Positions 1 through 50,134 of a stretch of DNA of 50,134 nucleotides are shown one piece after another (the stretch's first letter is position 1; the number at the start of each line of letters is the position of its first letter). The stretch spans positions 1 through 50,134 of the forward strand of contig CALXUV010000029.1 of the NCBI GenBank assembly GCA_944391815.1, read 5' to 3'. Source of the DNA: an uncultured Clostridia bacterium (GTDB lineage Bacteria; Bacillota; Clostridia; Oscillospirales; CAG-272). Position numbers and translations under genes: made by a program. A model generated the notes under the pieces. It searched no databases. It was not told the origin of the DNA and saw only the letters and a list, made by a program, of their open reading frames with translations.

Positions 1-1209
1 GCCTGAATATCCGCAGTAAGCGAAAAGTTTTCTTCTTGTCTTTTCATCGCATTCCCAAACGTAACCGAGCAAAGTACTATTATCGTGTGTTCCGGTATAA
101 GCCACGCAGTTATTTTTGTAGTTATGCGGAAGTTGAGGAGAGTTTTCGTCACCGAGAAACGCAAAATGAAGCACCCGCATTCCGGGGTAACCGCTGTCCG
201 ACACAAGCTTTTTCACGTTTTCGGTTATCTCCCCGAGATCTTCGGCAATTATAAGCTTTCCTTTTGTTTCACTTTGTATCGCTTTTATAATGCTCATTCC
301 CGGACCTTTTCTCCATTTACCGTTTCTTGCAGTAGTTTCTCCTGACGGAACAGCAAAATAAGATTCAAATCCTCTGAAATGGTCAATTCTTACCCCGTCA
401 AACATCTCCGAAACAAACCTCATTCTTTCTTTCCAGAAAGCAAAGCCGTCACTTTTCATTTTTTTCCAGTCATACAGCGGATTACCCCAAAGCTGCCCGT
501 CCTTACTGAAATAGTCCGGCGGCACTCCGGCAACTCCTGACGGACTTCCGTCCTTACTAAGCTGAAACTGTCCGGGATCAGCCCAGACATCCGCACTGTC
601 GTCCGACACATAGATTGGAAGATCCCCTATTATCTTAACTTCCCTTTTTTCGGCATACTCCCTTATTTTTTTCCACTGTGTAAAAAATTCGTACTGAATG
701 AATCTCCATGTTTGTTCGGTCCTATGGTCCGGCTCAGTGACCGTAAAGCCGATGCGCTCAGCACCGCCGTTGGCTTTTTTTAGCGCCATAAACTCACAAA
801 ACTTTGCAATTTTCGGATTTTCCTTCATGAATCTGTTGATTTCTACGGTATCTGACGCCCTCTCGGAGGCCTTTTCAAGCAGATTAAGTCTTTCCGCCGA
901 TAGTCTGTCAAATTCACAGCTGTACATATTTCGCTGTAATGCGCCGTCAAGTTCCTTTTTTGTAATCAGACCTTTTCGGTACAGTTCAGGCAGGTCTACA
1001 AAATTCGGGTTGCCGCTGAATGCGCCTTGGGATTTATATGGGGAATTATACTCGTCGGTCACACAGAAAGGCAGAACCTGCCAGACGGAAAAACCGCAGT
1101 CGCAGAGAAAATCAATCCATTCCAGAGCTTCATTACCGAAAGATCCGCAGGAGTAGTCTCCCCAAAGTGAGGAAATGTGCATAAGTACACCGCTTCTTCT
1201 GTCCATCAT
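1..1209 (-). CDS. malQ: 4-alpha-glucanotransferase (amylomaltase, GH77), 3' end cut by window edge
   Basis: Transfers 1,4-alpha-glucan segments between malto-oligosaccharides in the cytoplasm and so feeds maltodextrin use. The frame is open for 403 codons from an ATG at 1207-1209 to the window edge; the family is usually about 500 residues, so roughly 100 C-terminal residues are missing. GH77 landmarks are visible: the SPYKSQGAFSGNPNF substrate-loop region near the N-terminus, VRIDHFRG (nucleophile Asp) encoded near 374-397, AEDLG (acid/base Glu) near 227-241, and GTHDN near 73-87. A second ATG directly follows the first (1204-1206). The GGGAG ribosome binding site lies 3 nt before the first and 6 nt before the second, so the real start may be the second. 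A sigma-A promoter lies upstream at 1275-1303. The gene is transcribed separately from the mgl genes behind it. Confidence 0.95.
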   Translation of the reverse strand, partial: MMDRRSGVLMHISSLWGDYSCGSFGNEALEWIDFLCDCGFSVWQVLPFCVTDEYNSPYKSQGAFSGNPNFVDLPELYRKGLITKKELDGALQRNMYSCEFDRLSAERLNLLEKASERASDTVEINRFMKENPKIAKFCEFMALKKANGGAERIGFTVTEPDHRTEQTWRFIQYEFFTQWKKIREYAEKREVKIIGDLPIYVSDDSADVWADPGQFQLSKDGSPSGVAGVPPDYFSKDGQLWGNPLYDWKKMKSDGFAFWKERMRFVSEMFDGVRIDHFRGFESYFAVPSGETTARNGKWRKGPGMSIIKAIQSETKGKLIIAEDLGEITENVKKLVSDSGYPGMRVLHFAFLGDENSPQLPHNYKNNCVAYTGTHDNSTLLGYVWECDEKTRRKLFAYCGYSG

Positions 1210-1274
1210 TAACTCCCTTCGTAAAAACAAACTGAAAATAAAATCCGAGTGCCATCAGGCAACATGATGTATAA

Positions 1275-1303
1275 ATTATATCATATTTTTCCTGAAAATA
1301 CAA
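1275..1303 (-). promoter_or_regulatory. Sigma-A promoter of malQ
   Basis: Read on the minus strand: -35 TTGTAT (1298-1303), 17-bp spacer, -10 TATAAT (1275-1280). The -10 is a consensus match. It leaves a leader of about 60 nt before malQ, which contains a short TGCC-ATCA-GGCA inverted repeat. Confidence 0.7.
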
Positions 1304-1357
1304 CACCTCATTCCTCTGAAAGCGGGATTTTTTGTTTTCTTTTGTCAGGCAAAATAA

Positions 1358-1393
1358 GACAGCCTGCGCAAGTTTAACCCTCCGCAGGCCGTC
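1358..1393 (-). terminator. Rho-independent terminator of the mgl operon
   Basis: Inverted repeat GCCTGCG (1362-1368) / CGCAGGC (1383-1389), extended by GAC/GTC outside a mismatch. On the minus strand it is followed by a T-rich run (CTTATTTTG). It lies about 60 bp after the permease stop codon. Confidence 0.6.
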
Positions 1394-1450
1394 AAAAACT
1401 CTTTTTCAGACTGAAAACAAGACAGTAATTCAAAGCCGGAAAACACTTAT

Positions 1451-2518
1451 TTATCTTTTGACGAGATATTTTCTCATGTCAAGCGCACATGCGACAAGTA
1501 TTATCAGACCTTTGATTACATACTGCATATTGTTGTCTATTCCGAGGAATGTAAGACCGACAAATATTATTCTCAGGAGTACAACTCCCATAATAACTCC
1601 CCGTATCTTACCTATTCCGCCGACAAACGAAACTCCTCCGATTACACACGCCGCTATTGCGTCAAGTTCGTAGTTGGCACCGGTTGAAGCTGTATTGGAA
1701 CCTATTCTCGCCGCCTCCATAAATCCGGTAACTCCGTACATTATTCCGGCAAGTACAAACACCATTATGATTGTAAAGGTAACGTTTACTCCGGAGACGT
1801 TTGCGGCTTCCGGGTTTGATCCAACGGCGAACATATTTTTACCGAACGCTGTTTTGTTCCAGATAAACCACATTATGATTGTAATGATCACTGCATAAAA
1901 CACCTGATTCGGGATCGGCACGTCTCCTATCTTTACCACGCTTCCGGTAATAAAGGTCGTGTATTTACTGTCAAGTCCGGAAATTGACTGACCGTTGTTG
2001 GTTCCCTGCATAAGGTATATAAGGAGAGCACCATAGGTTATCAGCTGTGTGGCAAGAGTTACTATGAACGGATGAAGATTGAATTTCGCCGTACAGAATC
2101 CGTTCACAAAGCCTATAAAGGCTCCTATTACTATGACAATTACAAGCACTACCCAGATCGGAAAGGTTGCAAGTCCCGGGAACATTTTTCCGGGATAGCT
2201 TGCCGCCTGAAGAAGTGAGGCTGCCACGCAAGCAGTAAGTCCAACTATTCTTCCTGCCGAAAGGTCGGTTCCCGTAAGAATAATACAGCCTGCAATACCA
2301 AGCGCAATCGGAAGATTTGCCGCCGAAAGCGAAAGAATATTGACAACAGACGAAAGAGAAAGGAATTTCGGCTGATAGATCTGTATTCCTATTATAGCCA
2401 GAAGCAAAAGTATAAGCAAAGCGTTGTCAATGAAAAAAGTCTTTGCCATCTGCTTCTTTTCGTCTGCCGGCAGTTCCCTGAAGTCCATGAATTTCTTTTT
2501 TAAATTTAATTTTTCCAT
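1451..2518 (-). CDS. mglC: Galactose/methyl-galactoside-type ABC transporter permease
   Basis: Membrane permease of a CUT2-type sugar ABC importer. The 355-residue product has a soluble lead of about 30 residues and then many hydrophobic segments typical of the BPD_transp_2 fold. GIAGCIILTGTDLSAGRIVG matches the conserved helix region of RbsC/MglC proteins, and an ELDAIAACVIGG region near residue 280 matches the family's EL.AIAA.vlGG signature. It is the last gene of the mglB-mglA-mglC cluster, 33 bp after mglA, and is followed by a terminator. The galactose/glucose assignment rests on the operon and the binding protein; ribose or another pentose/hexose cannot be excluded from sequence alone. 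Confidence 0.9.
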   Translation of the reverse strand: MEKLNLKKKFMDFRELPADEKKQMAKTFFIDNALLILLLLAIIGIQIYQPKFLSLSSVVNILSLSAANLPIALGIAGCIILTGTDLSAGRIVGLTACVAASLLQAASYPGKMFPGLATFPIWVVLVIVIVIGAFIGFVNGFCTAKFNLHPFIVTLATQLITYGALLIYLMQGTNNGQSISGLDSKYTTFITGSVVKIGDVPIPNQVFYAVIITIIMWFIWNKTAFGKNMFAVGSNPEAANVSGVNVTFTIIMVFVLAGIMYGVTGFMEAARIGSNTASTGANYELDAIAACVIGGVSFVGGIGKIRGVIMGVVLLRIIFVGLTFLGIDNNMQYVIKGLIILVACALDMRKYLVKR

Positions 2519-2551
2519 ACCTGTATTTTACCTTTTCGTTACTTTCGGAGA

Positions 2552-4057
2552 TTATAAATTCAGTGTTGCCAGTCTCATAAGCTCTTCCTGGGTAGCTTTA
2601 TCGGCACTGAGCTCTCCGGTAACCTGCCCGTCGGACATAACTATTATTCTGGTGCACACTCCGAGAAGCTCCGGCATTTCACCCGAAACCATTATTATTG
2701 ATTTTCCTTTGCTCGCAAGCTCGATTATCAGCTGATATATCTCGTATTTGGCTCCGACGTCTATTCCTCTGGTCGGCTCGTCAAGCAGAAGTATTTCCGG
2801 CTCGGTCAGAAGCCATCTGGCAAGTATTACTTTTTGCTGATTACCTCCGGAAAGCGCCCTGATTTTCGTGCCCTGTCCGGGTGTTTTTACCCTGAGCGAA
2901 TCTATCATTTTCTGTGTATCGGCCTTCATCTTGCCTTCGCTGAGCCAAAGTCCTGCACCGGTGTATTTTTTCAGATTACTTATAACAGTGTTTTCCCTTA
3001 TATTCAGTATACCGAAAATACCGTTTTTTCTTCTCTCTTCGGTTATCAGGGCAAAGCCGTTTTTTATTGACTGTCTGGCGTTCCTGTTGCCTATCTCCTT
3101 GCCGTGCAGATATATTTTCCCGCTTTTTCTTGCGGATATTCCGAATATATTTTCAAGGAGTTCCGTTCTTCCCGAACCGTCAAGTCCGGAAATTCCGAGA
3201 ATTTCCCCTTTTCTTAATTCAAAACTTACGTTTTTTACGTTGGTATACTGTGAAGTCAGATCGACAACCTGCATGGCAACTTCACCGACCGTATTGGTTT
3301 TGGGTGGAAATCTGTTACTCAGTTCCCTTCCCACCATCAGTTTGATTATTGTATTCATGTCAAGCTCTTTGGCGGGTCTGGTGTCTATGAGTTTTCCGTC
3401 ACGCATTACCGTGACCTCATCTGATATACGCAGTATCTCTTCCATTTTGTGCGAAATATAAATTACCGCACATCCTTTTTCTTTGAGTCCTTTTATGATC
3501 TCGAAAAGCTGTCCCGCTTCTTTTTCGCTGAGCGAGGATGTCGGTTCGTCCAGCACTATGACTTTGGCGTCGTATGAAACCGCTTTCGCAATTTCCGCCA
3601 TTTGTCTCTGAGCTACCGGCATTGTCGACATTATCTGCCTCGGATTTACTTTAAGTCCCAGCTTTCCGAAAACCTTAGCGGTATCCCTGTACATCTTTCC
3701 GTCGGATGTGAATATGCCGAATTTTTTCGGATATCTTCCCATCCAGAGATTTTCCATTACGCTTCTTTTAAGTGCCTGGTTAAGCTCCTGGTGTACCATC
3801 GCAACGCCGTTTTCAAGTGCGTGCTTTGGGCTTCGGAAGTCAACCTTTCTGCCCTCAAGAAATATCTCTCCGCTGTCTTTTGCATAAATGCCGAAAAGAC
3901 ATTTCATAAGCGTTGACTTTCCGGCACCGTTTTCGCCCATCAGCGCATGAACGCTGCCTCTTTTCAGCTTTAAAGAAACGTTATCCAGCGCCTTGACTCT
4001 CGGAAACTCTTTACAGATATTCCTCATTTCAAGAAGCACTTCATCGCTACGCTCCAC
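2552..4057 (-). CDS. mglA: Galactose/methyl-galactoside-type ABC importer, fused ATP-binding protein
   Basis: Energises sugar uptake through the neighbouring permease. The 501-residue protein has two fused ATPase domains. Domain 1 has Walker A GENGAGKST (residues 41-49), a degenerate signature around MPVAQRQMAEIAKA and Walker B LDEPTSSL. Domain 2 has a poor Walker A (GLDGSGRTE), a good LSGGNQQKV signature and LDEPTRGIDVG. An unequal pair is normal for MglA/RbsA/XylG. The start is GTG at 4055-4057, 8 nt after a GGAG ribosome binding site; no ATG is well placed. The gene lies 17 bp after mglB and 33 bp before the permease, so the three form one operon. Confidence 0.95.
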   Translation of the reverse strand: MERSDEVLLEMRNICKEFPRVKALDNVSLKLKRGSVHALMGENGAGKSTLMKCLFGIYAKDSGEIFLEGRKVDFRSPKHALENGVAMVHQELNQALKRSVMENLWMGRYPKKFGIFTSDGKMYRDTAKVFGKLGLKVNPRQIMSTMPVAQRQMAEIAKAVSYDAKVIVLDEPTSSLSEKEAGQLFEIIKGLKEKGCAVIYISHKMEEILRISDEVTVMRDGKLIDTRPAKELDMNTIIKLMVGRELSNRFPPKTNTVGEVAMQVVDLTSQYTNVKNVSFELRKGEILGISGLDGSGRTELLENIFGISARKSGKIYLHGKEIGNRNARQSIKNGFALITEERRKNGIFGILNIRENTVISNLKKYTGAGLWLSEGKMKADTQKMIDSLRVKTPGQGTKIRALSGGNQQKVILARWLLTEPEILLLDEPTRGIDVGAKYEIYQLIIELASKGKSIIMVSGEMPELLGVCTRIIVMSDGQVTGELSADKATQEELMRLATLNL

Positions 4058-4074
4058 TTTTCCGCTCCTTTGAT

Positions 4075-5157
4075 TTATTTTTCCTCGCCGAGATATACCG
4101 AATATGGTATTCTTATTTTCAGAGAACTTTCATCGATATTATAATCAGTCATCCCGTCTGTCAGGTTTTTACCGTCAAGATGGTTTCTTACCGTTTTCAG
4201 AATAGCATCAGCCATAGCTCCGGCATCCTGCTTTATTGTTCCTGTCATTTTGCCGGCAGATATCAGCTCTTTTGCCGAGGATGTTGCGTCAACCCCGAAA
4301 ACCGGTATCGTAACCGAATCCGGTTTTCCCGTGTTGAATCCCGCTACATTCAGTGCCGAGATCGCTCCTTCCGCCATTCCGTCGTTATTGCATATTACAA
4401 GCTCAACCATATTTTTGTTTGCGGTGTTGTAAGACGAAAGAAGTGTTGTCATATATTCATTTGCCGCCTGTGCAGACCATTTTCCGTCTTTGTCAAGCAG
4501 ATATTTATCGCTGTTGGAAGGATCGTAAAACACAAGCTCCGGTTTTCCGGCAGCTTTCAATTTTTTGTTTGCGTTTTCAACCGAATACTGAGTTCTGTAA
4601 ATAGCTTCGTTGTTACCTTTTTCTCCCATAAACATGACGTAAGATATCTTTCCGTCGTCATTCAAGTCAATGCTTCCGAAATTCTGTACAATATAGTCAC
4701 CAATCATGTCACCCTGGAGATATCCGGCTTCTTTTGCATCAGTTCCCACGAAAACGCATTTGTCGTAGCTGTTCACAACGGTGTCGGAAACCTCTCTGTT
4801 AAAGAATATTACAGGTATACCTGCATTTTTGGCAAGACTGACTATTCCGCCCGCCGCTTCGTCTGAACCGGTCGTGACGATATTCACTATTATTGCCTTT
4901 GCACCCTTTGTTATCGCCGTCTGTATCTGTTCAGTCTGTGTTGTCTGACTGTTATTACCGTCGTGATCCTGGAAGCTTATATCAGCTTCTTTCAGTTTTT
5001 TGTCAAGCTCTGTTCTTACAGTTGATATATAAGTGTCGCTGTAACTGTAATAAAAAACGTGAACGTCCTTATTTCCCCCGCCGTTACAAGCCGGAAACGC
5101 TGCCGCCACGGTTACAAGGCAGAGCATAAACGCTATTACTTTCCTTAACTTATTCAT
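4075..5157 (-). CDS. mglB: Galactose/glucose-type substrate-binding lipoprotein of ABC importer
   Basis: Extracellular sugar receptor tethered to the membrane. The 360 residues begin with a lipoprotein signal (hydrophobic FMLCLVTVAAAF, then PAC at about residue 24 as the acylated Cys). The rest is a Peripla_BP_4 type I fold; GAKAIIVNIV, VIFFNREV, a CVFVGTDAKEAGYLQG stretch and VIPVFGVDAT-like segments resemble MglB. An AAAGGAAG ribosome binding site precedes the ATG. Only 68 bp separate it from sigG. That gap contains an inverted repeat GTATT-TTGTTG-AATAC (5186-5201), which could be an operator or merely AT-rich sequence; I saw no convincing promoter. First gene of the mgl operon. Confidence 0.9.
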   Translation of the reverse strand: MNKLRKVIAFMLCLVTVAAAFPACNGGGNKDVHVFYYSYSDTYISTVRTELDKKLKEADISFQDHDGNNSQTTQTEQIQTAITKGAKAIIVNIVTTGSDEAAGGIVSLAKNAGIPVIFFNREVSDTVVNSYDKCVFVGTDAKEAGYLQGDMIGDYIVQNFGSIDLNDDGKISYVMFMGEKGNNEAIYRTQYSVENANKKLKAAGKPELVFYDPSNSDKYLLDKDGKWSAQAANEYMTTLLSSYNTANKNMVELVICNNDGMAEGAISALNVAGFNTGKPDSVTIPVFGVDATSSAKELISAGKMTGTIKQDAGAMADAILKTVRNHLDGKNLTDGMTDYNIDESSLKIRIPYSVYLGEEK

Positions 5158-5225
5158 AACCTTACTTCCTTTCTTTTTTGTGCAAGTATTTTGTTGAATA
5201 CAAAGCCGTTTTCCGATGACTTATA

Positions 5226-6020
5226 TTAAGTCAGGTCTTTTTTCATACGCTGAAGCGCGCTTTTTTCAAGTCTTGAAACCTGAGCCTGTGATATTCCGAT
5301 CTCATCTGCGATTTCCATCTGTGTTTTACCTCTGTAAAACCTCAGCTGAAGTATGCCTTTTTCACGGTCGGTCAGCTTCTTGAAAGATTCATGCAGTGCC
5401 AGCTCTTCCAGACATTTTTCTTCGGTATTGTTTTCGTCTTTTATCTGATCCATTACATATATGCAATCCGAAGAACCGTCCGAATACACCGGATCGTAAA
5501 GCGATACCGGTTCTACTATAGCTTCAAGCGCTTCGGCTACCTCAGCCGGCTCACATTTGACGCCTTCTTTTTCAAGCTCGGCGCATATTCTGTTAACCGA
5601 CGGTTCTCCGCTCTCCGTTTTCAGAAGCTTTTCCCTTACCGACAGCGCTTTGTAAGCAAGGTCACGGAGCGAACGGCTTACCCTTATGCTGTTGTTGTCA
5701 CGCAGATATCTTCTTACTTCACCGATTATCATCGGCACAGCATAGGTAGAAAATCTTACGTCAAGCTCGGTATTGAAATTGTCTATCGCTTTCATCAGTC
5801 CTATACATCCGACCTGAAAAAGATCGTCGGGAGAGTCTCCCCTCCCGGAAAAACGCTGTACTATGCTGAGAACAAGCCTTAAATTTCCCATTATCAGCCT
5901 GTCCCTTGCCTTTTCGTCTCCTTTTGCCGCAAGAGAAAGAAGCTCTCGCTTCTCTTCCTCGCTTAACGTCTCAAGCTTTGAAGTATTGACTCCGCATATT
6001 TCAACCTTACTGAAATACAT
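5226..6020 (-). CDS. sigG: RNA polymerase sporulation sigma factor SigG (late forespore)
   Basis: Directs late forespore transcription during endospore formation. The 264 residues include the SigG N-terminal signature KVEICGVNTSKL, region 2 (GNLRLVLSIVQRF, DDLFQVGCIGLMKAIDNF, FSTYAVPMIIGEVRRYLRDN), region 3 (IRVSRSLRDLAYKAL) and region 4 (LTDREKGILQLRF, GKTQMEIADEIGISQAQVSR). I place the start at ATG 6018-6020 because GAGGTG lies 6 nt upstream and the MYFSKVEICGV start aligns with known SigG. The frame stays open 17 codons further upstream, which is probably untranslated. Unlike Bacillus, no spoIIGA or sigE lies next to it. Confidence 0.96.
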   Translation of the reverse strand: MYFSKVEICGVNTSKLETLSEEEKRELLSLAAKGDEKARDRLIMGNLRLVLSIVQRFSGRGDSPDDLFQVGCIGLMKAIDNFNTELDVRFSTYAVPMIIGEVRRYLRDNNSIRVSRSLRDLAYKALSVREKLLKTESGEPSVNRICAELEKEGVKCEPAEVAEALEAIVEPVSLYDPVYSDGSSDCIYVMDQIKDENNTEEKCLEELALHESFKKLTDREKGILQLRFYRGKTQMEIADEIGISQAQVSRLEKSALQRMKKDLT

Positions 6021-6050
6021 TAACCACACCTCGTTTTCCGCTTTTATCTG

Positions 6051-6081
6051 TATTATTGTCAAAATGGGCATGGCATTATAC
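6051..6081 (-). promoter_or_regulatory. Possible SigF/SigG-type promoter of sigG
   Basis: On the minus strand a -35 like GTATA (6077-6081) is followed after 16 nt by GACAATAATA (6051-6060). This fits the SigF/SigG -10 pattern GGNNANANTW at all but one position. In Bacillus sigG is first transcribed by SigF and then by itself, so a forespore-type promoter is expected. The match is by eye and AT-rich sequence makes chance hits likely. Confidence 0.4.
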
Positions 6082-6107
6082 AGATACAGGAAAAGTAGAT
6101 GTGGTTA

Positions 6108-7433
6108 TTATTTCCATTTAAATGATGCAAGCTCCGAATATTTTTCAGCCGTTGCTCTTCTTACTCTTTCAAACAGCAGAAGGACGGCGGTGATATTAAT
6201 TATTGCCATAAGGGAAACCGAAATATCCGCAAATATCCACATTATATTTTCTTCCATAAAGCAACCGAAAAAAGAAACAAACGGATACAAAGCGGAAAAA
6301 ACCAAACTGAATCTATCACCGCCCCTGAAAACCAAAAGACTTTGCCTCACATAAAACGACCACGCAGAAACGGATGCAAGTGCGAAAAAACATACCGAAA
6401 CGGTAAGAAAAACGCTGCCGAAACTACCGAAAACAGTGCCGAAAGCGTTAAGCACCGTCCGTGCTGAATTTTCACTCGTTTCAGCCCCGGGAAGAAGTAC
6501 CGCGTAAGCTGTCAGCGTGCAGAGGAAAAGAGTATCGATAAGCACTTCCGCAATACCGAAAAAACCGTTTTTCACCGCACTGTCGCAGTTGCCGGAAGCG
6601 TAAGCGATCGGGGCGGTACCGCAGCCCGCTTCGTTGGACATTATTCCTCTTGTCAGACCGTAGCTGAATGCTTTTGAGGTTATTATAGCCATTACTCCGC
6701 CGCCGGCCGCTTTGGGAGTAAAAGCCTCTCTGAAAATACTGACCGTGATTTCGCCAACAGCCTGGTAATTAACTGCAACTGTAACCACACAGAGAAAGGT
6801 GTAAAAAACGCAAAGCAGCGGTACCGCCGCAGAAGTAAAATCAATAACTTTTTTCCCCTTACCGGTACAAATCAAAAACACTGACAAAAAGAAAAAGAGC
6901 GCGGTAGCTGCCTTTGGAATACCAATCGCGGCAAGTGCAAATTCCGAAGCCGATTTTACCTGGGTGACGTTTCCCATAAAAACGGCAGTTATCACAGTAA
7001 GTATAACAAAAAAAGGTGCAATCTTCCGCATTACCGGAAGCTGCTTTATGTAGAAATAGGGACCGCCGTTCAGTCTGCCGTCCGGATATTTTTGTCTGGT
7101 TATCACAGAAAGGACTGTTTCGGAATATTTCGTTACTGCGGAAAGCAGTGCGCATACCCATATCCAGAAAACGCATCCGGGACCCGCAAAAGCAACAGCT
7201 GAAGCCACCCCGCAAATATTTCCGACTCCGAGAGTCCCGCCAAGTGCCAGCCAAAGAGAAGAAAGGGTCTTTTTGCCGTCGCCGCAGTTTTCCTTCATAA
7301 CGCTGCGCACAAAACGAAAATTGTAAATATAACCGCAAAGTCTTACCGAAAAATAAATCCCTGAAATAAAAAGCACCAGCGGAAGAAATTTTCCGCAAAC
7401 GGTTTCATAACAAACCCCGAGCAGTTCTTTCAT
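6108..7433 (-). CDS. Sodium:alanine/glycine symporter, AGCS family
   Basis: Imports a small neutral amino acid (alanine or glycine) with a cation. The 441-residue polytopic protein carries AGCS landmarks: ALGGTLGVGNICGVASA near residue 65, AGPGCVFWIWV followed by KYSETVLSV, GGPYFYIK near residue 123, and a GLTRGIMSNEAGCGTAPIA loop near residue 258, which matches the conserved N-E-A-G-x-G-S/T motif. Its length is typical of the family. An upstream GGAG is 11 nt from the ATG, a weak distance. It stands alone, oriented with sigG. Substrate choice between Ala and Gly cannot be read from sequence. Confidence 0.92.
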   Translation of the reverse strand: MKELLGVCYETVCGKFLPLVLFISGIYFSVRLCGYIYNFRFVRSVMKENCGDGKKTLSSLWLALGGTLGVGNICGVASAVAFAGPGCVFWIWVCALLSAVTKYSETVLSVITRQKYPDGRLNGGPYFYIKQLPVMRKIAPFFVILTVITAVFMGNVTQVKSASEFALAAIGIPKAATALFFFLSVFLICTGKGKKVIDFTSAAVPLLCVFYTFLCVVTVAVNYQAVGEITVSIFREAFTPKAAGGGVMAIITSKAFSYGLTRGIMSNEAGCGTAPIAYASGNCDSAVKNGFFGIAEVLIDTLFLCTLTAYAVLLPGAETSENSARTVLNAFGTVFGSFGSVFLTVSVCFFALASVSAWSFYVRQSLLVFRGGDRFSLVFSALYPFVSFFGCFMEENIMWIFADISVSLMAIINITAVLLLFERVRRATAEKYSELASFKWK

Positions 7434-7720
7434 AAATCAAAAATTCTCCGTTACCGTGATTTCATACTGATATTTTTACATTAAATATATGTTTGTTTAC
7501 CTGAAAACTTTCTGCACTTACGGCATTACTTAAACTTTTAGAAATTGTGTAATCATACAAAGGCGTAGTTTTTGACACGGAAATAAAGATGTCTTTTCAA
7601 AAACAGCGCAGAAATCAAACGTTTGCGAGGAAAAGGACATTTATACTGTTAATCATTCACAAAAATGTAATGTGTTTTTGTACAACATCAACTAAATTCA
7701 GATAAACACACGATAATATA
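7434..7720. other. Intergenic region between divergent genes
   Basis: AT-rich spacer between the divergent symporter gene and the plus-strand membrane protein gene. I see no ORF with a ribosome binding site and no strong hairpin. The only clear element is the sigma-A promoter directly after it (7721-7749). Confidence 0.6.
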
Positions 7721-7749
7721 TTGACTTAACTTAACAAAAATGTTAATAT
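7721..7749 (+). promoter_or_regulatory. Strong sigma-A promoter
   Basis: -35 TTGACT (7721-7726), 17-bp spacer, -10 TAATAT (7744-7749). It lies 32 bp before the start codon of the 7782 gene, whose ribosome binding site AGGAGG is at 7768-7773. Confidence 0.8.
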
Positions 7750-7781
7750 AAAGCATCCGAATTATCGAGGAGGTCAATTTC

Positions 7782-8864
7782 ATGAACTTTAACGATCAAA
7801 CTCCTGATTATAACTATAAGAAAAGTTATAATCGAGGAAGAATATTTCTTCTCTCCGTCATTGTTTTGTCATTTCTGAATATTTTCGGTATTTTTATTTC
7901 AAATGTCTACTATCTTTGTTCGGCATATATTCCACAGATTATATTGTTTTACGGTTACGCTTTTTATGAGGAAACGGGGGATTCGGTTTACTTGGTTACT
8001 ACGGGAATTTTCGCAGCAGTTACCGTAATTCCTTATCTGATATGCTTTATTTTATCGAAAAAGCATGTCGGATGGCTTATCGGTGCCCTTGCATTGTACA
8101 TTTTTGATTCTCTTCTGTTTGCAGTTGATTTTATTTTAACGCTCCTTGCAGGTGAAACCGGAATGATTATCGATCTGGTTTTCCGCGTTATAATTTTTGC
8201 TTACCTTATCATCGGAGTTAAATACGGTCTGAAAATTGCAAATGAAACCCAAAAAGAGAAAAACCCCTATTACAGCCAGAATAATTACCCGCAAAACCAA
8301 TACGATCAAAATTCAAATTTCCAGAACCCTTATGAACAAAACCCGTATCAGCAAAATTTTTATCAACCGGACTCATATCAGCAGAACAACGGTCAGTTTA
8401 ACGGTTTTCCGCAGGAAGGAATGAGCGAAGAAAACTCTGATTATAACGTTCAGGCAAGAAATCCTAACTCTCCGATTCAACCTCATTCTGATTTCTTCCG
8501 ACAACCGCTGAAAGAAATGAACGCTTTTTCGGTCAATGATGCGAAAAACATAAATTCCGGATATGATGAAACTACCTATACTGATTCGGTACGGAAAATA
8601 ACAATCAGCAGGAAAAAGTCATTTGTGGGTTGCGCTGTGCCAATAATAATTGTTATCGGTGACAGAACGGTTGCAAAGCTTAAAAACGGAGCGACTGAAA
8701 CCTTTGACGCTCCTGTTGGCAGTTTTTATTTTATTGCAAAGCTGTCATCAGGGTATGGTGAAAAAAGGCAAATTGTAGATGAAGGTCAGAGCGATCTGAA
8801 ATTTGAACTTTCGGTAAAAATGTCAGGCTTCGGCTCTGATATCATAATAACTCCGATCTTCTGA
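7782..8864 (+). CDS. Membrane protein with N/Q/Y-rich repeat linker, unknown function
   Basis: Not recognised as a named family. The 360 residues fall into three parts. Residues 20 to about 150 have four hydrophobic segments (IFLLSVIVLSFLNIFGIFI, a second near 70-90, WLIGALALYIFDSLLFAV, and VFRVIIFAYLIIGVKYGL). Residues 160-210 are a low-complexity linker of loose Q/N-N-P/F-Y units such as NPYEQNPYQQNFYQ. Residues 265-360 form a predicted beta-rich domain with IIIVIGDRTVAKLKNG and AKLSSGYGEKR, which may face the cytoplasm. The start is secure: AGGAGG 8 nt upstream and a strong promoter. It is a single-gene unit, with a terminator at 9002-9048. Confidence 0.8.
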   Translation: MNFNDQTPDYNYKKSYNRGRIFLLSVIVLSFLNIFGIFISNVYYLCSAYIPQIILFYGYAFYEETGDSVYLVTTGIFAAVTVIPYLICFILSKKHVGWLIGALALYIFDSLLFAVDFILTLLAGETGMIIDLVFRVIIFAYLIIGVKYGLKIANETQKEKNPYYSQNNYPQNQYDQNSNFQNPYEQNPYQQNFYQPDSYQQNNGQFNGFPQEGMSEENSDYNVQARNPNSPIQPHSDFFRQPLKEMNAFSVNDAKNINSGYDETTYTDSVRKITISRKKSFVGCAVPIIIVIGDRTVAKLKNGATETFDAPVGSFYFIAKLSSGYGEKRQIVDEGQSDLKFELSVKMSGFGSDIIITPIF

Positions 8865-9001
8865 GCGCAGTTTAAGTTGCATAAACTAAAAATTAGGAAT
8901 TTTTTCCCGGATTAACCCGCTTACATATTTATCGACAAGTTTTCGAGAGTTCAAAAACATAAGTATTACAAAAGTATATAATCAAAAAAATAACTGAAAA
9001 C

Positions 9002-9048
9002 AAAAACGGTTCAGACGAAGATGTATATCCTTCCCTTGAACCGTTTTT
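9002..9048 (+). terminator. Rho-independent terminator
   Basis: Perfect 11-bp stem AAAAACGGTTC (9002-9012) / GAACCGTTTTT (9038-9048) around a 25-nt loop, with T-runs on both strands. It lies 140 bp after the N/Q/Y-rich membrane protein gene. Confidence 0.8.
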
Positions 9049-9116
9049 TATATTGCGTTATTTGTGGATTTGGTTGCACTATTTTATTACACTACAGATG
9101 CAACTGATAAAAACTT

Positions 9117-9146
9117 ATGACAACTGATACGAACTTCATGTATACT
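9117..9146 (+). promoter_or_regulatory. Possible promoter of a short RNA
   Basis: -35-like ATGACA (9117-9122), 18-bp spacer, -10 TATACT (9141-9146), between two terminators. A transcript from here would be about 80 nt long, ending at the 9195-9235 hairpin. No ORF is present. Weak evidence. Confidence 0.25.
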
Positions 9147-9194
9147 GAATATTTTATACTTACTCAGTCTTCAAATATTAGTACAGTGGCATGA

Positions 9195-9235
9195 AAAAAC
9201 CGGACCGCTCGTTTGAACGAAAAAGTCCGGTTTTT
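9195..9235 (+). terminator. Rho-independent terminator
   Basis: Perfect 11-bp stem AAAAACCGGAC (9195-9205) / GTCCGGTTTTT (9225-9235) with T-runs on both sides, so it could act in either direction. It may end the araC transcript from the right or a short RNA from the left. Confidence 0.75.
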
Positions 9236-9306
9236 ATTTGGTGAAGCAACCGTCTCCGGTGCTCCTCTGTATTTATGTTATAGCAGAAAAATATGAAAAA
9301 GTCAAT

Positions 9307-9356
9307 AGTCCATTTGAAGAAATTCATGTGACCATTTGAAGAAATTCATGTGGACT
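9307..9356. repeat. Tandem 22-bp direct repeat inside a short inverted repeat
   Basis: The 21-nt unit beginning CCATTTGAAGAAATTC occurs exactly twice, at 9310-9330 and 9332-9352 (period 22). The pair is bracketed by AGTCCA (9307-9312) and TGGACT (9351-9356), followed by TTTTTTG. It lies about 50 bp after the araC stop. Together with the 9002-9048 and 9195-9235 hairpins it accounts for most of the gene-free stretch 8865-9404. Confidence 0.7.
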
Positions 9357-9404
9357 TTTTTGTTTTATAAAATTTCTTCTGCCGCCGTGGGGCGCTCGCC
9401 TTAC

Positions 9405-10253
9405 TCACCGATCGTTATTTTTAATGATATTCACCGTCGCGTTTTCACCGGAATGTGCCTTGACATATTCAGTCGGACTGCACCCGTAATGCCTTTTGAA
9501 CGCTCGCGAAAACGCGAAAACGTCGGGATAACCGACCGAGGTCGCGGCAAGGGTTATGCTGAAATTCCTGATCGTAAGCATAAGCGCCGCCTTGTCAAGC
9601 CGAAGCATGTTCAGGTATTTTTTCGGAGATCTGCCTGTTTCCGCCCGGAAAATATCGCAAAAATAACCGTAGCTTATATGAAGCCTCTCCGCTATCTGCC
9701 CGACCGTCAACCCCTTTTGGTACTCGGAGAGCATTATGCTTATCGCCGGACGAACGTAGGTTTCATAGGGAGTAAGAGCTCTTTGGCTAAGCTTCATCAG
9801 CTTTCCGAGTATCTCCCAGATCTTTCCGCACAGAAAATGCTCGTACGCGCCGTCGGTACGGCTCTCGGAAAAATATGCGTCGTGATAAGCACTCTCAAAA
9901 GTCTCTCTCAGATACGGCGCCTCGATAACGTCCTTTTCATTAAGAACGTCGGGAAGCGCGATATCCGAGGAAAATCCGATCCAGATATAGCTCCACGGCT
10001 CGTCCTTGTCCGCTTTGTACGACGTTTTTTCGTACGGACGGATAACGAATATCCCGTTTTCCTTTACCTCTTCGGTATTTTCTCCGTTTGTGAAATCCCC
10101 CTTGCCTGATATGATAAAATGCAAAAGCCAGAAATCCCGAACCGCAGGGCCGAACGAATACTCCGAGGGGCATTCCTGCATACCGCACTGTATCGGGTTT
10201 ATCGGCTTTAAATCTATGTTTGTGATAAATTTTTTCTCAAATTCCTCTGCCAT
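9405..10253 (-). CDS. AraC-family transcriptional regulator
   Basis: DNA-binding regulator, probably responding to a sugar-like ligand. The 282 residues have an N-terminal cupin-like sensor half (FWLLHFIISGKGDF, then NGIFVIRPYEKTSY) and a C-terminal double HTH from about residue 175: LTVGQIAERLHISYGYFCDIFRAETG, then SITLAATSVGYPDVFAFSRAFKRHYGCSPTEY, the classical AraC signature. It is divergent from the giant surface-protein gene at 10403 and shares a compact promoter region with it, so that gene is the likely target (inference). Length is normal for the family. Confidence 0.93.
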   Translation of the reverse strand: MAEEFEKKFITNIDLKPINPIQCGMQECPSEYSFGPAVRDFWLLHFIISGKGDFTNGENTEEVKENGIFVIRPYEKTSYKADKDEPWSYIWIGFSSDIALPDVLNEKDVIEAPYLRETFESAYHDAYFSESRTDGAYEHFLCGKIWEILGKLMKLSQRALTPYETYVRPAISIMLSEYQKGLTVGQIAERLHISYGYFCDIFRAETGRSPKKYLNMLRLDKAALMLTIRNFSITLAATSVGYPDVFAFSRAFKRHYGCSPTEYVKAHSGENATVNIIKNNDR

Positions 10254-10288
10254 TCTGCTCTTCTCCCAATTCCTTTGGAATTTAATTC

Positions 10289-10347
10289 ATTGTAACACGA
10301 AAATATGAGAAAATGCAATTGAATATTGTAAATTTTTCTGTTATAAT
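10289..10347. promoter_or_regulatory. Back-to-back divergent promoters of araC and the giant surface-protein gene
   Basis: Minus strand: -35 TTGCAT (10313-10318), 18-bp spacer, -10 TACAAT (10289-10294) for araC. Plus strand: -35 TTGAAT (10319-10324), 17-bp spacer, -10 TATAAT (10342-10347) for the 10403 gene. The two -35 boxes abut with no gap. An ATAGTT (10346-10351) / AACTAT (10364-10369) inverted repeat overlaps the start region of the plus-strand transcript and could be an operator. Confidence 0.7.
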
Positions 10348-10402
10348 AGTTTCACATTAATATAACTATTCAAAAGTTTCTTTTATACGAAAGGAGAAGT
10401 AT

Positions 10403-13400
10403 ATGAAACTGAGAACAAGAATGATAGCATTTCTTTTGCTTCTCTGTACGCTTGTGACGATGCTGCCGATAACGGCGCTTTCGGCATTTGCTGACGGAGA
10501 ACCCGAAAAGGAGGACGCTATGGAAAAGATCGAAGCAGACGAGGCGCTCAAGACCTATAAGCAGGGCGAGACGCTTTCGTTCGACGACGACGGCTACATA
10601 GGTGTACCGTATAAGGTTACGGTATACTTTGACAGCGCAAAGGGTGCGGCAAAGCCCGGTTATATGACAACCGACAAGGCTACCCCCGTTATCCTTTACG
10701 TCGTAAACGCGGATTTCGAGCGCATCGGAACGGATCCCGACGCCTCCATCATAAAGTCGATGGTGGAAAGAGGATACGCCGTTGCGGTGCTTGATTACCT
10801 GAATAATGCAAAGGTCACGGGCGAGGCGCTCGACTACTCCGCTCAGCTCCTTCGCGGAAAGCTCGGCGAGGGCGCGTTCTTTGCCGACAAGACCGTGTTC
10901 CCCGCAGGCACCTACCGTGATAACCTTCTCGTTCCCGCGGGCTACGACGTTCTTATGAACGAGGTATTCTTTGAGCTTGATAAGCACGGAACCGACGGCA
11001 CCCTTGAAAAGATCGTGAACGTCTGGAACAACGACTTCCGTCTTTACAAGAAGGACACCGTTATCAAATGGGTACACGAGGACGGCACCCGTAAGGCGAC
11101 TCAGAAGGATTTTGTCGGCGGCGATCCCGTATGGTACAGCGATGCCGCGGGCAAGACCGTCGATGCCGAAAACGGTACTTACATTAAAGTAAAGCACACG
11201 AAGGCAGAGGTGATCACCGACTGCGTACTGGCAGACGGCAGACCTATAGACCTTAATCTTTACGCGCACGTTATCTATCCGACCAACCCTAAGGAAGCCG
11301 TTCCGATAATGACGATGTTCTCGTCAGCCGGCTACCTTATGGAGGGAAGCAACAACGTGGCGCGTCCCCATATGCAGCATTTCCTCTTTAACGGATACGC
11401 CGGACTTCTTTACGATTACGCGTGGATCCCGATGGGAAGAAACGACCACTACGGATACTTCGACGGAAGCAGCGGAGAGGGCAAGAGCGTAACGGGCGAC
11501 AACCAGTCCTACGCCACCTACACCTTCAACGCCGCTCAGTCCACTACCGCCGCAAACCGTTTCGTACGCTACCTTGCTCTTACCCAGCCCGAAACCTACA
11601 AGTTTAGGCTTGATAAGCTCGGCGTTTTCGGTATCTCAAAGGCGGCTTGGATGACGCATCTCGGCGCACCCATTCTCCGTGAGGACCTTATCGTAAAAGA
11701 GGACGGACTGACCGACAGCGAGGTCGCGGAAGCGGTAAATGACAAGATAAACGGCTTTTATCAGCAGCTCTGGCTTCCCGGTCACCACGGAGAGACCAGA
11801 TACGATAACGGCATTACCGAGTCCTACACCAAGGACGGATTTACTATCGACGGCGGTGAGATTCAGCCCTACGCCGTATTCGACGGAAACGAAATAAGCT
11901 CGGGCGCTGAGGCGGTCTATTCAAGCTGCGGCGCGGTCACCGACTACATCGACAAGGGTTATTCTCCTCTCTTTATAACCCTCAACCTCCAGGATACCTA
12001 CTCCACTGAGTACGGTAAGCAGAACGAGATGGCAAACCTCTGCCGCGTTCACGACGTACCTTCTCTCTGGCTTGAGGCTGACATCGCCCACACCTTCGCT
12101 GACGGTGTTGACTACAACCACGGCGTTGACACCTATAAGGCGTTCATGGACTTCTTTGATTACTACCTGAAGGACACCCCCGCATCCGTTCTTTATACCG
12201 CTCCGAGAGGCGGTTACGCGGGCATGAGCACCGTTCAGCCGATAACCGTCAAGTTCATCGGTCAGGTAAGCGCTTCCGAGATCGAGAAGATCTCCGTGAC
12301 CGACAAGCTCGGAAACAAGGCGAGCGGAACGTGGGCTTCCTCCTACGGAAACACCGAATGGACGTTTAACCCCGACGGCTTTGACGGACTTACCGAGTAC
12401 GTTCTTACAGTACCCGCAGAGCTTGAGGGCGAGAACGGCAAGGCGATAGGCAAGAGCTTCACCGTCTCCTTCTGGACTCAGCCCGAGGTAGTAGCCGAGG
12501 GCGCGATAGACGTAAAGGTCTACGATTATCAGAGCAGCGACGTGACCTTCACCGTTCCCACTCTTACCGACGGTATGAACGAATATAAGGTGCGCGTAAA
12601 GGCGTCCTACGGCGTAAACAAGCTCACCCTTCTCGAAGGTGACGGCAAGGTCGTTTCAAGCGTAAACGTAAGCGGCGAGGGCTGGTACGAGCTTGACGTC
12701 TTTGACGCCGTAAAGGCGGCGGACGCTGGCAGCGAGCTTACCTTGAAGCTTAAGACCGAGTACAGCGCGGGCAGCGGTGACGTCTACACCGAGACCTTTG
12801 ACGAGGATAAGGGCGCGACCTCTCCCGATACCAAGTATGCCGAATATGATTACGCCGAGATCGACGGTGCAAAGGCAATGAAGGTCGTTATGAAGACCAA
12901 CGAAGGTTATTATAAGGGCGACCACTACTACTATTCTTACAGAAATATTCTGACGGCAAGCAAGGCGATAAACGGAGGCGCTCCTCTCACCAAGGAGGAT
13001 CTCGGAAGAACCTTCCTTATTACTTTAAGAGTCTACGATACCGTACAGCGTCAGATGCGCATACAGGGTAAGAGCGTAACGAGCAAGAACGATAAGATGC
13101 TCGATTATGACAGACTTATCTACAATTTCACCACCAAGGCAGGCGGCTGGGTAGAGATAACCGTACCGTATACCGTATACGAGACCGAGTACGGCACTAT
13201 CGGTAACCTCGCTCAGGCACTTTACGTCTACGCAACCCCCACGGGCGACACCGAAATGCCCCTCTATATCGACAGCCTCACCGTGACCGAGGTATATAAC
13301 GACCTTGCTCTTGAAAAGGTACAGCTCGTAGCGTACGCAAACGGAGAGGGCGCGTATAAGGAAAAGACCGACGGCAAGGCGTTCACCGTAGGCGAAAACG

Positions 13401-16400
13401 GCTATGATACATGGAAGGCGGCAATTTCCGCAGCAAAGGACGGCGACACCGTTAAGCTTAACGCAAATTACGTATTCACAAGCAGCGACTTTGCTCCCAT
13501 TACAGTAAATAACGTCACTATCGACTTAAACGGCTATAAGCTCGTTTGCGACAGCGAAAAATCCCCCATAGCTCTTGCTTCCGCAGGAACGGAAGCGGCT
13601 GCCGTTACCGTAAAGAACGGTAGAGTATTCATAAGCGACGCTCCGTTCGTTTCCTATATAGGCGACACCGACAAGGCATATAACGTAGCGTTTACCGATC
13701 TCTATATCGGCGTTTATAACGTAGCGCAGACCGCCGAGGTGATCTCAGCCTCCGCGGTAACGGGAAATGCGAGCGTAAGCGCTTCGTTTGAGCTTACCGA
13801 CTGCGTAATAGACGTAAACAGAGGTAAGATGGCAAAATGCCAAGCGACCGTTCTTCCCAAGGGCGGCAGCGGTCTTGATATCTCCTATACCTTTATTGGC
13901 GGCAAGCTTATCCTTGACAGCAGACTTGACCTCACCTTCTCCCAGAGCGCGCTTACCGTTAAGGCAAACGGAGAGGGCGTGTTCACTAAGCTCTATACCG
14001 CTGACGGAATGCTCGGCGTTCCCGCGTTCTCTCTTACGAAGGACGGAGAGTTCTGCGAGTTCGTGAAGGTAGGAACCGAAAACGGCTACGCGGTATACGA
14101 GGCACAGAAGGCGGCAGTCACCACCGGGTACGGCATCATTCCCGAGCAGTACGCAAACGCCTCCGAGTATCCCGTCGTTATCTTCTCCGACAACTGCTTC
14201 ATAGCGGCTAAGAAGACCTGGCCCGAAACACTTGAGGCGGTGATCGCGTTCACCGATACGGCGGCGGGCGCTACCGTTCAGGTTCTTTTAAGAGACGATC
14301 TTGACAACTCAGGCACTCCTACCAGAATGTACAAGATCAACGGCACTCTTGTCTTCGACCTTAACGGCAAGACCTTGAAGAGCAATTCCGCCACCCTCTT
14401 TGAGTTCGGAGCGGACGCAAGCTACACGGGCGTGTTTACCTCTTACACCACCAAGCTTGTTGTCAAGAACGGTACTCTTGTAAACGATTACGGCAAGCTC
14501 GCGGCGTTCGAGAACAAGACCTCAAGCGATAAGCACTACGAGGTAGTATTTGAAAATGTCAGAATGACCGTTTCCTCGGCTAACGCGAGAAGCGAGGCGA
14601 TAGTCACCTATAACGATTCAAATAATACGGGCGTAGTTTATCTCGACTTTACCTTCACCGACTGCACCTTCGATTTCACCGACGCGCAGAAGAAGTTTAC
14701 CGTTATCAAGGCAAACGCCGCTGACAGCGTGTGCAGCATCAAGGTGAACGGCGGTAAGATGATCTCCGACACCGCCGACAGCTATGCCTTCTTCTCGACC
14801 GACGAGCTTGACAGCGTAGTCTACGGCAAGGGAAGTGACGGAAAGTACCTTACGCTCACCTTGAACGAGGGCGAAAGCGCGGGAAGCGACAGCTTCAAGC
14901 TCGATGACGGTATGTTCTACGGCTTCGGCGACGGAAAGACCGAGGGCGGCAAGACTACCTATTCCTTCGTAAATAATGAGAACAGCACTCCTTACGGAAT
15001 GATCCCCGACGGAAACGACGACCGCTTCGTAATATTCGCGGGCGGCAAATATATAACCTCGGGCGACGACTGGAACTACATTACGAGAAAGGTCCTCGAT
15101 ACCTTCAATAAGAAGGTAGGGGACGATTATCCTTACTTTGGCGATACGGTATACCTTATCATGCGCTCCGATTACAGAGGAAGCGCGGGAAGCACCAGAG
15201 TAGCGGCTTATAACGGAACTCTCGTTTTCGACCTTATGGGCAACACCTTCACCAGAAGCGGCACCCTGTTTGAAAGCGAAGCGGACACCCAGCACGGAAG
15301 CGGAACAACGGTTTATAACGGTGTCGTTGACGGCTACGTCAATATAATGAATAACCTTAACGGCGGCAAGCCCTTCGATACGAATATCACCGTAAAGAAC
15401 GGAAGCATCGTTTCCGAGGGCGCGGGCAATAACAAGTACGGACATCTTATAGCGGTCGGTGGCAACCATAAGGCTGACAAGAAGATGACCTTCACGTTTG
15501 AGGATATTGACTTCGGCGTAAAGAACGACCCCTCCACTTTATTTGCGGTAGGCTGGGGAACAACTGACGGCGCGAAGATGGATATGGACATAGTTCTTAA
15601 TAACTGTGATTTCACTTTCCCGACCGATACCGCGACAGGCTCAGGCGTATTCGTGCGCAACGGCACACCTCAGCTTGATTTTGATATCTACTTCAACGGC
15701 GGTACGATAAACGGTGATATGACCAACCTCAAGCTCTGCAATAACAGCGTAGTTCCCGAGGTGTTCTTCGGTAAGTATGCGGGCAAGTACACCACCCTGA
15801 CCGTTCCCACGGGTAGTACCTATCCCGTTATCGGCGGAACGAACGAGGACGGCAAGCTTGTCACCTTCGCAGGTACGGGTACCGTCAGTGGAGCCAATAC
15901 CACCTATTCTCTTGTTGAAAACGACAGGATCACCAAGTACGGAGTGATCACAAGCAACCGCACATCAGGCTTCGTCGCGTTCTGCAACGGCGTGATGATA
16001 AACGAAGCGAACGACTGGAACGCGATAACTCAGAGAGTTCTTGAGTATATCAATAAATCCTCCGGAAGCGGCGACAGCATCACCTATCCGAATTTTGGCA
16101 AGACCGTAACGATCCTTATGCTCTCCGATTACAGCGGTAAGGGCGGAAACGCAAGAATAAGCGCTATCAACGGAACTCTCGTAGTAGACCTCGGCGGTCA
16201 CACCTTCACAAAGACGGGAACTATGTTCGAGTGCGCTATACAGGATAGTCAGAGCGGCGTAGTCGGATACAACACCGTCAGAAACTCCTACAACGGCGGC
16301 AAGGACTTTGATACCAACGTCTACGTTCTTAACGGTACTATCGCAAGCACCGCAAACAACGCTTCCATTATAGCTACCGAAAACAAGCTCACGTTATCCG

Positions 16401-19237
16401 AGGAGGATCCGCTTATAAAGACCATGAACTTCACCTTCGATAACGTTGAGTTCGACGTAGTGAAGGAAGCTACGCGCTTCATGTTCTTAAGCTGGGCTGT
16501 ATACGAAAACTCCGAGCTTATCTTCAATCTTAATTATAACGACTGTACCTTCGATTATTCTCTCGGTACTACCTCCGCTTCAAAGTTCATCAACAACGGA
16601 AGCGGTGAGCAGGGCGGAAGAATAAAGACCAACGTTTCCATCAGCGGCGGTACAGTGAAGGGCGATATGACCAATATCACCATGAACGCTACCACCTACA
16701 ACACCTTTACCTATTACAGAGGCAAGGACGGCGAATACCCGATCTTCAAGCTTACCGCAGGCAATCCTCCCGCTAAGCTTAAGGCGATAATCGACGAAAA
16801 GGGTAATTACAGAACCAACCAGAATTATACGGCTGTTTCCACAGTTGACGGCGTGACCACCTACAAGCTCGGTAAGATGTGCAAGTACGGTGTGATCGAG
16901 CCTGAGTACAACTACGAAAAGGGCGTTCCGTTCGTGATATTTATGGACGGCAAGGCGGTAGCGGGCGCGTCTAACTGGGCAAACACCACCGCAGCTCTTA
17001 AGACCGTTCTTGACGCAAACCCGGGAGCTACCGTTACAGTTTACGTTCAGTACGATACGGTAAGCACAAACTCCCCCGTCCAGATGGCGATGCTTAACGG
17101 TACGGTCAATATCGACTTGAACGGTTATACTCTTACCGGAAACGCTCATACCCTCTTTGAGTGCGGAACGGGTAATTATAACGGCTTCTTCGATACTAAG
17201 ATAAACGTATTTAACGGCACCGTAATTATGGGCAAGGGACGTATCGCGGTATTCGAGAGCAAGAGCGCAAACGATAAGCACTTTGCTTTCACCTTCGAGA
17301 ACGTGACATTCGGTCTTGCGGCGGACTTCGCGACCACAAGCGGAATGCGTCAGGAGATGTTCTTCCATTGGGACGCAAGCGGCAAGGGTAAGGTAACGGC
17401 GGATATAGACTTTATAAGCTGTACCTTCGACTTCAGCGGCGCGACTGCCGAAAAGCCGGTAACCTTTATCAATATCGACTCTCCAAACCTCGCTGTAAAT
17501 ACCACAGTAACGGGCGGCTCGATAATTGCCGATACAGCGGCAGCGGTAAACTTCTACGTAGAGTCCGCTACAAGTCCCCTGACCATGGTAAAGGACGGAA
17601 ACGGAGTGTACACTACCTCCTCTATGGCGGACGGAACAGTTCTTGGCGGTACTTACGCGACCGCTGACGAAAACCTTCCCTACGGAAAGCCCGTGGGAGG
17701 AATTTCCACCTTAACTCCGTGCAACCACACATACGATTCCGCGTGCGACGGTGAATGTAACCTCTGCGGAAGCGAAAGAACCCCCGCGCCTCACGTTCCC
17801 TCAGAAAGCTGGACGGTCGAGGCGGATAAGCACTATAAGACCTGTACGGTCGATGGCTGCGGAGCAAAGCTCAGCATGGATAAGCACAGCGGCGGAAGCG
17901 CTACCTGCACCGATAAAGCGGTATGTCAGTTCTGCGGCGGCGAGTACGGTGAGACCGATCCCGATAACCACGCAAAAGCCGACAGATTTACTTCCGAGGA
18001 CGGTCAGCATTGGTACGCTTGCTTAAACGGCTGCGGCGAGAAGCTCGAGCTTGACGGTTGCTCCTCCGAAGCTTGGATAAGCAACGGCGAAAAGCATCAT
18101 AAGGAATGTGACGTTTGCGACGCGATGTTTAATGAAGACACCTGCTCCGGCGGTGAGGCAGACTGTATGAATAAAGCGGTCTGCGATACCTGTGAAAACG
18201 AGTACGGCGAAAAGGATGCCGATACGCACGTAGGAAGCGCGGACGGTAAGTGGTATCAGGAAAACGATAAGCACTACAAGAAGTGCGAGTGCGGAGCAAA
18301 GCTTAACGAAGATATCTGCTCCGGCGGTAAGGCGGACTGTATGAATAAAGCGGTCTGTGACATCTGTGAAAACGAGTACGGCGTAAAGGACGCCGATACG
18401 CACGTAGGAAACTCCGGTGACGAATGGGTTTCTTCCGAAGGAAAGCACCATCAAATCTGTGACTGCGGAGTAAAGATCAACGAGGGCGAATGCTCCGGCG
18501 GTACTGCCGACTGCATGAACAAGGCGGTCTGCTCCGTATGCGGAAGCGAGTACGGCGAGACAGCACCCGATAACCACGCTCCCTCCTTCAAGATGAAGCA
18601 TGACGGTACCCACCATTGGTACGAATGTATCAACTGCGGCGAGGTTCTCGGTAAAACGGAGCACGTCGGCAAGGCTACCTGCACAAGCGCGGCGATCTGC
18701 TACGATTGCGGAGCAACCTTCGGTGAGCCTGACGCAAACGCCCATAAGGCTTCGGCTGAGTGGATGGCAGACGAAAACGGACATTGGCACGAATGTGTAA
18801 ACGGCTGCGGCACTAAGGTAGGCTACGAGGCTCATAAGGGCGGTAAGGCTACCTGCACCGAAAAGGCGGTATGTACGGTCTGCGGCAGAGAATACGGCGC
18901 TCTTGCGGAGCATAGCTATTCCGACAGCTGGACGAGGTACGGAAGCAAGCACTGGCATGAATGCGAGTGCGGAGCGAAGAAGGACGAGGCAGTCCACAGC
19001 TACGGCGAGTGGACGGTGACCAAGGAAGCGACGGAGACCGAGGACGGCGTTCGTGAGAGCGTCTGCGAGTGCGGTGATAAGCGCATACAGGTCATTCCCG
19101 TTATCTCAAGGCCCGTAAAGAGTAAAAACGCAAGCCCTGTAGCAGTTGCCTCCATCGCACTTGGAGCAACTGCGGCAGCGGGTGCGGCGGCAGCAGGCGT
19201 AACCCTGCTCGCAGTCAAGAAGAAGCGTAAGAAATAA
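10403..19237 (+). CDS. Giant modular secreted/cell-surface protein (2,944 residues) with alpha/beta-hydrolase-like N-terminus
   Basis: Not a recognised named protein. A signal peptide (residues 1-30, cleavage after AFA) is followed by an alpha/beta-hydrolase-like region to about 600, with GISKA (Ser412, a G-x-S-x-A nucleophile elbow) and a late DIAHTF (His563). An Ig-like domain ending in TVSFWT spans about 600-690, and two more beta domains run to about 970. Five beta-rich modules of about 280-315 residues follow (to about 2435), each with an NGTLVFDLNG-type strand and a VKNGT strand, suggesting beta-helix solenoids. Six Cys/His-rich repeats run to about 2890. The C-terminus is Ala-rich and hydrophobic, ending KKKRKK, as in membrane-anchored surface proteins; no LPXTG is seen. 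Lys is coded mostly by AAG, whereas neighbouring housekeeping genes favour AAA, so the gene may be acquired. A perfect terminator follows. Substrate unknown; carbohydrate-ester or adhesin roles are possible. Confidence 0.85.
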   Translation: MKLRTRMIAFLLLLCTLVTMLPITALSAFADGEPEKEDAMEKIEADEALKTYKQGETLSFDDDGYIGVPYKVTVYFDSAKGAAKPGYMTTDKATPVILYVVNADFERIGTDPDASIIKSMVERGYAVAVLDYLNNAKVTGEALDYSAQLLRGKLGEGAFFADKTVFPAGTYRDNLLVPAGYDVLMNEVFFELDKHGTDGTLEKIVNVWNNDFRLYKKDTVIKWVHEDGTRKATQKDFVGGDPVWYSDAAGKTVDAENGTYIKVKHTKAEVITDCVLADGRPIDLNLYAHVIYPTNPKEAVPIMTMFSSAGYLMEGSNNVARPHMQHFLFNGYAGLLYDYAWIPMGRNDHYGYFDGSSGEGKSVTGDNQSYATYTFNAAQSTTAANRFVRYLALTQPETYKFRLDKLGVFGISKAAWMTHLGAPILREDLIVKEDGLTDSEVAEAVNDKINGFYQQLWLPGHHGETRYDNGITESYTKDGFTIDGGEIQPYAVFDGNEISSGAEAVYSSCGAVTDYIDKGYSPLFITLNLQDTYSTEYGKQNEMANLCRVHDVPSLWLEADIAHTFADGVDYNHGVDTYKAFMDFFDYYLKDTPASVLYTAPRGGYAGMSTVQPITVKFIGQVSASEIEKISVTDKLGNKASGTWASSYGNTEWTFNPDGFDGLTEYVLTVPAELEGENGKAIGKSFTVSFWTQPEVVAEGAIDVKVYDYQSSDVTFTVPTLTDGMNEYKVRVKASYGVNKLTLLEGDGKVVSSVNVSGEGWYELDVFDAVKAADAGSELTLKLKTEYSAGSGDVYTETFDEDKGATSPDTKYAEYDYAEIDGAKAMKVVMKTNEGYYKGDHYYYSYRNILTASKAINGGAPLTKEDLGRTFLITLRVYDTVQRQMRIQGKSVTSKNDKMLDYDRLIYNFTTKAGGWVEITVPYTVYETEYGTIGNLAQALYVYATPTGDTEMPLYIDSLTVTEVYNDLALEKVQLVAYANGEGAYKEKTDGKAFTVGENGYDTWKAAISAAKDGDTVKLNANYVFTSSDFAPITVNNVTIDLNGYKLVCDSEKSPIALASAGTEAAAVTVKNGRVFISDAPFVSYIGDTDKAYNVAFTDLYIGVYNVAQTAEVISASAVTGNASVSASFELTDCVIDVNRGKMAKCQATVLPKGGSGLDISYTFIGGKLILDSRLDLTFSQSALTVKANGEGVFTKLYTADGMLGVPAFSLTKDGEFCEFVKVGTENGYAVYEAQKAAVTTGYGIIPEQYANASEYPVVIFSDNCFIAAKKTWPETLEAVIAFTDTAAGATVQVLLRDDLDNSGTPTRMYKINGTLVFDLNGKTLKSNSATLFEFGADASYTGVFTSYTTKLVVKNGTLVNDYGKLAAFENKTSSDKHYEVVFENVRMTVSSANARSEAIVTYNDSNNTGVVYLDFTFTDCTFDFTDAQKKFTVIKANAADSVCSIKVNGGKMISDTADSYAFFSTDELDSVVYGKGSDGKYLTLTLNEGESAGSDSFKLDDGMFYGFGDGKTEGGKTTYSFVNNENSTPYGMIPDGNDDRFVIFAGGKYITSGDDWNYITRKVLDTFNKKVGDDYPYFGDTVYLIMRSDYRGSAGSTRVAAYNGTLVFDLMGNTFTRSGTLFESEADTQHGSGTTVYNGVVDGYVNIMNNLNGGKPFDTNITVKNGSIVSEGAGNNKYGHLIAVGGNHKADKKMTFTFEDIDFGVKNDPSTLFAVGWGTTDGAKMDMDIVLNNCDFTFPTDTATGSGVFVRNGTPQLDFDIYFNGGTINGDMTNLKLCNNSVVPEVFFGKYAGKYTTLTVPTGSTYPVIGGTNEDGKLVTFAGTGTVSGANTTYSLVENDRITKYGVITSNRTSGFVAFCNGVMINEANDWNAITQRVLEYINKSSGSGDSITYPNFGKTVTILMLSDYSGKGGNARISAINGTLVVDLGGHTFTKTGTMFECAIQDSQSGVVGYNTVRNSYNGGKDFDTNVYVLNGTIASTANNASIIATENKLTLSEEDPLIKTMNFTFDNVEFDVVKEATRFMFLSWAVYENSELIFNLNYNDCTFDYSLGTTSASKFINNGSGEQGGRIKTNVSISGGTVKGDMTNITMNATTYNTFTYYRGKDGEYPIFKLTAGNPPAKLKAIIDEKGNYRTNQNYTAVSTVDGVTTYKLGKMCKYGVIEPEYNYEKGVPFVIFMDGKAVAGASNWANTTAALKTVLDANPGATVTVYVQYDTVSTNSPVQMAMLNGTVNIDLNGYTLTGNAHTLFECGTGNYNGFFDTKINVFNGTVIMGKGRIAVFESKSANDKHFAFTFENVTFGLAADFATTSGMRQEMFFHWDASGKGKVTADIDFISCTFDFSGATAEKPVTFINIDSPNLAVNTTVTGGSIIADTAAAVNFYVESATSPLTMVKDGNGVYTTSSMADGTVLGGTYATADENLPYGKPVGGISTLTPCNHTYDSACDGECNLCGSERTPAPHVPSESWTVEADKHYKTCTVDGCGAKLSMDKHSGGSATCTDKAVCQFCGGEYGETDPDNHAKADRFTSEDGQHWYACLNGCGEKLELDGCSSEAWISNGEKHHKECDVCDAMFNEDTCSGGEADCMNKAVCDTCENEYGEKDADTHVGSADGKWYQENDKHYKKCECGAKLNEDICSGGKADCMNKAVCDICENEYGVKDADTHVGNSGDEWVSSEGKHHQICDCGVKINEGECSGGTADCMNKAVCSVCGSEYGETAPDNHAPSFKMKHDGTHHWYECINCGEVLGKTEHVGKATCTSAAICYDCGATFGEPDANAHKASAEWMADENGHWHECVNGCGTKVGYEAHKGGKATCTEKAVCTVCGREYGALAEHSYSDSWTRYGSKHWHECECGAKKDEAVHSYGEWTVTKEATETEDGVRESVCECGDKRIQVIPVISRPVKSKNASPVAVASIALGATAAAGAAAAGVTLLAVKKKRKK
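14129..17717 (+). repeat. Four homologous long modules within the giant protein
   Basis: Protein-level repeats begin at Tyr1243, Tyr1531, Tyr1846 and Tyr2162 (nt 14129, 14993, 15938, 16886). Each starts YG-[VIM]-I and has, in order, a xFVxFxxGK-like strand, an SDY/DD-containing strand, NGTLV.DL.G, TLFE, VKNGT, a TFENV-like strand and a C/CTFDF strand. A fifth, more diverged module precedes them from about residue 1010. They resemble recently expanded paralogous domains and are not identical at DNA level. Confidence 0.75.
17718..19090 (+). repeat. Six Cys/His-rich repeats near the C-terminus of the giant protein
   Basis: Repeats of about 55-70 residues, each with the core C-x-x-K/A-A-V/I-C-x-x-C-x-x-E/T-Y/F-G followed by a spacer with W...H....C..CG. 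Six cores are visible (for example CTDKAVCQFCGGEYG and CMNKAVCDTCENEYG). Paired Cys with nearby His suggest metal binding or disulfides. Neighbouring copies 2-4 are the most alike, consistent with recent tandem duplication. Confidence 0.75.
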
Positions 19238-19271
19238 GCACTTCATCGCACCCGAAAACCTTAAAACAATA

Positions 19272-19301
19272 AAAAAGAGCTGAGATCTCTCAGCTCTTTT
19301 T
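19272..19301 (+). terminator. Rho-independent terminator of the giant gene
   Basis: Perfect 13-bp stem AAAAAGAGCTGAG / CTCAGCTCTTTTT with a 4-nt loop, 34 bp after the stop codon, followed by TGTTG. Confidence 0.9.
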
Positions 19302-19344
19302 GTTGTAATAATGAATAAAAAATAACACTTCATTCACCAATAAT

Positions 19345-19542
19345 ATGACTTGGAAAAAGCTTTGGAAGCGTGTTAACGCTCTGCTTCACGATAACCGTAC
19401 CGTTCTTCTTGACGGAGAGGATATCGAGGATTGGGAGGAAGTTCAGCGTAAGCAGCGTGAAGAAGAAGCAGAACGGCAGAGGAAGGAGCAAGAGATCCTC
19501 GCCACATGGTTTCTGCGCGAGGAATATATAAGCGCAGGCTAG
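19345..19542 (+). CDS. Small charged protein or 5' half of a broken gene
   Basis: Sixty-five codons with protein-like content: basic start (TWKKLWKRVNALL), the acidic stretch LLDGEDIEDWEEV, then a charged helix QRKQREEEAERQRKEQE. Not recognised. No clear ribosome binding site precedes the ATG. It ends in TAG at 19540-19542, and the same frame stays open directly afterwards to 19758, so this may be one gene of about 137 codons interrupted by a nonsense codon. Position just after the giant gene's terminator and before a cassette suggests a mobile-element remnant (inference). Confidence 0.4.
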   Translation: MTWKKLWKRVNALLHDNRTVLLDGEDIEDWEEVQRKQREEEAERQRKEQEILATWFLREEYISAG

Positions 19543-19557
19543 TTCAAACGTCTCCTT

Positions 19558-19758
19558 TTGCGGATAGAATTCGTATTTCGTGATACGCGCGGAGAGAGCC
19601 ATCTGCCACAACTCCCTCCGCATATTATAACTGAAGTAGCGCGGTGTTTGATGCCCGACATCATAGCATTCTACGAATCTGAAGAAGGCAAAAAGATATT
19701 TGAGGAATGGAAAGCGAAGCGTCAAGAAGAGCAGAAACAAAACTCTAAAGCCTCTTGA
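19558..19758 (+). CDS. Small charged protein or 3' half of a broken gene
   Basis: The same reading frame as the ORF ending at 19542, reopened after its TAG. The only early initiator is TTG at 19558 without a ribosome binding site; the next Met starts MPDIIAFYESEEGKKIF. The C-terminal part FESEEGKKIFEEWKAKR-like (here YESEEGKKIFEEWKAKR) is a charged helix. It probably is not an independent gene but the tail of the upstream ORF. Family unknown to me. Confidence 0.35.
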   Translation: MRIEFVFRDTRGESHLPQLPPHIITEVARCLMPDIIAFYESEEGKKIFEEWKAKRQEEQKQNSKAS

Positions 19759-19772
19759 TATAATAGCACATC

Positions 19773-19802
19773 GCCGAGAGTAACCAATTGGTCGCTCTCG
19801 GC
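19773..19802. repeat. Palindromic hairpin, left flank of the HTH-TPR cassette
   Basis: Stem GCCGAGAG (19773-19780) / CTCTCGGC (19795-19802); the loop contains the palindrome ACCAATTGGT. The core GAGAGTAACC..TTGGTC.CTCTC recurs in the hairpin at 22842-22881. It could end transcription of the short ORFs, but no strong T-run follows. Confidence 0.65.
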
Positions 19803-19849
19803 AATTTGTATTGATATAAATCAGACACAACTGTGAGCTTTATTGTCCA

Positions 19850-19878
19850 TTTACAATTAGAGGATTTTATGATATAAT
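19850..19878 (+). promoter_or_regulatory. Sigma-A promoter of the three-gene cassette
   Basis: -35 TTTACA (19850-19855), 17-bp spacer, -10 TATAAT (19873-19878), about 30 bp before the first gene. The 16 bases ATTTTATGATATAATA (19864-19879) recur exactly at 47916-47931 before the second HTH-TPR regulator gene. Confidence 0.75.
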
Positions 19879-19908
19879 AGAATCAACTAAAACCTTATGG
19901 AGGAACTT

Positions 19909-20445
19909 ATGAAACGAACACTTTGGAATATCACATTTGCTTCAATTATCACGCTGGTCGCATACATTGCTCTATATGCCATTTGGGGAGCAATATTGAG
20001 TGGGCTTGAGAATCCTACGTTGCAGTTACTTATTATTGCACTGATGACAACCGTTGCGTTCGGATTCTTCTTGGTGTATACGTCAAAAATTAGAAAAAGC
20101 ATAGGTGAGGATGAGATCGTTTCAGATTACAAAGACAGGCAGTATATTTCTTTTGCGGATGATTTCAAGCTGATCTTGAAGCGTGAATCCAAAATGCTTG
20201 TCTGTATTGCTTCAATTGTTTTGATCTGTTTTATATTGAACACGTTCGATAGTGTGGTGTTTGGAAAGAAAACGATTTCTTTTCCGACATTCTTCTTCGC
20301 CCCGATGTGTTTGTTTGATTCAATGATCAATATTCCTTTTGTAGGCTACCTCTTGAGCGCCATTCTCGACTGCCTGACATATATAGCTTTTCTTTTGCTC
20401 TACCGAAAAAAGAAATACGATTATTGGATGAAAAATAGGGTGTAA
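19909..20445 (+). CDS. Small integral membrane protein, first gene of HTH-TPR cassette
   Basis: Unknown function. The 178 residues have about four hydrophobic segments: FASIITLVAYIALYAIWGAIL, LQLLIIALMTTVAFGFFLVY, MLVCIASIVLICFILNTF, and a C-terminal VGYLLSAILDCLTYIAFLLLY followed by the basic tail RKKKYDYWMKNRV. The ATG at 19909 is chosen over one at 19897 because GGAGG lies 5 nt before it, whereas the earlier ATG overlaps that site. It lies 5 bp before the HTH-TPR regulator gene, so the two are cotranscribed. It may sense or transduce an envelope signal to the regulator (inference). Confidence 0.8.
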   Translation: MKRTLWNITFASIITLVAYIALYAIWGAILSGLENPTLQLLIIALMTTVAFGFFLVYTSKIRKSIGEDEIVSDYKDRQYISFADDFKLILKRESKMLVCIASIVLICFILNTFDSVVFGKKTISFPTFFFAPMCLFDSMINIPFVGYLLSAILDCLTYIAFLLLYRKKKYDYWMKNRV

Positions 20446-20450
20446 AAAAT

Positions 20451-21533
20451 ATGGAACTCAAAAACAAATTAAAAGAATTACGCTTGACTCACGGTATGAC
20501 GCAAGAGGCGGTTGCCGACCATCTCGGCGTTTCCTCGCAAACCGTCTCAAAGTGGGAGCGCGGACTATTGTCACCTGATATTGCTCTTTTACCCAAAATC
20601 GCCCTGCTTTTCAAATGTTCTATCGACTCCTTGTTCGATATGGATTTGTTATGGAGTATTGAACATCGGAAAGAATTTGGTGAGAGAATTCAAGCACTAC
20701 ATGAGAAAAAGGATTGGGAGGGTGTATATCAGGCTTGGATTCGTGAAATAGAGTTGAATCCCGATCATTACGGCAATTATGCCGACGTTATGCTTCATGT
20801 ATACCGAAAAAAACTCTATGACAAAGATCGTGTTGAAAAAATGATATCTCTTGCTGAACACGCTGAAAAGTGTTGTACTGATGATGATAAGCGTAATGAG
20901 ATCTACCGAATCATGCTTCAGCTTTGCTCCGAGTCGAAAGATCCTGCCATTCGGGAAAAAGGAAAGTATTATTACAAAAAGTTGCCGTCCTTACGGCATA
21001 GCCGTGAGGTGTATGCAAAATTCGTAATGGACGGCGAAGAATACAGATCCCAAGTCTTGAAAAATATCATTTATACGATCGATCTTGCAGAATGCTCTGT
21101 GCGGCAACTAATCTTGCCGGATATGCCGCCACAGAAAAAGCTTTTTTACTATAAAAAAGCGGTAGCTTTACTTGAAACTGTGTTGGACGGCAAGTATGCA
21201 GGGTTCTATGATCCGCCGCTTATGTCCGATTATGCAGAGATCGCAAAGATATACGTTCAACTTGGGCAAACGGACAGAGCAGAAGAATATATCACACGGA
21301 TTATTGCTACACTGGAAAAGCATATGATAGAATCCGAGAAAGAAAACAAGTCTCAAATTCTGTACTCCACAACATTGCGAAATGCCGTTCCGACAGAACA
21401 AATATGCCAAAAGCTTTTGCAAAACATGGTAAACATTCCGGAATTTGAACAATTCAAAGATGAAATTTCTGCTCTGCAAAGCAGGTACGAGGAATATATT
21501 TTCCAAACGCGAGGTGAACCTAATGAAAACTAA
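20451..21533 (+). CDS. XRE-family HTH regulator with TPR-like C-terminal domain
   Basis: Transcriptional regulator. Residues 1-65 are an XRE/Cro HTH: LKELRLTHGMTQEAVADHLG, VSSQTVSKWERGLLSPD, then KIALLFKCSIDSLFDMD. The remaining 290 residues are alpha-helical with TPR-like spacing of Tyr and Ala (for example AWIREIELNPDHYGNYADVM and LMSDYAEIAKIYVQLGQTDRAEEYI). This layout resembles RRNPP-type peptide-responsive regulators, but also many uncharacterised Clostridia regulators. It overlaps the downstream lipoprotein gene by 11 bp, so translation is probably coupled. A second protein of the same layout is at 47978-49030. Confidence 0.88.
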   Translation: MELKNKLKELRLTHGMTQEAVADHLGVSSQTVSKWERGLLSPDIALLPKIALLFKCSIDSLFDMDLLWSIEHRKEFGERIQALHEKKDWEGVYQAWIREIELNPDHYGNYADVMLHVYRKKLYDKDRVEKMISLAEHAEKCCTDDDKRNEIYRIMLQLCSESKDPAIREKGKYYYKKLPSLRHSREVYAKFVMDGEEYRSQVLKNIIYTIDLAECSVRQLILPDMPPQKKLFYYKKAVALLETVLDGKYAGFYDPPLMSDYAEIAKIYVQLGQTDRAEEYITRIIATLEKHMIESEKENKSQILYSTTLRNAVPTEQICQKLLQNMVNIPEFEQFKDEISALQSRYEEYIFQTRGEPNEN

Positions 21534-22824
21534 ACTTTCTTTTATAGCTATTTTTTTACTGATGGCAATATTTCTCGGTTCATGTACTAATACACCGGAT
21601 TTGCTGGAGAATACAGAACCTCCGGCTTCGGATAACTCGACCGATACATCCACTGAAACACACGAGGATCCGTTTGAAATGCTTCGTTCAAGCGGAGAAG
21701 AGTGGATATCATATGGTCTTGCCGCGTATGAAAATGACAAGGAGGTAAAAAACCTAAAAGAGTTCTTCTCGGATCGCGCTAACATGACGTATCTCACGTT
21801 GTACGATCACTTCTTTACATACGACAAAATAAAATCTGTTCCTGTTGCCGAAGCATTATTTGCTTTTATTTATGACAAATACGGCGCAGAAGCGGTGCTT
21901 GACTTGGAAAAGCGGAGCGAATATAAGAGTGAATATCTTAAATCACTTGGTTTAGAGATTGAATACACTAATGCCCCGGAAGTAGAAGCTTTTCTTGCCT
22001 CGATGGATTTTTCATCTAATACAACTTACAAATACATTATATCCTTTGACAATGTAACCTACTATTTCAAGGATTTTGGTGCTGGTAGTCCCACGCAATA
22101 CCATGGATTTCTTTATTACAGTACCACGGGTTTGTTTGAGATGATCGATTATTTGAAATCCAATAATCTGAGTGAAGGATTTGATACTGAAAGAAAGTTT
22201 AACTACTATATGACCTTTGACGGAAGCGGATACAACAAAACCGTTTATTCCAATGGAAACATGTATATAAACGATTCGTATTCAACGCTTCACGAAGCCG
22301 TCCACGCAATGGGTGTCACCAAGAATGATAACATTTGGCTGAGCGAAGGAATTTGCAATTATTTTGGTAAACAACTTGGATTTAACGATCAAATTGCCGC
22401 ATCCTATATGCAGCTCTTAACGATGGCAAAACAAGGATATTTTGACGAACAAGCCAACGCCGGAAATGCACAGTACGTTCTTTATAAAAAAGTGTATGAA
22501 GATTACACTGTCCGTGGCGGTAAGATAGATTCTGTAGATACCTTTGATTTCCGTTTGTATACCGATGCGCATGCAAGGGTGGAATTGGATACAGACACAT
22601 ATAAAACTCTTGGATATGTATATAAACTTGTAAATAAAACCGATTGCAACGCAGTTGGTAGAGAGCTTTCCTACGAACAAGCGACCTCTCTTGTTCTTTA
22701 TCTTGTAGATACCTACGGCATTGAAAAGGTACTCGATGCTTATCACTCGCCGGATATTGAGGAAGCATTGGGAAAAGGCTATAAAGAACTGAAAGCGGAT
22801 TGGTTGACATATTTGTATAATTAA
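21523..22824 (+). CDS. Lipoprotein with HExxH metalloprotease motif
   Basis: Probable surface zinc peptidase; no named family recognised. The ATG at 21523 has GAGGTG 7 nt upstream and gives a lipoprotein signal (FIAIFLLMAIFLGSC), so the longer open frame from 21445 is not the true start. The mature 410-residue part contains LHEAVHAMG (His257, Glu258, His261) followed by IWLSEGICNYFG (Glu275), an HExxH plus WLxEG arrangement like gluzincins. It is the last gene of the cassette, coupled to the HTH-TPR regulator by an 11-bp overlap, and is followed by a palindromic hairpin. It might process a peptide signal or envelope protein (inference). The substrate cannot be read from sequence. Confidence 0.8.
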   Translation: MKTKLSFIAIFLLMAIFLGSCTNTPDLLENTEPPASDNSTDTSTETHEDPFEMLRSSGEEWISYGLAAYENDKEVKNLKEFFSDRANMTYLTLYDHFFTYDKIKSVPVAEALFAFIYDKYGAEAVLDLEKRSEYKSEYLKSLGLEIEYTNAPEVEAFLASMDFSSNTTYKYIISFDNVTYYFKDFGAGSPTQYHGFLYYSTTGLFEMIDYLKSNNLSEGFDTERKFNYYMTFDGSGYNKTVYSNGNMYINDSYSTLHEAVHAMGVTKNDNIWLSEGICNYFGKQLGFNDQIAASYMQLLTMAKQGYFDEQANAGNAQYVLYKKVYEDYTVRGGKIDSVDTFDFRLYTDAHARVELDTDTYKTLGYVYKLVNKTDCNAVGRELSYEQATSLVLYLVDTYGIEKVLDAYHSPDIEEALGKGYKELKADWLTYLYN

Positions 22825-22841
22825 ATCTTTAATAAAATGCA

Positions 22842-22881
22842 ATACCGCAGAGAGTAACCGTTTGGTCACTCTCTGCGGTAT
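22842..22881. repeat. Palindromic hairpin, right flank of the HTH-TPR cassette
   Basis: Perfect 14-bp stem ATACCGCAGAGAGT (22842-22855) / ACTCTCTGCGGTAT (22868-22881) with a 12-nt loop AACCGTTTGGTC, 17 bp after the lipoprotein stop. Core bases match the hairpin at 19773-19802. There is no strong T-run, so it may be a repeat element rather than only a terminator. Confidence 0.65.
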
Positions 22882-22911
22882 CATTTAATATGGATAATCA
22901 AAGTAAAAAAC

Positions 22912-22951
22912 AAATCCGAACAGTTCCGTCGTAACGAAACAGTTCGGATTT
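22912..22951 (-). terminator. Rho-independent terminator of tRNA-Glu
   Basis: Ten-bp stem AAATCCGAAC (22912-22921) / GTTCGGATTT (22942-22951). On the minus strand it is followed by GTTTTTTAC. It lies 8 bp beyond the tRNA 3' end. Confidence 0.8.
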
Positions 22952-22959
22952 GTTACGTT

Positions 22960-23034
22960 TGGTGACCCGTAGGGGAATCGAACCCCTGCCTTCGCCGTGA
23001 GAGGGCGACGTCTTAGCCGCTTGACTAACAGGCC
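22960..23034 (-). tRNA. tRNA-Glu (anticodon CTC)
   Basis: Read on the minus strand: acceptor GGCCTGT pairs with ACGGGTC; D arm GTC/GAC; anticodon stem TCGCC/GGCGA enclosing CTCTCAC with anticodon CTC (decodes GAG); T arm AGGGG-TTCGATT-CCCCT; discriminator A, followed by an encoded CCA (22960-22962). It has its own promoter and terminator. Its 3' end faces the accessory region to its left, the usual orientation for island insertion at tRNA genes, but I found no duplicated tRNA end. Confidence 0.95.
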
Positions 23035-23047
23035 TCAGTACTTCGGT

Positions 23048-23076
23048 ATTATATCACACTTTTTTTCATTTTGCAA
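23048..23076 (-). promoter_or_regulatory. Sigma-A promoter of tRNA-Glu
   Basis: On the minus strand: -35 TTGCAA (23071-23076), 17-bp spacer, -10 TATAAT (23048-23053), just before the tRNA 5' end. Between 23077 and 23418 I see no supported gene. Confidence 0.8.
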
Positions 23077-23418
23077 TACCTGTAGCAAAATTTTTTATTA
23101 TTTTTTTTGCAAGCTGTTTTTTGCTTTGGTAATTACTTTAGTTTTTGCATCAGAACCGTACAAAAAAACGTTACCAAGGCGTTTAATGATAACGCTGAAA
23201 ATCCGCTGTTCTTCCGGCAGATATGGCGTGAATAACCACTGTTTTTTCAACAGCCATTTTCCAGTAACTGCAAATGTCATAAAATCGCAAGCAGGTTTTT
23301 CAGAAAATTCAAAACTGTAATTTCAGGTCTGATATCCGGATTTACTGATTAATGTATAAAAAATATCTAGTCCTTACGCATAAAAACACAATTTTTCAAT
23401 ATTTTTTGCAGATTTGTA

Positions 23419-23447
23419 TTGACAAAACATTTTGTTTGTGATATACT
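23419..23447 (+). promoter_or_regulatory. Sigma-A promoter of infC-rpmI-rplT
   Basis: -35 TTGACA (23419-23424, consensus), 17-bp spacer, -10 TATACT (23442-23447). It leaves a leader of about 150 nt before infC. Confidence 0.85.
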
Positions 23448-23454
23448 GACTAAG

Positions 23455-23600
23455 TACAAAGAAGCAGAACTCTCCGTTCTCACCAATGAGTCTACGATTC
23501 AAGGTCAATATCTTACCGCCGTTTTGTGTACGGCGCTTGTGTGTTGCGGGGAGATAATGTTATCTTTACCGCATTTTTTATTCAACGGAGGTGCTTTACT
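23455..23600 (+). promoter_or_regulatory. Structured leader of the infC operon (L20-type leader by position)
   Basis: The leader contains three hairpins: AGAAC/GTTCT near 23467-23480; CGCCGT (23517-23522) / ACGGCG (23530-23535); and an attenuator terminator at 23545-23579. In Bacillus subtilis ribosomal protein L20 represses this operon by acting on a leader attenuator. Position and architecture here agree, but I have not aligned it to the known L20 leader family. Confidence 0.65.
23545..23579 (+). terminator. Leader attenuator before infC
   Basis: Outer stem TGCGG (23545-23549) / CCGCA (23569-23573), inner stem AGATAA (23552-23557) / TTATCT (23560-23565), followed by TTTTTT (23574-23579). 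It lies 21 bp upstream of the infC start, so it stops readthrough rather than ending a gene. Confidence 0.75.
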
Positions 23601-24146
23601 ATCAAAAACACAAACGGAAAAGAGCATGAAATCAACGAAGAGATAGGCTTTGCCGCCGACAAGAAAATCCGTGTTATCGGTAACGACGGAGAACAGTTCG
23701 GTATAGTCTCGTTTTCGGAAGCTCTCAGAACAGCTTATGACAGAGGGCTTGACCTTGTGCTGATGTCTGCGCAGTCGGAAGTGCCCGTGTGCAAGATCAT
23801 GGATTACGGAAAATTCAAATTTGACCGTGATAAAAAGGAAAAAGAAGCTAAGAAGAAACAGAAAACAATCGAAGTCAAAGAAATTCAGCTTACCTGCCTT
23901 ATCGATGTCAACGATTTCAATACAAAGGTAAATCATGCGCGCCGTTTCCTTACCGACGGAAATAAGGTTAAGGTTATGGTAAAGTTCAGAGGACGTCAGA
24001 TGTCAAGACAGGATGTCGGTAAAGAGCTTCTGGACCGTTTCAAGGACGCTTGCAGCGAACTCGGTACTCCCGAAAAAGCTCCCGTTCTTGACGGAAGAAA
24101 TATGATTATGTTTATCGCTCCGGCTAAATCCGCCGCTGCAAAATGA
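23601..24146 (+). CDS. infC: Translation initiation factor IF-3 with apparent ATC start codon
   Basis: Binds the 30S subunit, prevents premature 50S joining and checks start codons. The 181 residues include the N-domain (INEEIGF, IRVIGNDGEQFGIVS), the linker DYGKFKFDRDKKEKEAKK and the C-domain (VKEIQLTCLIDVNDFNTKVNHA, VKVMVKFRGRQM). The frame has no ATG, GTG or TTG where IF-3 should begin. A near-perfect ribosome binding site GGAGGTG lies 8-9 nt before ATC (23601-23603), giving the start (I)KNTNGKEHEINEEIG. Rare ATT/ATA/ATC starts are typical of infC and allow IF-3 to repress itself. First gene of infC-rpmI-rplT, 14 bp before rpmI. Confidence 0.95.
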   Translation: MKNTNGKEHEINEEIGFAADKKIRVIGNDGEQFGIVSFSEALRTAYDRGLDLVLMSAQSEVPVCKIMDYGKFKFDRDKKEKEAKKKQKTIEVKEIQLTCLIDVNDFNTKVNHARRFLTDGNKVKVMVKFRGRQMSRQDVGKELLDRFKDACSELGTPEKAPVLDGRNMIMFIAPAKSAAAK

Positions 24147-24160
24147 AAGGAGTTTCAACA

Positions 24161-24358
24161 ATGGGAAAAATCAAAACACATAGCGCTTCCGCTAAAAGAT
24201 TCACCGTTACAAAAAGCGGAAAGGTTAAATTAAACCATATGAACCGTCGTCATAAACTCGGTCTCAAAACCACCAAGCGCAAAAGAACTCTCAGAAAAAG
24301 AGGTTACCTGAGCGAGTCTATGGCTCCCAATATAAAAAAACTGCTTCCCCGTGTTTAA
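24161..24358 (+). CDS. rpmI: 50S ribosomal protein L35
   Basis: Small basic large-subunit protein of 65 residues, normal for L35: GKIKTHSASAKRFTVT, then LNHMNRRHKLGLKTTKRKR. The ATG at 24161 follows AGGAG by 9 nt. The frame is open from 24143, but that part lacks its own ribosome binding site and L35 conservation. It lies between infC and rplT, as is standard. Confidence 0.97.
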   Translation: MGKIKTHSASAKRFTVTKSGKVKLNHMNRRHKLGLKTTKRKRTLRKRGYLSESMAPNIKKLLPRV

Positions 24359-24391
24359 TTTTGCGGGCATCTAATCAAGGAGGATATCAGA

Positions 24392-24745
24392 ATGGCAAGA
24401 GTTAAAGGCGCCGTCACAACGCGCAAAAGAAGAAAGAAAATACTGAAAGCCGCAAAAGGCTACTGGGGTGCAAAATCCAAACATTTCAAGATGGCCAAAC
24501 AGGCCGTTATGAAGAGCGGAAACTATGCTTTCGCCGGCAGAAAAATGAAAAAGAGAGATTTCCGCAGACTCTGGATCACCAGAATTTCCGCGGGCTGCAA
24601 GGCTAACGGCATGAATTATTCCACATTTATGTGCGGTCTTAAAAAGTCGGGTATTGAACTCAACCGCAAAATGCTCTCCGATCTTGCGTACTCCGATACA
24701 GTTGCTTTCGCCGACCTTTGTGCAAAGGCAAAAGCTGCTCTCTAA
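24392..24745 (+). CDS. rplT: 50S ribosomal protein L20
   Basis: Early-assembly 23S rRNA-binding protein; in Firmicutes it also represses its own operon through the leader. The 117 residues are canonical: [40 protein letters not shown], then [26 protein letters not shown] ribosome binding site precedes the ATG. Last gene of the operon, with a terminator at 24754-24787. Confidence 0.98.
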
Positions 24746-24753
24746 TAGAATTC

Positions 24754-24787
24754 AAAGGCTGTGTTCGCTACGGACTCAGCCTTTTTT
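24754..24787 (+). terminator. Rho-independent terminator of infC-rpmI-rplT
   Basis: Stem AAAGGCTG (24754-24761) / CAGCCTTT (24777-24784) with an inner GTTCG/CGGAC helix, followed by TTTTTTT. It lies 8 bp after the rplT stop. Confidence 0.85.
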
Positions 24788-25016
24788 TCGCATTTGCCTG
24801 CTTTTTCGTATACCTACTTGTCATCTTATCAGCTCTGTTAAACAGCCTCTGTTACTATATCAGCGACCGCAGAAGTGCACTTAGATATAGACATTTTTCC
24901 CGACTTGGAATTTATCTGCAAGAAAAGAAGACAGGAAGATACGATAAGATAACAAAACCGTTGCAGCAATTTCAAATAAATGTGATTATAATACAGACAA
25001 AAAGGAGAACACAAAT

Positions 25017-25817
25017 TTGCAACAAGAAATTATTACCTCACGGAACAATCCGAAAATAAAATTTGCCGCAGCACTCAGCGACAAAAAATTCCGTACGGAA
25101 AACGGCGTTTTCGCTTTTGAAGGGTTCAAGCTTCTTGACGAATTTCTTTCCTGCGGTTTACGCCCTGAGTTTCTTTTCGTTACAAAATCCGCTGCCGATT
25201 ATATCGGAAAGCGTCATCCCGGATGTCCTTTTACCGTCGTATCAGAAGATGTTTACAATAAAATTTCTTTTGAAAAATCTCCCGAAGGGATATTCTGTGT
25301 TTCAAAAACCCTTGACAAAATCCACAATATAATTATAATATATAGAAGGGATTATTTTCAGACCTCCTCATGTCTCCTGCTTGACGGCATAAGCGATCCC
25401 GGCAATCTCGGCACAATTCTGAGAAGCGCCGGCGCTTTCGGTATCGACACAGTCATCCTCAGCAAAAACTGTGCAGACGTATACAACAACAAAACCGTAA
25501 GAGCATCTATGGGTGCTGTTTTCAGACAGAAAACTTTGCGCCTTGACAGTCTCCCTGCCGCCGTAAAGGCGTTACAGGAAAACGAAGTAAAGGTTTACGC
25601 TGCGGCGCTGAGCAAAACAGCCGTACCGCTGGAAACCGTTGACTTCAGTCAGAAATTATGTTTTGTTGTCGGCAGCGAAGCAAACGGTATCAGTAAAGAA
25701 GTTCTCGACGCATGCCAAAGACAGGTAATAATCGGAATGGAAAAATCAACAGAATCACTCAATGCCGCTACAGCGGCGTCAATACTGATGTACGAGCAGT
25801 ACAGATCGCAACGCTAA
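25017..25817 (+). CDS. TrmH/SpoU-family rRNA or tRNA 2'-O-ribose methyltransferase
   Basis: Methylates ribose 2'-OH in RNA using S-adenosylmethionine. The 266 residues have an N-terminal substrate-binding domain (FAFEGFKLLDEFLSCGLRPEFLFV) and a SPOUT catalytic domain with LLLDGISDPGNLGTILRSAG (motif 1, Asn and Arg present), CFVVGSEANGIS (motif 2) and ESLNAATAASILMYE (motif 3). The start is TTG at 25017, 9 nt after AAGGAG; no ATG fits. A -10-like TATAAT sits at 24987-24992 without a good -35. Similar genes lie near rplT in other Firmicutes (ysgA-type). The exact RNA target is not predictable. Confidence 0.9.
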   Translation: MQQEIITSRNNPKIKFAAALSDKKFRTENGVFAFEGFKLLDEFLSCGLRPEFLFVTKSAADYIGKRHPGCPFTVVSEDVYNKISFEKSPEGIFCVSKTLDKIHNIIIIYRRDYFQTSSCLLLDGISDPGNLGTILRSAGAFGIDTVILSKNCADVYNNKTVRASMGAVFRQKTLRLDSLPAAVKALQENEVKVYAAALSKTAVPLETVDFSQKLCFVVGSEANGISKEVLDACQRQVIIGMEKSTESLNAATAASILMYEQYRSQR

Positions 25818-25832
25818 AGAAAGGAGTCGGTT

Positions 25833-27584
25833 ATGCACGACAGCAGATACTGGATCTGGCTCAGCCTTGCCTTTCAGCCCGGGAATACCGGTTTTGACAA
25901 ACTTTTCCGCGCTTTCGGCTACAATGCAAAAGCTATATACGAAGCGGACAGCGACGCTTATGCGAAAATTTTCGGAAACAGGTCAGACGCCATCCGTACT
26001 CTGTGTGATAAACGGATCGACAACGCTCTGAAAATTCTCGATTTCTGTGAAAAGAACAACATAGGTCTTCTGACTCCGGATGAAAATAAATATCCTTCTT
26101 CTCTTCTGCGAATACAGGGACAGCCTCCGGTAATATACTATAAGGGTACAGTACCGGATTTTTCGGCAAACCTCTCCATCGCTGTTGTCGGCACTCGCAA
26201 CGTCACTTCTTACGGAACCTCAGCCGCATATACCATTTCACACGATCTGGCTTACGCAGGAGCAATAATTGTAAGCGGTATGGCGATCGGTACCGATACC
26301 GCCGCTCACAGAGGAGCTCTTGATGCAAAAGGAACAACCGTTGCTTTTTTAGGCAGCGGTATAAATGTTATCTATCCAAAAGACAACAGCCGTCTTTTCG
26401 ACGAAATCACCGAATCCGGTGCGGTAATGACTGATTATCCGCCGTTTTCACGTCCCGAAGGCAGACATTTCCCGATAAGAAACAGACTGATAAGCGGAGT
26501 AAGTCACGGCGTGCTGGTAATTGAAGCGGCTAAAAAAAGCGGTGCTCTCCTTACCGCAAACCATGCCATAAATCAAGGCAAACTTCTCTACGCTCTTCCG
26601 GGCAGGATCGGAGAGCTGACAAGCGAAGGCACGAACAACCTTCTTCTCAGCGGTGCAAAAGCCGTCACCAAAACCGAGGACATAATCTCGGATTTCGAGC
26701 ATCTGTTCAGATTCAGACCTATCCCGAACAGAAGCGGATATACTCAGTTCAGCAGCGGAATTCAATCCGCTGATAATACAGCGTTCAATCCTTTTGGCGG
26801 TAACGGAAAAGGCATTGGCGCATACAGCGGAAACGGCAGCTTCTATGACCGGTTTACTCCGATGCCGGAAAGTAGACCTGATAATAAAAGCACTGATTTA
26901 AAACCGAACGGCAAAGCAAGAAAAATCAGCCGGGTAAATCCCGCACCAAGGTATTTTGATCCTCAGGCTTACCGAAACCAAGCGGAAAACCGTCTGTCTG
27001 AACCCAAACCGCTGATTATTTACAGTGACTTTGATGACAGCGAGTTCAAAAAAGCAAACGAGTCACTGACCGATCAGCAGAAGGAAGAGCTCGAAAGCAT
27101 CGGAATGCTTTCACACAGAACCGTGATAAAATATCCGGAAGCTCCTGTTCCCGAGGGCGGTTACAAAGTGAAACTGACAAAGGAAAAGATTGAGGAATTT
27201 GACAGGCTTACCGATGACATGAATAAACGTGCAATCGCCATGGATGAGATCAGAAGCGGAATAAAAGTACGCTCGCCGTTCAAGGGGGTAAACGACCTCA
27301 AAGAGCTTGACAGATTGTACATGGAAGACAGAAAAAAACAGGAAAGTCGCAGTGCTGAAAAGGAGAAAGCCGGAAATGAAACCGAAATCGATTATACCGG
27401 ACTTTCCGGAGTTGAAATTTCGGTGCTCAAGCTGCTCGAAAACGGAGATAAGCTGACGGTTGACTCAATGTCCTGCCTTGGAATTCCACTCCCTAAACTT
27501 CTTTCACTGCTTACCGTTCTTGAAATCAAAAAACGGATAGTTCAGCTGCCGGGTGGATTTTTTCAGATAAATAAAAAACTCTGA
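25833..27584 (+). CDS. dprA: DNA-processing protein DprA with unusually long linker
   Basis: Binds incoming single-stranded DNA and loads RecA in natural transformation. The Rossmann-like core spans residues of about 85-290: AVVGTRNVTSYG, IIVSGMAIGTDTAAHRGAL, TVAFLGSGINVIYP, then FPIRNRLISG and a GALLTANHAINQG-like region. The C-terminal winged helix (about 520-583, ending LLTVLEIKKRIVQLPGGFF) is intact. Between them lies a polar, Pro/Ser/Asn-rich linker of about 220 residues, which makes the 583-residue protein much longer than the usual 300-380. It starts 15 bp after the methyltransferase with GGAG before the ATG. The order dprA-topA-trmFO is conserved in Firmicutes. Confidence 0.93.
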   Translation: MHDSRYWIWLSLAFQPGNTGFDKLFRAFGYNAKAIYEADSDAYAKIFGNRSDAIRTLCDKRIDNALKILDFCEKNNIGLLTPDENKYPSSLLRIQGQPPVIYYKGTVPDFSANLSIAVVGTRNVTSYGTSAAYTISHDLAYAGAIIVSGMAIGTDTAAHRGALDAKGTTVAFLGSGINVIYPKDNSRLFDEITESGAVMTDYPPFSRPEGRHFPIRNRLISGVSHGVLVIEAAKKSGALLTANHAINQGKLLYALPGRIGELTSEGTNNLLLSGAKAVTKTEDIISDFEHLFRFRPIPNRSGYTQFSSGIQSADNTAFNPFGGNGKGIGAYSGNGSFYDRFTPMPESRPDNKSTDLKPNGKARKISRVNPAPRYFDPQAYRNQAENRLSEPKPLIIYSDFDDSEFKKANESLTDQQKEELESIGMLSHRTVIKYPEAPVPEGGYKVKLTKEKIEEFDRLTDDMNKRAIAMDEIRSGIKVRSPFKGVNDLKELDRLYMEDRKKQESRSAEKEKAGNETEIDYTGLSGVEISVLKLLENGDKLTVDSMSCLGIPLPKLLSLLTVLEIKKRIVQLPGGFFQINKKL

Positions 27585-27618
27585 TCCGTCAAGATGTCTG
27601 ATTATCAGGCGTACTGCA

Positions 27619-28100
27619 CGTTTTAACAGTCACAGTAAGTACACGGCTAACCGCTCATTTAAGTTAACGGTCACAGGTTAGACAGTGGCGTTTACAATTT
27701 TACTGTCGGCGACCGTACTTTACATGAATCCGGATTTTACAGACCGTAACTTTACAGCACAAAAAGCTTGCATTTTTACTAACGATAACTGTAAAGTAAA
27801 AAGAGCTTGCAGTTTAACCGGCAATAACCGTACAGTACAAAGAGAGCTTAAATTTTAACTGAAGATAACTCTACATTACAAAAGGCTTGCATTCTAACTG
27901 ACAATAACCGTACAGTACAAAAAACTCACATTTTAACTGACAATAACTGTACAGTACAAAAAACTCACATTTTAACTGACGGTAACAGTTCATTGCACGC
28001 ATCTTTCATTTTTTAACTGACGTCACCATACTTTGCAAGGGGCTTGAATTTTCACTGTCGGTAACAGTACAGTATTAAAAGCCAACGTTTTAACTTAAAA
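27619..28100. repeat. Degenerate tandem repeat array, period about 39 bp, between dprA and topA
   Basis: About twelve non-coding units of 37-40 bp. Unit starts can be placed near 27619, 27657, 27697, 27734, 27772, 27812, 27852, 27891, 27930, 27969, 28008 and 28047. The approximate consensus begins ATTTTAACTGAC, continues with a TAACNGTACAGTAC block and ends AAAAGCTTGC. Units at 27891 and 27930 are nearly identical (38 of 39 bases or so); outer units are more diverged, as in an old array with a young centre. It fills most of the gene-free stretch 27585-28217. There are no unique spacers, so it is not a CRISPR, and stop codons occur in all frames. Confidence 0.85.
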
Positions 28101-28140
28101 CAATACTAACCGCGTTCCGTTTAGTTTCGGATCCGGTTAC

Positions 28141-28198
28141 AGGTCAGAGACCTAATGAATAATAAAATTTACATCAACAGCTTTCAAAGCTGATTTTT
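28141..28198 (+). promoter_or_regulatory. Two small hairpins in the topA leader, the second terminator-like
   Basis: AGGTC-AGA-GACCT at 28141-28153, then CAGCTTTCAAAGCTG (28178-28192) followed by ATTTTTTA. The second looks like a short intrinsic terminator only 15 bp before the topA ribosome binding site, so it may act as an attenuator. Confidence 0.4.
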
Positions 28199-28217
28199 TA
28201 CCCATACGGAGGACCAA

Positions 28218-30461
28218 ATGACAAATCTGGTTATAGTCGAATCGCCTTCAAAGGCAACCACAATCAAGAATTATCTCGGCTCGGGCTACAAGGTGGTTGC
28301 GTGTCAGGGACACGTAAGAGATCTGCCGAAAAGTTCGCTCGGCGTTGACATAGAAAACAATTTTGCTCCGCACTATATCAATATCCGCGGAAAAGGTGAG
28401 CTTATCTCCGCTCTGAAAAAAGACGCAAAAGCGGCAAATAAAATTTTCCTTGCAACCGACCCCGACCGCGAGGGAGAAGCAATTTCCTGGCACCTTGCCA
28501 ACACACTCGGGCTGCCCATCGAATCGACCAAAAGAGTAACATTCAACGAAATTACAAAGCCGGCAGTAAAAGCCGCCATTAAAAATCCGAGAAACATCGA
28601 CATAAAGCTGGTAGACTCACAACAGGCAAGAAGAATCCTTGACAGAATAGTCGGATACAAGCTGAGTCCATTCCTCTGGAAAGCCGTGAAAAGCGGTCTT
28701 TCTGCCGGAAGAGTTCAGTCGGTGGCAACAAAGGCAATTGTTGAAAGAGAAGAGGAAATAAGAAACTTCGTCGCCGAGGAGTACTGGCTGCTCGACGCTC
28801 TTTTCGAAAGTCTTAATTTAAAAGCCAAATTCTACGGAAAAGCACCGGGCGAAACAAAAACAGATCTTAAAACCAAAGAGCAGACGTACGAAATAATCGA
28901 TGCCGTCAAAGACAGGGATTTTACCGTTGTTTCGGTAAAAAAAGCGGTTCGTCAGAAAAATCCCGCTCCGCCCTTTAACACCTCTTCAATGCAGCAGGAA
29001 GCGGCTAAAAAGCTGAATTTCCAGTCACAGTACACTATGAGAATTGCACAAGAGCTTTACGAAGGTATCAACCTCGGCTCCGAAAACGGTGGAATTCACG
29101 GTCTTATCACCTACATGCGTACCGACTCTTTAAGAATTTCAGCCGAGGCTACCGAAGCCGCAAAAACCTATATTGAAGAAAAATACGGCAAAAAATATCT
29201 TCCCTCTTCCGCAAGAGTGTACAAGTCGAAAGAAAACGCACAGGACGCTCACGAGGCAATCCGTCCGGCTGACGTTACCTTGCACCCCGACCAGATCAAA
29301 AAATATCTCAGTCAGGGACAGTATAAACTGTATAAGCTTATATGGAGCAGATTCGTCGCCAGCCAGATGGCAAATGCGGAATTCGATACGGTAAGCGCCG
29401 ACATTCAGGCAGGCGACTACATTTTCAGAACCAGCGGATATATAGTCAAATTCAACGGATTTATGCAGGTCTGGGCTTCCGATGATATTGATTACGAAGG
29501 CGAAAACCTACGCCTTCCTGAGCTTAAAAAAGGTCAGGTGCTCTCCCCCTGCAAGCTCGTGCCCACGCAGAAATTCACCGAACCGCCGGCAAGATACAAC
29601 GAGGCTACCCTTATCAAGTTCCTTGAGGAAAAAGGAATAGGCAGACCGTCTACTTTTGCAACGATAATCTCGACGATTATTTCAAGGGGATATGTAAAGA
29701 GAGACAAGCACTCGCTTGTTCCGACTTCGCTCGGCGAAATCACCACCAAAATTATCAGCGACAATTTCCCCGATATAGTCGACTGCAAATTCACTGCGCA
29801 AATGGAGAACAGCCTCGACAACATCGCCGAAGGCAAAAACACAATGCAGGGAGTTCTCGGCGGCTTTTATAAAAAATTCGAAAAAAGTCTCCAAAAAGCC
29901 GAGGAGAAAACCAAGGATATGTCGTTTACCGTTCCGGCGGAGCAGACTGACATTATCTGCGATAAATGCGGCAGTGTGATGATAGTCAAAAACGGCAGAT
30001 ACGGAAAATTTGCCGCATGCCCGAACTACCCGGAATGCAAAAACACAAAACCGCTTGAAGACCGCTCATCATCTCAGAGCAAAACTCCTGAGCCGACCGG
30101 TCTTACCTGTGACCTTTGCGGAGGTAAACTGGTTATCCGTTCGGGAAAATTCGGAAACTTCTACGCATGCGAGAATTTCCCGAAATGCAAATTCACAAAA
30201 CAGATAACCAAAGATACGGGAGTTAAATGCCCGAAATGCGGCGCAAGCATTGTAGCCAAAAAAGGTAAAAACAATTCCCTCTTTTACAGCTGCGAAAGAT
30301 ATCCGGAATGCGATTTTTCCTCGTGGGATCAGCCTGTAACGGAAAAATGTCCCAGATGCGGCGGTATACTGATGAAAAAGAAAGGCAAGAACACCGTATA
30401 CTGTCTGAACAAGGGCGAATGCGGTTATACGGGTAACTATGACGGCGATGAAACAAAATAA
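28218..30461 (+). CDS. topA: DNA topoisomerase I (type IA)
   Basis: Relaxes negative supercoils through a transient 5'-phosphotyrosine. The 747 residues begin with TOPRIM (VIVESPSKATTIKNYLGS, then ATDPDREGEAISWHL with the DxD-type acidic residues). The catalytic Tyr is Tyr299 in LITYMRTDSLRIS. The CAP domain motifs RILDRIVGYKLSPFLW and SAGRVQSVA are present. The C-terminus has four CxxC zinc ribbons (CDKCGSV, CDLCGGK, CPKCGAS, CPRCGGI); the fourth is compact. GGAGG precedes the ATG. It overlaps the trmFO start by 14 bp, so these are coupled. Confidence 0.97.
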   Translation: MTNLVIVESPSKATTIKNYLGSGYKVVACQGHVRDLPKSSLGVDIENNFAPHYINIRGKGELISALKKDAKAANKIFLATDPDREGEAISWHLANTLGLPIESTKRVTFNEITKPAVKAAIKNPRNIDIKLVDSQQARRILDRIVGYKLSPFLWKAVKSGLSAGRVQSVATKAIVEREEEIRNFVAEEYWLLDALFESLNLKAKFYGKAPGETKTDLKTKEQTYEIIDAVKDRDFTVVSVKKAVRQKNPAPPFNTSSMQQEAAKKLNFQSQYTMRIAQELYEGINLGSENGGIHGLITYMRTDSLRISAEATEAAKTYIEEKYGKKYLPSSARVYKSKENAQDAHEAIRPADVTLHPDQIKKYLSQGQYKLYKLIWSRFVASQMANAEFDTVSADIQAGDYIFRTSGYIVKFNGFMQVWASDDIDYEGENLRLPELKKGQVLSPCKLVPTQKFTEPPARYNEATLIKFLEEKGIGRPSTFATIISTIISRGYVKRDKHSLVPTSLGEITTKIISDNFPDIVDCKFTAQMENSLDNIAEGKNTMQGVLGGFYKKFEKSLQKAEEKTKDMSFTVPAEQTDIICDKCGSVMIVKNGRYGKFAACPNYPECKNTKPLEDRSSSQSKTPEPTGLTCDLCGGKLVIRSGKFGNFYACENFPKCKFTKQITKDTGVKCPKCGASIVAKKGKNNSLFYSCERYPECDFSSWDQPVTEKCPRCGGILMKKKGKNTVYCLNKGECGYTGNYDGDETK

Positions 30462-31782
30462 GGTGACGGTTGTCGGTGCAGGCCTCGCAGGCTCGGAAGC
30501 CGCATACCAGATAGCTTCCAGAGGGGTAGATGTAACTCTGTATGATATTAAACCTGACGGCAAAACCCCCGCTCACGCCTCAGAGTTGTTCGGAGAACTG
30601 GTGTGCTCAAACTCTCTGAGATCCGCAGAGAGCACAAATGCAGCCGGTATGCTTAAAAAAGAACTGCGTCGGCTCGGTTCTCTTATTATGGAAGCAGCGG
30701 ACGCAAGCGCCGTTCCGGCAGGCTCGGCTCTTGCAGTTAACAGAGAGATTTTTTCGGCATATATCACAGACAAAATCAAGTCGTGTAAAAACATCGAGGT
30801 TGTCTGCGCCGAGGTAAAGGATATTCCGGATGACGGTATCTGCGTCATCGCCTCAGGACCTCTCACGACAGAAGCTCTTGCGAAAAAAATCGCCGCTTTC
30901 TTCGGCTCGGAAGGACTGTATTTCTTTGATGCAGCTGCTCCGATAGTCGATGCCGAAACAATTGACTTTAACACGGTTTTCGCACAGTCCAGATACGGAA
31001 AGGGAGACGCCGACTACCTTAACTGCCCGTTTGACAAAGAAAGCTATCTGAAATTCTACGAAAGTCTTGTTAACGCAGAAGAAGCAGAGCTTCACGACTT
31101 TGACAGAGAGCAACAAAAAAAGCTTATCGTTTTCGAAGGCTGTATGCCGATTGAAATAATGGCAAAACGGGGAGTTGACACACTTCGCTTCGGTCCTATG
31201 AAGCCGGTTGGTCTTACAGATCCGAAAACCGGTCGCGAACCTTACGCCTGCGTGCAGTTAAGGGCGGAAAACACCGACAAAACAATGTACAATCTCGTAG
31301 GATTTCAGACACACCTGAAAATTCCGGAACAGAAGCGTGTTTTCCGTATGATTCCCGGTCTTGAAAACGCTGAATTTCTTCGCTACGGAGTCATGCACAG
31401 AAACACCTATATAAATTCCCCGGGAAATCTTACCCCGGTTTATTCGGCGGTAAGCCGTCCCGATCTCTTTTTTGCGGGTCAGATGACAGGAGTTGAGGGT
31501 TACATAGAATCAGCCTCCTCAGGCTTTGTCGCAGGTATAAACGCCGCAATGCGGTACCTTGGCAAGGATCAGATAATTTTCCCCGAAACAACCGTTATCG
31601 GCTCTCTTGCTGCTTATGTCAGCCGCGGAGGCAGCGGAAAATTCCAGCCTATGAACGCAAACTTCGGGCTTATAAAACCGCTTGAAAAGAAAGTAAAAGG
31701 CGGAAAACCGGCAAGAAACCAGGCGCTTTACGAAAGAGGAATGTCTGATCTTGAAAAATTCGCCGAAGAATCCGGACTGTGA
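30448..31782 (+). CDS. trmFO: Methylenetetrahydrofolate-tRNA (uracil-5-)-methyltransferase TrmFO
   Basis: Folate- and FAD-dependent enzyme that makes 5-methyluridine at position 54 of tRNA. The FAD-binding N-terminus KVTVVGAGLAGSEAAYQIAS is followed by family segments ELVCSNSLRSAE, TNAAGMLKKE, FEGCMPIEIMAKRG, DTLRFGPMKPVGL, YACVQLRAEN and GQMTGVEGYIESASSG. I place the start at ATG 30448 because MKQNKVTVVGAG aligns with known TrmFO starts; an in-frame ATG three codons upstream (30439) is the alternative. It overlaps topA by 14 bp. Length (444) is normal. Confidence 0.96.
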   Translation: MKQNKVTVVGAGLAGSEAAYQIASRGVDVTLYDIKPDGKTPAHASELFGELVCSNSLRSAESTNAAGMLKKELRRLGSLIMEAADASAVPAGSALAVNREIFSAYITDKIKSCKNIEVVCAEVKDIPDDGICVIASGPLTTEALAKKIAAFFGSEGLYFFDAAAPIVDAETIDFNTVFAQSRYGKGDADYLNCPFDKESYLKFYESLVNAEEAELHDFDREQQKKLIVFEGCMPIEIMAKRGVDTLRFGPMKPVGLTDPKTGREPYACVQLRAENTDKTMYNLVGFQTHLKIPEQKRVFRMIPGLENAEFLRYGVMHRNTYINSPGNLTPVYSAVSRPDLFFAGQMTGVEGYIESASSGFVAGINAAMRYLGKDQIIFPETTVIGSLAAYVSRGGSGKFQPMNANFGLIKPLEKKVKGGKPARNQALYERGMSDLEKFAEESGL

Positions 31783-31873
31783 TCACCTCTTCAGCGGTTT
31801 TGCAAACAAAAGAAACGGATTACCGTAATTTCTGAAATTTTACAGACCATCTTTCTTTGTGAAAGGAACGGAT

Positions 31874-32884
31874 ATGAAAATAATAGTTGACGTAATGAGC
31901 GGTGACAAAGCACCGGGTGAAATCATAAAAGGCGCATGCTTTGCCGCGAAAACCGGAAAAACCGATATCATAATGGTCGGAAATTCCGAGGTAATAAAAA
32001 AATACGCATCGGAAAATATGCTTGATATATCTTTGGCAAACATAGAGATTGCAGACGCAAGGGACGTGATTACCATGGAAGATGATCCGATGTCGGTAAA
32101 AGATAAAAAAGAGTCGTCAATGGCAACGGCTCTCAGACTTTTAAGAGAAGGAAAAGGAGACGCGGTAATAAGTGCCGGAAACACCGGCGCACTTTATACG
32201 GGTGCCGTACTTTATGTCGGAAGAATAAAAGGCGTTCAGAAAGCTGCCATTGCAACAGTTCTGCCATTTCCCTCTCCCCTTCTGCTGCTCGACTGCGGCG
32301 CAAACGTAAGTCTTACTCCGGAAAGCCTTTTGCAGTTTGCGGTGATGGGCTCGCTTTATATGAAAAATGTGTTCGGTACGGAGCTTCCGAGAGTCGGGCT
32401 TCTGAACAACGGAACAGAGTCGCATAAGGGTACAGAACTGCAACAGCAGGCTTACGGAATACTTTCTCAGAATAAGGAGATCAGTTTTATCGGCAACGTC
32501 GAAAGCAAATCGCTTTCCGAAAACGTCTGCGACGTACTGGTAACCGACGGTTTCACCGGCAATATTCTCCTTAAATCCATAGAGGGACTCGGAGCATTCT
32601 TCATGTCCCGCATGAAAGAAATGTTCACCAAAAACTGGCTTACATACGCTTCCGCCGCAATAGTAAAGCCCCATCTGAAAAAGCTGAAAAAAGATTTCGA
32701 CCCGTCCGAACACGGAGGCTCTCCGCTTCTCGGTATAAAAAAACCGGTTTTCAAGGCGCACGGAAGCTCAGATGCAAAAGCGATAGCAAATGCCGTTCGG
32801 GTCGCCGGACTCTACTGTCAGAGCGGTATTGATGAAAAAATAATAACCGCTTTGCAGTCCTCCGGCACAAACGCAAATTCCTGA
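31874..32884 (+). CDS. plsX: Phosphate acyltransferase PlsX
   Basis: Converts acyl-ACP to acyl-phosphate for PlsY, the first step of phosphatidic acid synthesis. The 336 residues match the family: IIVDVMSGDKAPGEIIKGA, SMATALRLLREGKGDAVISA, GNTGALYTGAVLYVG, LLDCGANVSLTPE, GTESHKGTELQQQAY, DVLVTDGFTGNILLKS and VFKAHGSSDAKAI. The ATG at 31874 has AAAGGA 7 nt upstream; the frame also opens at a GTG 15 bp earlier, which overlaps that site. It ends 11 bp before the RNase III-like gene. In most Firmicutes acpP follows plsX; here it does not. Confidence 0.96.
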   Translation: MKIIVDVMSGDKAPGEIIKGACFAAKTGKTDIIMVGNSEVIKKYASENMLDISLANIEIADARDVITMEDDPMSVKDKKESSMATALRLLREGKGDAVISAGNTGALYTGAVLYVGRIKGVQKAAIATVLPFPSPLLLLDCGANVSLTPESLLQFAVMGSLYMKNVFGTELPRVGLLNNGTESHKGTELQQQAYGILSQNKEISFIGNVESKSLSENVCDVLVTDGFTGNILLKSIEGLGAFFMSRMKEMFTKNWLTYASAAIVKPHLKKLKKDFDPSEHGGSPLLGIKKPVFKAHGSSDAKAIANAVRVAGLYCQSGIDEKIITALQSSGTNANS

Positions 32885-32895
32885 GAGGTAATTTA

Positions 32896-34617
32896 ATGCA
32901 AAACAGTTTGAACTTATTTGACATACAGAAAAAATTAGGTCACGTATTCAGAAACACAGAACTTCTGGAAAAAGCTTTTGAAGATAAAACCTCTGAAAAC
33001 CGCCTGCGTCTTTCTTTTCTCGGAAAAAATCTTTTAACAGCGGTTATAAGTGACTATATTTATACACACACTCCACCCGGAACTTCAATAAGTCCGGAAA
33101 AAGATCTTCTCTATTTTCTTTCAGCCATCGAAACGGGTAAATTTTTACGTTCCAAGGATCTGATAAAATACATTCCGCAGGCATCGGAAAGCAGACCTGA
33201 AAATGAGGTAAGCACTGATGTTTTTTATGCCGTCGTTGCTGCAATTTACCTTGACAGCGGCATGACTGCACTTAAAAGTTTCACTTTGCCTTTGATCCGG
33301 AGCTGCGACTCTGAATCCCATTACGAGAGAGGTGCAGAAGGAAAGGTTCTGACTGCCGATATGCCGACTGAAGAAACAGCGCAGGACGGAGTGCATATTC
33401 AAAACGCACGGCGCGGAAGAAGGAGCGGAGCCACTTCTCTCGGCATAACCCGCGCACTTACCGTAAATAAAAACGAACCGGTTAAAAATTCGGAAAAGAA
33501 CACTCAGGTAAAGGCAAAAACCGATGCACTTGACAAGTCTGAATCTGACGGCACAACAAAAACCGTAAAGTCCTCAGGTCTTTCCGGGCTTTTCTCCCTC
33601 AGAGGCAGAAAAAAGAAACAACTGCCCGAAACATCGGAGGAGTCGGATTCTGAGGAAAAAATAACCCCGGAACCCACGGTTAAGCGAAGTTTTATAAGGG
33701 ATGCCCTTACTCCGGTACGGCTTTCGGATGAACTCAGAAACGCCGGTTACAGAAAGCCGAAATCTTCTGCGTCAGTTAAAACCGATGTACCGGAGACCGA
33801 CAGAAAAGTCGGCAACATTCCTTCTGATACAGAAATATTTAAAGAAAATAGCGAATCCGCTCAGCGGAAAAACAGAAAATCAGACCTCAGTCCAAAGTCC
33901 GGTGAAACGGAAAACAGCGGCGTAGAAATAAAATCGGGTTTACGTCAGTCAAAAAAGAACGCTGTCGGATTTAAGTCCGGATCTACCGAGGAAATTACCG
34001 CAAACACCTTAAAACAGAAGTATCCGAAAACGGGAGACGGAAACTTTAAATTTTCGTCAAATGAAAAACAAATCCCCGACCTTGAAACGAAAACCTTTTC
34101 CGCCGAAAAGGAATCCGGTAACGAAAACTTCAAATCAATGCTTCAGGAAGCAGTTCAGAAAATCATCCGCACGTCAAACATGATACTGAAATATTCAACG
34201 GTATCAGATAAAAAAGGCGGTTATAACTGCAAAATCACAGCTGAGGACAGGGAGATAGCTTCAGCTTCTGCTTCCGGACGCAAAGCGGCGGAACAACTCG
34301 CCGCAAAAAATGCGTACAATTTACTGCAAAAAAAAGACGGTCCGGAATTTCTTTACCTGCATCAGCTGGCAAAAAGCGGAACTCTGAGTTCAGAAGGTCC
34401 GGACGACTTCGTTTCAAAGGTAAACAGATATTTTCAGAAAAACTATAAAAATTCCAAACTTCCTACCTACATGAAAAAAGACAGCGACTCAAAGAAAACT
34501 TTTACAGTCGCAGTTATCTTTGACGGAAAAGAGCTTGCGGAGGCAAGTGCGCCGTCTCTTAAACAGGCAAAACAGCTTGCTGCCGAAAAAGTCTGCAAGC
34601 AGTTCGGAATTCAGTAA
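32896..34617 (+). CDS. RNase III-like protein with degenerate active site and two dsRNA-binding domains
   Basis: Residues 5-135 align well to the RNase III domain of the neighbouring rnc product: FRNTELLEKAF against FKNKKLLTEAL, LSFLGKNLL against LEFLGDSVL, and VFYAVVAAIYLDSG against AFEALLGAIYLDSG. Catalytic positions are lost: the Glu of LEF is Ser40, the Asp of FLGD is Lys44, and the second-cluster Glu is Tyr111; only Asp108 keeps an acid. A polar, disordered stretch follows (about 140-405). Two dsRBD-like domains end the protein (about 411-480 with GRKAAEQLAAKNAY, and 503-571 with LKQAKQLAAEKVC). It probably binds double-stranded RNA without cutting it, perhaps with RNase III (inference). 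AGAGGT precedes the ATG; it lies 11 bp after plsX and 210 bp before rnc. Confidence 0.85.
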   Translation: MQNSLNLFDIQKKLGHVFRNTELLEKAFEDKTSENRLRLSFLGKNLLTAVISDYIYTHTPPGTSISPEKDLLYFLSAIETGKFLRSKDLIKYIPQASESRPENEVSTDVFYAVVAAIYLDSGMTALKSFTLPLIRSCDSESHYERGAEGKVLTADMPTEETAQDGVHIQNARRGRRSGATSLGITRALTVNKNEPVKNSEKNTQVKAKTDALDKSESDGTTKTVKSSGLSGLFSLRGRKKKQLPETSEESDSEEKITPEPTVKRSFIRDALTPVRLSDELRNAGYRKPKSSASVKTDVPETDRKVGNIPSDTEIFKENSESAQRKNRKSDLSPKSGETENSGVEIKSGLRQSKKNAVGFKSGSTEEITANTLKQKYPKTGDGNFKFSSNEKQIPDLETKTFSAEKESGNENFKSMLQEAVQKIIRTSNMILKYSTVSDKKGGYNCKITAEDREIASASASGRKAAEQLAAKNAYNLLQKKDGPEFLYLHQLAKSGTLSSEGPDDFVSKVNRYFQKNYKNSKLPTYMKKDSDSKKTFTVAVIFDGKELAEASAPSLKQAKQLAAEKVCKQFGIQ

Positions 34618-34827
34618 AACTGATTATCAGAGAAAATAAATGTCTGATACTTCTCGCTTGCAGACAGTAAGAAACAGAATCAGAGAAACTTACAGAGAAT
34701 AAAAAGCCGCAAACTCAAAATAATATAAGCAAAGACTTTTTACCCTGAAACGGTCGTCATTTTCAGAATAGCATTTTAAGTTTAAAAATCAAAAACCTGC
34801 AAACTGAATCATGTTCGGAGAAAAATT

Positions 34828-35535
34828 ATGCAAACCAAACTGAGTACGGAAAAACTTGAAAAGACAGTCGGATATACTTTCAAAAACAAAAAGTTGCTTA
34901 CCGAGGCATTGACACATTCGTCCTATTCCAATGAGCTTTTGCAAAGAAATATAGATTCACGGTCAAACGAACGTCTGGAATTTCTCGGAGATTCCGTGCT
35001 TGAAATAGTTTCAACCACCTATCTTTTTGAGAATTTTCCTTCGATTCCCGAGGGTGAACTGACAAAACTCCGTTCGGAAGTGATATGCACCGAGGCGCTG
35101 TCGGGATATGCCGCAGAAATATCTCTCGGAGATTTTCTTTTACTCGGAAAAGGTGAAAAAAAGGGCGGCGGTCAGAATAAACCCTCAACTCTTGAAAATG
35201 CCTTCGAGGCACTTCTCGGAGCTATTTATCTTGACAGCGGACACTCTCTTGAAGCAGTTGAAAAATTTGCTCTGCCATTTATTTCAAAAAAAGCACTGGC
35301 GGCTTCAATCGATTCAAAGGACTACAAGTCTGAGCTTCAGCAGATCGTACAGCAAACCCCGGGAGAAAAGCTTTCTTATGAGGTAACTGACAGAACAGGT
35401 CCCGATAACGATCCGACTTTCACCGTAACGGCAATGCTCAACAGCAACGTTATCGGGAGAGGCGTAGGACACTCAAAACGGAAAGCCGAGCAGGAAGCCG
35501 CAAAAGACGCTCTTAAATTTTTCAGAAGAGACTGA
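34828..35535 (+). CDS. rnc: Ribonuclease III
   Basis: Cuts double-stranded RNA, including rRNA precursors. The 235 residues have an intact catalytic signature NERLEFLGDSVLE and a second cluster ENAFEALLGAIYLDSG (Asn at the position often Asp, catalytic Glu present). The C-terminal dsRBD (about 160-232) includes DYKSELQQIVQQ and GHSKRKAEQEAAKDAL. GGAG precedes the ATG. It lies upstream of the radical SAM and smc genes, as is common in Clostridia. Confidence 0.97.
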   Translation: MQTKLSTEKLEKTVGYTFKNKKLLTEALTHSSYSNELLQRNIDSRSNERLEFLGDSVLEIVSTTYLFENFPSIPEGELTKLRSEVICTEALSGYAAEISLGDFLLLGKGEKKGGGQNKPSTLENAFEALLGAIYLDSGHSLEAVEKFALPFISKKALAASIDSKDYKSELQQIVQQTPGEKLSYEVTDRTGPDNDPTFTVTAMLNSNVIGRGVGHSKRKAEQEAAKDALKFFRRD

Positions 35536-35698
35536 ATATTCCGCTGTCAATGAGCAGCTTGTTTTCTGTTGTCAGCCTTATAACGCTTTTGCCTGATGTC
35601 AGATTCATTTTTCATCCCAAAACTTTAAACTCTTACCCGGATCAATTTAACTTTTATCACAATCCACTACGGCAGAGTCCGGTAAATTAAACTGTATT

Positions 35699-36739
35699 AT
35701 GAAAAAACATGTAAATATTCCGATTTTTATCCCTCATTTCGGTTGCAGAAACAGCTGTGTTTTCTGCAACCAGAAAAAAATCACCGGTAAGCCCTGCTAC
35801 GACAGACAATCGGTTCTGAGCGAAATAAATACCGCTCTTGAAACAATAAATACGGATGTCACTGAAACGGAGCTGGCTTTCTTCGGAGGAAGCTTTACCG
35901 CAATTCCGGAAGACGAAATGCTCTGGCTTTTAAAAACCGCCGCAGAATTTATAAAAAAAGGTAAAATCCAAAGCGTCCGCCTTTCAACAAGACCTGACGC
36001 CGTCGATGAAAGAATACTCGGTATTCTCCGCATGTACGGAGTAAAAACCGTAGAGCTGGGACTTCAGAGCTTTTCCGATAAAGTTCTGTCTGCCTCAAAA
36101 AGAGGGCATACATCCTCTGATTCTGTAAAAGCTTGTCAGCTGGTGAAACAGTTCGGTTTTGAACTTGTCGGGCAGATGATGGTGGGACTTCCCTCTTCAA
36201 CCCCCGAGGACGAGCTTTATACGGCAAATGAGATCTGCCGCCTCGGATGCGACGGAGCAAGGATCTATCCGACAGTGGTTTTCCCGGATACCGAACTTAT
36301 GAAAATGCAGCAAGCCGGCGACTACATTCCCCTTACGACGGAGCAGGCAACGGTCAGATGCTCAGACGTTCTTGAAGTATTTATAGAAAATAACGTCAAA
36401 GTCATCCGTATCGGTCTTTGCTCAAACGAAACTCTCGCTTCCGACGTCTACCTGCACTCCTATCACCCTGCGGTAGGAGAACTTGCTATAAACCGGTACT
36501 ACCTCAGAAAAATGTGCAAACTGCTGGAAAACGATAATTCAAAAGAAAAAATTCCGGTTTTTGCAGTCGCAAAAGGTAAAATAAGTCAGGCTGTCGGGCA
36601 GAAAAGATCCAATGCCGGATTTCTTATCGGTAAATTCGGCTTAACAAACATCAAAGTCATAGAATCCGACCTTCTGCAAGGCTTCGGTATCTCCCTTATA
36701 CATACAGAAAGGAACAAATATGCGTCTGATCTCACTTGA
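35699..36739 (+). CDS. Radical SAM protein, Elp3-like (no acetyltransferase domain)
   Basis: Radical S-adenosylmethionine enzyme of uncharacterised substrate; members between rnc and smc are common in Clostridia. The 346 residues carry the CxxxCxxC cluster motif in FGCRNSCVFCNQ (Cys16, Cys20, Cys23), then ELAFFGGSFTAIP, VRLSTRPDAVDERIL, KTVELGLQSFSDKVL and FELVGQMMVGLPSSTPED, all typical of the Elp3/radical SAM core. Full Elp3 has a C-terminal GNAT domain; this protein lacks it. No good ribosome binding site is visible before the ATG. Its end overlaps smc by 20 bp. A tRNA-modification role is possible but not shown. Confidence 0.88.
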   Translation: MKKHVNIPIFIPHFGCRNSCVFCNQKKITGKPCYDRQSVLSEINTALETINTDVTETELAFFGGSFTAIPEDEMLWLLKTAAEFIKKGKIQSVRLSTRPDAVDERILGILRMYGVKTVELGLQSFSDKVLSASKRGHTSSDSVKACQLVKQFGFELVGQMMVGLPSSTPEDELYTANEICRLGCDGARIYPTVVFPDTELMKMQQAGDYIPLTTEQATVRCSDVLEVFIENNVKVIRIGLCSNETLASDVYLHSYHPAVGELAINRYYLRKMCKLLENDNSKEKIPVFAVAKGKISQAVGQKRSNAGFLIGKFGLTNIKVIESDLLQGFGISLIHTERNKYASDLT

Positions 36740-39700
36740 ACTTCAGGGATTCAAATCCTTTCCCGATAAAACAGTTCTTAAGTTCGCTCCCGGAGTAACC
36801 ACCGTTGTCGGTCCGAACGGAAGCGGTAAAAGCAATATTTCCGACGCCGTCCGTTGGGTACTCGGTGAAATTTCTTCCAAAAATATGCGCGGAAGCAAAA
36901 TGGAGGATGTCATTTTCGGCGGTACAGACACAAGAAAACCGATGTCCTACGCCGAAGTTTCACTAACCCTCGATAACCGCGAGGAAGACGGATTTTCACG
37001 GCTTGCAAGCGAATACGACGAGGTTACGGTAACAAGACGCTATAACCGGAACGGAACAAGCGAATACATGATAAACAGGCGTCCGGTAAGACTAAAAGAC
37101 ATAAATACCCTTTTTATGAATACCGGTATCGGCCGTGACGGATATTCGATCGTCAGCCAGGGAAAAGCCGCAGAAATAATATCGCAGAAAAGCGACGAAA
37201 GAAGAAATGTTTTTGAAGAGGCGGCAGGTATTTCAAAATACCGCTATCAGAAAAACGACGCAGAGAAAAAACTTGCCGAAACGGCTCAGAACTGCGAAAG
37301 ACTTGCCGACATCCTTCTCGAAAAAAAGACAAATCTCGACAAACTTGAAAAAGACGCCGAAAAGGCAAAAAAATATCTCGATGTTTACGAAAAAAAGAAG
37401 GAAGCGGATATTTCTCTGCTTGTCTATGAAACCGAAAAGGTGAGAAATGAAACTGACGAAAAGAAAAAGCAGTATGACCTGCTTGAAAAATCGCTTCTTG
37501 CCGCTGACAACGAAATAACCGACAACAATAATCAGTACGAGCGTCTGGATATCGAAAAAAGCAGAGCAAAGGAAAAGTTTTTACAGCTCAGCGACAAAAT
37601 AGAACAGATGAACAACAGCCGCTTCGAAAGCAGCACAAGAAAGCAGATTCTGGAAAACGATGTTCTGCACATCGAAGAAAATATAGATTCAAAACGCAAA
37701 CTTCTGTCGGAACTGCGTGAAAACCGTACAGCCCTGACCGAAAAGGTGACGCAGTCGGAAAACAATCTCAAAGAGGCAACGCGCCTTTTTGATGAAACAA
37801 ACACCCTTGTAAAGGAAAACAGTGAGCAAATCGAAAACCTGAAAAGCAAGAAACAGCAAATCGCTCTTCAAAACGAAAGCAATGCGGAAAAAACCGAAAG
37901 TCTTAAAAATGAAATAAACGCGCTGAACATCGAAAAAGCCAGACTTCAGAGTTACAGCGATTCCGGACTGGAACGCAAAAACCAGCTTAAAAACGAACTT
38001 GCGGAAACTCTTAAATCAACAGAATCATGCAGAGAAGGCATGTTGAAATACAAAAAAAGACTGGACGAATATGAAGAAAAAAGTAACGCCATAAGACAGT
38101 CCGAAGAAGAAATCCGCATTGAAACGGAAAAACTGCGTGAAAAGCAGTCAAAACTCAACGACTCGGTTATCTCCTACGCCGGCGACCTTCGCGATATCAG
38201 AACAAAAGTTGATTCTCTGCGCAGAATGGACGAGCTTTTCGAAGGCTATCCTCAGAGCGTTTCCGCATTGATGAACGCCTCCAAAGCCGGAAAACTTCAG
38301 GGAATTATCGGACCGCTGTCGCATATCTTTACCGTCAAAAGTGAATACTCTCTCGCAGTTGAGACTGCGCTGGGCAATAATATTCAGAACATAGTCACTG
38401 AAAACGACTCCGCCGCAAAAGCAGCCGTTCTCTGGCTTAAACAGAACAACGCCGGAAGAACCACCTTCTACCCCCTCAACACCATGCAGGTTACTCCGCT
38501 TTCGGTGAGAACCGAGGATCTGGAAAAACGCAAAGGTTACATCGGTATTGCTTCATCGCTTATCAGCTATGACAGTAAATATTACAGGGTTGTAGAAAAC
38601 CTGTTAGGCAGAACCCTGGTTTTCGATAACCTCGAAAACGCAAACGACACCGCAAAGGCGTTCGGCTACCGCCTGCGGATAGTGACAAAAGACGGTCAGC
38701 TTGTAAACGCCGGAGGTTCCATTACCGGAGGTCAGGCAAAGAGAGAATCAGGTGTTCTCAGCCGCTCTGCCACTATAGATAAACTCGGAGCCGAAAGAAT
38801 AAAAATTGAACAGCAAAAAAAGGCAGCCGAAGAGGAATTTGCAAAGGTTACCGATCAGATATCGGAGCTTGTGAAAAAGTCCGGCGACAATCAGGCAAAG
38901 CTTAAACTTATCGCTTCGCTTGCACAGGCAGACAGTAATCAGTATACGGCATTTGAAACTCAGCTTTCAACAGTTAACGAGACGGTTGAAAAAACCGAAG
39001 CAGAAATAAAAGCCATAGAAGAAAAAAAAAACAGATATGCCGAAGAAGCTGAAAAATGCACACAACGTATCACTGAAATTTCCGGGGAAATAAAGAATCT
39101 GGAAGAACAGAAGGCGGAAAATGATGCCGAAAGCAGGCAAATAAGCGATCTCCTCGGCGATGAATATAAAACAGAAAACCGTCTTGCCGTGAAATCCGCT
39201 CAGCTGCAAAAGGACGTAGATCTGGCGGAAAAGGAACTGTTTTCTGCCCAGAGCGAAAAGGAGCAGTGCGAAAACGAAATAACAGCAAGTGAGAATTCTA
39301 TAAAAAAGTCCGAAGAGGACATAGTAAAAAAGAAAGAAGAGATACTCCGCTGTTCGGACGACACACAGCATTTTGCAGATTCAATAAGCGAACTGACTTC
39401 CGAACGTGACAGCGAGGACAAGCGCAGCATTGAAATCGAAATGAAGATGAACGAGCTGAAAAAATCCCTCCAGGAGCTTATGAATTCAAGGGAGATACTG
39501 TCCAATGATTTTGTAAAACTTGAATCAAAGCTGGAAAATCTCAGCAGCACTTACGACAGAAATATAGAATATCTGCGCAGTGAATATGAGATAGGTTTTA
39601 CCGAAGCTCAGCAACTTGGGTATCCGGAAGTAACCGAGGAAAACAGAGCGGAAGTAGCGCAGAGATTACAGGAGCTTAAGTACAAGCTGAGAGGAATAGG

Positions 39701-40319
39701 CTCGGTCGATCCGAAATCTATCGAAGACTATAAAGAAGCAAAAATCGCTTATGAGGAAATGAATACACAGTTTGAGGATCTGACAAAATCGAGAAACGAA
39801 TTCCAGAATACCGTTGAAATACTGGAAAAAGAAATGCGCACAAAATTTGTCGAGGTAATGGGCGAGATAAATATAGCGTTCAAGCGGGTTTTCCGTGAGC
39901 TTTTCGGCGGCGGTAACGCAGAACTGGTCCTTACTGATCCCGACGACGTCCTTCACTGCGGAATTGACATAAATGTCGCCCCTCCCGGAAAAATTATAAA
40001 AAGCCTTTCCCTTCTTTCAGGAGGTGAACAGGCGTTTATAAGTATAGCTCTCTTCTTCGCCATACTCAACGTCAACCCTTCTCCTTTCTGCATTTTCGAC
40101 GAAATCGAGGCAGCTCTTGATGAAGTCAACGTCGCAATGTTCGCCAGTTATATTAAGAAATACTCGGACAAAACTCAGTTCATCACCATCACGCACAGAC
40201 GCGGCACAATGGAAGTTGCCGACACCCTATACGGTGTAACCATGGCGGAGAGAGGAATATCAAAAGTACTTACCCTGAACGTAAACGAAGTGGAATCAAA
40301 GCTCGGAGTCAAACTCTGA
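36720..40319 (+). CDS. smc: Chromosome segregation protein SMC
   Basis: ATPase of the SMC-ScpAB condensin that organises and separates chromosomes. The 1,199 residues show the N-terminal head with Walker A GPNGSGKSN (31-39) and QGKAAEIIS, a long coiled coil, and a hinge around residues 505-650 (GIIGPLSHIF through GGSITGGQAKRESG). A second coiled coil leads to the C-terminal head with signature LSLLSGGEQAFISIALFFAI and Walker B FCIFDEIEAALDEVNV. AAAGGA lies 7 nt before the ATG, within the upstream radical SAM gene. ftsY follows after 68 bp. Confidence 0.97.
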   Translation: MRLISLELQGFKSFPDKTVLKFAPGVTTVVGPNGSGKSNISDAVRWVLGEISSKNMRGSKMEDVIFGGTDTRKPMSYAEVSLTLDNREEDGFSRLASEYDEVTVTRRYNRNGTSEYMINRRPVRLKDINTLFMNTGIGRDGYSIVSQGKAAEIISQKSDERRNVFEEAAGISKYRYQKNDAEKKLAETAQNCERLADILLEKKTNLDKLEKDAEKAKKYLDVYEKKKEADISLLVYETEKVRNETDEKKKQYDLLEKSLLAADNEITDNNNQYERLDIEKSRAKEKFLQLSDKIEQMNNSRFESSTRKQILENDVLHIEENIDSKRKLLSELRENRTALTEKVTQSENNLKEATRLFDETNTLVKENSEQIENLKSKKQQIALQNESNAEKTESLKNEINALNIEKARLQSYSDSGLERKNQLKNELAETLKSTESCREGMLKYKKRLDEYEEKSNAIRQSEEEIRIETEKLREKQSKLNDSVISYAGDLRDIRTKVDSLRRMDELFEGYPQSVSALMNASKAGKLQGIIGPLSHIFTVKSEYSLAVETALGNNIQNIVTENDSAAKAAVLWLKQNNAGRTTFYPLNTMQVTPLSVRTEDLEKRKGYIGIASSLISYDSKYYRVVENLLGRTLVFDNLENANDTAKAFGYRLRIVTKDGQLVNAGGSITGGQAKRESGVLSRSATIDKLGAERIKIEQQKKAAEEEFAKVTDQISELVKKSGDNQAKLKLIASLAQADSNQYTAFETQLSTVNETVEKTEAEIKAIEEKKNRYAEEAEKCTQRITEISGEIKNLEEQKAENDAESRQISDLLGDEYKTENRLAVKSAQLQKDVDLAEKELFSAQSEKEQCENEITASENSIKKSEEDIVKKKEEILRCSDDTQHFADSISELTSERDSEDKRSIEIEMKMNELKKSLQELMNSREILSNDFVKLESKLENLSSTYDRNIEYLRSEYEIGFTEAQQLGYPEVTEENRAEVAQRLQELKYKLRGIGSVDPKSIEDYKEAKIAYEEMNTQFEDLTKSRNEFQNTVEILEKEMRTKFVEVMGEINIAFKRVFRELFGGGNAELVLTDPDDVLHCGIDINVAPPGKIIKSLSLLSGGEQAFISIALFFAILNVNPSPFCIFDEIEAALDEVNVAMFASYIKKYSDKTQFITITHRRGTMEVADTLYGVTMAERGISKVLTLNVNEVESKLGVKL

Positions 40320-40387
40320 AACCGTTGTTTACAAGTCAAACCGATTTATCAAATGTATAAAAATAACCGCAAAGCAGGATAAAATAT

Positions 40388-41302
40388 ATGGGATTTTTTG
40401 AAAAACTGAAAAAAGGACTTGCAAAAACCAAAAACTCTGTCGTTGCACAGATGGACAGCCTTTTTAAATCCTTTGTCGCAATAGACGAAGATATGCTTGA
40501 AGAGCTTGAAGAAATACTGATAGCCGCAGATGTCGGCGCCGCTACTTCGGCTGAAATAATAGAGAAACTGAGAGACAAAATTGCTACCGATGGACTTTCG
40601 GAAGCCGGTCAGGCAAAAAAGGCACTGAACAGCATACTTATCGAAACAATAGGAGAAGGTCAGCCGCTTAATCTCGGGGAAGGCCTTTCCGTTATTCTCG
40701 TGATAGGCGTAAACGGAGTCGGAAAAACCACTACCATCGCAAAGATCGCCAACTATCTGATTTCTTCGAAAAAGAAAAAAGTCATGCTCGCCGCCGCAGA
40801 TACATTCAGAGCGGGAGCAATCGACCAGTTAAAAGTCTGGGCTTCCAGAGTCGGAGCTGATATCGTAAGCCATAATCAGCAGTCAGCCGACCCGGCTGCG
40901 GTAGTGTTCGACGCTATAAGCGCCGCCAAAAACAGAGGCTGCGATGTCGTTATCGTAGACACTGCCGGACGTCTCCACACAAAGAAAAATCTGATGGAAG
41001 AGCTTGCAAAAATAAACAGGGTGATTTCAAGAGAGCTGCCGGACGCCTCAAAGGAAACACTTCTTGTTCTTGACGCCACAACCGGACAAAATGCGGTAAA
41101 TCAGGCAAAAGAATTCAAAAACGTTGCAAACATCACAGGTCTTGTTCTCACAAAACTTGACGGAACTTCAAAAGGCGGTATAGTCTTTTCCATAAAAAAA
41201 GAACTGGGTATTCCGATTAAATACATCGGAGTCGGGGAAAAAGCTGACGATATGGAGCCATTTAACGCAAAGGATTTTGTGTCTGCACTTTTTGAAAACT
41301 GA
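40388..41302 (+). CDS. ftsY: Signal recognition particle receptor FtsY
   Basis: GTPase that docks SRP-ribosome complexes at the membrane for cotranslational insertion. The 304 residues carry the NG domain: an N helical bundle (to about 95), then G1 GVNGVGKTTTIAKIA, AADTFRAGAIDQLK, VIVDTAGRLHTKKNLMEEL (G3), LTKLDGTSKGG (G4) and GVGEKADDMEPF. The acidic A domain is nearly absent, as in many Gram-positives. AGGA precedes the ATG. Confidence 0.96.
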   Translation: MGFFEKLKKGLAKTKNSVVAQMDSLFKSFVAIDEDMLEELEEILIAADVGAATSAEIIEKLRDKIATDGLSEAGQAKKALNSILIETIGEGQPLNLGEGLSVILVIGVNGVGKTTTIAKIANYLISSKKKKVMLAAADTFRAGAIDQLKVWASRVGADIVSHNQQSADPAAVVFDAISAAKNRGCDVVIVDTAGRLHTKKNLMEELAKINRVISRELPDASKETLLVLDATTGQNAVNQAKEFKNVANITGLVLTKLDGTSKGGIVFSIKKELGIPIKYIGVGEKADDMEPFNAKDFVSALFEN

Positions 41303-41712
41303 TAATTATTGCTATAACTTAAAAATAAATAGCAAGATATTGTAAAATAACAATCAAAAAAGCATTAAGGTAATTTCTGAACTATTGAAAAAAGATGCCG
41401 CCACGGTTCTCTTACAGTGTAAATCATTTTTTTCATACTAAGTGAAGCCGGTTTTCTTCTGACGCAATATTTAGATAAAAAACGCAAAATTCAAACACAG
41501 AAATAAGCAATTTAAGATAGTTATCCATAACTCTGACAAGCTAAAAAAATACATGCTTTCAAATCAGTCATACTCATAAACCGGAAACGGGATTTAATAC
41601 AGATTGTTTCCGTAAAGTTGGCGCAATGCGTATTTTAATGTCACGAAACCCGTATGCGTCAAAGCGGCGATTATTTGCCACAAAAATTAAGATAAATTAT
41701 CAAGGTAAAGAA
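41303..41712. other. Intergenic region between ftsY and the dITP/XTP pyrophosphatase gene
   Basis: AT-rich, 410 bp. A longer in-frame extension of the next gene to 41626 exists but lacks a ribosome binding site. A GGAAAC/GTTTCC inverted repeat lies near 41582-41609. I see no ORF, RNA gene or convincing terminator. Confidence 0.5.
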
Positions 41713-42300
41713 ATGAAAATAATTCTTGCAACACATAACAAAAACAAAGTAAAAGAAATGCAGAAAATACTCTCCGAAAGTTTCGGTGATGTTACTGTAA
41801 CGGCGGCTTCCGATGAGGGATTTACTTCGGAAATCGAGGAAAACGGAAGCACTTTTGAAGAAAACGCTCTGATTAAAGCAAGGGCTGTCAGAAAAAACGG
41901 TTATATTTCAGTAGCCGACGATTCCGGACTTTGCGTTAACGCACTCGGACTGCGTCCCGGAATATATTCGGCAAGATATGCAGGCGAACCTTGCGATGAC
42001 ACTAAAAACAACTTAAAACTTCTTTCTGAGCTTGCAGATCATCAGGACAGAAGCGCATATTTCGTTTCGGCAATCGGTTGTGTACTTGAGGACGGAACGG
42101 AGTTTACTGTCACCGGAAAGGCAGACGGAATAATTCTCACATCACCGAGAGGCAACGCAGGATTCGGTTATGATCCGCTTTTCTACTTTCAGCCGCTTGA
42201 CAAAACGTTTGCGGAGCTTACCACCGATGAAAAAAATGCGGTAAGTCACCGCGGAAATGCTCTTAGGGCTTTTGTTGCCGAGCTTAAAAAAAGAATTTAA
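41713..42300 (+). CDS. rdgB: dITP/XTP pyrophosphatase (RdgB/HAM1 family)
   Basis: Hydrolyses non-canonical purine triphosphates (dITP, XTP, ITP) to keep them out of nucleic acids. The 195 residues match: IILATHNKNKVKEMQKIL at the N-terminus, VADDSGLCVNALGLRPGIYS and ARYAGE, NAGFGYDPLF near 155, then SHRGNALRAF near the end. The ATG at 41713 is chosen because KIILATHN is the family's start; AAGGT lies about 9 nt upstream, a weak site. Confidence 0.95.
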   Translation: MKIILATHNKNKVKEMQKILSESFGDVTVTAASDEGFTSEIEENGSTFEENALIKARAVRKNGYISVADDSGLCVNALGLRPGIYSARYAGEPCDDTKNNLKLLSELADHQDRSAYFVSAIGCVLEDGTEFTVTGKADGIILTSPRGNAGFGYDPLFYFQPLDKTFAELTTDEKNAVSHRGNALRAFVAELKKRI

Positions 42301-42640
42301 GATCGGACGGTATTCTAAGCAATAGAATTTAAACCCGGTTGCATTTTTAACAAAAGTATTTAGAATTATCCGGTTTATTACAGGATTCAACCATTTGAGA
42401 TAATTATTTTTACACTCTTAATGATCACATTATTTTTTACCAAAGTGATTTTCAAATTTAAATCAGTAAAACTACTTAGTTTTAAACGCCTGAATGTTAT
42501 AAAGTTACCGGGTGCCATTACGTTTTTCATTTAACGGATTTCAGCAAATCGGAGATGTAGAAAAACATCGATAAATATAATCAGTCCGTAAAACAACGAT
42601 TCAAGCAACAATTTCGATACAAACGGAGGAAAATTCAATT
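42301..42640. other. Intergenic region between rdgB and nadD
   Basis: AT-rich, 340 bp. I see no ORF with a ribosome binding site, no tRNA and no strong hairpin. It probably holds the nadD-yqeK-rsfS promoter, which I could not place with confidence. Confidence 0.4.
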
Positions 42641-43255
42641 TTGGAAAATTTAGCAATTTACGGCGGCACTTTCGCTCCGGTACACAACGGTCACATTACC
42701 GCCGCAAAAGCATTTTACAGTGCCGTGAAACCGGACAGACTGCTTATAATTCCGACACTTATTCCTCCGCACAAGCAGATAACATTCAAAGACAATCCGT
42801 CTGACAGACTTAATATGCTGCATCTGGCGTTTGACGGAGACGATTATTTTGAGGGCAGACTTACAGTTTCCGATTACGAGCTTACCGCCCCGCCTCCGAG
42901 CTACACCGTTAACACTCTTAAACATTTCTCTTCTCCGCAGAGAAAGTTGATATTTCTTGTAGGTACGGATATGTTCGTTACGCTTGACAAATGGCGAAGT
43001 CCTGAAGAAATTTTCAGTCTTTGCACCATTGCGCTGATGCAAAGAGAAAACTCATCAGAAAAAACATCAATAATTAACCAAAAAACATCAGAATTCCGCA
43101 ATGTTTACAACGCCGATATTATTTTCATCAACTCGCCCGCTATTGAAATCAGCTCATCGGACATCAGAAACGGCGATGACAATATAAGAAAAAAATATCT
43201 TCCGGAAAAGGTTTACAATTATGTAAAGGAGCACCGACTTTATGAAAATAACTGA
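42641..43255 (+). CDS. nadD: Nicotinate-nucleotide adenylyltransferase
   Basis: Joins nicotinate mononucleotide and ATP to deamido-NAD. The 204 residues carry the nucleotidyltransferase motif YGGTFAPVHNGHI near the N-terminus (usual form GGTFDPVHxGH; Ala replaces Asp), LLIIPTLIPPHK, LVGTDMFVTLDKW and a C-terminal EISSSDIRNG matching the iSST.IR motif. The start is TTG (42641-42643) behind GGAGG 11 nt upstream. It overlaps yqeK by 14 bp. Confidence 0.95.
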   Translation: MENLAIYGGTFAPVHNGHITAAKAFYSAVKPDRLLIIPTLIPPHKQITFKDNPSDRLNMLHLAFDGDDYFEGRLTVSDYELTAPPPSYTVNTLKHFSSPQRKLIFLVGTDMFVTLDKWRSPEEIFSLCTIALMQRENSSEKTSIINQKTSEFRNVYNADIIFINSPAIEISSSDIRNGDDNIRKKYLPEKVYNYVKEHRLYENN

Positions 43256-43850
43256 AAAAGATCTTGATTTTCTGCGCTCGGAAATTAAAAAATACGTAAG
43301 CGGAAAGAGACTTGCACACACACTTTCAGTCGAAAAAGAAGCCGCAAAGCTCGGAAGCATCTTTTCTCTCAGCAAAGACAAGATAAATAAGCTGGCGGCT
43401 GCCGGTATTCTTCACGACATAACCAAAAGCCTGAGTACCGAAGAGCAAATCGAACTGATGAAAAAATACAAAATTTCGCTTACACAGGATGATTTGCAGA
43501 GCCCAAAAATTTTTCATTCCATAACCGGAGCTCATTTTGCAAGAGAACATTTTCCCGAATTTACCGACCGTGAAATCTTCCTGTCAATTTTGTACCATAC
43601 AACCGGAAAACCGTCAATGACTCTTTTTCAGAAACTTATTTATCTTGCCGATTATATTGAGCCTTTGCGGGATTTTCCTGACTGCGTAAGGCTCCGTGAC
43701 TTCTTTTATTCCGTCCCGAATATTAACGTTTCACATCTGGATAAAACTCTTTTGCTGTCCTTTGACCTTACTATAAGTAATCTTGTTGAAGAAAAACAGT
43801 TTATCCATAAAAAAACCGTTGCGGCGAGAAATTATCTTCTGCTTAAATGA
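43242..43850 (+). CDS. yqeK: HD-domain phosphohydrolase YqeK (Ap4A hydrolase type)
   Basis: The family hydrolyses diadenosine tetraphosphate to ADP. The 202 residues show HD residues in AHTLSVEKEAAKL, AGILHDITK and HSITGAHFAREHF, then ILYHTTG and LADYIEP, the complete YqeK pattern. AAAGGAG lies about 9 nt before the ATG, inside nadD. Between nadD and rsfS, as is typical in Firmicutes. Confidence 0.93.
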   Translation: MKITEKDLDFLRSEIKKYVSGKRLAHTLSVEKEAAKLGSIFSLSKDKINKLAAAGILHDITKSLSTEEQIELMKKYKISLTQDDLQSPKIFHSITGAHFAREHFPEFTDREIFLSILYHTTGKPSMTLFQKLIYLADYIEPLRDFPDCVRLRDFFYSVPNINVSHLDKTLLLSFDLTISNLVEEKQFIHKKTVAARNYLLLK

Positions 43851-43926
43851 TCACGGCGGTTTTACTGCGGCAACAGCTACATTTTCAGAATTATTTTAAT
43901 TAACACTCAGCATTCGGAGATCGATA

Positions 43927-44295
43927 ATGATTAAACCTGATTACACTACATCAGTTGTCAACACGGTGGTAAAAACCCTCGCCGATAAAAAAGCTGTAAG
44001 AATTACAGTTTTGTACACTGAAAAAATAACAACTCTTTGCTCATATTTTATAATCTGTGAGGGATTTTCTTCAACTCACATCGCAACCCTTGCCGATAAG
44101 GTAAAAGAAGACCTCGGAAACACCGGATTTCCCTGTCTTCACTTCGACGGAAACAAGGACGGAAAGTGGTTTGCTCTCGATTTCGGCGCAGTTATTCTGC
44201 ACATTTTCGACCGTGAAACCCGTGAGTTTTACGGTATTGAAAAGCTTTGGAGAGATGCGGAAAACGTAACTGAAAATTTCCTCAGTGCAGACTGA
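43927..44295 (+). CDS. rsfS: Ribosomal silencing factor RsfS
   Basis: Binds L14 on the 50S subunit and blocks subunit joining when nutrients are low. The 122 residues have the DUF143 pattern: FIICEGFSSTHIATLADKVKE, then GKWFALDFGAVILHIFD and TREFYGIEKLW. The usual DI.VLD strand is replaced by AVRITVLYTEKI, a mild divergence. GGAG precedes the ATG. Last gene of the nadD-yqeK-rsfS cluster. Confidence 0.92.
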   Translation: MIKPDYTTSVVNTVVKTLADKKAVRITVLYTEKITTLCSYFIICEGFSSTHIATLADKVKEDLGNTGFPCLHFDGNKDGKWFALDFGAVILHIFDRETREFYGIEKLWRDAENVTENFLSAD

Positions 44296-44503
44296 ATTCC
44301 GAGAACTAAAATTTAAGTAATTCAAAAATCATAAATTCACAGCTCTCAAAGACATATAAAAGTACTTATAATATCAAAACAACTTCATTTCCGAACTTTT
44401 ATTAATTTTAAAAGGTTAAGTTGTTTCCGTGATTTATTTTTATGCAGGAGCTGTAAATTTTCGATTTATCTAAAAAATCCGGCACTACAATATGGAGTAA
44501 CAT

Positions 44504-45001
44504 ATGAAAAATTTATATATCATCGGCGGAACAATGGGAGTAGGCAAAACCACCGTTTCGCAGATAATGAAAATGAAACTTTGTAACAGCGTGTTTCTTG
44601 ACGGCGATTGGTGTTGGGATTCAAACCCTTTCCGGGTAAACGAAGAAACAAAGGAAATGGTTATGGAAAATATCTGCTTTCTGCTGAATCAGTTTATTTC
44701 CTGCCCGGCTTACCAAAATATCATCTTCTGCTGGGTTCTTCACGAACAAAGTATAATAGACGATATTCTCAGCAGAATTAATACCGATAACTGTCAGATT
44801 AAAAACATTTCCCTTATCTGCGGAGAAGCCGAGCTTACCGACAGAATAATGTCTGATGTAAGTTCCGGAAAACGTACCGTCGATGTTCTTAAGCGAAGTT
44901 TGTCAAGACTTTCAAATTATTCAAGTCTTAATACAACCAAGATAGTTACCGACGGCAAGCTCCCGGAGCAAATAGCAGCCGAAATAATCGATTTGACATG
45001 A
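44504..45001 (+). CDS. P-loop nucleotide/small-molecule kinase-like protein
   Basis: Unassigned ATP-binding protein of 165 residues. The N-terminus LYIIGGTMGVGKTTVSQIM is a Walker A of the shikimate/nucleoside-kinase type, followed by NSVFLDGDWCW, where the Asp pair may serve as catalytic or metal residues. IIFCWVLHEQSII and LICGEAELTDRI resemble later strands of the AAA_33/cytidylate-kinase-like fold. GGAG lies 7 nt before the ATG. Single gene, ended by a bidirectional terminator. The substrate is unknown. Confidence 0.8.
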   Translation: MKNLYIIGGTMGVGKTTVSQIMKMKLCNSVFLDGDWCWDSNPFRVNEETKEMVMENICFLLNQFISCPAYQNIIFCWVLHEQSIIDDILSRINTDNCQIKNISLICGEAELTDRIMSDVSSGKRTVDVLKRSLSRLSNYSSLNTTKIVTDGKLPEQIAAEIIDLT

Positions 45002-45120
45002 TTTTATGACAATCATTTGATTTTATCCATTCCTCATTCTTTTTCAGTTGAATTTTACTGTTTCAAGCAGTTAATTTTTAGTCGTACACCCGTAAAATCA
45101 AGCAATTGACTTAAAAAAAC

Positions 45121-45185
45121 ACCCCTGCCGATGCTTTGCATAAGTAGTTACAAACTGACTTTTGCAATGCGGCAGGGGGTTTTTA
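45121..45185. terminator. Bidirectional Rho-independent terminator
   Basis: Stem CCCCTGCCG (45122-45130) / CGGCAGGGG, with an inner TTGCA/TGCAA helix, T-run on the plus side (GTTTTTATTTT) and on the minus side (GTTTTTTTAAG). It lies between the convergent genes ending at 45001 and 45305 and explains most of this 303-bp gap. Confidence 0.85.
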
Positions 45186-45304
45186 TTTTCTGAATTACTG
45201 TATTTTCGTCCGTATAAAAATGCTGATAATTTTCTGTACGTTCTTATTTTACTAAGATTCTTGTTTATTCGCTGTAAAACAATTGTTTTGGCGCGACAAT
45301 GACA

Positions 45305-45883
45305 TCACTCAGCTCTTTCCAGTAATTTTTTTCTGAAACCTGAGCCTGAGTACATGATAAAACTCCCGATCTTATCACCGTCAAAGCGTTTGACAAGGTG
45401 AGTTCCTTCGACAGTGGAAACTTCAAAAGGTATAGGATGTATCAGAAGTATATTTACTACGTTTTCTCTGTTACTCCCGTCTTCTTTGTCTGAAACCGTG
45501 AAATTTTTCAGAGTTCTGCCACGTGTTTCATAAAGAGAAAACCCAACAACGTGCGCATTTCGTGAGCCAGCCCGTGTTACAAACACTTTTTTCCTGTAAA
45601 TAGCAAATTCGTCCTGCGACTCAAAATGGTATCTGACTTTTCTGCGGAAAGTAGTAAGAATAAAAATTCTGTAATAAATCCCCTTCAAATCTGTAATTAA
45701 TATATCCGGTTCGTTTTTCCTTACAAACAAAGACCTGAACAAATGCTTGATTTCCATACGGAAACCGGAACTTTTACAGACAACTGAAATACGCCTGATC
45801 AGCACAATACGTTTAACCAGCACTGAAAGAAATGTAAGTAAAACCACTGCTGAAAAAATTATCAGTAGAGTAATCCAAAACAC
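45305..45883 (-). CDS. Membrane-anchored protein of unknown function
   Basis: Not recognised. I start it at GTG 45881-45883 because a perfect AGGAGG lies 8 nt upstream; an ATG further upstream (45908-45910) overlaps no such site. The 192 residues begin with one transmembrane helix (ITLLIIFSAVVLLTFLSVLV), then a basic, beta-rich domain with LITDLKGIYYRIFILTTFRRK and VVNILLIHPIPFEVSTVEGT. It probably faces the cytoplasm. It is the second minus-strand gene after the 46059-47636 lipoprotein gene, 175 bp away, possibly cotranscribed. Confidence 0.7.
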   Translation of the reverse strand: MFWITLLIIFSAVVLLTFLSVLVKRIVLIRRISVVCKSSGFRMEIKHLFRSLFVRKNEPDILITDLKGIYYRIFILTTFRRKVRYHFESQDEFAIYRKKVFVTRAGSRNAHVVGFSLYETRGRTLKNFTVSDKEDGSNRENVVNILLIHPIPFEVSTVEGTHLVKRFDGDKIGSFIMYSGSGFRKKLLERAE

Positions 45884-46058
45884 TGTTTTCACCTCCTGAT
45901 ATTCAGTCATGTTGAAGCGCGGCTTTCTTTTCTTTTATTGTACAGGTATTTTCGCTATGAAATTTAGTCTTGTTGCAGACAAAATCAAGGTTATTTTTCC
46001 CTCTTATCCTATCACTTTCAGCTTACTCAACTCTTGATTATTTTGCGGAATTTATCAG

Positions 46059-47636
46059 TTATTTTGAGAGTCTGAAATATGCGCCGTTTACTTTCAGGAG
46101 TGCGTAACCGGCACTTTCATTGAATAAAATCACTTCTGCTTCGGTGTCAAATGTTGCCACTACATTTCCGGCGTCGTTATAGTACTTATACTGATATCCG
46201 GATTCAACGGGTGTTTTGGTCACAAAATATCCGTTTTCTATTACTGTTAACTCACTGTTGCTGTCTGCCGATATAAGTACGGAAAACGTACCGTTGAATA
46301 TGGCATACTCTTTTTTCAGTCCGCCGGTATCTTTGTAAAGTATTACTGATTTGGAAGTAATGTCATGTACCTCATAACCAGACGCCGAAAAATCAAAAAC
46401 AAGATTCATTTTGAAATCATAGAGTTTTCTCAAACCGATAATATATTTTTCGTTATATAAAACTCCGGAGTCAGAAACAAAATCCGCTATCTTTTTACCC
46501 TTGTTGTCAACTATACGGACATTTCCGTTCTTATCGGTAAGCAAGTACCCTTCGTTACCCAATCTTTCAATTGACTCTGCGTTTTCAAGCAATGCGGAAA
46601 GTTCAGCTTTGACTTTCAGGTGATTATTCAGCACGACAAGCTGACTGTATTCTGAAACTACTCCATCTTTGATTTCAGCTATCTGAGCAAGGTTTGTAAG
46701 TTTATCACCAAACAAATTGCCGAGTTCTGTTCTCAAAGCCTGTCCGGGTGCTAAAATTCCTATAACAAAATCAACATTTTTATTTTCCGATTTGCCGTTT
46801 TTGGGGTTGAATATTTCACATGATAAATCAACTTTTTGTTTTATACCGTCATCGTAAACTTCAAAGCCCATTTTTTCCGGGACGTCGTAAACGGTATACT
46901 TCTTAGCGTCCTGCGGCAGAACAGTTATCTTCTGACATAAAATATTTCCGTCTTCCAAAATAAAAATTTTAAAGTCGTCACAGGCTGACGGACTATATAT
47001 ATTCAGAATATTGTATTTTCTGTCAAATACAGTAACCGAACCGTCATCATTAATGAGATATTTGTAATTTTCATTTACAAAGTCACAGTCAGGAAGTTCA
47101 AAATAATCCGGGATATCAAACTCTTTTGTAAGCAATCCTTCCATAACTGAATACGCCGAATATCCGAAAACAACTATATCATCCACTCCGTAAACCGGTT
47201 GGTTTCCACTAAGCGACGCTATCAATGCTTTCTCCTGATATAGTTCAGCTTTTGTCATTATTCCGCCTGTTTCAGCTGACATAAACTTGACAGCATACGA
47301 TGTGCAGCCGCCGTTTCCGAATATTTCAAATTCAAGGTACGTACTGTCACCCGCCGGCACAGAATAGGTATACAATACCGTATTGTTTTCAATGTTGTAT
47401 ACATAATATTTTGCGGCAGTATCTGCAATACTCATATCAACAAAAATTGCAAGATTCCTTTCGGACAATATCAAATCTCCGGTCACCGCAGTTATCTGCT
47501 GACTTGTTAAAACAGAGGAATTTCCGGAATAATCCTCTTCGAGATATTTTAAAAATTTGCCGGAGCTGCTGCAAGAAGTAATAGACATCAGGACACACAT
47601 TATTACCAGGCAAAATGCTGCTATTTTCCTTTTCAA
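46059..47636 (-). CDS. Large lipoprotein of unknown function
   Basis: Unknown surface lipoprotein of 525 residues. The N-terminus is a lipoprotein signal (AAFCLVIMCVLMSITSC with Cys about residue 21-22). The body is rich in beta strands with repeated D-x-G-N and YxxND-like turns (LLTDKNGNVRIVDNKGKK, YYNDAGNVVATFD), suggesting a WG/propeller-like repeat. I place the start at TTG 47634-47636 because GAGGTG lies 6 nt upstream; a GTG 9 bp earlier sits inside that site. A sigma-A promoter is at 47697-47725. Confidence 0.75.
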   Translation of the reverse strand: MKRKIAAFCLVIMCVLMSITSCSSSGKFLKYLEEDYSGNSSVLTSQQITAVTGDLILSERNLAIFVDMSIADTAAKYYVYNIENNTVLYTYSVPAGDSTYLEFEIFGNGGCTSYAVKFMSAETGGIMTKAELYQEKALIASLSGNQPVYGVDDIVVFGYSAYSVMEGLLTKEFDIPDYFELPDCDFVNENYKYLINDDGSVTVFDRKYNILNIYSPSACDDFKIFILEDGNILCQKITVLPQDAKKYTVYDVPEKMGFEVYDDGIKQKVDLSCEIFNPKNGKSENKNVDFVIGILAPGQALRTELGNLFGDKLTNLAQIAEIKDGVVSEYSQLVVLNNHLKVKAELSALLENAESIERLGNEGYLLTDKNGNVRIVDNKGKKIADFVSDSGVLYNEKYIIGLRKLYDFKMNLVFDFSASGYEVHDITSKSVILYKDTGGLKKEYAIFNGTFSVLISADSNSELTVIENGYFVTKTPVESGYQYKYYNDAGNVVATFDTEAEVILFNESAGYALLKVNGAYFRLSK

Positions 47637-47696
47637 AGAAATCACCTCACTGACTTTAATTAGATGTATACTGCAAAACTACTGCTTTACATATCT

Positions 47697-47725
47697 ATAC
47701 TACCACACATACTGCAAATTGTCAA
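47697..47725 (-). promoter_or_regulatory. Sigma-A promoter of the 46059-47636 lipoprotein gene
   Basis: On the minus strand: -35 TTGACA (47720-47725, consensus), 17-bp spacer, -10 TAGTAT (47697-47702), about 60 bp before the start. Confidence 0.75.
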
Positions 47726-47817
47726 CAATTACAAATGAGTTTTTCAAGCATTTATTTCCTGACTTCCCCTTTAATATATTCTTAAAATCCATTTTTGACA
47801 AAAAAACAAAAAGTCCG

Positions 47818-47855
47818 ATTGGGGTACCTGCGATAAAGCAGGTGCGCCAATTTTT
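47818..47855 (+). terminator. Orphan terminator-like hairpin
   Basis: Left arm ATTGGGGTACCTGC (47818-47831), 6-nt loop GATAAA, right arm GCAGGTGCGCCAAT (47838-47851): 14 pairs with one mismatch and one G-T wobble, followed by TTTTT. It lies between two divergent genes where no plus-strand gene ends. Confidence 0.6.
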
Positions 47856-47902
47856 ACGTTAAAATTCGAACAATGGTTGAATTATCATCAAAAAATAAGT
47901 TA

Positions 47903-47930
47903 TTGATTGATTTTTATTTTATGATATAAT
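47903..47930 (+). promoter_or_regulatory. Sigma-A promoter of the second HTH-TPR gene
   Basis: -35 TTGATT (47903-47908), 16-bp spacer, -10 TATAAT (47925-47930). The 16 bases at 47916-47931 equal those at 19864-19879. Confidence 0.65.
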
Positions 47931-47977
47931 ATTAGTGAAAGCAGAGCTCGCTTATCTTTTCATAAGGAGACTTATTT

Positions 47978-49030
47978 ATGGATCATATTGGAAGAAAAAT
48001 AAAAGAACTTAGAAAGAAAAAGGATATGACGCAGGAAAAGCTTGCGGAATATCTTCATGTGTCATTTCAAGCGGTATCAAAATGGGAAACGGGTGCGGCA
48101 ACCCCAGACCTTTCTTTGATAGTGCCCTTGGCAAGATTGCTCAACGTTACAACAGATGAACTTTTTGGTATTTCTAATGATGTTGATGTACGACAAGAAG
48201 AATTGTTGAAAATATGGCAGGAAACGTGGAATACGGGAGACACTGAAAAGCGATATGAAATAGCAAAAACAGCGGTTTCTGAATATCCAGGAAATTTTGA
48301 TTATTTGATGTGGCTTGCAGATGCGGAAGCATTATTTGCAATTCATAATTGCGAAAAATACTCTGACGAGCAAAAATCTCATTTTGAAAATGCCGTAAAA
48401 TACTATGAAACGATCATAGAAGATTGTACAGATGATGATGTCAAGAATGATGCAATTTACGGTATCGTTATGACATTACTCGATATTGGAAGAAGAGAGG
48501 ATGCAATTCCTTATGCCAAGCAGCACCCGGAATCAGATGAATTACTTATGTGGTGCTTGGTTGGCGATGAAAGAGAAAAATGCAGGCAAAAATTGATACG
48601 CGGATGTATGGATAAATTGGTTGAATGGCTGGAATGGGGGAAGCACAATCTTCCATCAATAAAAGCCGCGGAAAGCATTATCAAAACGATTATTTCCGAC
48701 GGCAATTACTTGTATCACAATAATACTCTAATGCACAATAAAATATGGCAAGCAATGTGTTTGACACAAGAAAAGAAATTTGACGAAGCAATTTCTGCAT
48801 TGAAGGCATCTTATGAATATGCGATAGCTTATGTTGATGTATTGGAGAATGCAAAGAAAAATGCTATTTCTTATACCAGCCCCGTGCTGAACAAATTGGA
48901 GTTTGACGTTAACGATAGGTCGGTAAGTGGGACAACTACGTTAGTCGAAGATTTTAAAGAATATCTAACCTGGAAAGAGTTCAACGCTCTTCGAGACCGA
49001 GAGGATTTTCAATCGCTTTTCAAATTATAA
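47978..49030 (+). CDS. XRE-family HTH regulator with TPR-like C-terminal domain
   Basis: Transcriptional regulator, same architecture as the 20451-21533 gene. Residues 1-65: IKELRKKKDMTQEKLAEYLH, VSFQAVSKWETGAATPDLSL, then PLARLLNVTTDELFGI. Residues 70-350 are helical, with pairs such as YAKQHPESDELLMW and AISALKASYEYAIAYVDVL resembling TPR hairpins. AAGGAG lies 7 nt before the ATG. It has no attached operon partner in the window, unlike its homologue. The ligand and targets are unknown. Confidence 0.88.
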   Translation: MDHIGRKIKELRKKKDMTQEKLAEYLHVSFQAVSKWETGAATPDLSLIVPLARLLNVTTDELFGISNDVDVRQEELLKIWQETWNTGDTEKRYEIAKTAVSEYPGNFDYLMWLADAEALFAIHNCEKYSDEQKSHFENAVKYYETIIEDCTDDDVKNDAIYGIVMTLLDIGRREDAIPYAKQHPESDELLMWCLVGDEREKCRQKLIRGCMDKLVEWLEWGKHNLPSIKAAESIIKTIISDGNYLYHNNTLMHNKIWQAMCLTQEKKFDEAISALKASYEYAIAYVDVLENAKKNAISYTSPVLNKLEFDVNDRSVSGTTTLVEDFKEYLTWKEFNALRDREDFQSLFKL

Positions 49031-49107
49031 ATTTTATAGAATTTCGCTTTTGTGACCACAAAAGCAGTGCTTGTCAGGAAATTTGACAGACTTTCGGGAC
49101 GCACAAA

Positions 49108-49300
49108 CCAAAGGCTCCCTCCGGGAGGGAGCTCCCGACGAAGTCGGGTGAGGGAGAGCGCGTTAGAATAAAAATAGTTTTTATTTGACAGTTACGCGAG
49201 CTCCTTCCGTCACGCTCCGCGTGCCACCTCGATGTTTTGCTTGCAAAACTCGACGGTAGCTTGCGACCATTTTCTCCCAGAGGAAGGCTATGTTGCCGCC
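49108..49300. repeat. Hairpin-rich intergenic repeat element
   Basis: A run of short palindromes: GCTCCCTCC/GGGAGGGAGC (about 49111-49132), CCCGAC-GAA-GTCGGG (about 49133-49147), CACGC/GCGTG (about 49211-49223), TTTTGC/GCAAAA and others. Composition is GC-rich against an AT-rich background. It resembles abundant intergenic hairpin repeats of gut Clostridia (recollection, not searched). There is no ORF. Confidence 0.6.
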
Positions 49301-49354
49301 TGGCAGTATACCTAAAAGGTGTAACACACTATACCTTGAAGATCAAGACGTGTG

Positions 49355-49391
49355 AAAAAGGACAGAGAACGTGAAATTCTCTGTCCTTTTT
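49355..49391. terminator. Bidirectional Rho-independent terminator
   Basis: Perfect 15-bp stem AAAAAGGACAGAGAA (49355-49369) / TTCTCTGTCCTTTTT (49377-49391). It could end the minus-strand surface-protein gene from the right, now separated from it by the tandem units. Confidence 0.85.
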
Positions 49392-49395
49392 GCCG

Positions 49396-49864
49396 TAGGG
49401 GCGAACTGCGTTCGCCCGCGGGCGTTCACAGAACGCCCCTACGTGGATGATTTTCTATCGGTAGGTAAAACCTGCTTTATGGAAGGCACCCCTTCCCGGA
49501 CTCTTTGTTATAAGATTGCTTATCAGTATTATTTGTTTATTACAATGGTGAGTAGGGGCGAACTGTGTTCGCCCGCGGGCGTTCACAGAACGCCCCTACG
49601 AGGATGATTTTCTATCGGTAGGTAAAACCTGCTTTATGGAAGGCACCCTTCCCGGACTCTTTGTTATAAGATTGCTTATCAGTATTATTTGTTTATTACA
49701 ATGGTGAGTAGGGGCGAACTGCGTTCGCCCGCGGGCGTTCACAGAACGCCCCTACGAGGATGATTTTCTATCGGTAGGTAAAACCTGCTTTATGGAAGGC
49801 ACCACTCCCCGGACTCTTTGTTATAAGATTGCTTATCAGTATTATTTGTTTATTACAATGGTGA
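49396..49864. repeat. Three tandem copies of a 156-157-bp unit with a GC-rich palindrome
   Basis: Units start TAGGGGCG at 49396, 49553 and 49709. Each has the palindrome TAGGGGCGAACTG..CGCCCCTA (about 46 bp, with the inner CGCCCGCGGGCG), then about 110 bp common to all, ending TTTGTTTATTACAATGGTGAG. Differences are few bases (for example GTGTTC for GCGTTC in copy 2). The right end of the third unit runs into the coding sequence of the 49842 gene, so the units duplicate that gene's last codons. Confidence 0.9.
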
Positions 49865-50134
49865 GTGTCTGTCCGCTTGCTGCCACGTTTCTGTCAACTG
49901 TTATTGTGTTGCCGTTGAGTGTAAGTCCATTTGAAGCATTTACAACACTTCCGCCTGCCGAAAGAGTTATATTTCCGGCAGTACCGGATGCCAAATGATT
50001 GAAATCGCTTATAGAAACTGTTATCTGTGTATCTGTTTCAAGCACCATCATTGTGCAGGCAAAGTCTGTACTGATTCCGTTGCAGCTGCCGGCTCCCCAG
50101 AACACATATCCCACTGCTCCGGAAGATGTATCCT
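49842..50134 (-). CDS. C-terminal part of a putative secreted surface protein, cut by window edge
   Basis: Only the last 97 codons are in the window; the frame stays open to the right edge. The sequence is beta-rich and low in charge: GYVFWGAGSCNGISTDFACT, TQITVSISDFNHLASGTAGN, then SGQTLTIVINK at the end. Many Thr, Ser, Gly and Asn suggest an extracellular immunoglobulin-like or adhesin domain. No anchor is seen at the C-terminus. Its last eight codons and stop recur in the tandem units to the left. Family not recognised. Confidence 0.65.
   Translation of the reverse strand, partial: DTSSGAVGYVFWGAGSCNGISTDFACTMMVLETDTQITVSISDFNHLASGTAGNITLSAGGSVVNASNGLTLNGNTITVDRNVAASGQTLTIVINK

Follow-up and report, generated by a model that had tools for sequence, protein, structure and literature searches.

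A predicted catalytically dead RNase III paralogue with tandem dsRNA-binding domains, conserved beside rnc in one genus of Clostridia

The window analyzed here, a 50,134-nucleotide stretch of contig CALXUV010000029.1 from an uncultured Clostridia bacterium (assembly GCA_944391815.1), carries a gene directly upstream of rnc for what, judging from its sequence and that of its orthologues, is a real and conserved pseudoenzyme: a degenerate RNase III nuclease domain joined through a long linker to two dsRNA-binding domains (dsRBDs). This protein is referred to in the following as pseudo-RNase III. In all seven genomes of the genus that were examined, rnc is immediately preceded on the same strand by an intact orthologue, and within the genomes searched such a dead RNase III locked to rnc was found only in this genus. 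Its most likely role would be to pair with RNase III or to compete with it. The features of the locus are as follows:

31859..32884, + strand: plsX (Pfam FA_synthesis), the upstream neighbor in the window and in four other genomes of the genus
32883..32888, + strand: GAGAGG, a likely ribosome-binding site that overlaps the stop codon of plsX (direct sequence reading)
32896..34617, + strand: pseudo-RNase III gene, 573 aa (open reading frame, Pfam and NCBIfam matches, orthologues)
32914..33309, + strand: degenerate RNase III domain, residues 7–138 (PF14622, PDB profile match, AlphaFold/Foldseek)
33013..33027, + strand: S40-F41-L42-G43-K44 where E-F-L-G-D is expected; metal ligands lost at 40 and 44, F41 being the dimer "ball"
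33217..33228, + strand: D108-V-F-Y111 in place of D/N-x-x-E, with the E110 equivalent lost (alignment)
33325..34122, + strand: long linker, residues about 144–409, predicted to be disordered (pLDDT mostly <50)
33691..33723, + strand: conserved linker motif FIRDALTPVRL, residues 266–276 (FIRD in six of seven orthologues)
34126..34335, + strand: dsRBD1, residues 411–480 (Pfam, both AlphaFold models, dsRBD profiles)
34405..34614, + strand: dsRBD2, residues 504–573 (Pfam, dsRBD profiles, one model; first strand missing in the other)
34828..35535, + strand: rnc, canonical RNase III, 235 aa, the likely partner (TIGR02191, 251 bits, over the cut-off)

The reading frame was found exactly where the original prediction had placed it, encoding 573 aa and preceded by a likely ribosome-binding site. 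It starts 11 bp after the end of plsX and ends 210 bp before rnc. An autoregulatory hairpin between the two RNase III genes was considered and rejected: the 210-nt gap folds no better than shuffled sequence (z 0.50, with 136 of 200 shuffles folding at least as well). Elsewhere in the window, positions 10403–19237 hold an open reading frame of 2944 aa that gave no Pfam match at E ≤ 1e-5.

By sequence comparison, the homology of pseudo-RNase III to RNase III is far beyond chance. The protein matched Pfam PF14622 with 41.8 bits (E 1.5e-10), above the cut-off of 35, and PF00636 with 26.4 bits, just below the cut-off of 27. The match to the NCBIfam RNaseIII model TIGR02191 (E 4.8e-27, 94.9 bits) fell under the equivalog cut-off of 166.25; of what defines that family, the predicted RNase III fold and a dsRBD are present, while the curated score and the acidic residues are not. 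A family profile search of the PDB returned T. maritima RNase III (E 8.3e-27), and pairwise alignment with the neighboring rnc product gave 29% identity over 156 columns (E 2e-11).

When pseudo-RNase III was modeled alone by AlphaFold, from a 28-row alignment that included 26 canonical nuclease domains, helices were predicted confidently in residues 7–58 and 107–138, with lower confidence at about 60–105. Foldseek ranked C. jejuni RNase III first for this model (probability 1.00, target TM 0.78), a match that is not fully independent because the alignment included canonical RNase III relatives. In a second model, pseudo-RNase III was tethered to rnc; there, the canonical rows apparently fell on the rnc part, and the pseudo-RNase III part relied mainly on its own sequence and that of G004. 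The same nuclease helices appeared, together with two complete dsRBDs. An earlier alignment for the structure prediction (A2) had been discarded, as the rnc dsRBDs seemed divided between both dsRBDs of pseudo-RNase III. The claim that the N-terminal ≈135 residues match the neighboring RNase III along their length is borne out as RNase III homology over residues 7–138 by Pfam, NCBIfam, the PDB profile and Foldseek, and the structure prediction, set beforehand as a test, recovered the RNase III fold.

The metal-ligand positions were read in a joint alignment with the A. aeolicus RNase III (E110Q chain segment), in which S40, F41, K44, D108 and Y111 of pseudo-RNase III align to E40, F41, D44, D107 and E110. 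With the orthologues in the order G000, G004, G002, G006, G005, G001, G003, the residues are S, A, A, I, V, V, S at E40; K, R, K, R, E, M, K at D44; D, E, E, Q, E, E, E at D107; and Y, Y, Y, L, L, L, H at E110. E40, D44 and E110 are thus retained in none of the seven, and position 107 is Asp in one, Glu in five and Gln in one. The six complete rnc proteins next door all have E40, D44 and E110, with Asn in five and Asp in one at position 107. The window rnc (34828–35535) is one of those with Asn at this metal-ligand position, at about codon 124. Asn is also found there in the RNase III of relatives without a pseudo-RNase III gene (L043, L044) and, as aligned, in the first of Drosha's two nuclease domains, so that Asn107 alone is no argument against an active rnc.

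It had been claimed that the metal-binding acids were replaced by Ser40, Lys44 and Tyr111 and that only Asp108 was kept. The numbering is right, and the loss of the E40, D44 and E110 equivalents extends to all seven orthologues. Residue 108 is indeed Asp, but its retention carries little weight, because the neighboring rnc has Asn there and only one orthologue has Asp. The profile search that had been proposed for orthologues with the same lost residues yielded seven, none with all four acids. Since position 107 is acidic in six of the seven (Asp in one, Glu in five), one possible metal ligand might be left for a rebuilt active site with a different hydrolytic or sequence-specific RNA activity. 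We consider this very unlikely: the replacements vary at 40 (S/A/I/V), 44 (K/R/E/M) and 110 (Y/L/H), and therefore no new shared active site is visible.

Sequence change was also followed over the whole domain, against a reference of 105 canonical RNase III domains in which 23 columns are conserved in at least 85%. Six of these columns are kept in all seven orthologues, namely F18, A27, F52, G54, A132 and D136 in rnc numbering, where F52 and G54 correspond to F41 and G43 of A. aeolicus. At rnc positions 82, 86, 109 and 115, none of the orthologues has the canonical residue, so the loss extends past the active site.

The C-terminal region matched Pfam dsrm in two stretches (E 4.6e-18). dsRBD1 is complete in both AlphaFold models, and dsRBD2 is complete in the tethered model and lacks its first strand in the model of the protein alone. 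In both models, residues from about 144 to 409 are predicted to be disordered, with pLDDT mostly <50. Both the long disordered linker and the two dsRBDs had been anticipated, and both were found, the disorder as a prediction from pLDDT. With a profile of either pseudo-RNase III dsRBD, the other scored an average of 33.8 bits, against 26.5–27.7 bits for the rnc dsRBD, and an rnc dsRBD profile gave 17–18 bits for both; these cross-scores weakly suggest a duplication within pseudo-RNase III. The linker contains FIRD in six of seven orthologues, followed in most rows by ALxPVxL. The copy of FIRDALTPVRL in the linker was the only one found in the genome, and the motif is a possible docking site for some partner.

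The seven orthologues, one per species, are 396–573 aa long and 27–61% identical to the window protein. The distance to rnc ranges from 2 bp (G002) to 210 bp (the window), and the frame as called in G001 overlaps rnc; in G003 the contig ends within rnc, whose fragment still lies directly downstream. The upstream neighbor is plsX in five genomes (G000, G003, G004, G005, G006) and trmFO in two (G001, G002). In the latter two (loci L007 and L004, respectively), plsX is absent between trmFO and the pseudo-RNase III gene, whereas it is there in the other five. The plsX–rnc context originally described thus applies downstream in all seven genomes and upstream in only five, and the lasting link is with rnc rather than plsX, because rnc is the neighbor in 7/7, plsX in 5/7 and trmFO in 2/7.

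At E ≤ 1e-30, a seven-row profile (A1) matched seven of 395 family genomes and three of 394 genomes in a draw from the order, all of the genus, and no orthologue was found at this threshold in the 388 other family genomes or the 391 other genomes of the order draw; at E ≤ 1e-28, two of 341 genomes in a class draw matched, one being the window and the other a canonical RNase III (G794), and these counts come from partly overlapping draws and from thresholds that more diverged orthologues would escape. A looser protein search (E ≤ 0.001) matched 228 of 295 family genomes, with a best value of 7.9e-10 outside the genus, which is the level expected for ordinary RNase III. Among 22 loci from relatives outside the genus, plsX and rnc were both present in 15, with ≤145 bp between match ends, and therefore no room for a pseudo-RNase III gene. 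In four of the remaining loci, trmFO lies beside rnc, and in three neither neighbor was found on the stretch. A mobile or phage origin was rejected, as a phage collection gave no match to pseudo-RNase III and none of 73 pattern matches on viral contigs was confirmed. A Subdoligranulum plasmid gave one weak match (29.6%) over residues 9–134.

Besides rnc and the pseudo-RNase III gene, each of the seven genomes of the genus has another gene with an RNase III domain, its open frame of 133–165 aa being about the size of Mini-III. Pseudo-RNase III is therefore apparently a third RNase III protein, predicted to be dead, and replaces neither of the others, since both are kept in 7/7; replacement of Mini-III, considered separately, was rejected on the same ground. 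Out of 148 family genomes chosen for completeness, 37 had more than one RNase III match, including five of this genus; some of the extra matches outside the genus are weak and Mini-III-sized. Twenty stretches were taken from the list of extra matches, with one frame each. Fifteen of the frames are second RNase IIIs in which E40, D44 and E110 are all present as judged by motif, with Asp at position 107 in 14 and Asn in one; a profile picked out two dsRBDs in three of these. No other RNase III frame, and hence no canonical rnc, was found in the stretches around these 15. Like pseudo-RNase III, the second RNase IIIs (such as L160, L165 and L176) are extra genes with one or two dsRBDs, but they differ in keeping the three acids in 15/15. 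The combination of a dead nuclease and doubled dsRBDs had been put forward as new; doubled dsRBDs are not unique, given the three intact second RNase IIIs, whereas what is distinctive is a dead nuclease domain combined with linkage to rnc. Of the other five frames, three encode short proteins resembling Mini-III, one is truncated and one is a fragment of rnc.

The second RNase IIIs (L160:5334-6503, L165:5265-6581, L176:311-1519 and 12 more frames in L161–L174) are scattered among other genera, and in six stretches inspected by eye their neighbors look like ordinary chromosomal genes. The proteins of genus g38 at L175:4473-5033, L177:4395-4913 and L178:3906-4472 are short, single-domain and RNase III-like, without a dsRBD, as in Mini-III; they have Ser or Ala at the E40 position and keep D44 and E110.

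Selection was estimated with a simple Nei–Gojobori script. For the pair G000–G004, dN/dS was 0.17 over the whole gene, with values of 0.275 for the nuclease domain, 0.14 for the linker and 0.089 for dsRBD2, compared with 0.045 for rnc; dS was near saturation, dsRBD1 was not computable because its dS was saturated, and several comparisons gave infinite dS. Pseudo-RNase III is thus under purifying selection, as measured by an overall dN/dS of about 0.17 in one pair with dS near saturation. The dsRBD region is the best conserved part, with 76% identity to G004 over residues 404–572. A decaying, functionless duplicate of rnc might be expected from the fast-evolving nuclease domain and the very variable linker, but we regard it as highly unlikely: the frame is intact in all seven genomes, one per species, at 27–61% identity, and no finite dN/dS value obtained exceeds 0.34.

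The orthologues formed one clade in free trees, with support of 100/99 in two trees and 98/89 in another. The last included the 20 second frames, except that L171 and L179 were left out beforehand and L167, L169 and L176 were lost in trimming. In that tree, the orthologues were not placed with the catalytically intact second RNase IIIs and grouped (89/85) with three short RNase III-like proteins from a different genus, which is possibly due to long-branch attraction. A tree joining the orthologues to their own rnc was not rejected (AU p 0.285; 0.307 with L043 and L044 included), and tandem duplication of the genus's own rnc in place is therefore a compatible, but unproven, origin.

The dimer of A. 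aeolicus RNase III is described, in the relevant part of PMC3991619, as having a "ball", Phe41, and a "socket" made up of Val52, Val56, Leu67, Ser68 and Lys71. The ball is invariant in the seven orthologues. The socket is partly lost: positions 52 and 56 resemble the neighboring rnc in five of seven each (Ser at 52, where rnc has Ser/Thr; Tyr at 56, where rnc has Phe/Tyr), but Leu67 is found in only four, and the basic residue at 71, present in all six rnc proteins, is found in one. The glycine after E64 is likewise retained in one. This pattern fits a domain that would still present the ball to a partner with an altered socket of its own. The tethered model of pseudo-RNase III and rnc had a pTM of 0.38 with the interface not resolved, and its Foldseek list gave no clear pseudo-dimer; the model was not counted as evidence for a heterodimer.

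From sequence and linkage we infer that pseudo-RNase III pairs with RNase III. In the reading that we put forward, plausible although tentative, a duplicated RNase III would have lost its metal ligands while keeping the fold and part of the dimer face, and gained a long tether and two dsRBDs. It would presumably be co-expressed with RNase III from a shared operon, the two proteins pairing by way of their nuclease domains. Such a heterodimer, with one working active site, would nick or cut a single strand of selected duplexes, and the extra dsRBDs, if they bind dsRNA as predicted, would choose or hold the substrate. This reading is supported by the loss of catalytic positions in 7/7 alongside six conserved columns that are kept, by the ball, kept in 7/7, by socket positions 52 and 56, and by the linkage to rnc, kept in 7/7 even where trmFO replaces plsX, although linkage between neighboring genes need not mean that their products make contact. 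It is weakened by the partial loss of the socket, by the changes at rnc positions 82, 86, 109 and 115, by the lower model confidence at residues 60–105 and by a nuclease domain that evolves faster than dsRBD2 (0.275 against 0.089), as would be expected if the protein acted mainly through its dsRBDs. The larger proposition is that these bacteria have evolved an RNase III heterodimer: an active subunit would be joined by a dead one, specialized for this role, with tandem dsRBDs and encoded next to it, and a double-strand cutter would thereby become a directed single-strand cutter. We regard this as possible but rather unlikely.

The conservation of the dsRBD region, including the dN/dS of 0.09 in dsRBD2, would suit a self-dimerizing or monomeric dsRNA-binding protein that masks duplex RNA, antagonizing RNase III or protecting the RNA without ever pairing with the enzyme, and partial socket loss would hinder canonical pairing. 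A pure dsRBD protein would, however, need neither the predicted folded nuclease domain nor a ball invariant in 7/7, and we think such a masking protein possible but rather unlikely.

Pairing with RNase III is not the only use to which a dead RNase III fold might be put. The mL44 protein of the large mitoribosomal subunit has an RNase III fold with one dsRBD and is not known to be catalytic, and pseudo-RNase III shares with it the fold and a dsRBD. Mitoribosomal chains were among the Foldseek matches of the protein alone (3j7y_c, E 1.0e-02, rank 38), as would suit a protein that binds ribosomal RNA in a structural or assembly role. This match is weaker than that to RNase III, and Pfam PF22935, the mL44 endonuclease domain, matches rnc and is not among the matches of pseudo-RNase III at E up to 10. 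Among the genomes searched, the protein was also found only in one genus, whereas ribosome parts tend to be older, and the genomes that have it carry both RNase III and a gene of Mini-III size. We consider an mL44-like role improbable.

Compared with bacterial class I RNase III (rnc), of which the gene next door is a canonical member, pseudo-RNase III has the same order of nuclease fold and dsRBD, but differs in the loss of three of the four catalytic acids in 7/7, in its score below the TIGR02191 cut-off, in the second dsRBD and in a linker that runs to about 265 residues in the protein of the window. The protein YmdB is unrelated to RNase III. It is named as a known bacterial regulator of RNase III in the section concerned of PMC9508840. 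The bacterial forms named in the pertinent part of PMC8708148 are RNase III and Mini-III, and Synechococcus PCC 7002 is listed there with three RNase III enzymes. Mini-III (MrnC) likewise accompanies RNase III in the same cell as an additional protein with an RNase III domain, but is described in that part as without a dsRBD, whereas pseudo-RNase III has two.

The closest analogue appears to be the kinetoplastid KREPB6-8, for which no orthology is claimed. As described in the sections of PMC9508840 on these proteins, KREPB6, KREPB7 and KREPB8 are the non-catalytic RNase III partners of catalytic KREN3, KREN2 and KREN1. Like pseudo-RNase III, they have an RNase III domain without catalytic residues and an active RNase III partner, or a candidate for one, in the same organism. 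They differ, in the same sections, in having a zinc finger and RAM helix, no dsRBD and a role in mitochondrial mRNA editing; no zinc finger family was among the Pfam matches of pseudo-RNase III up to E 10. Those sections also cite work on artificial E. coli RNase III heterodimers with one functional subunit, and state in 2022 that multiple catalytic/non-catalytic RNase III heterodimers seemed so far unique to kinetoplastid editing complexes (PMC9508840). In a full-text literature search with results judged by title and abstract, and with subscription journals mostly outside its coverage, no paper was recognizable as dealing with a dead bacterial RNase III paralogue with dsRBDs.

Few RNA-processing enzymes have been studied as thoroughly as RNase III, and a dead twin conserved next to rnc would offer a natural test of whether bacteria control it by pseudoenzyme pairing, as already proposed for trypanosome mitochondria. 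The pair is compact and testable in vitro with purified proteins. A different elaboration of an RNase III domain was seen in genus g3, where the frames at L173:2428-4371 and L174:914-2974 encode proteins of 647 and 686 aa in which the domain is followed by a long, repetitive tail rich in Ala, Glu and Pro.
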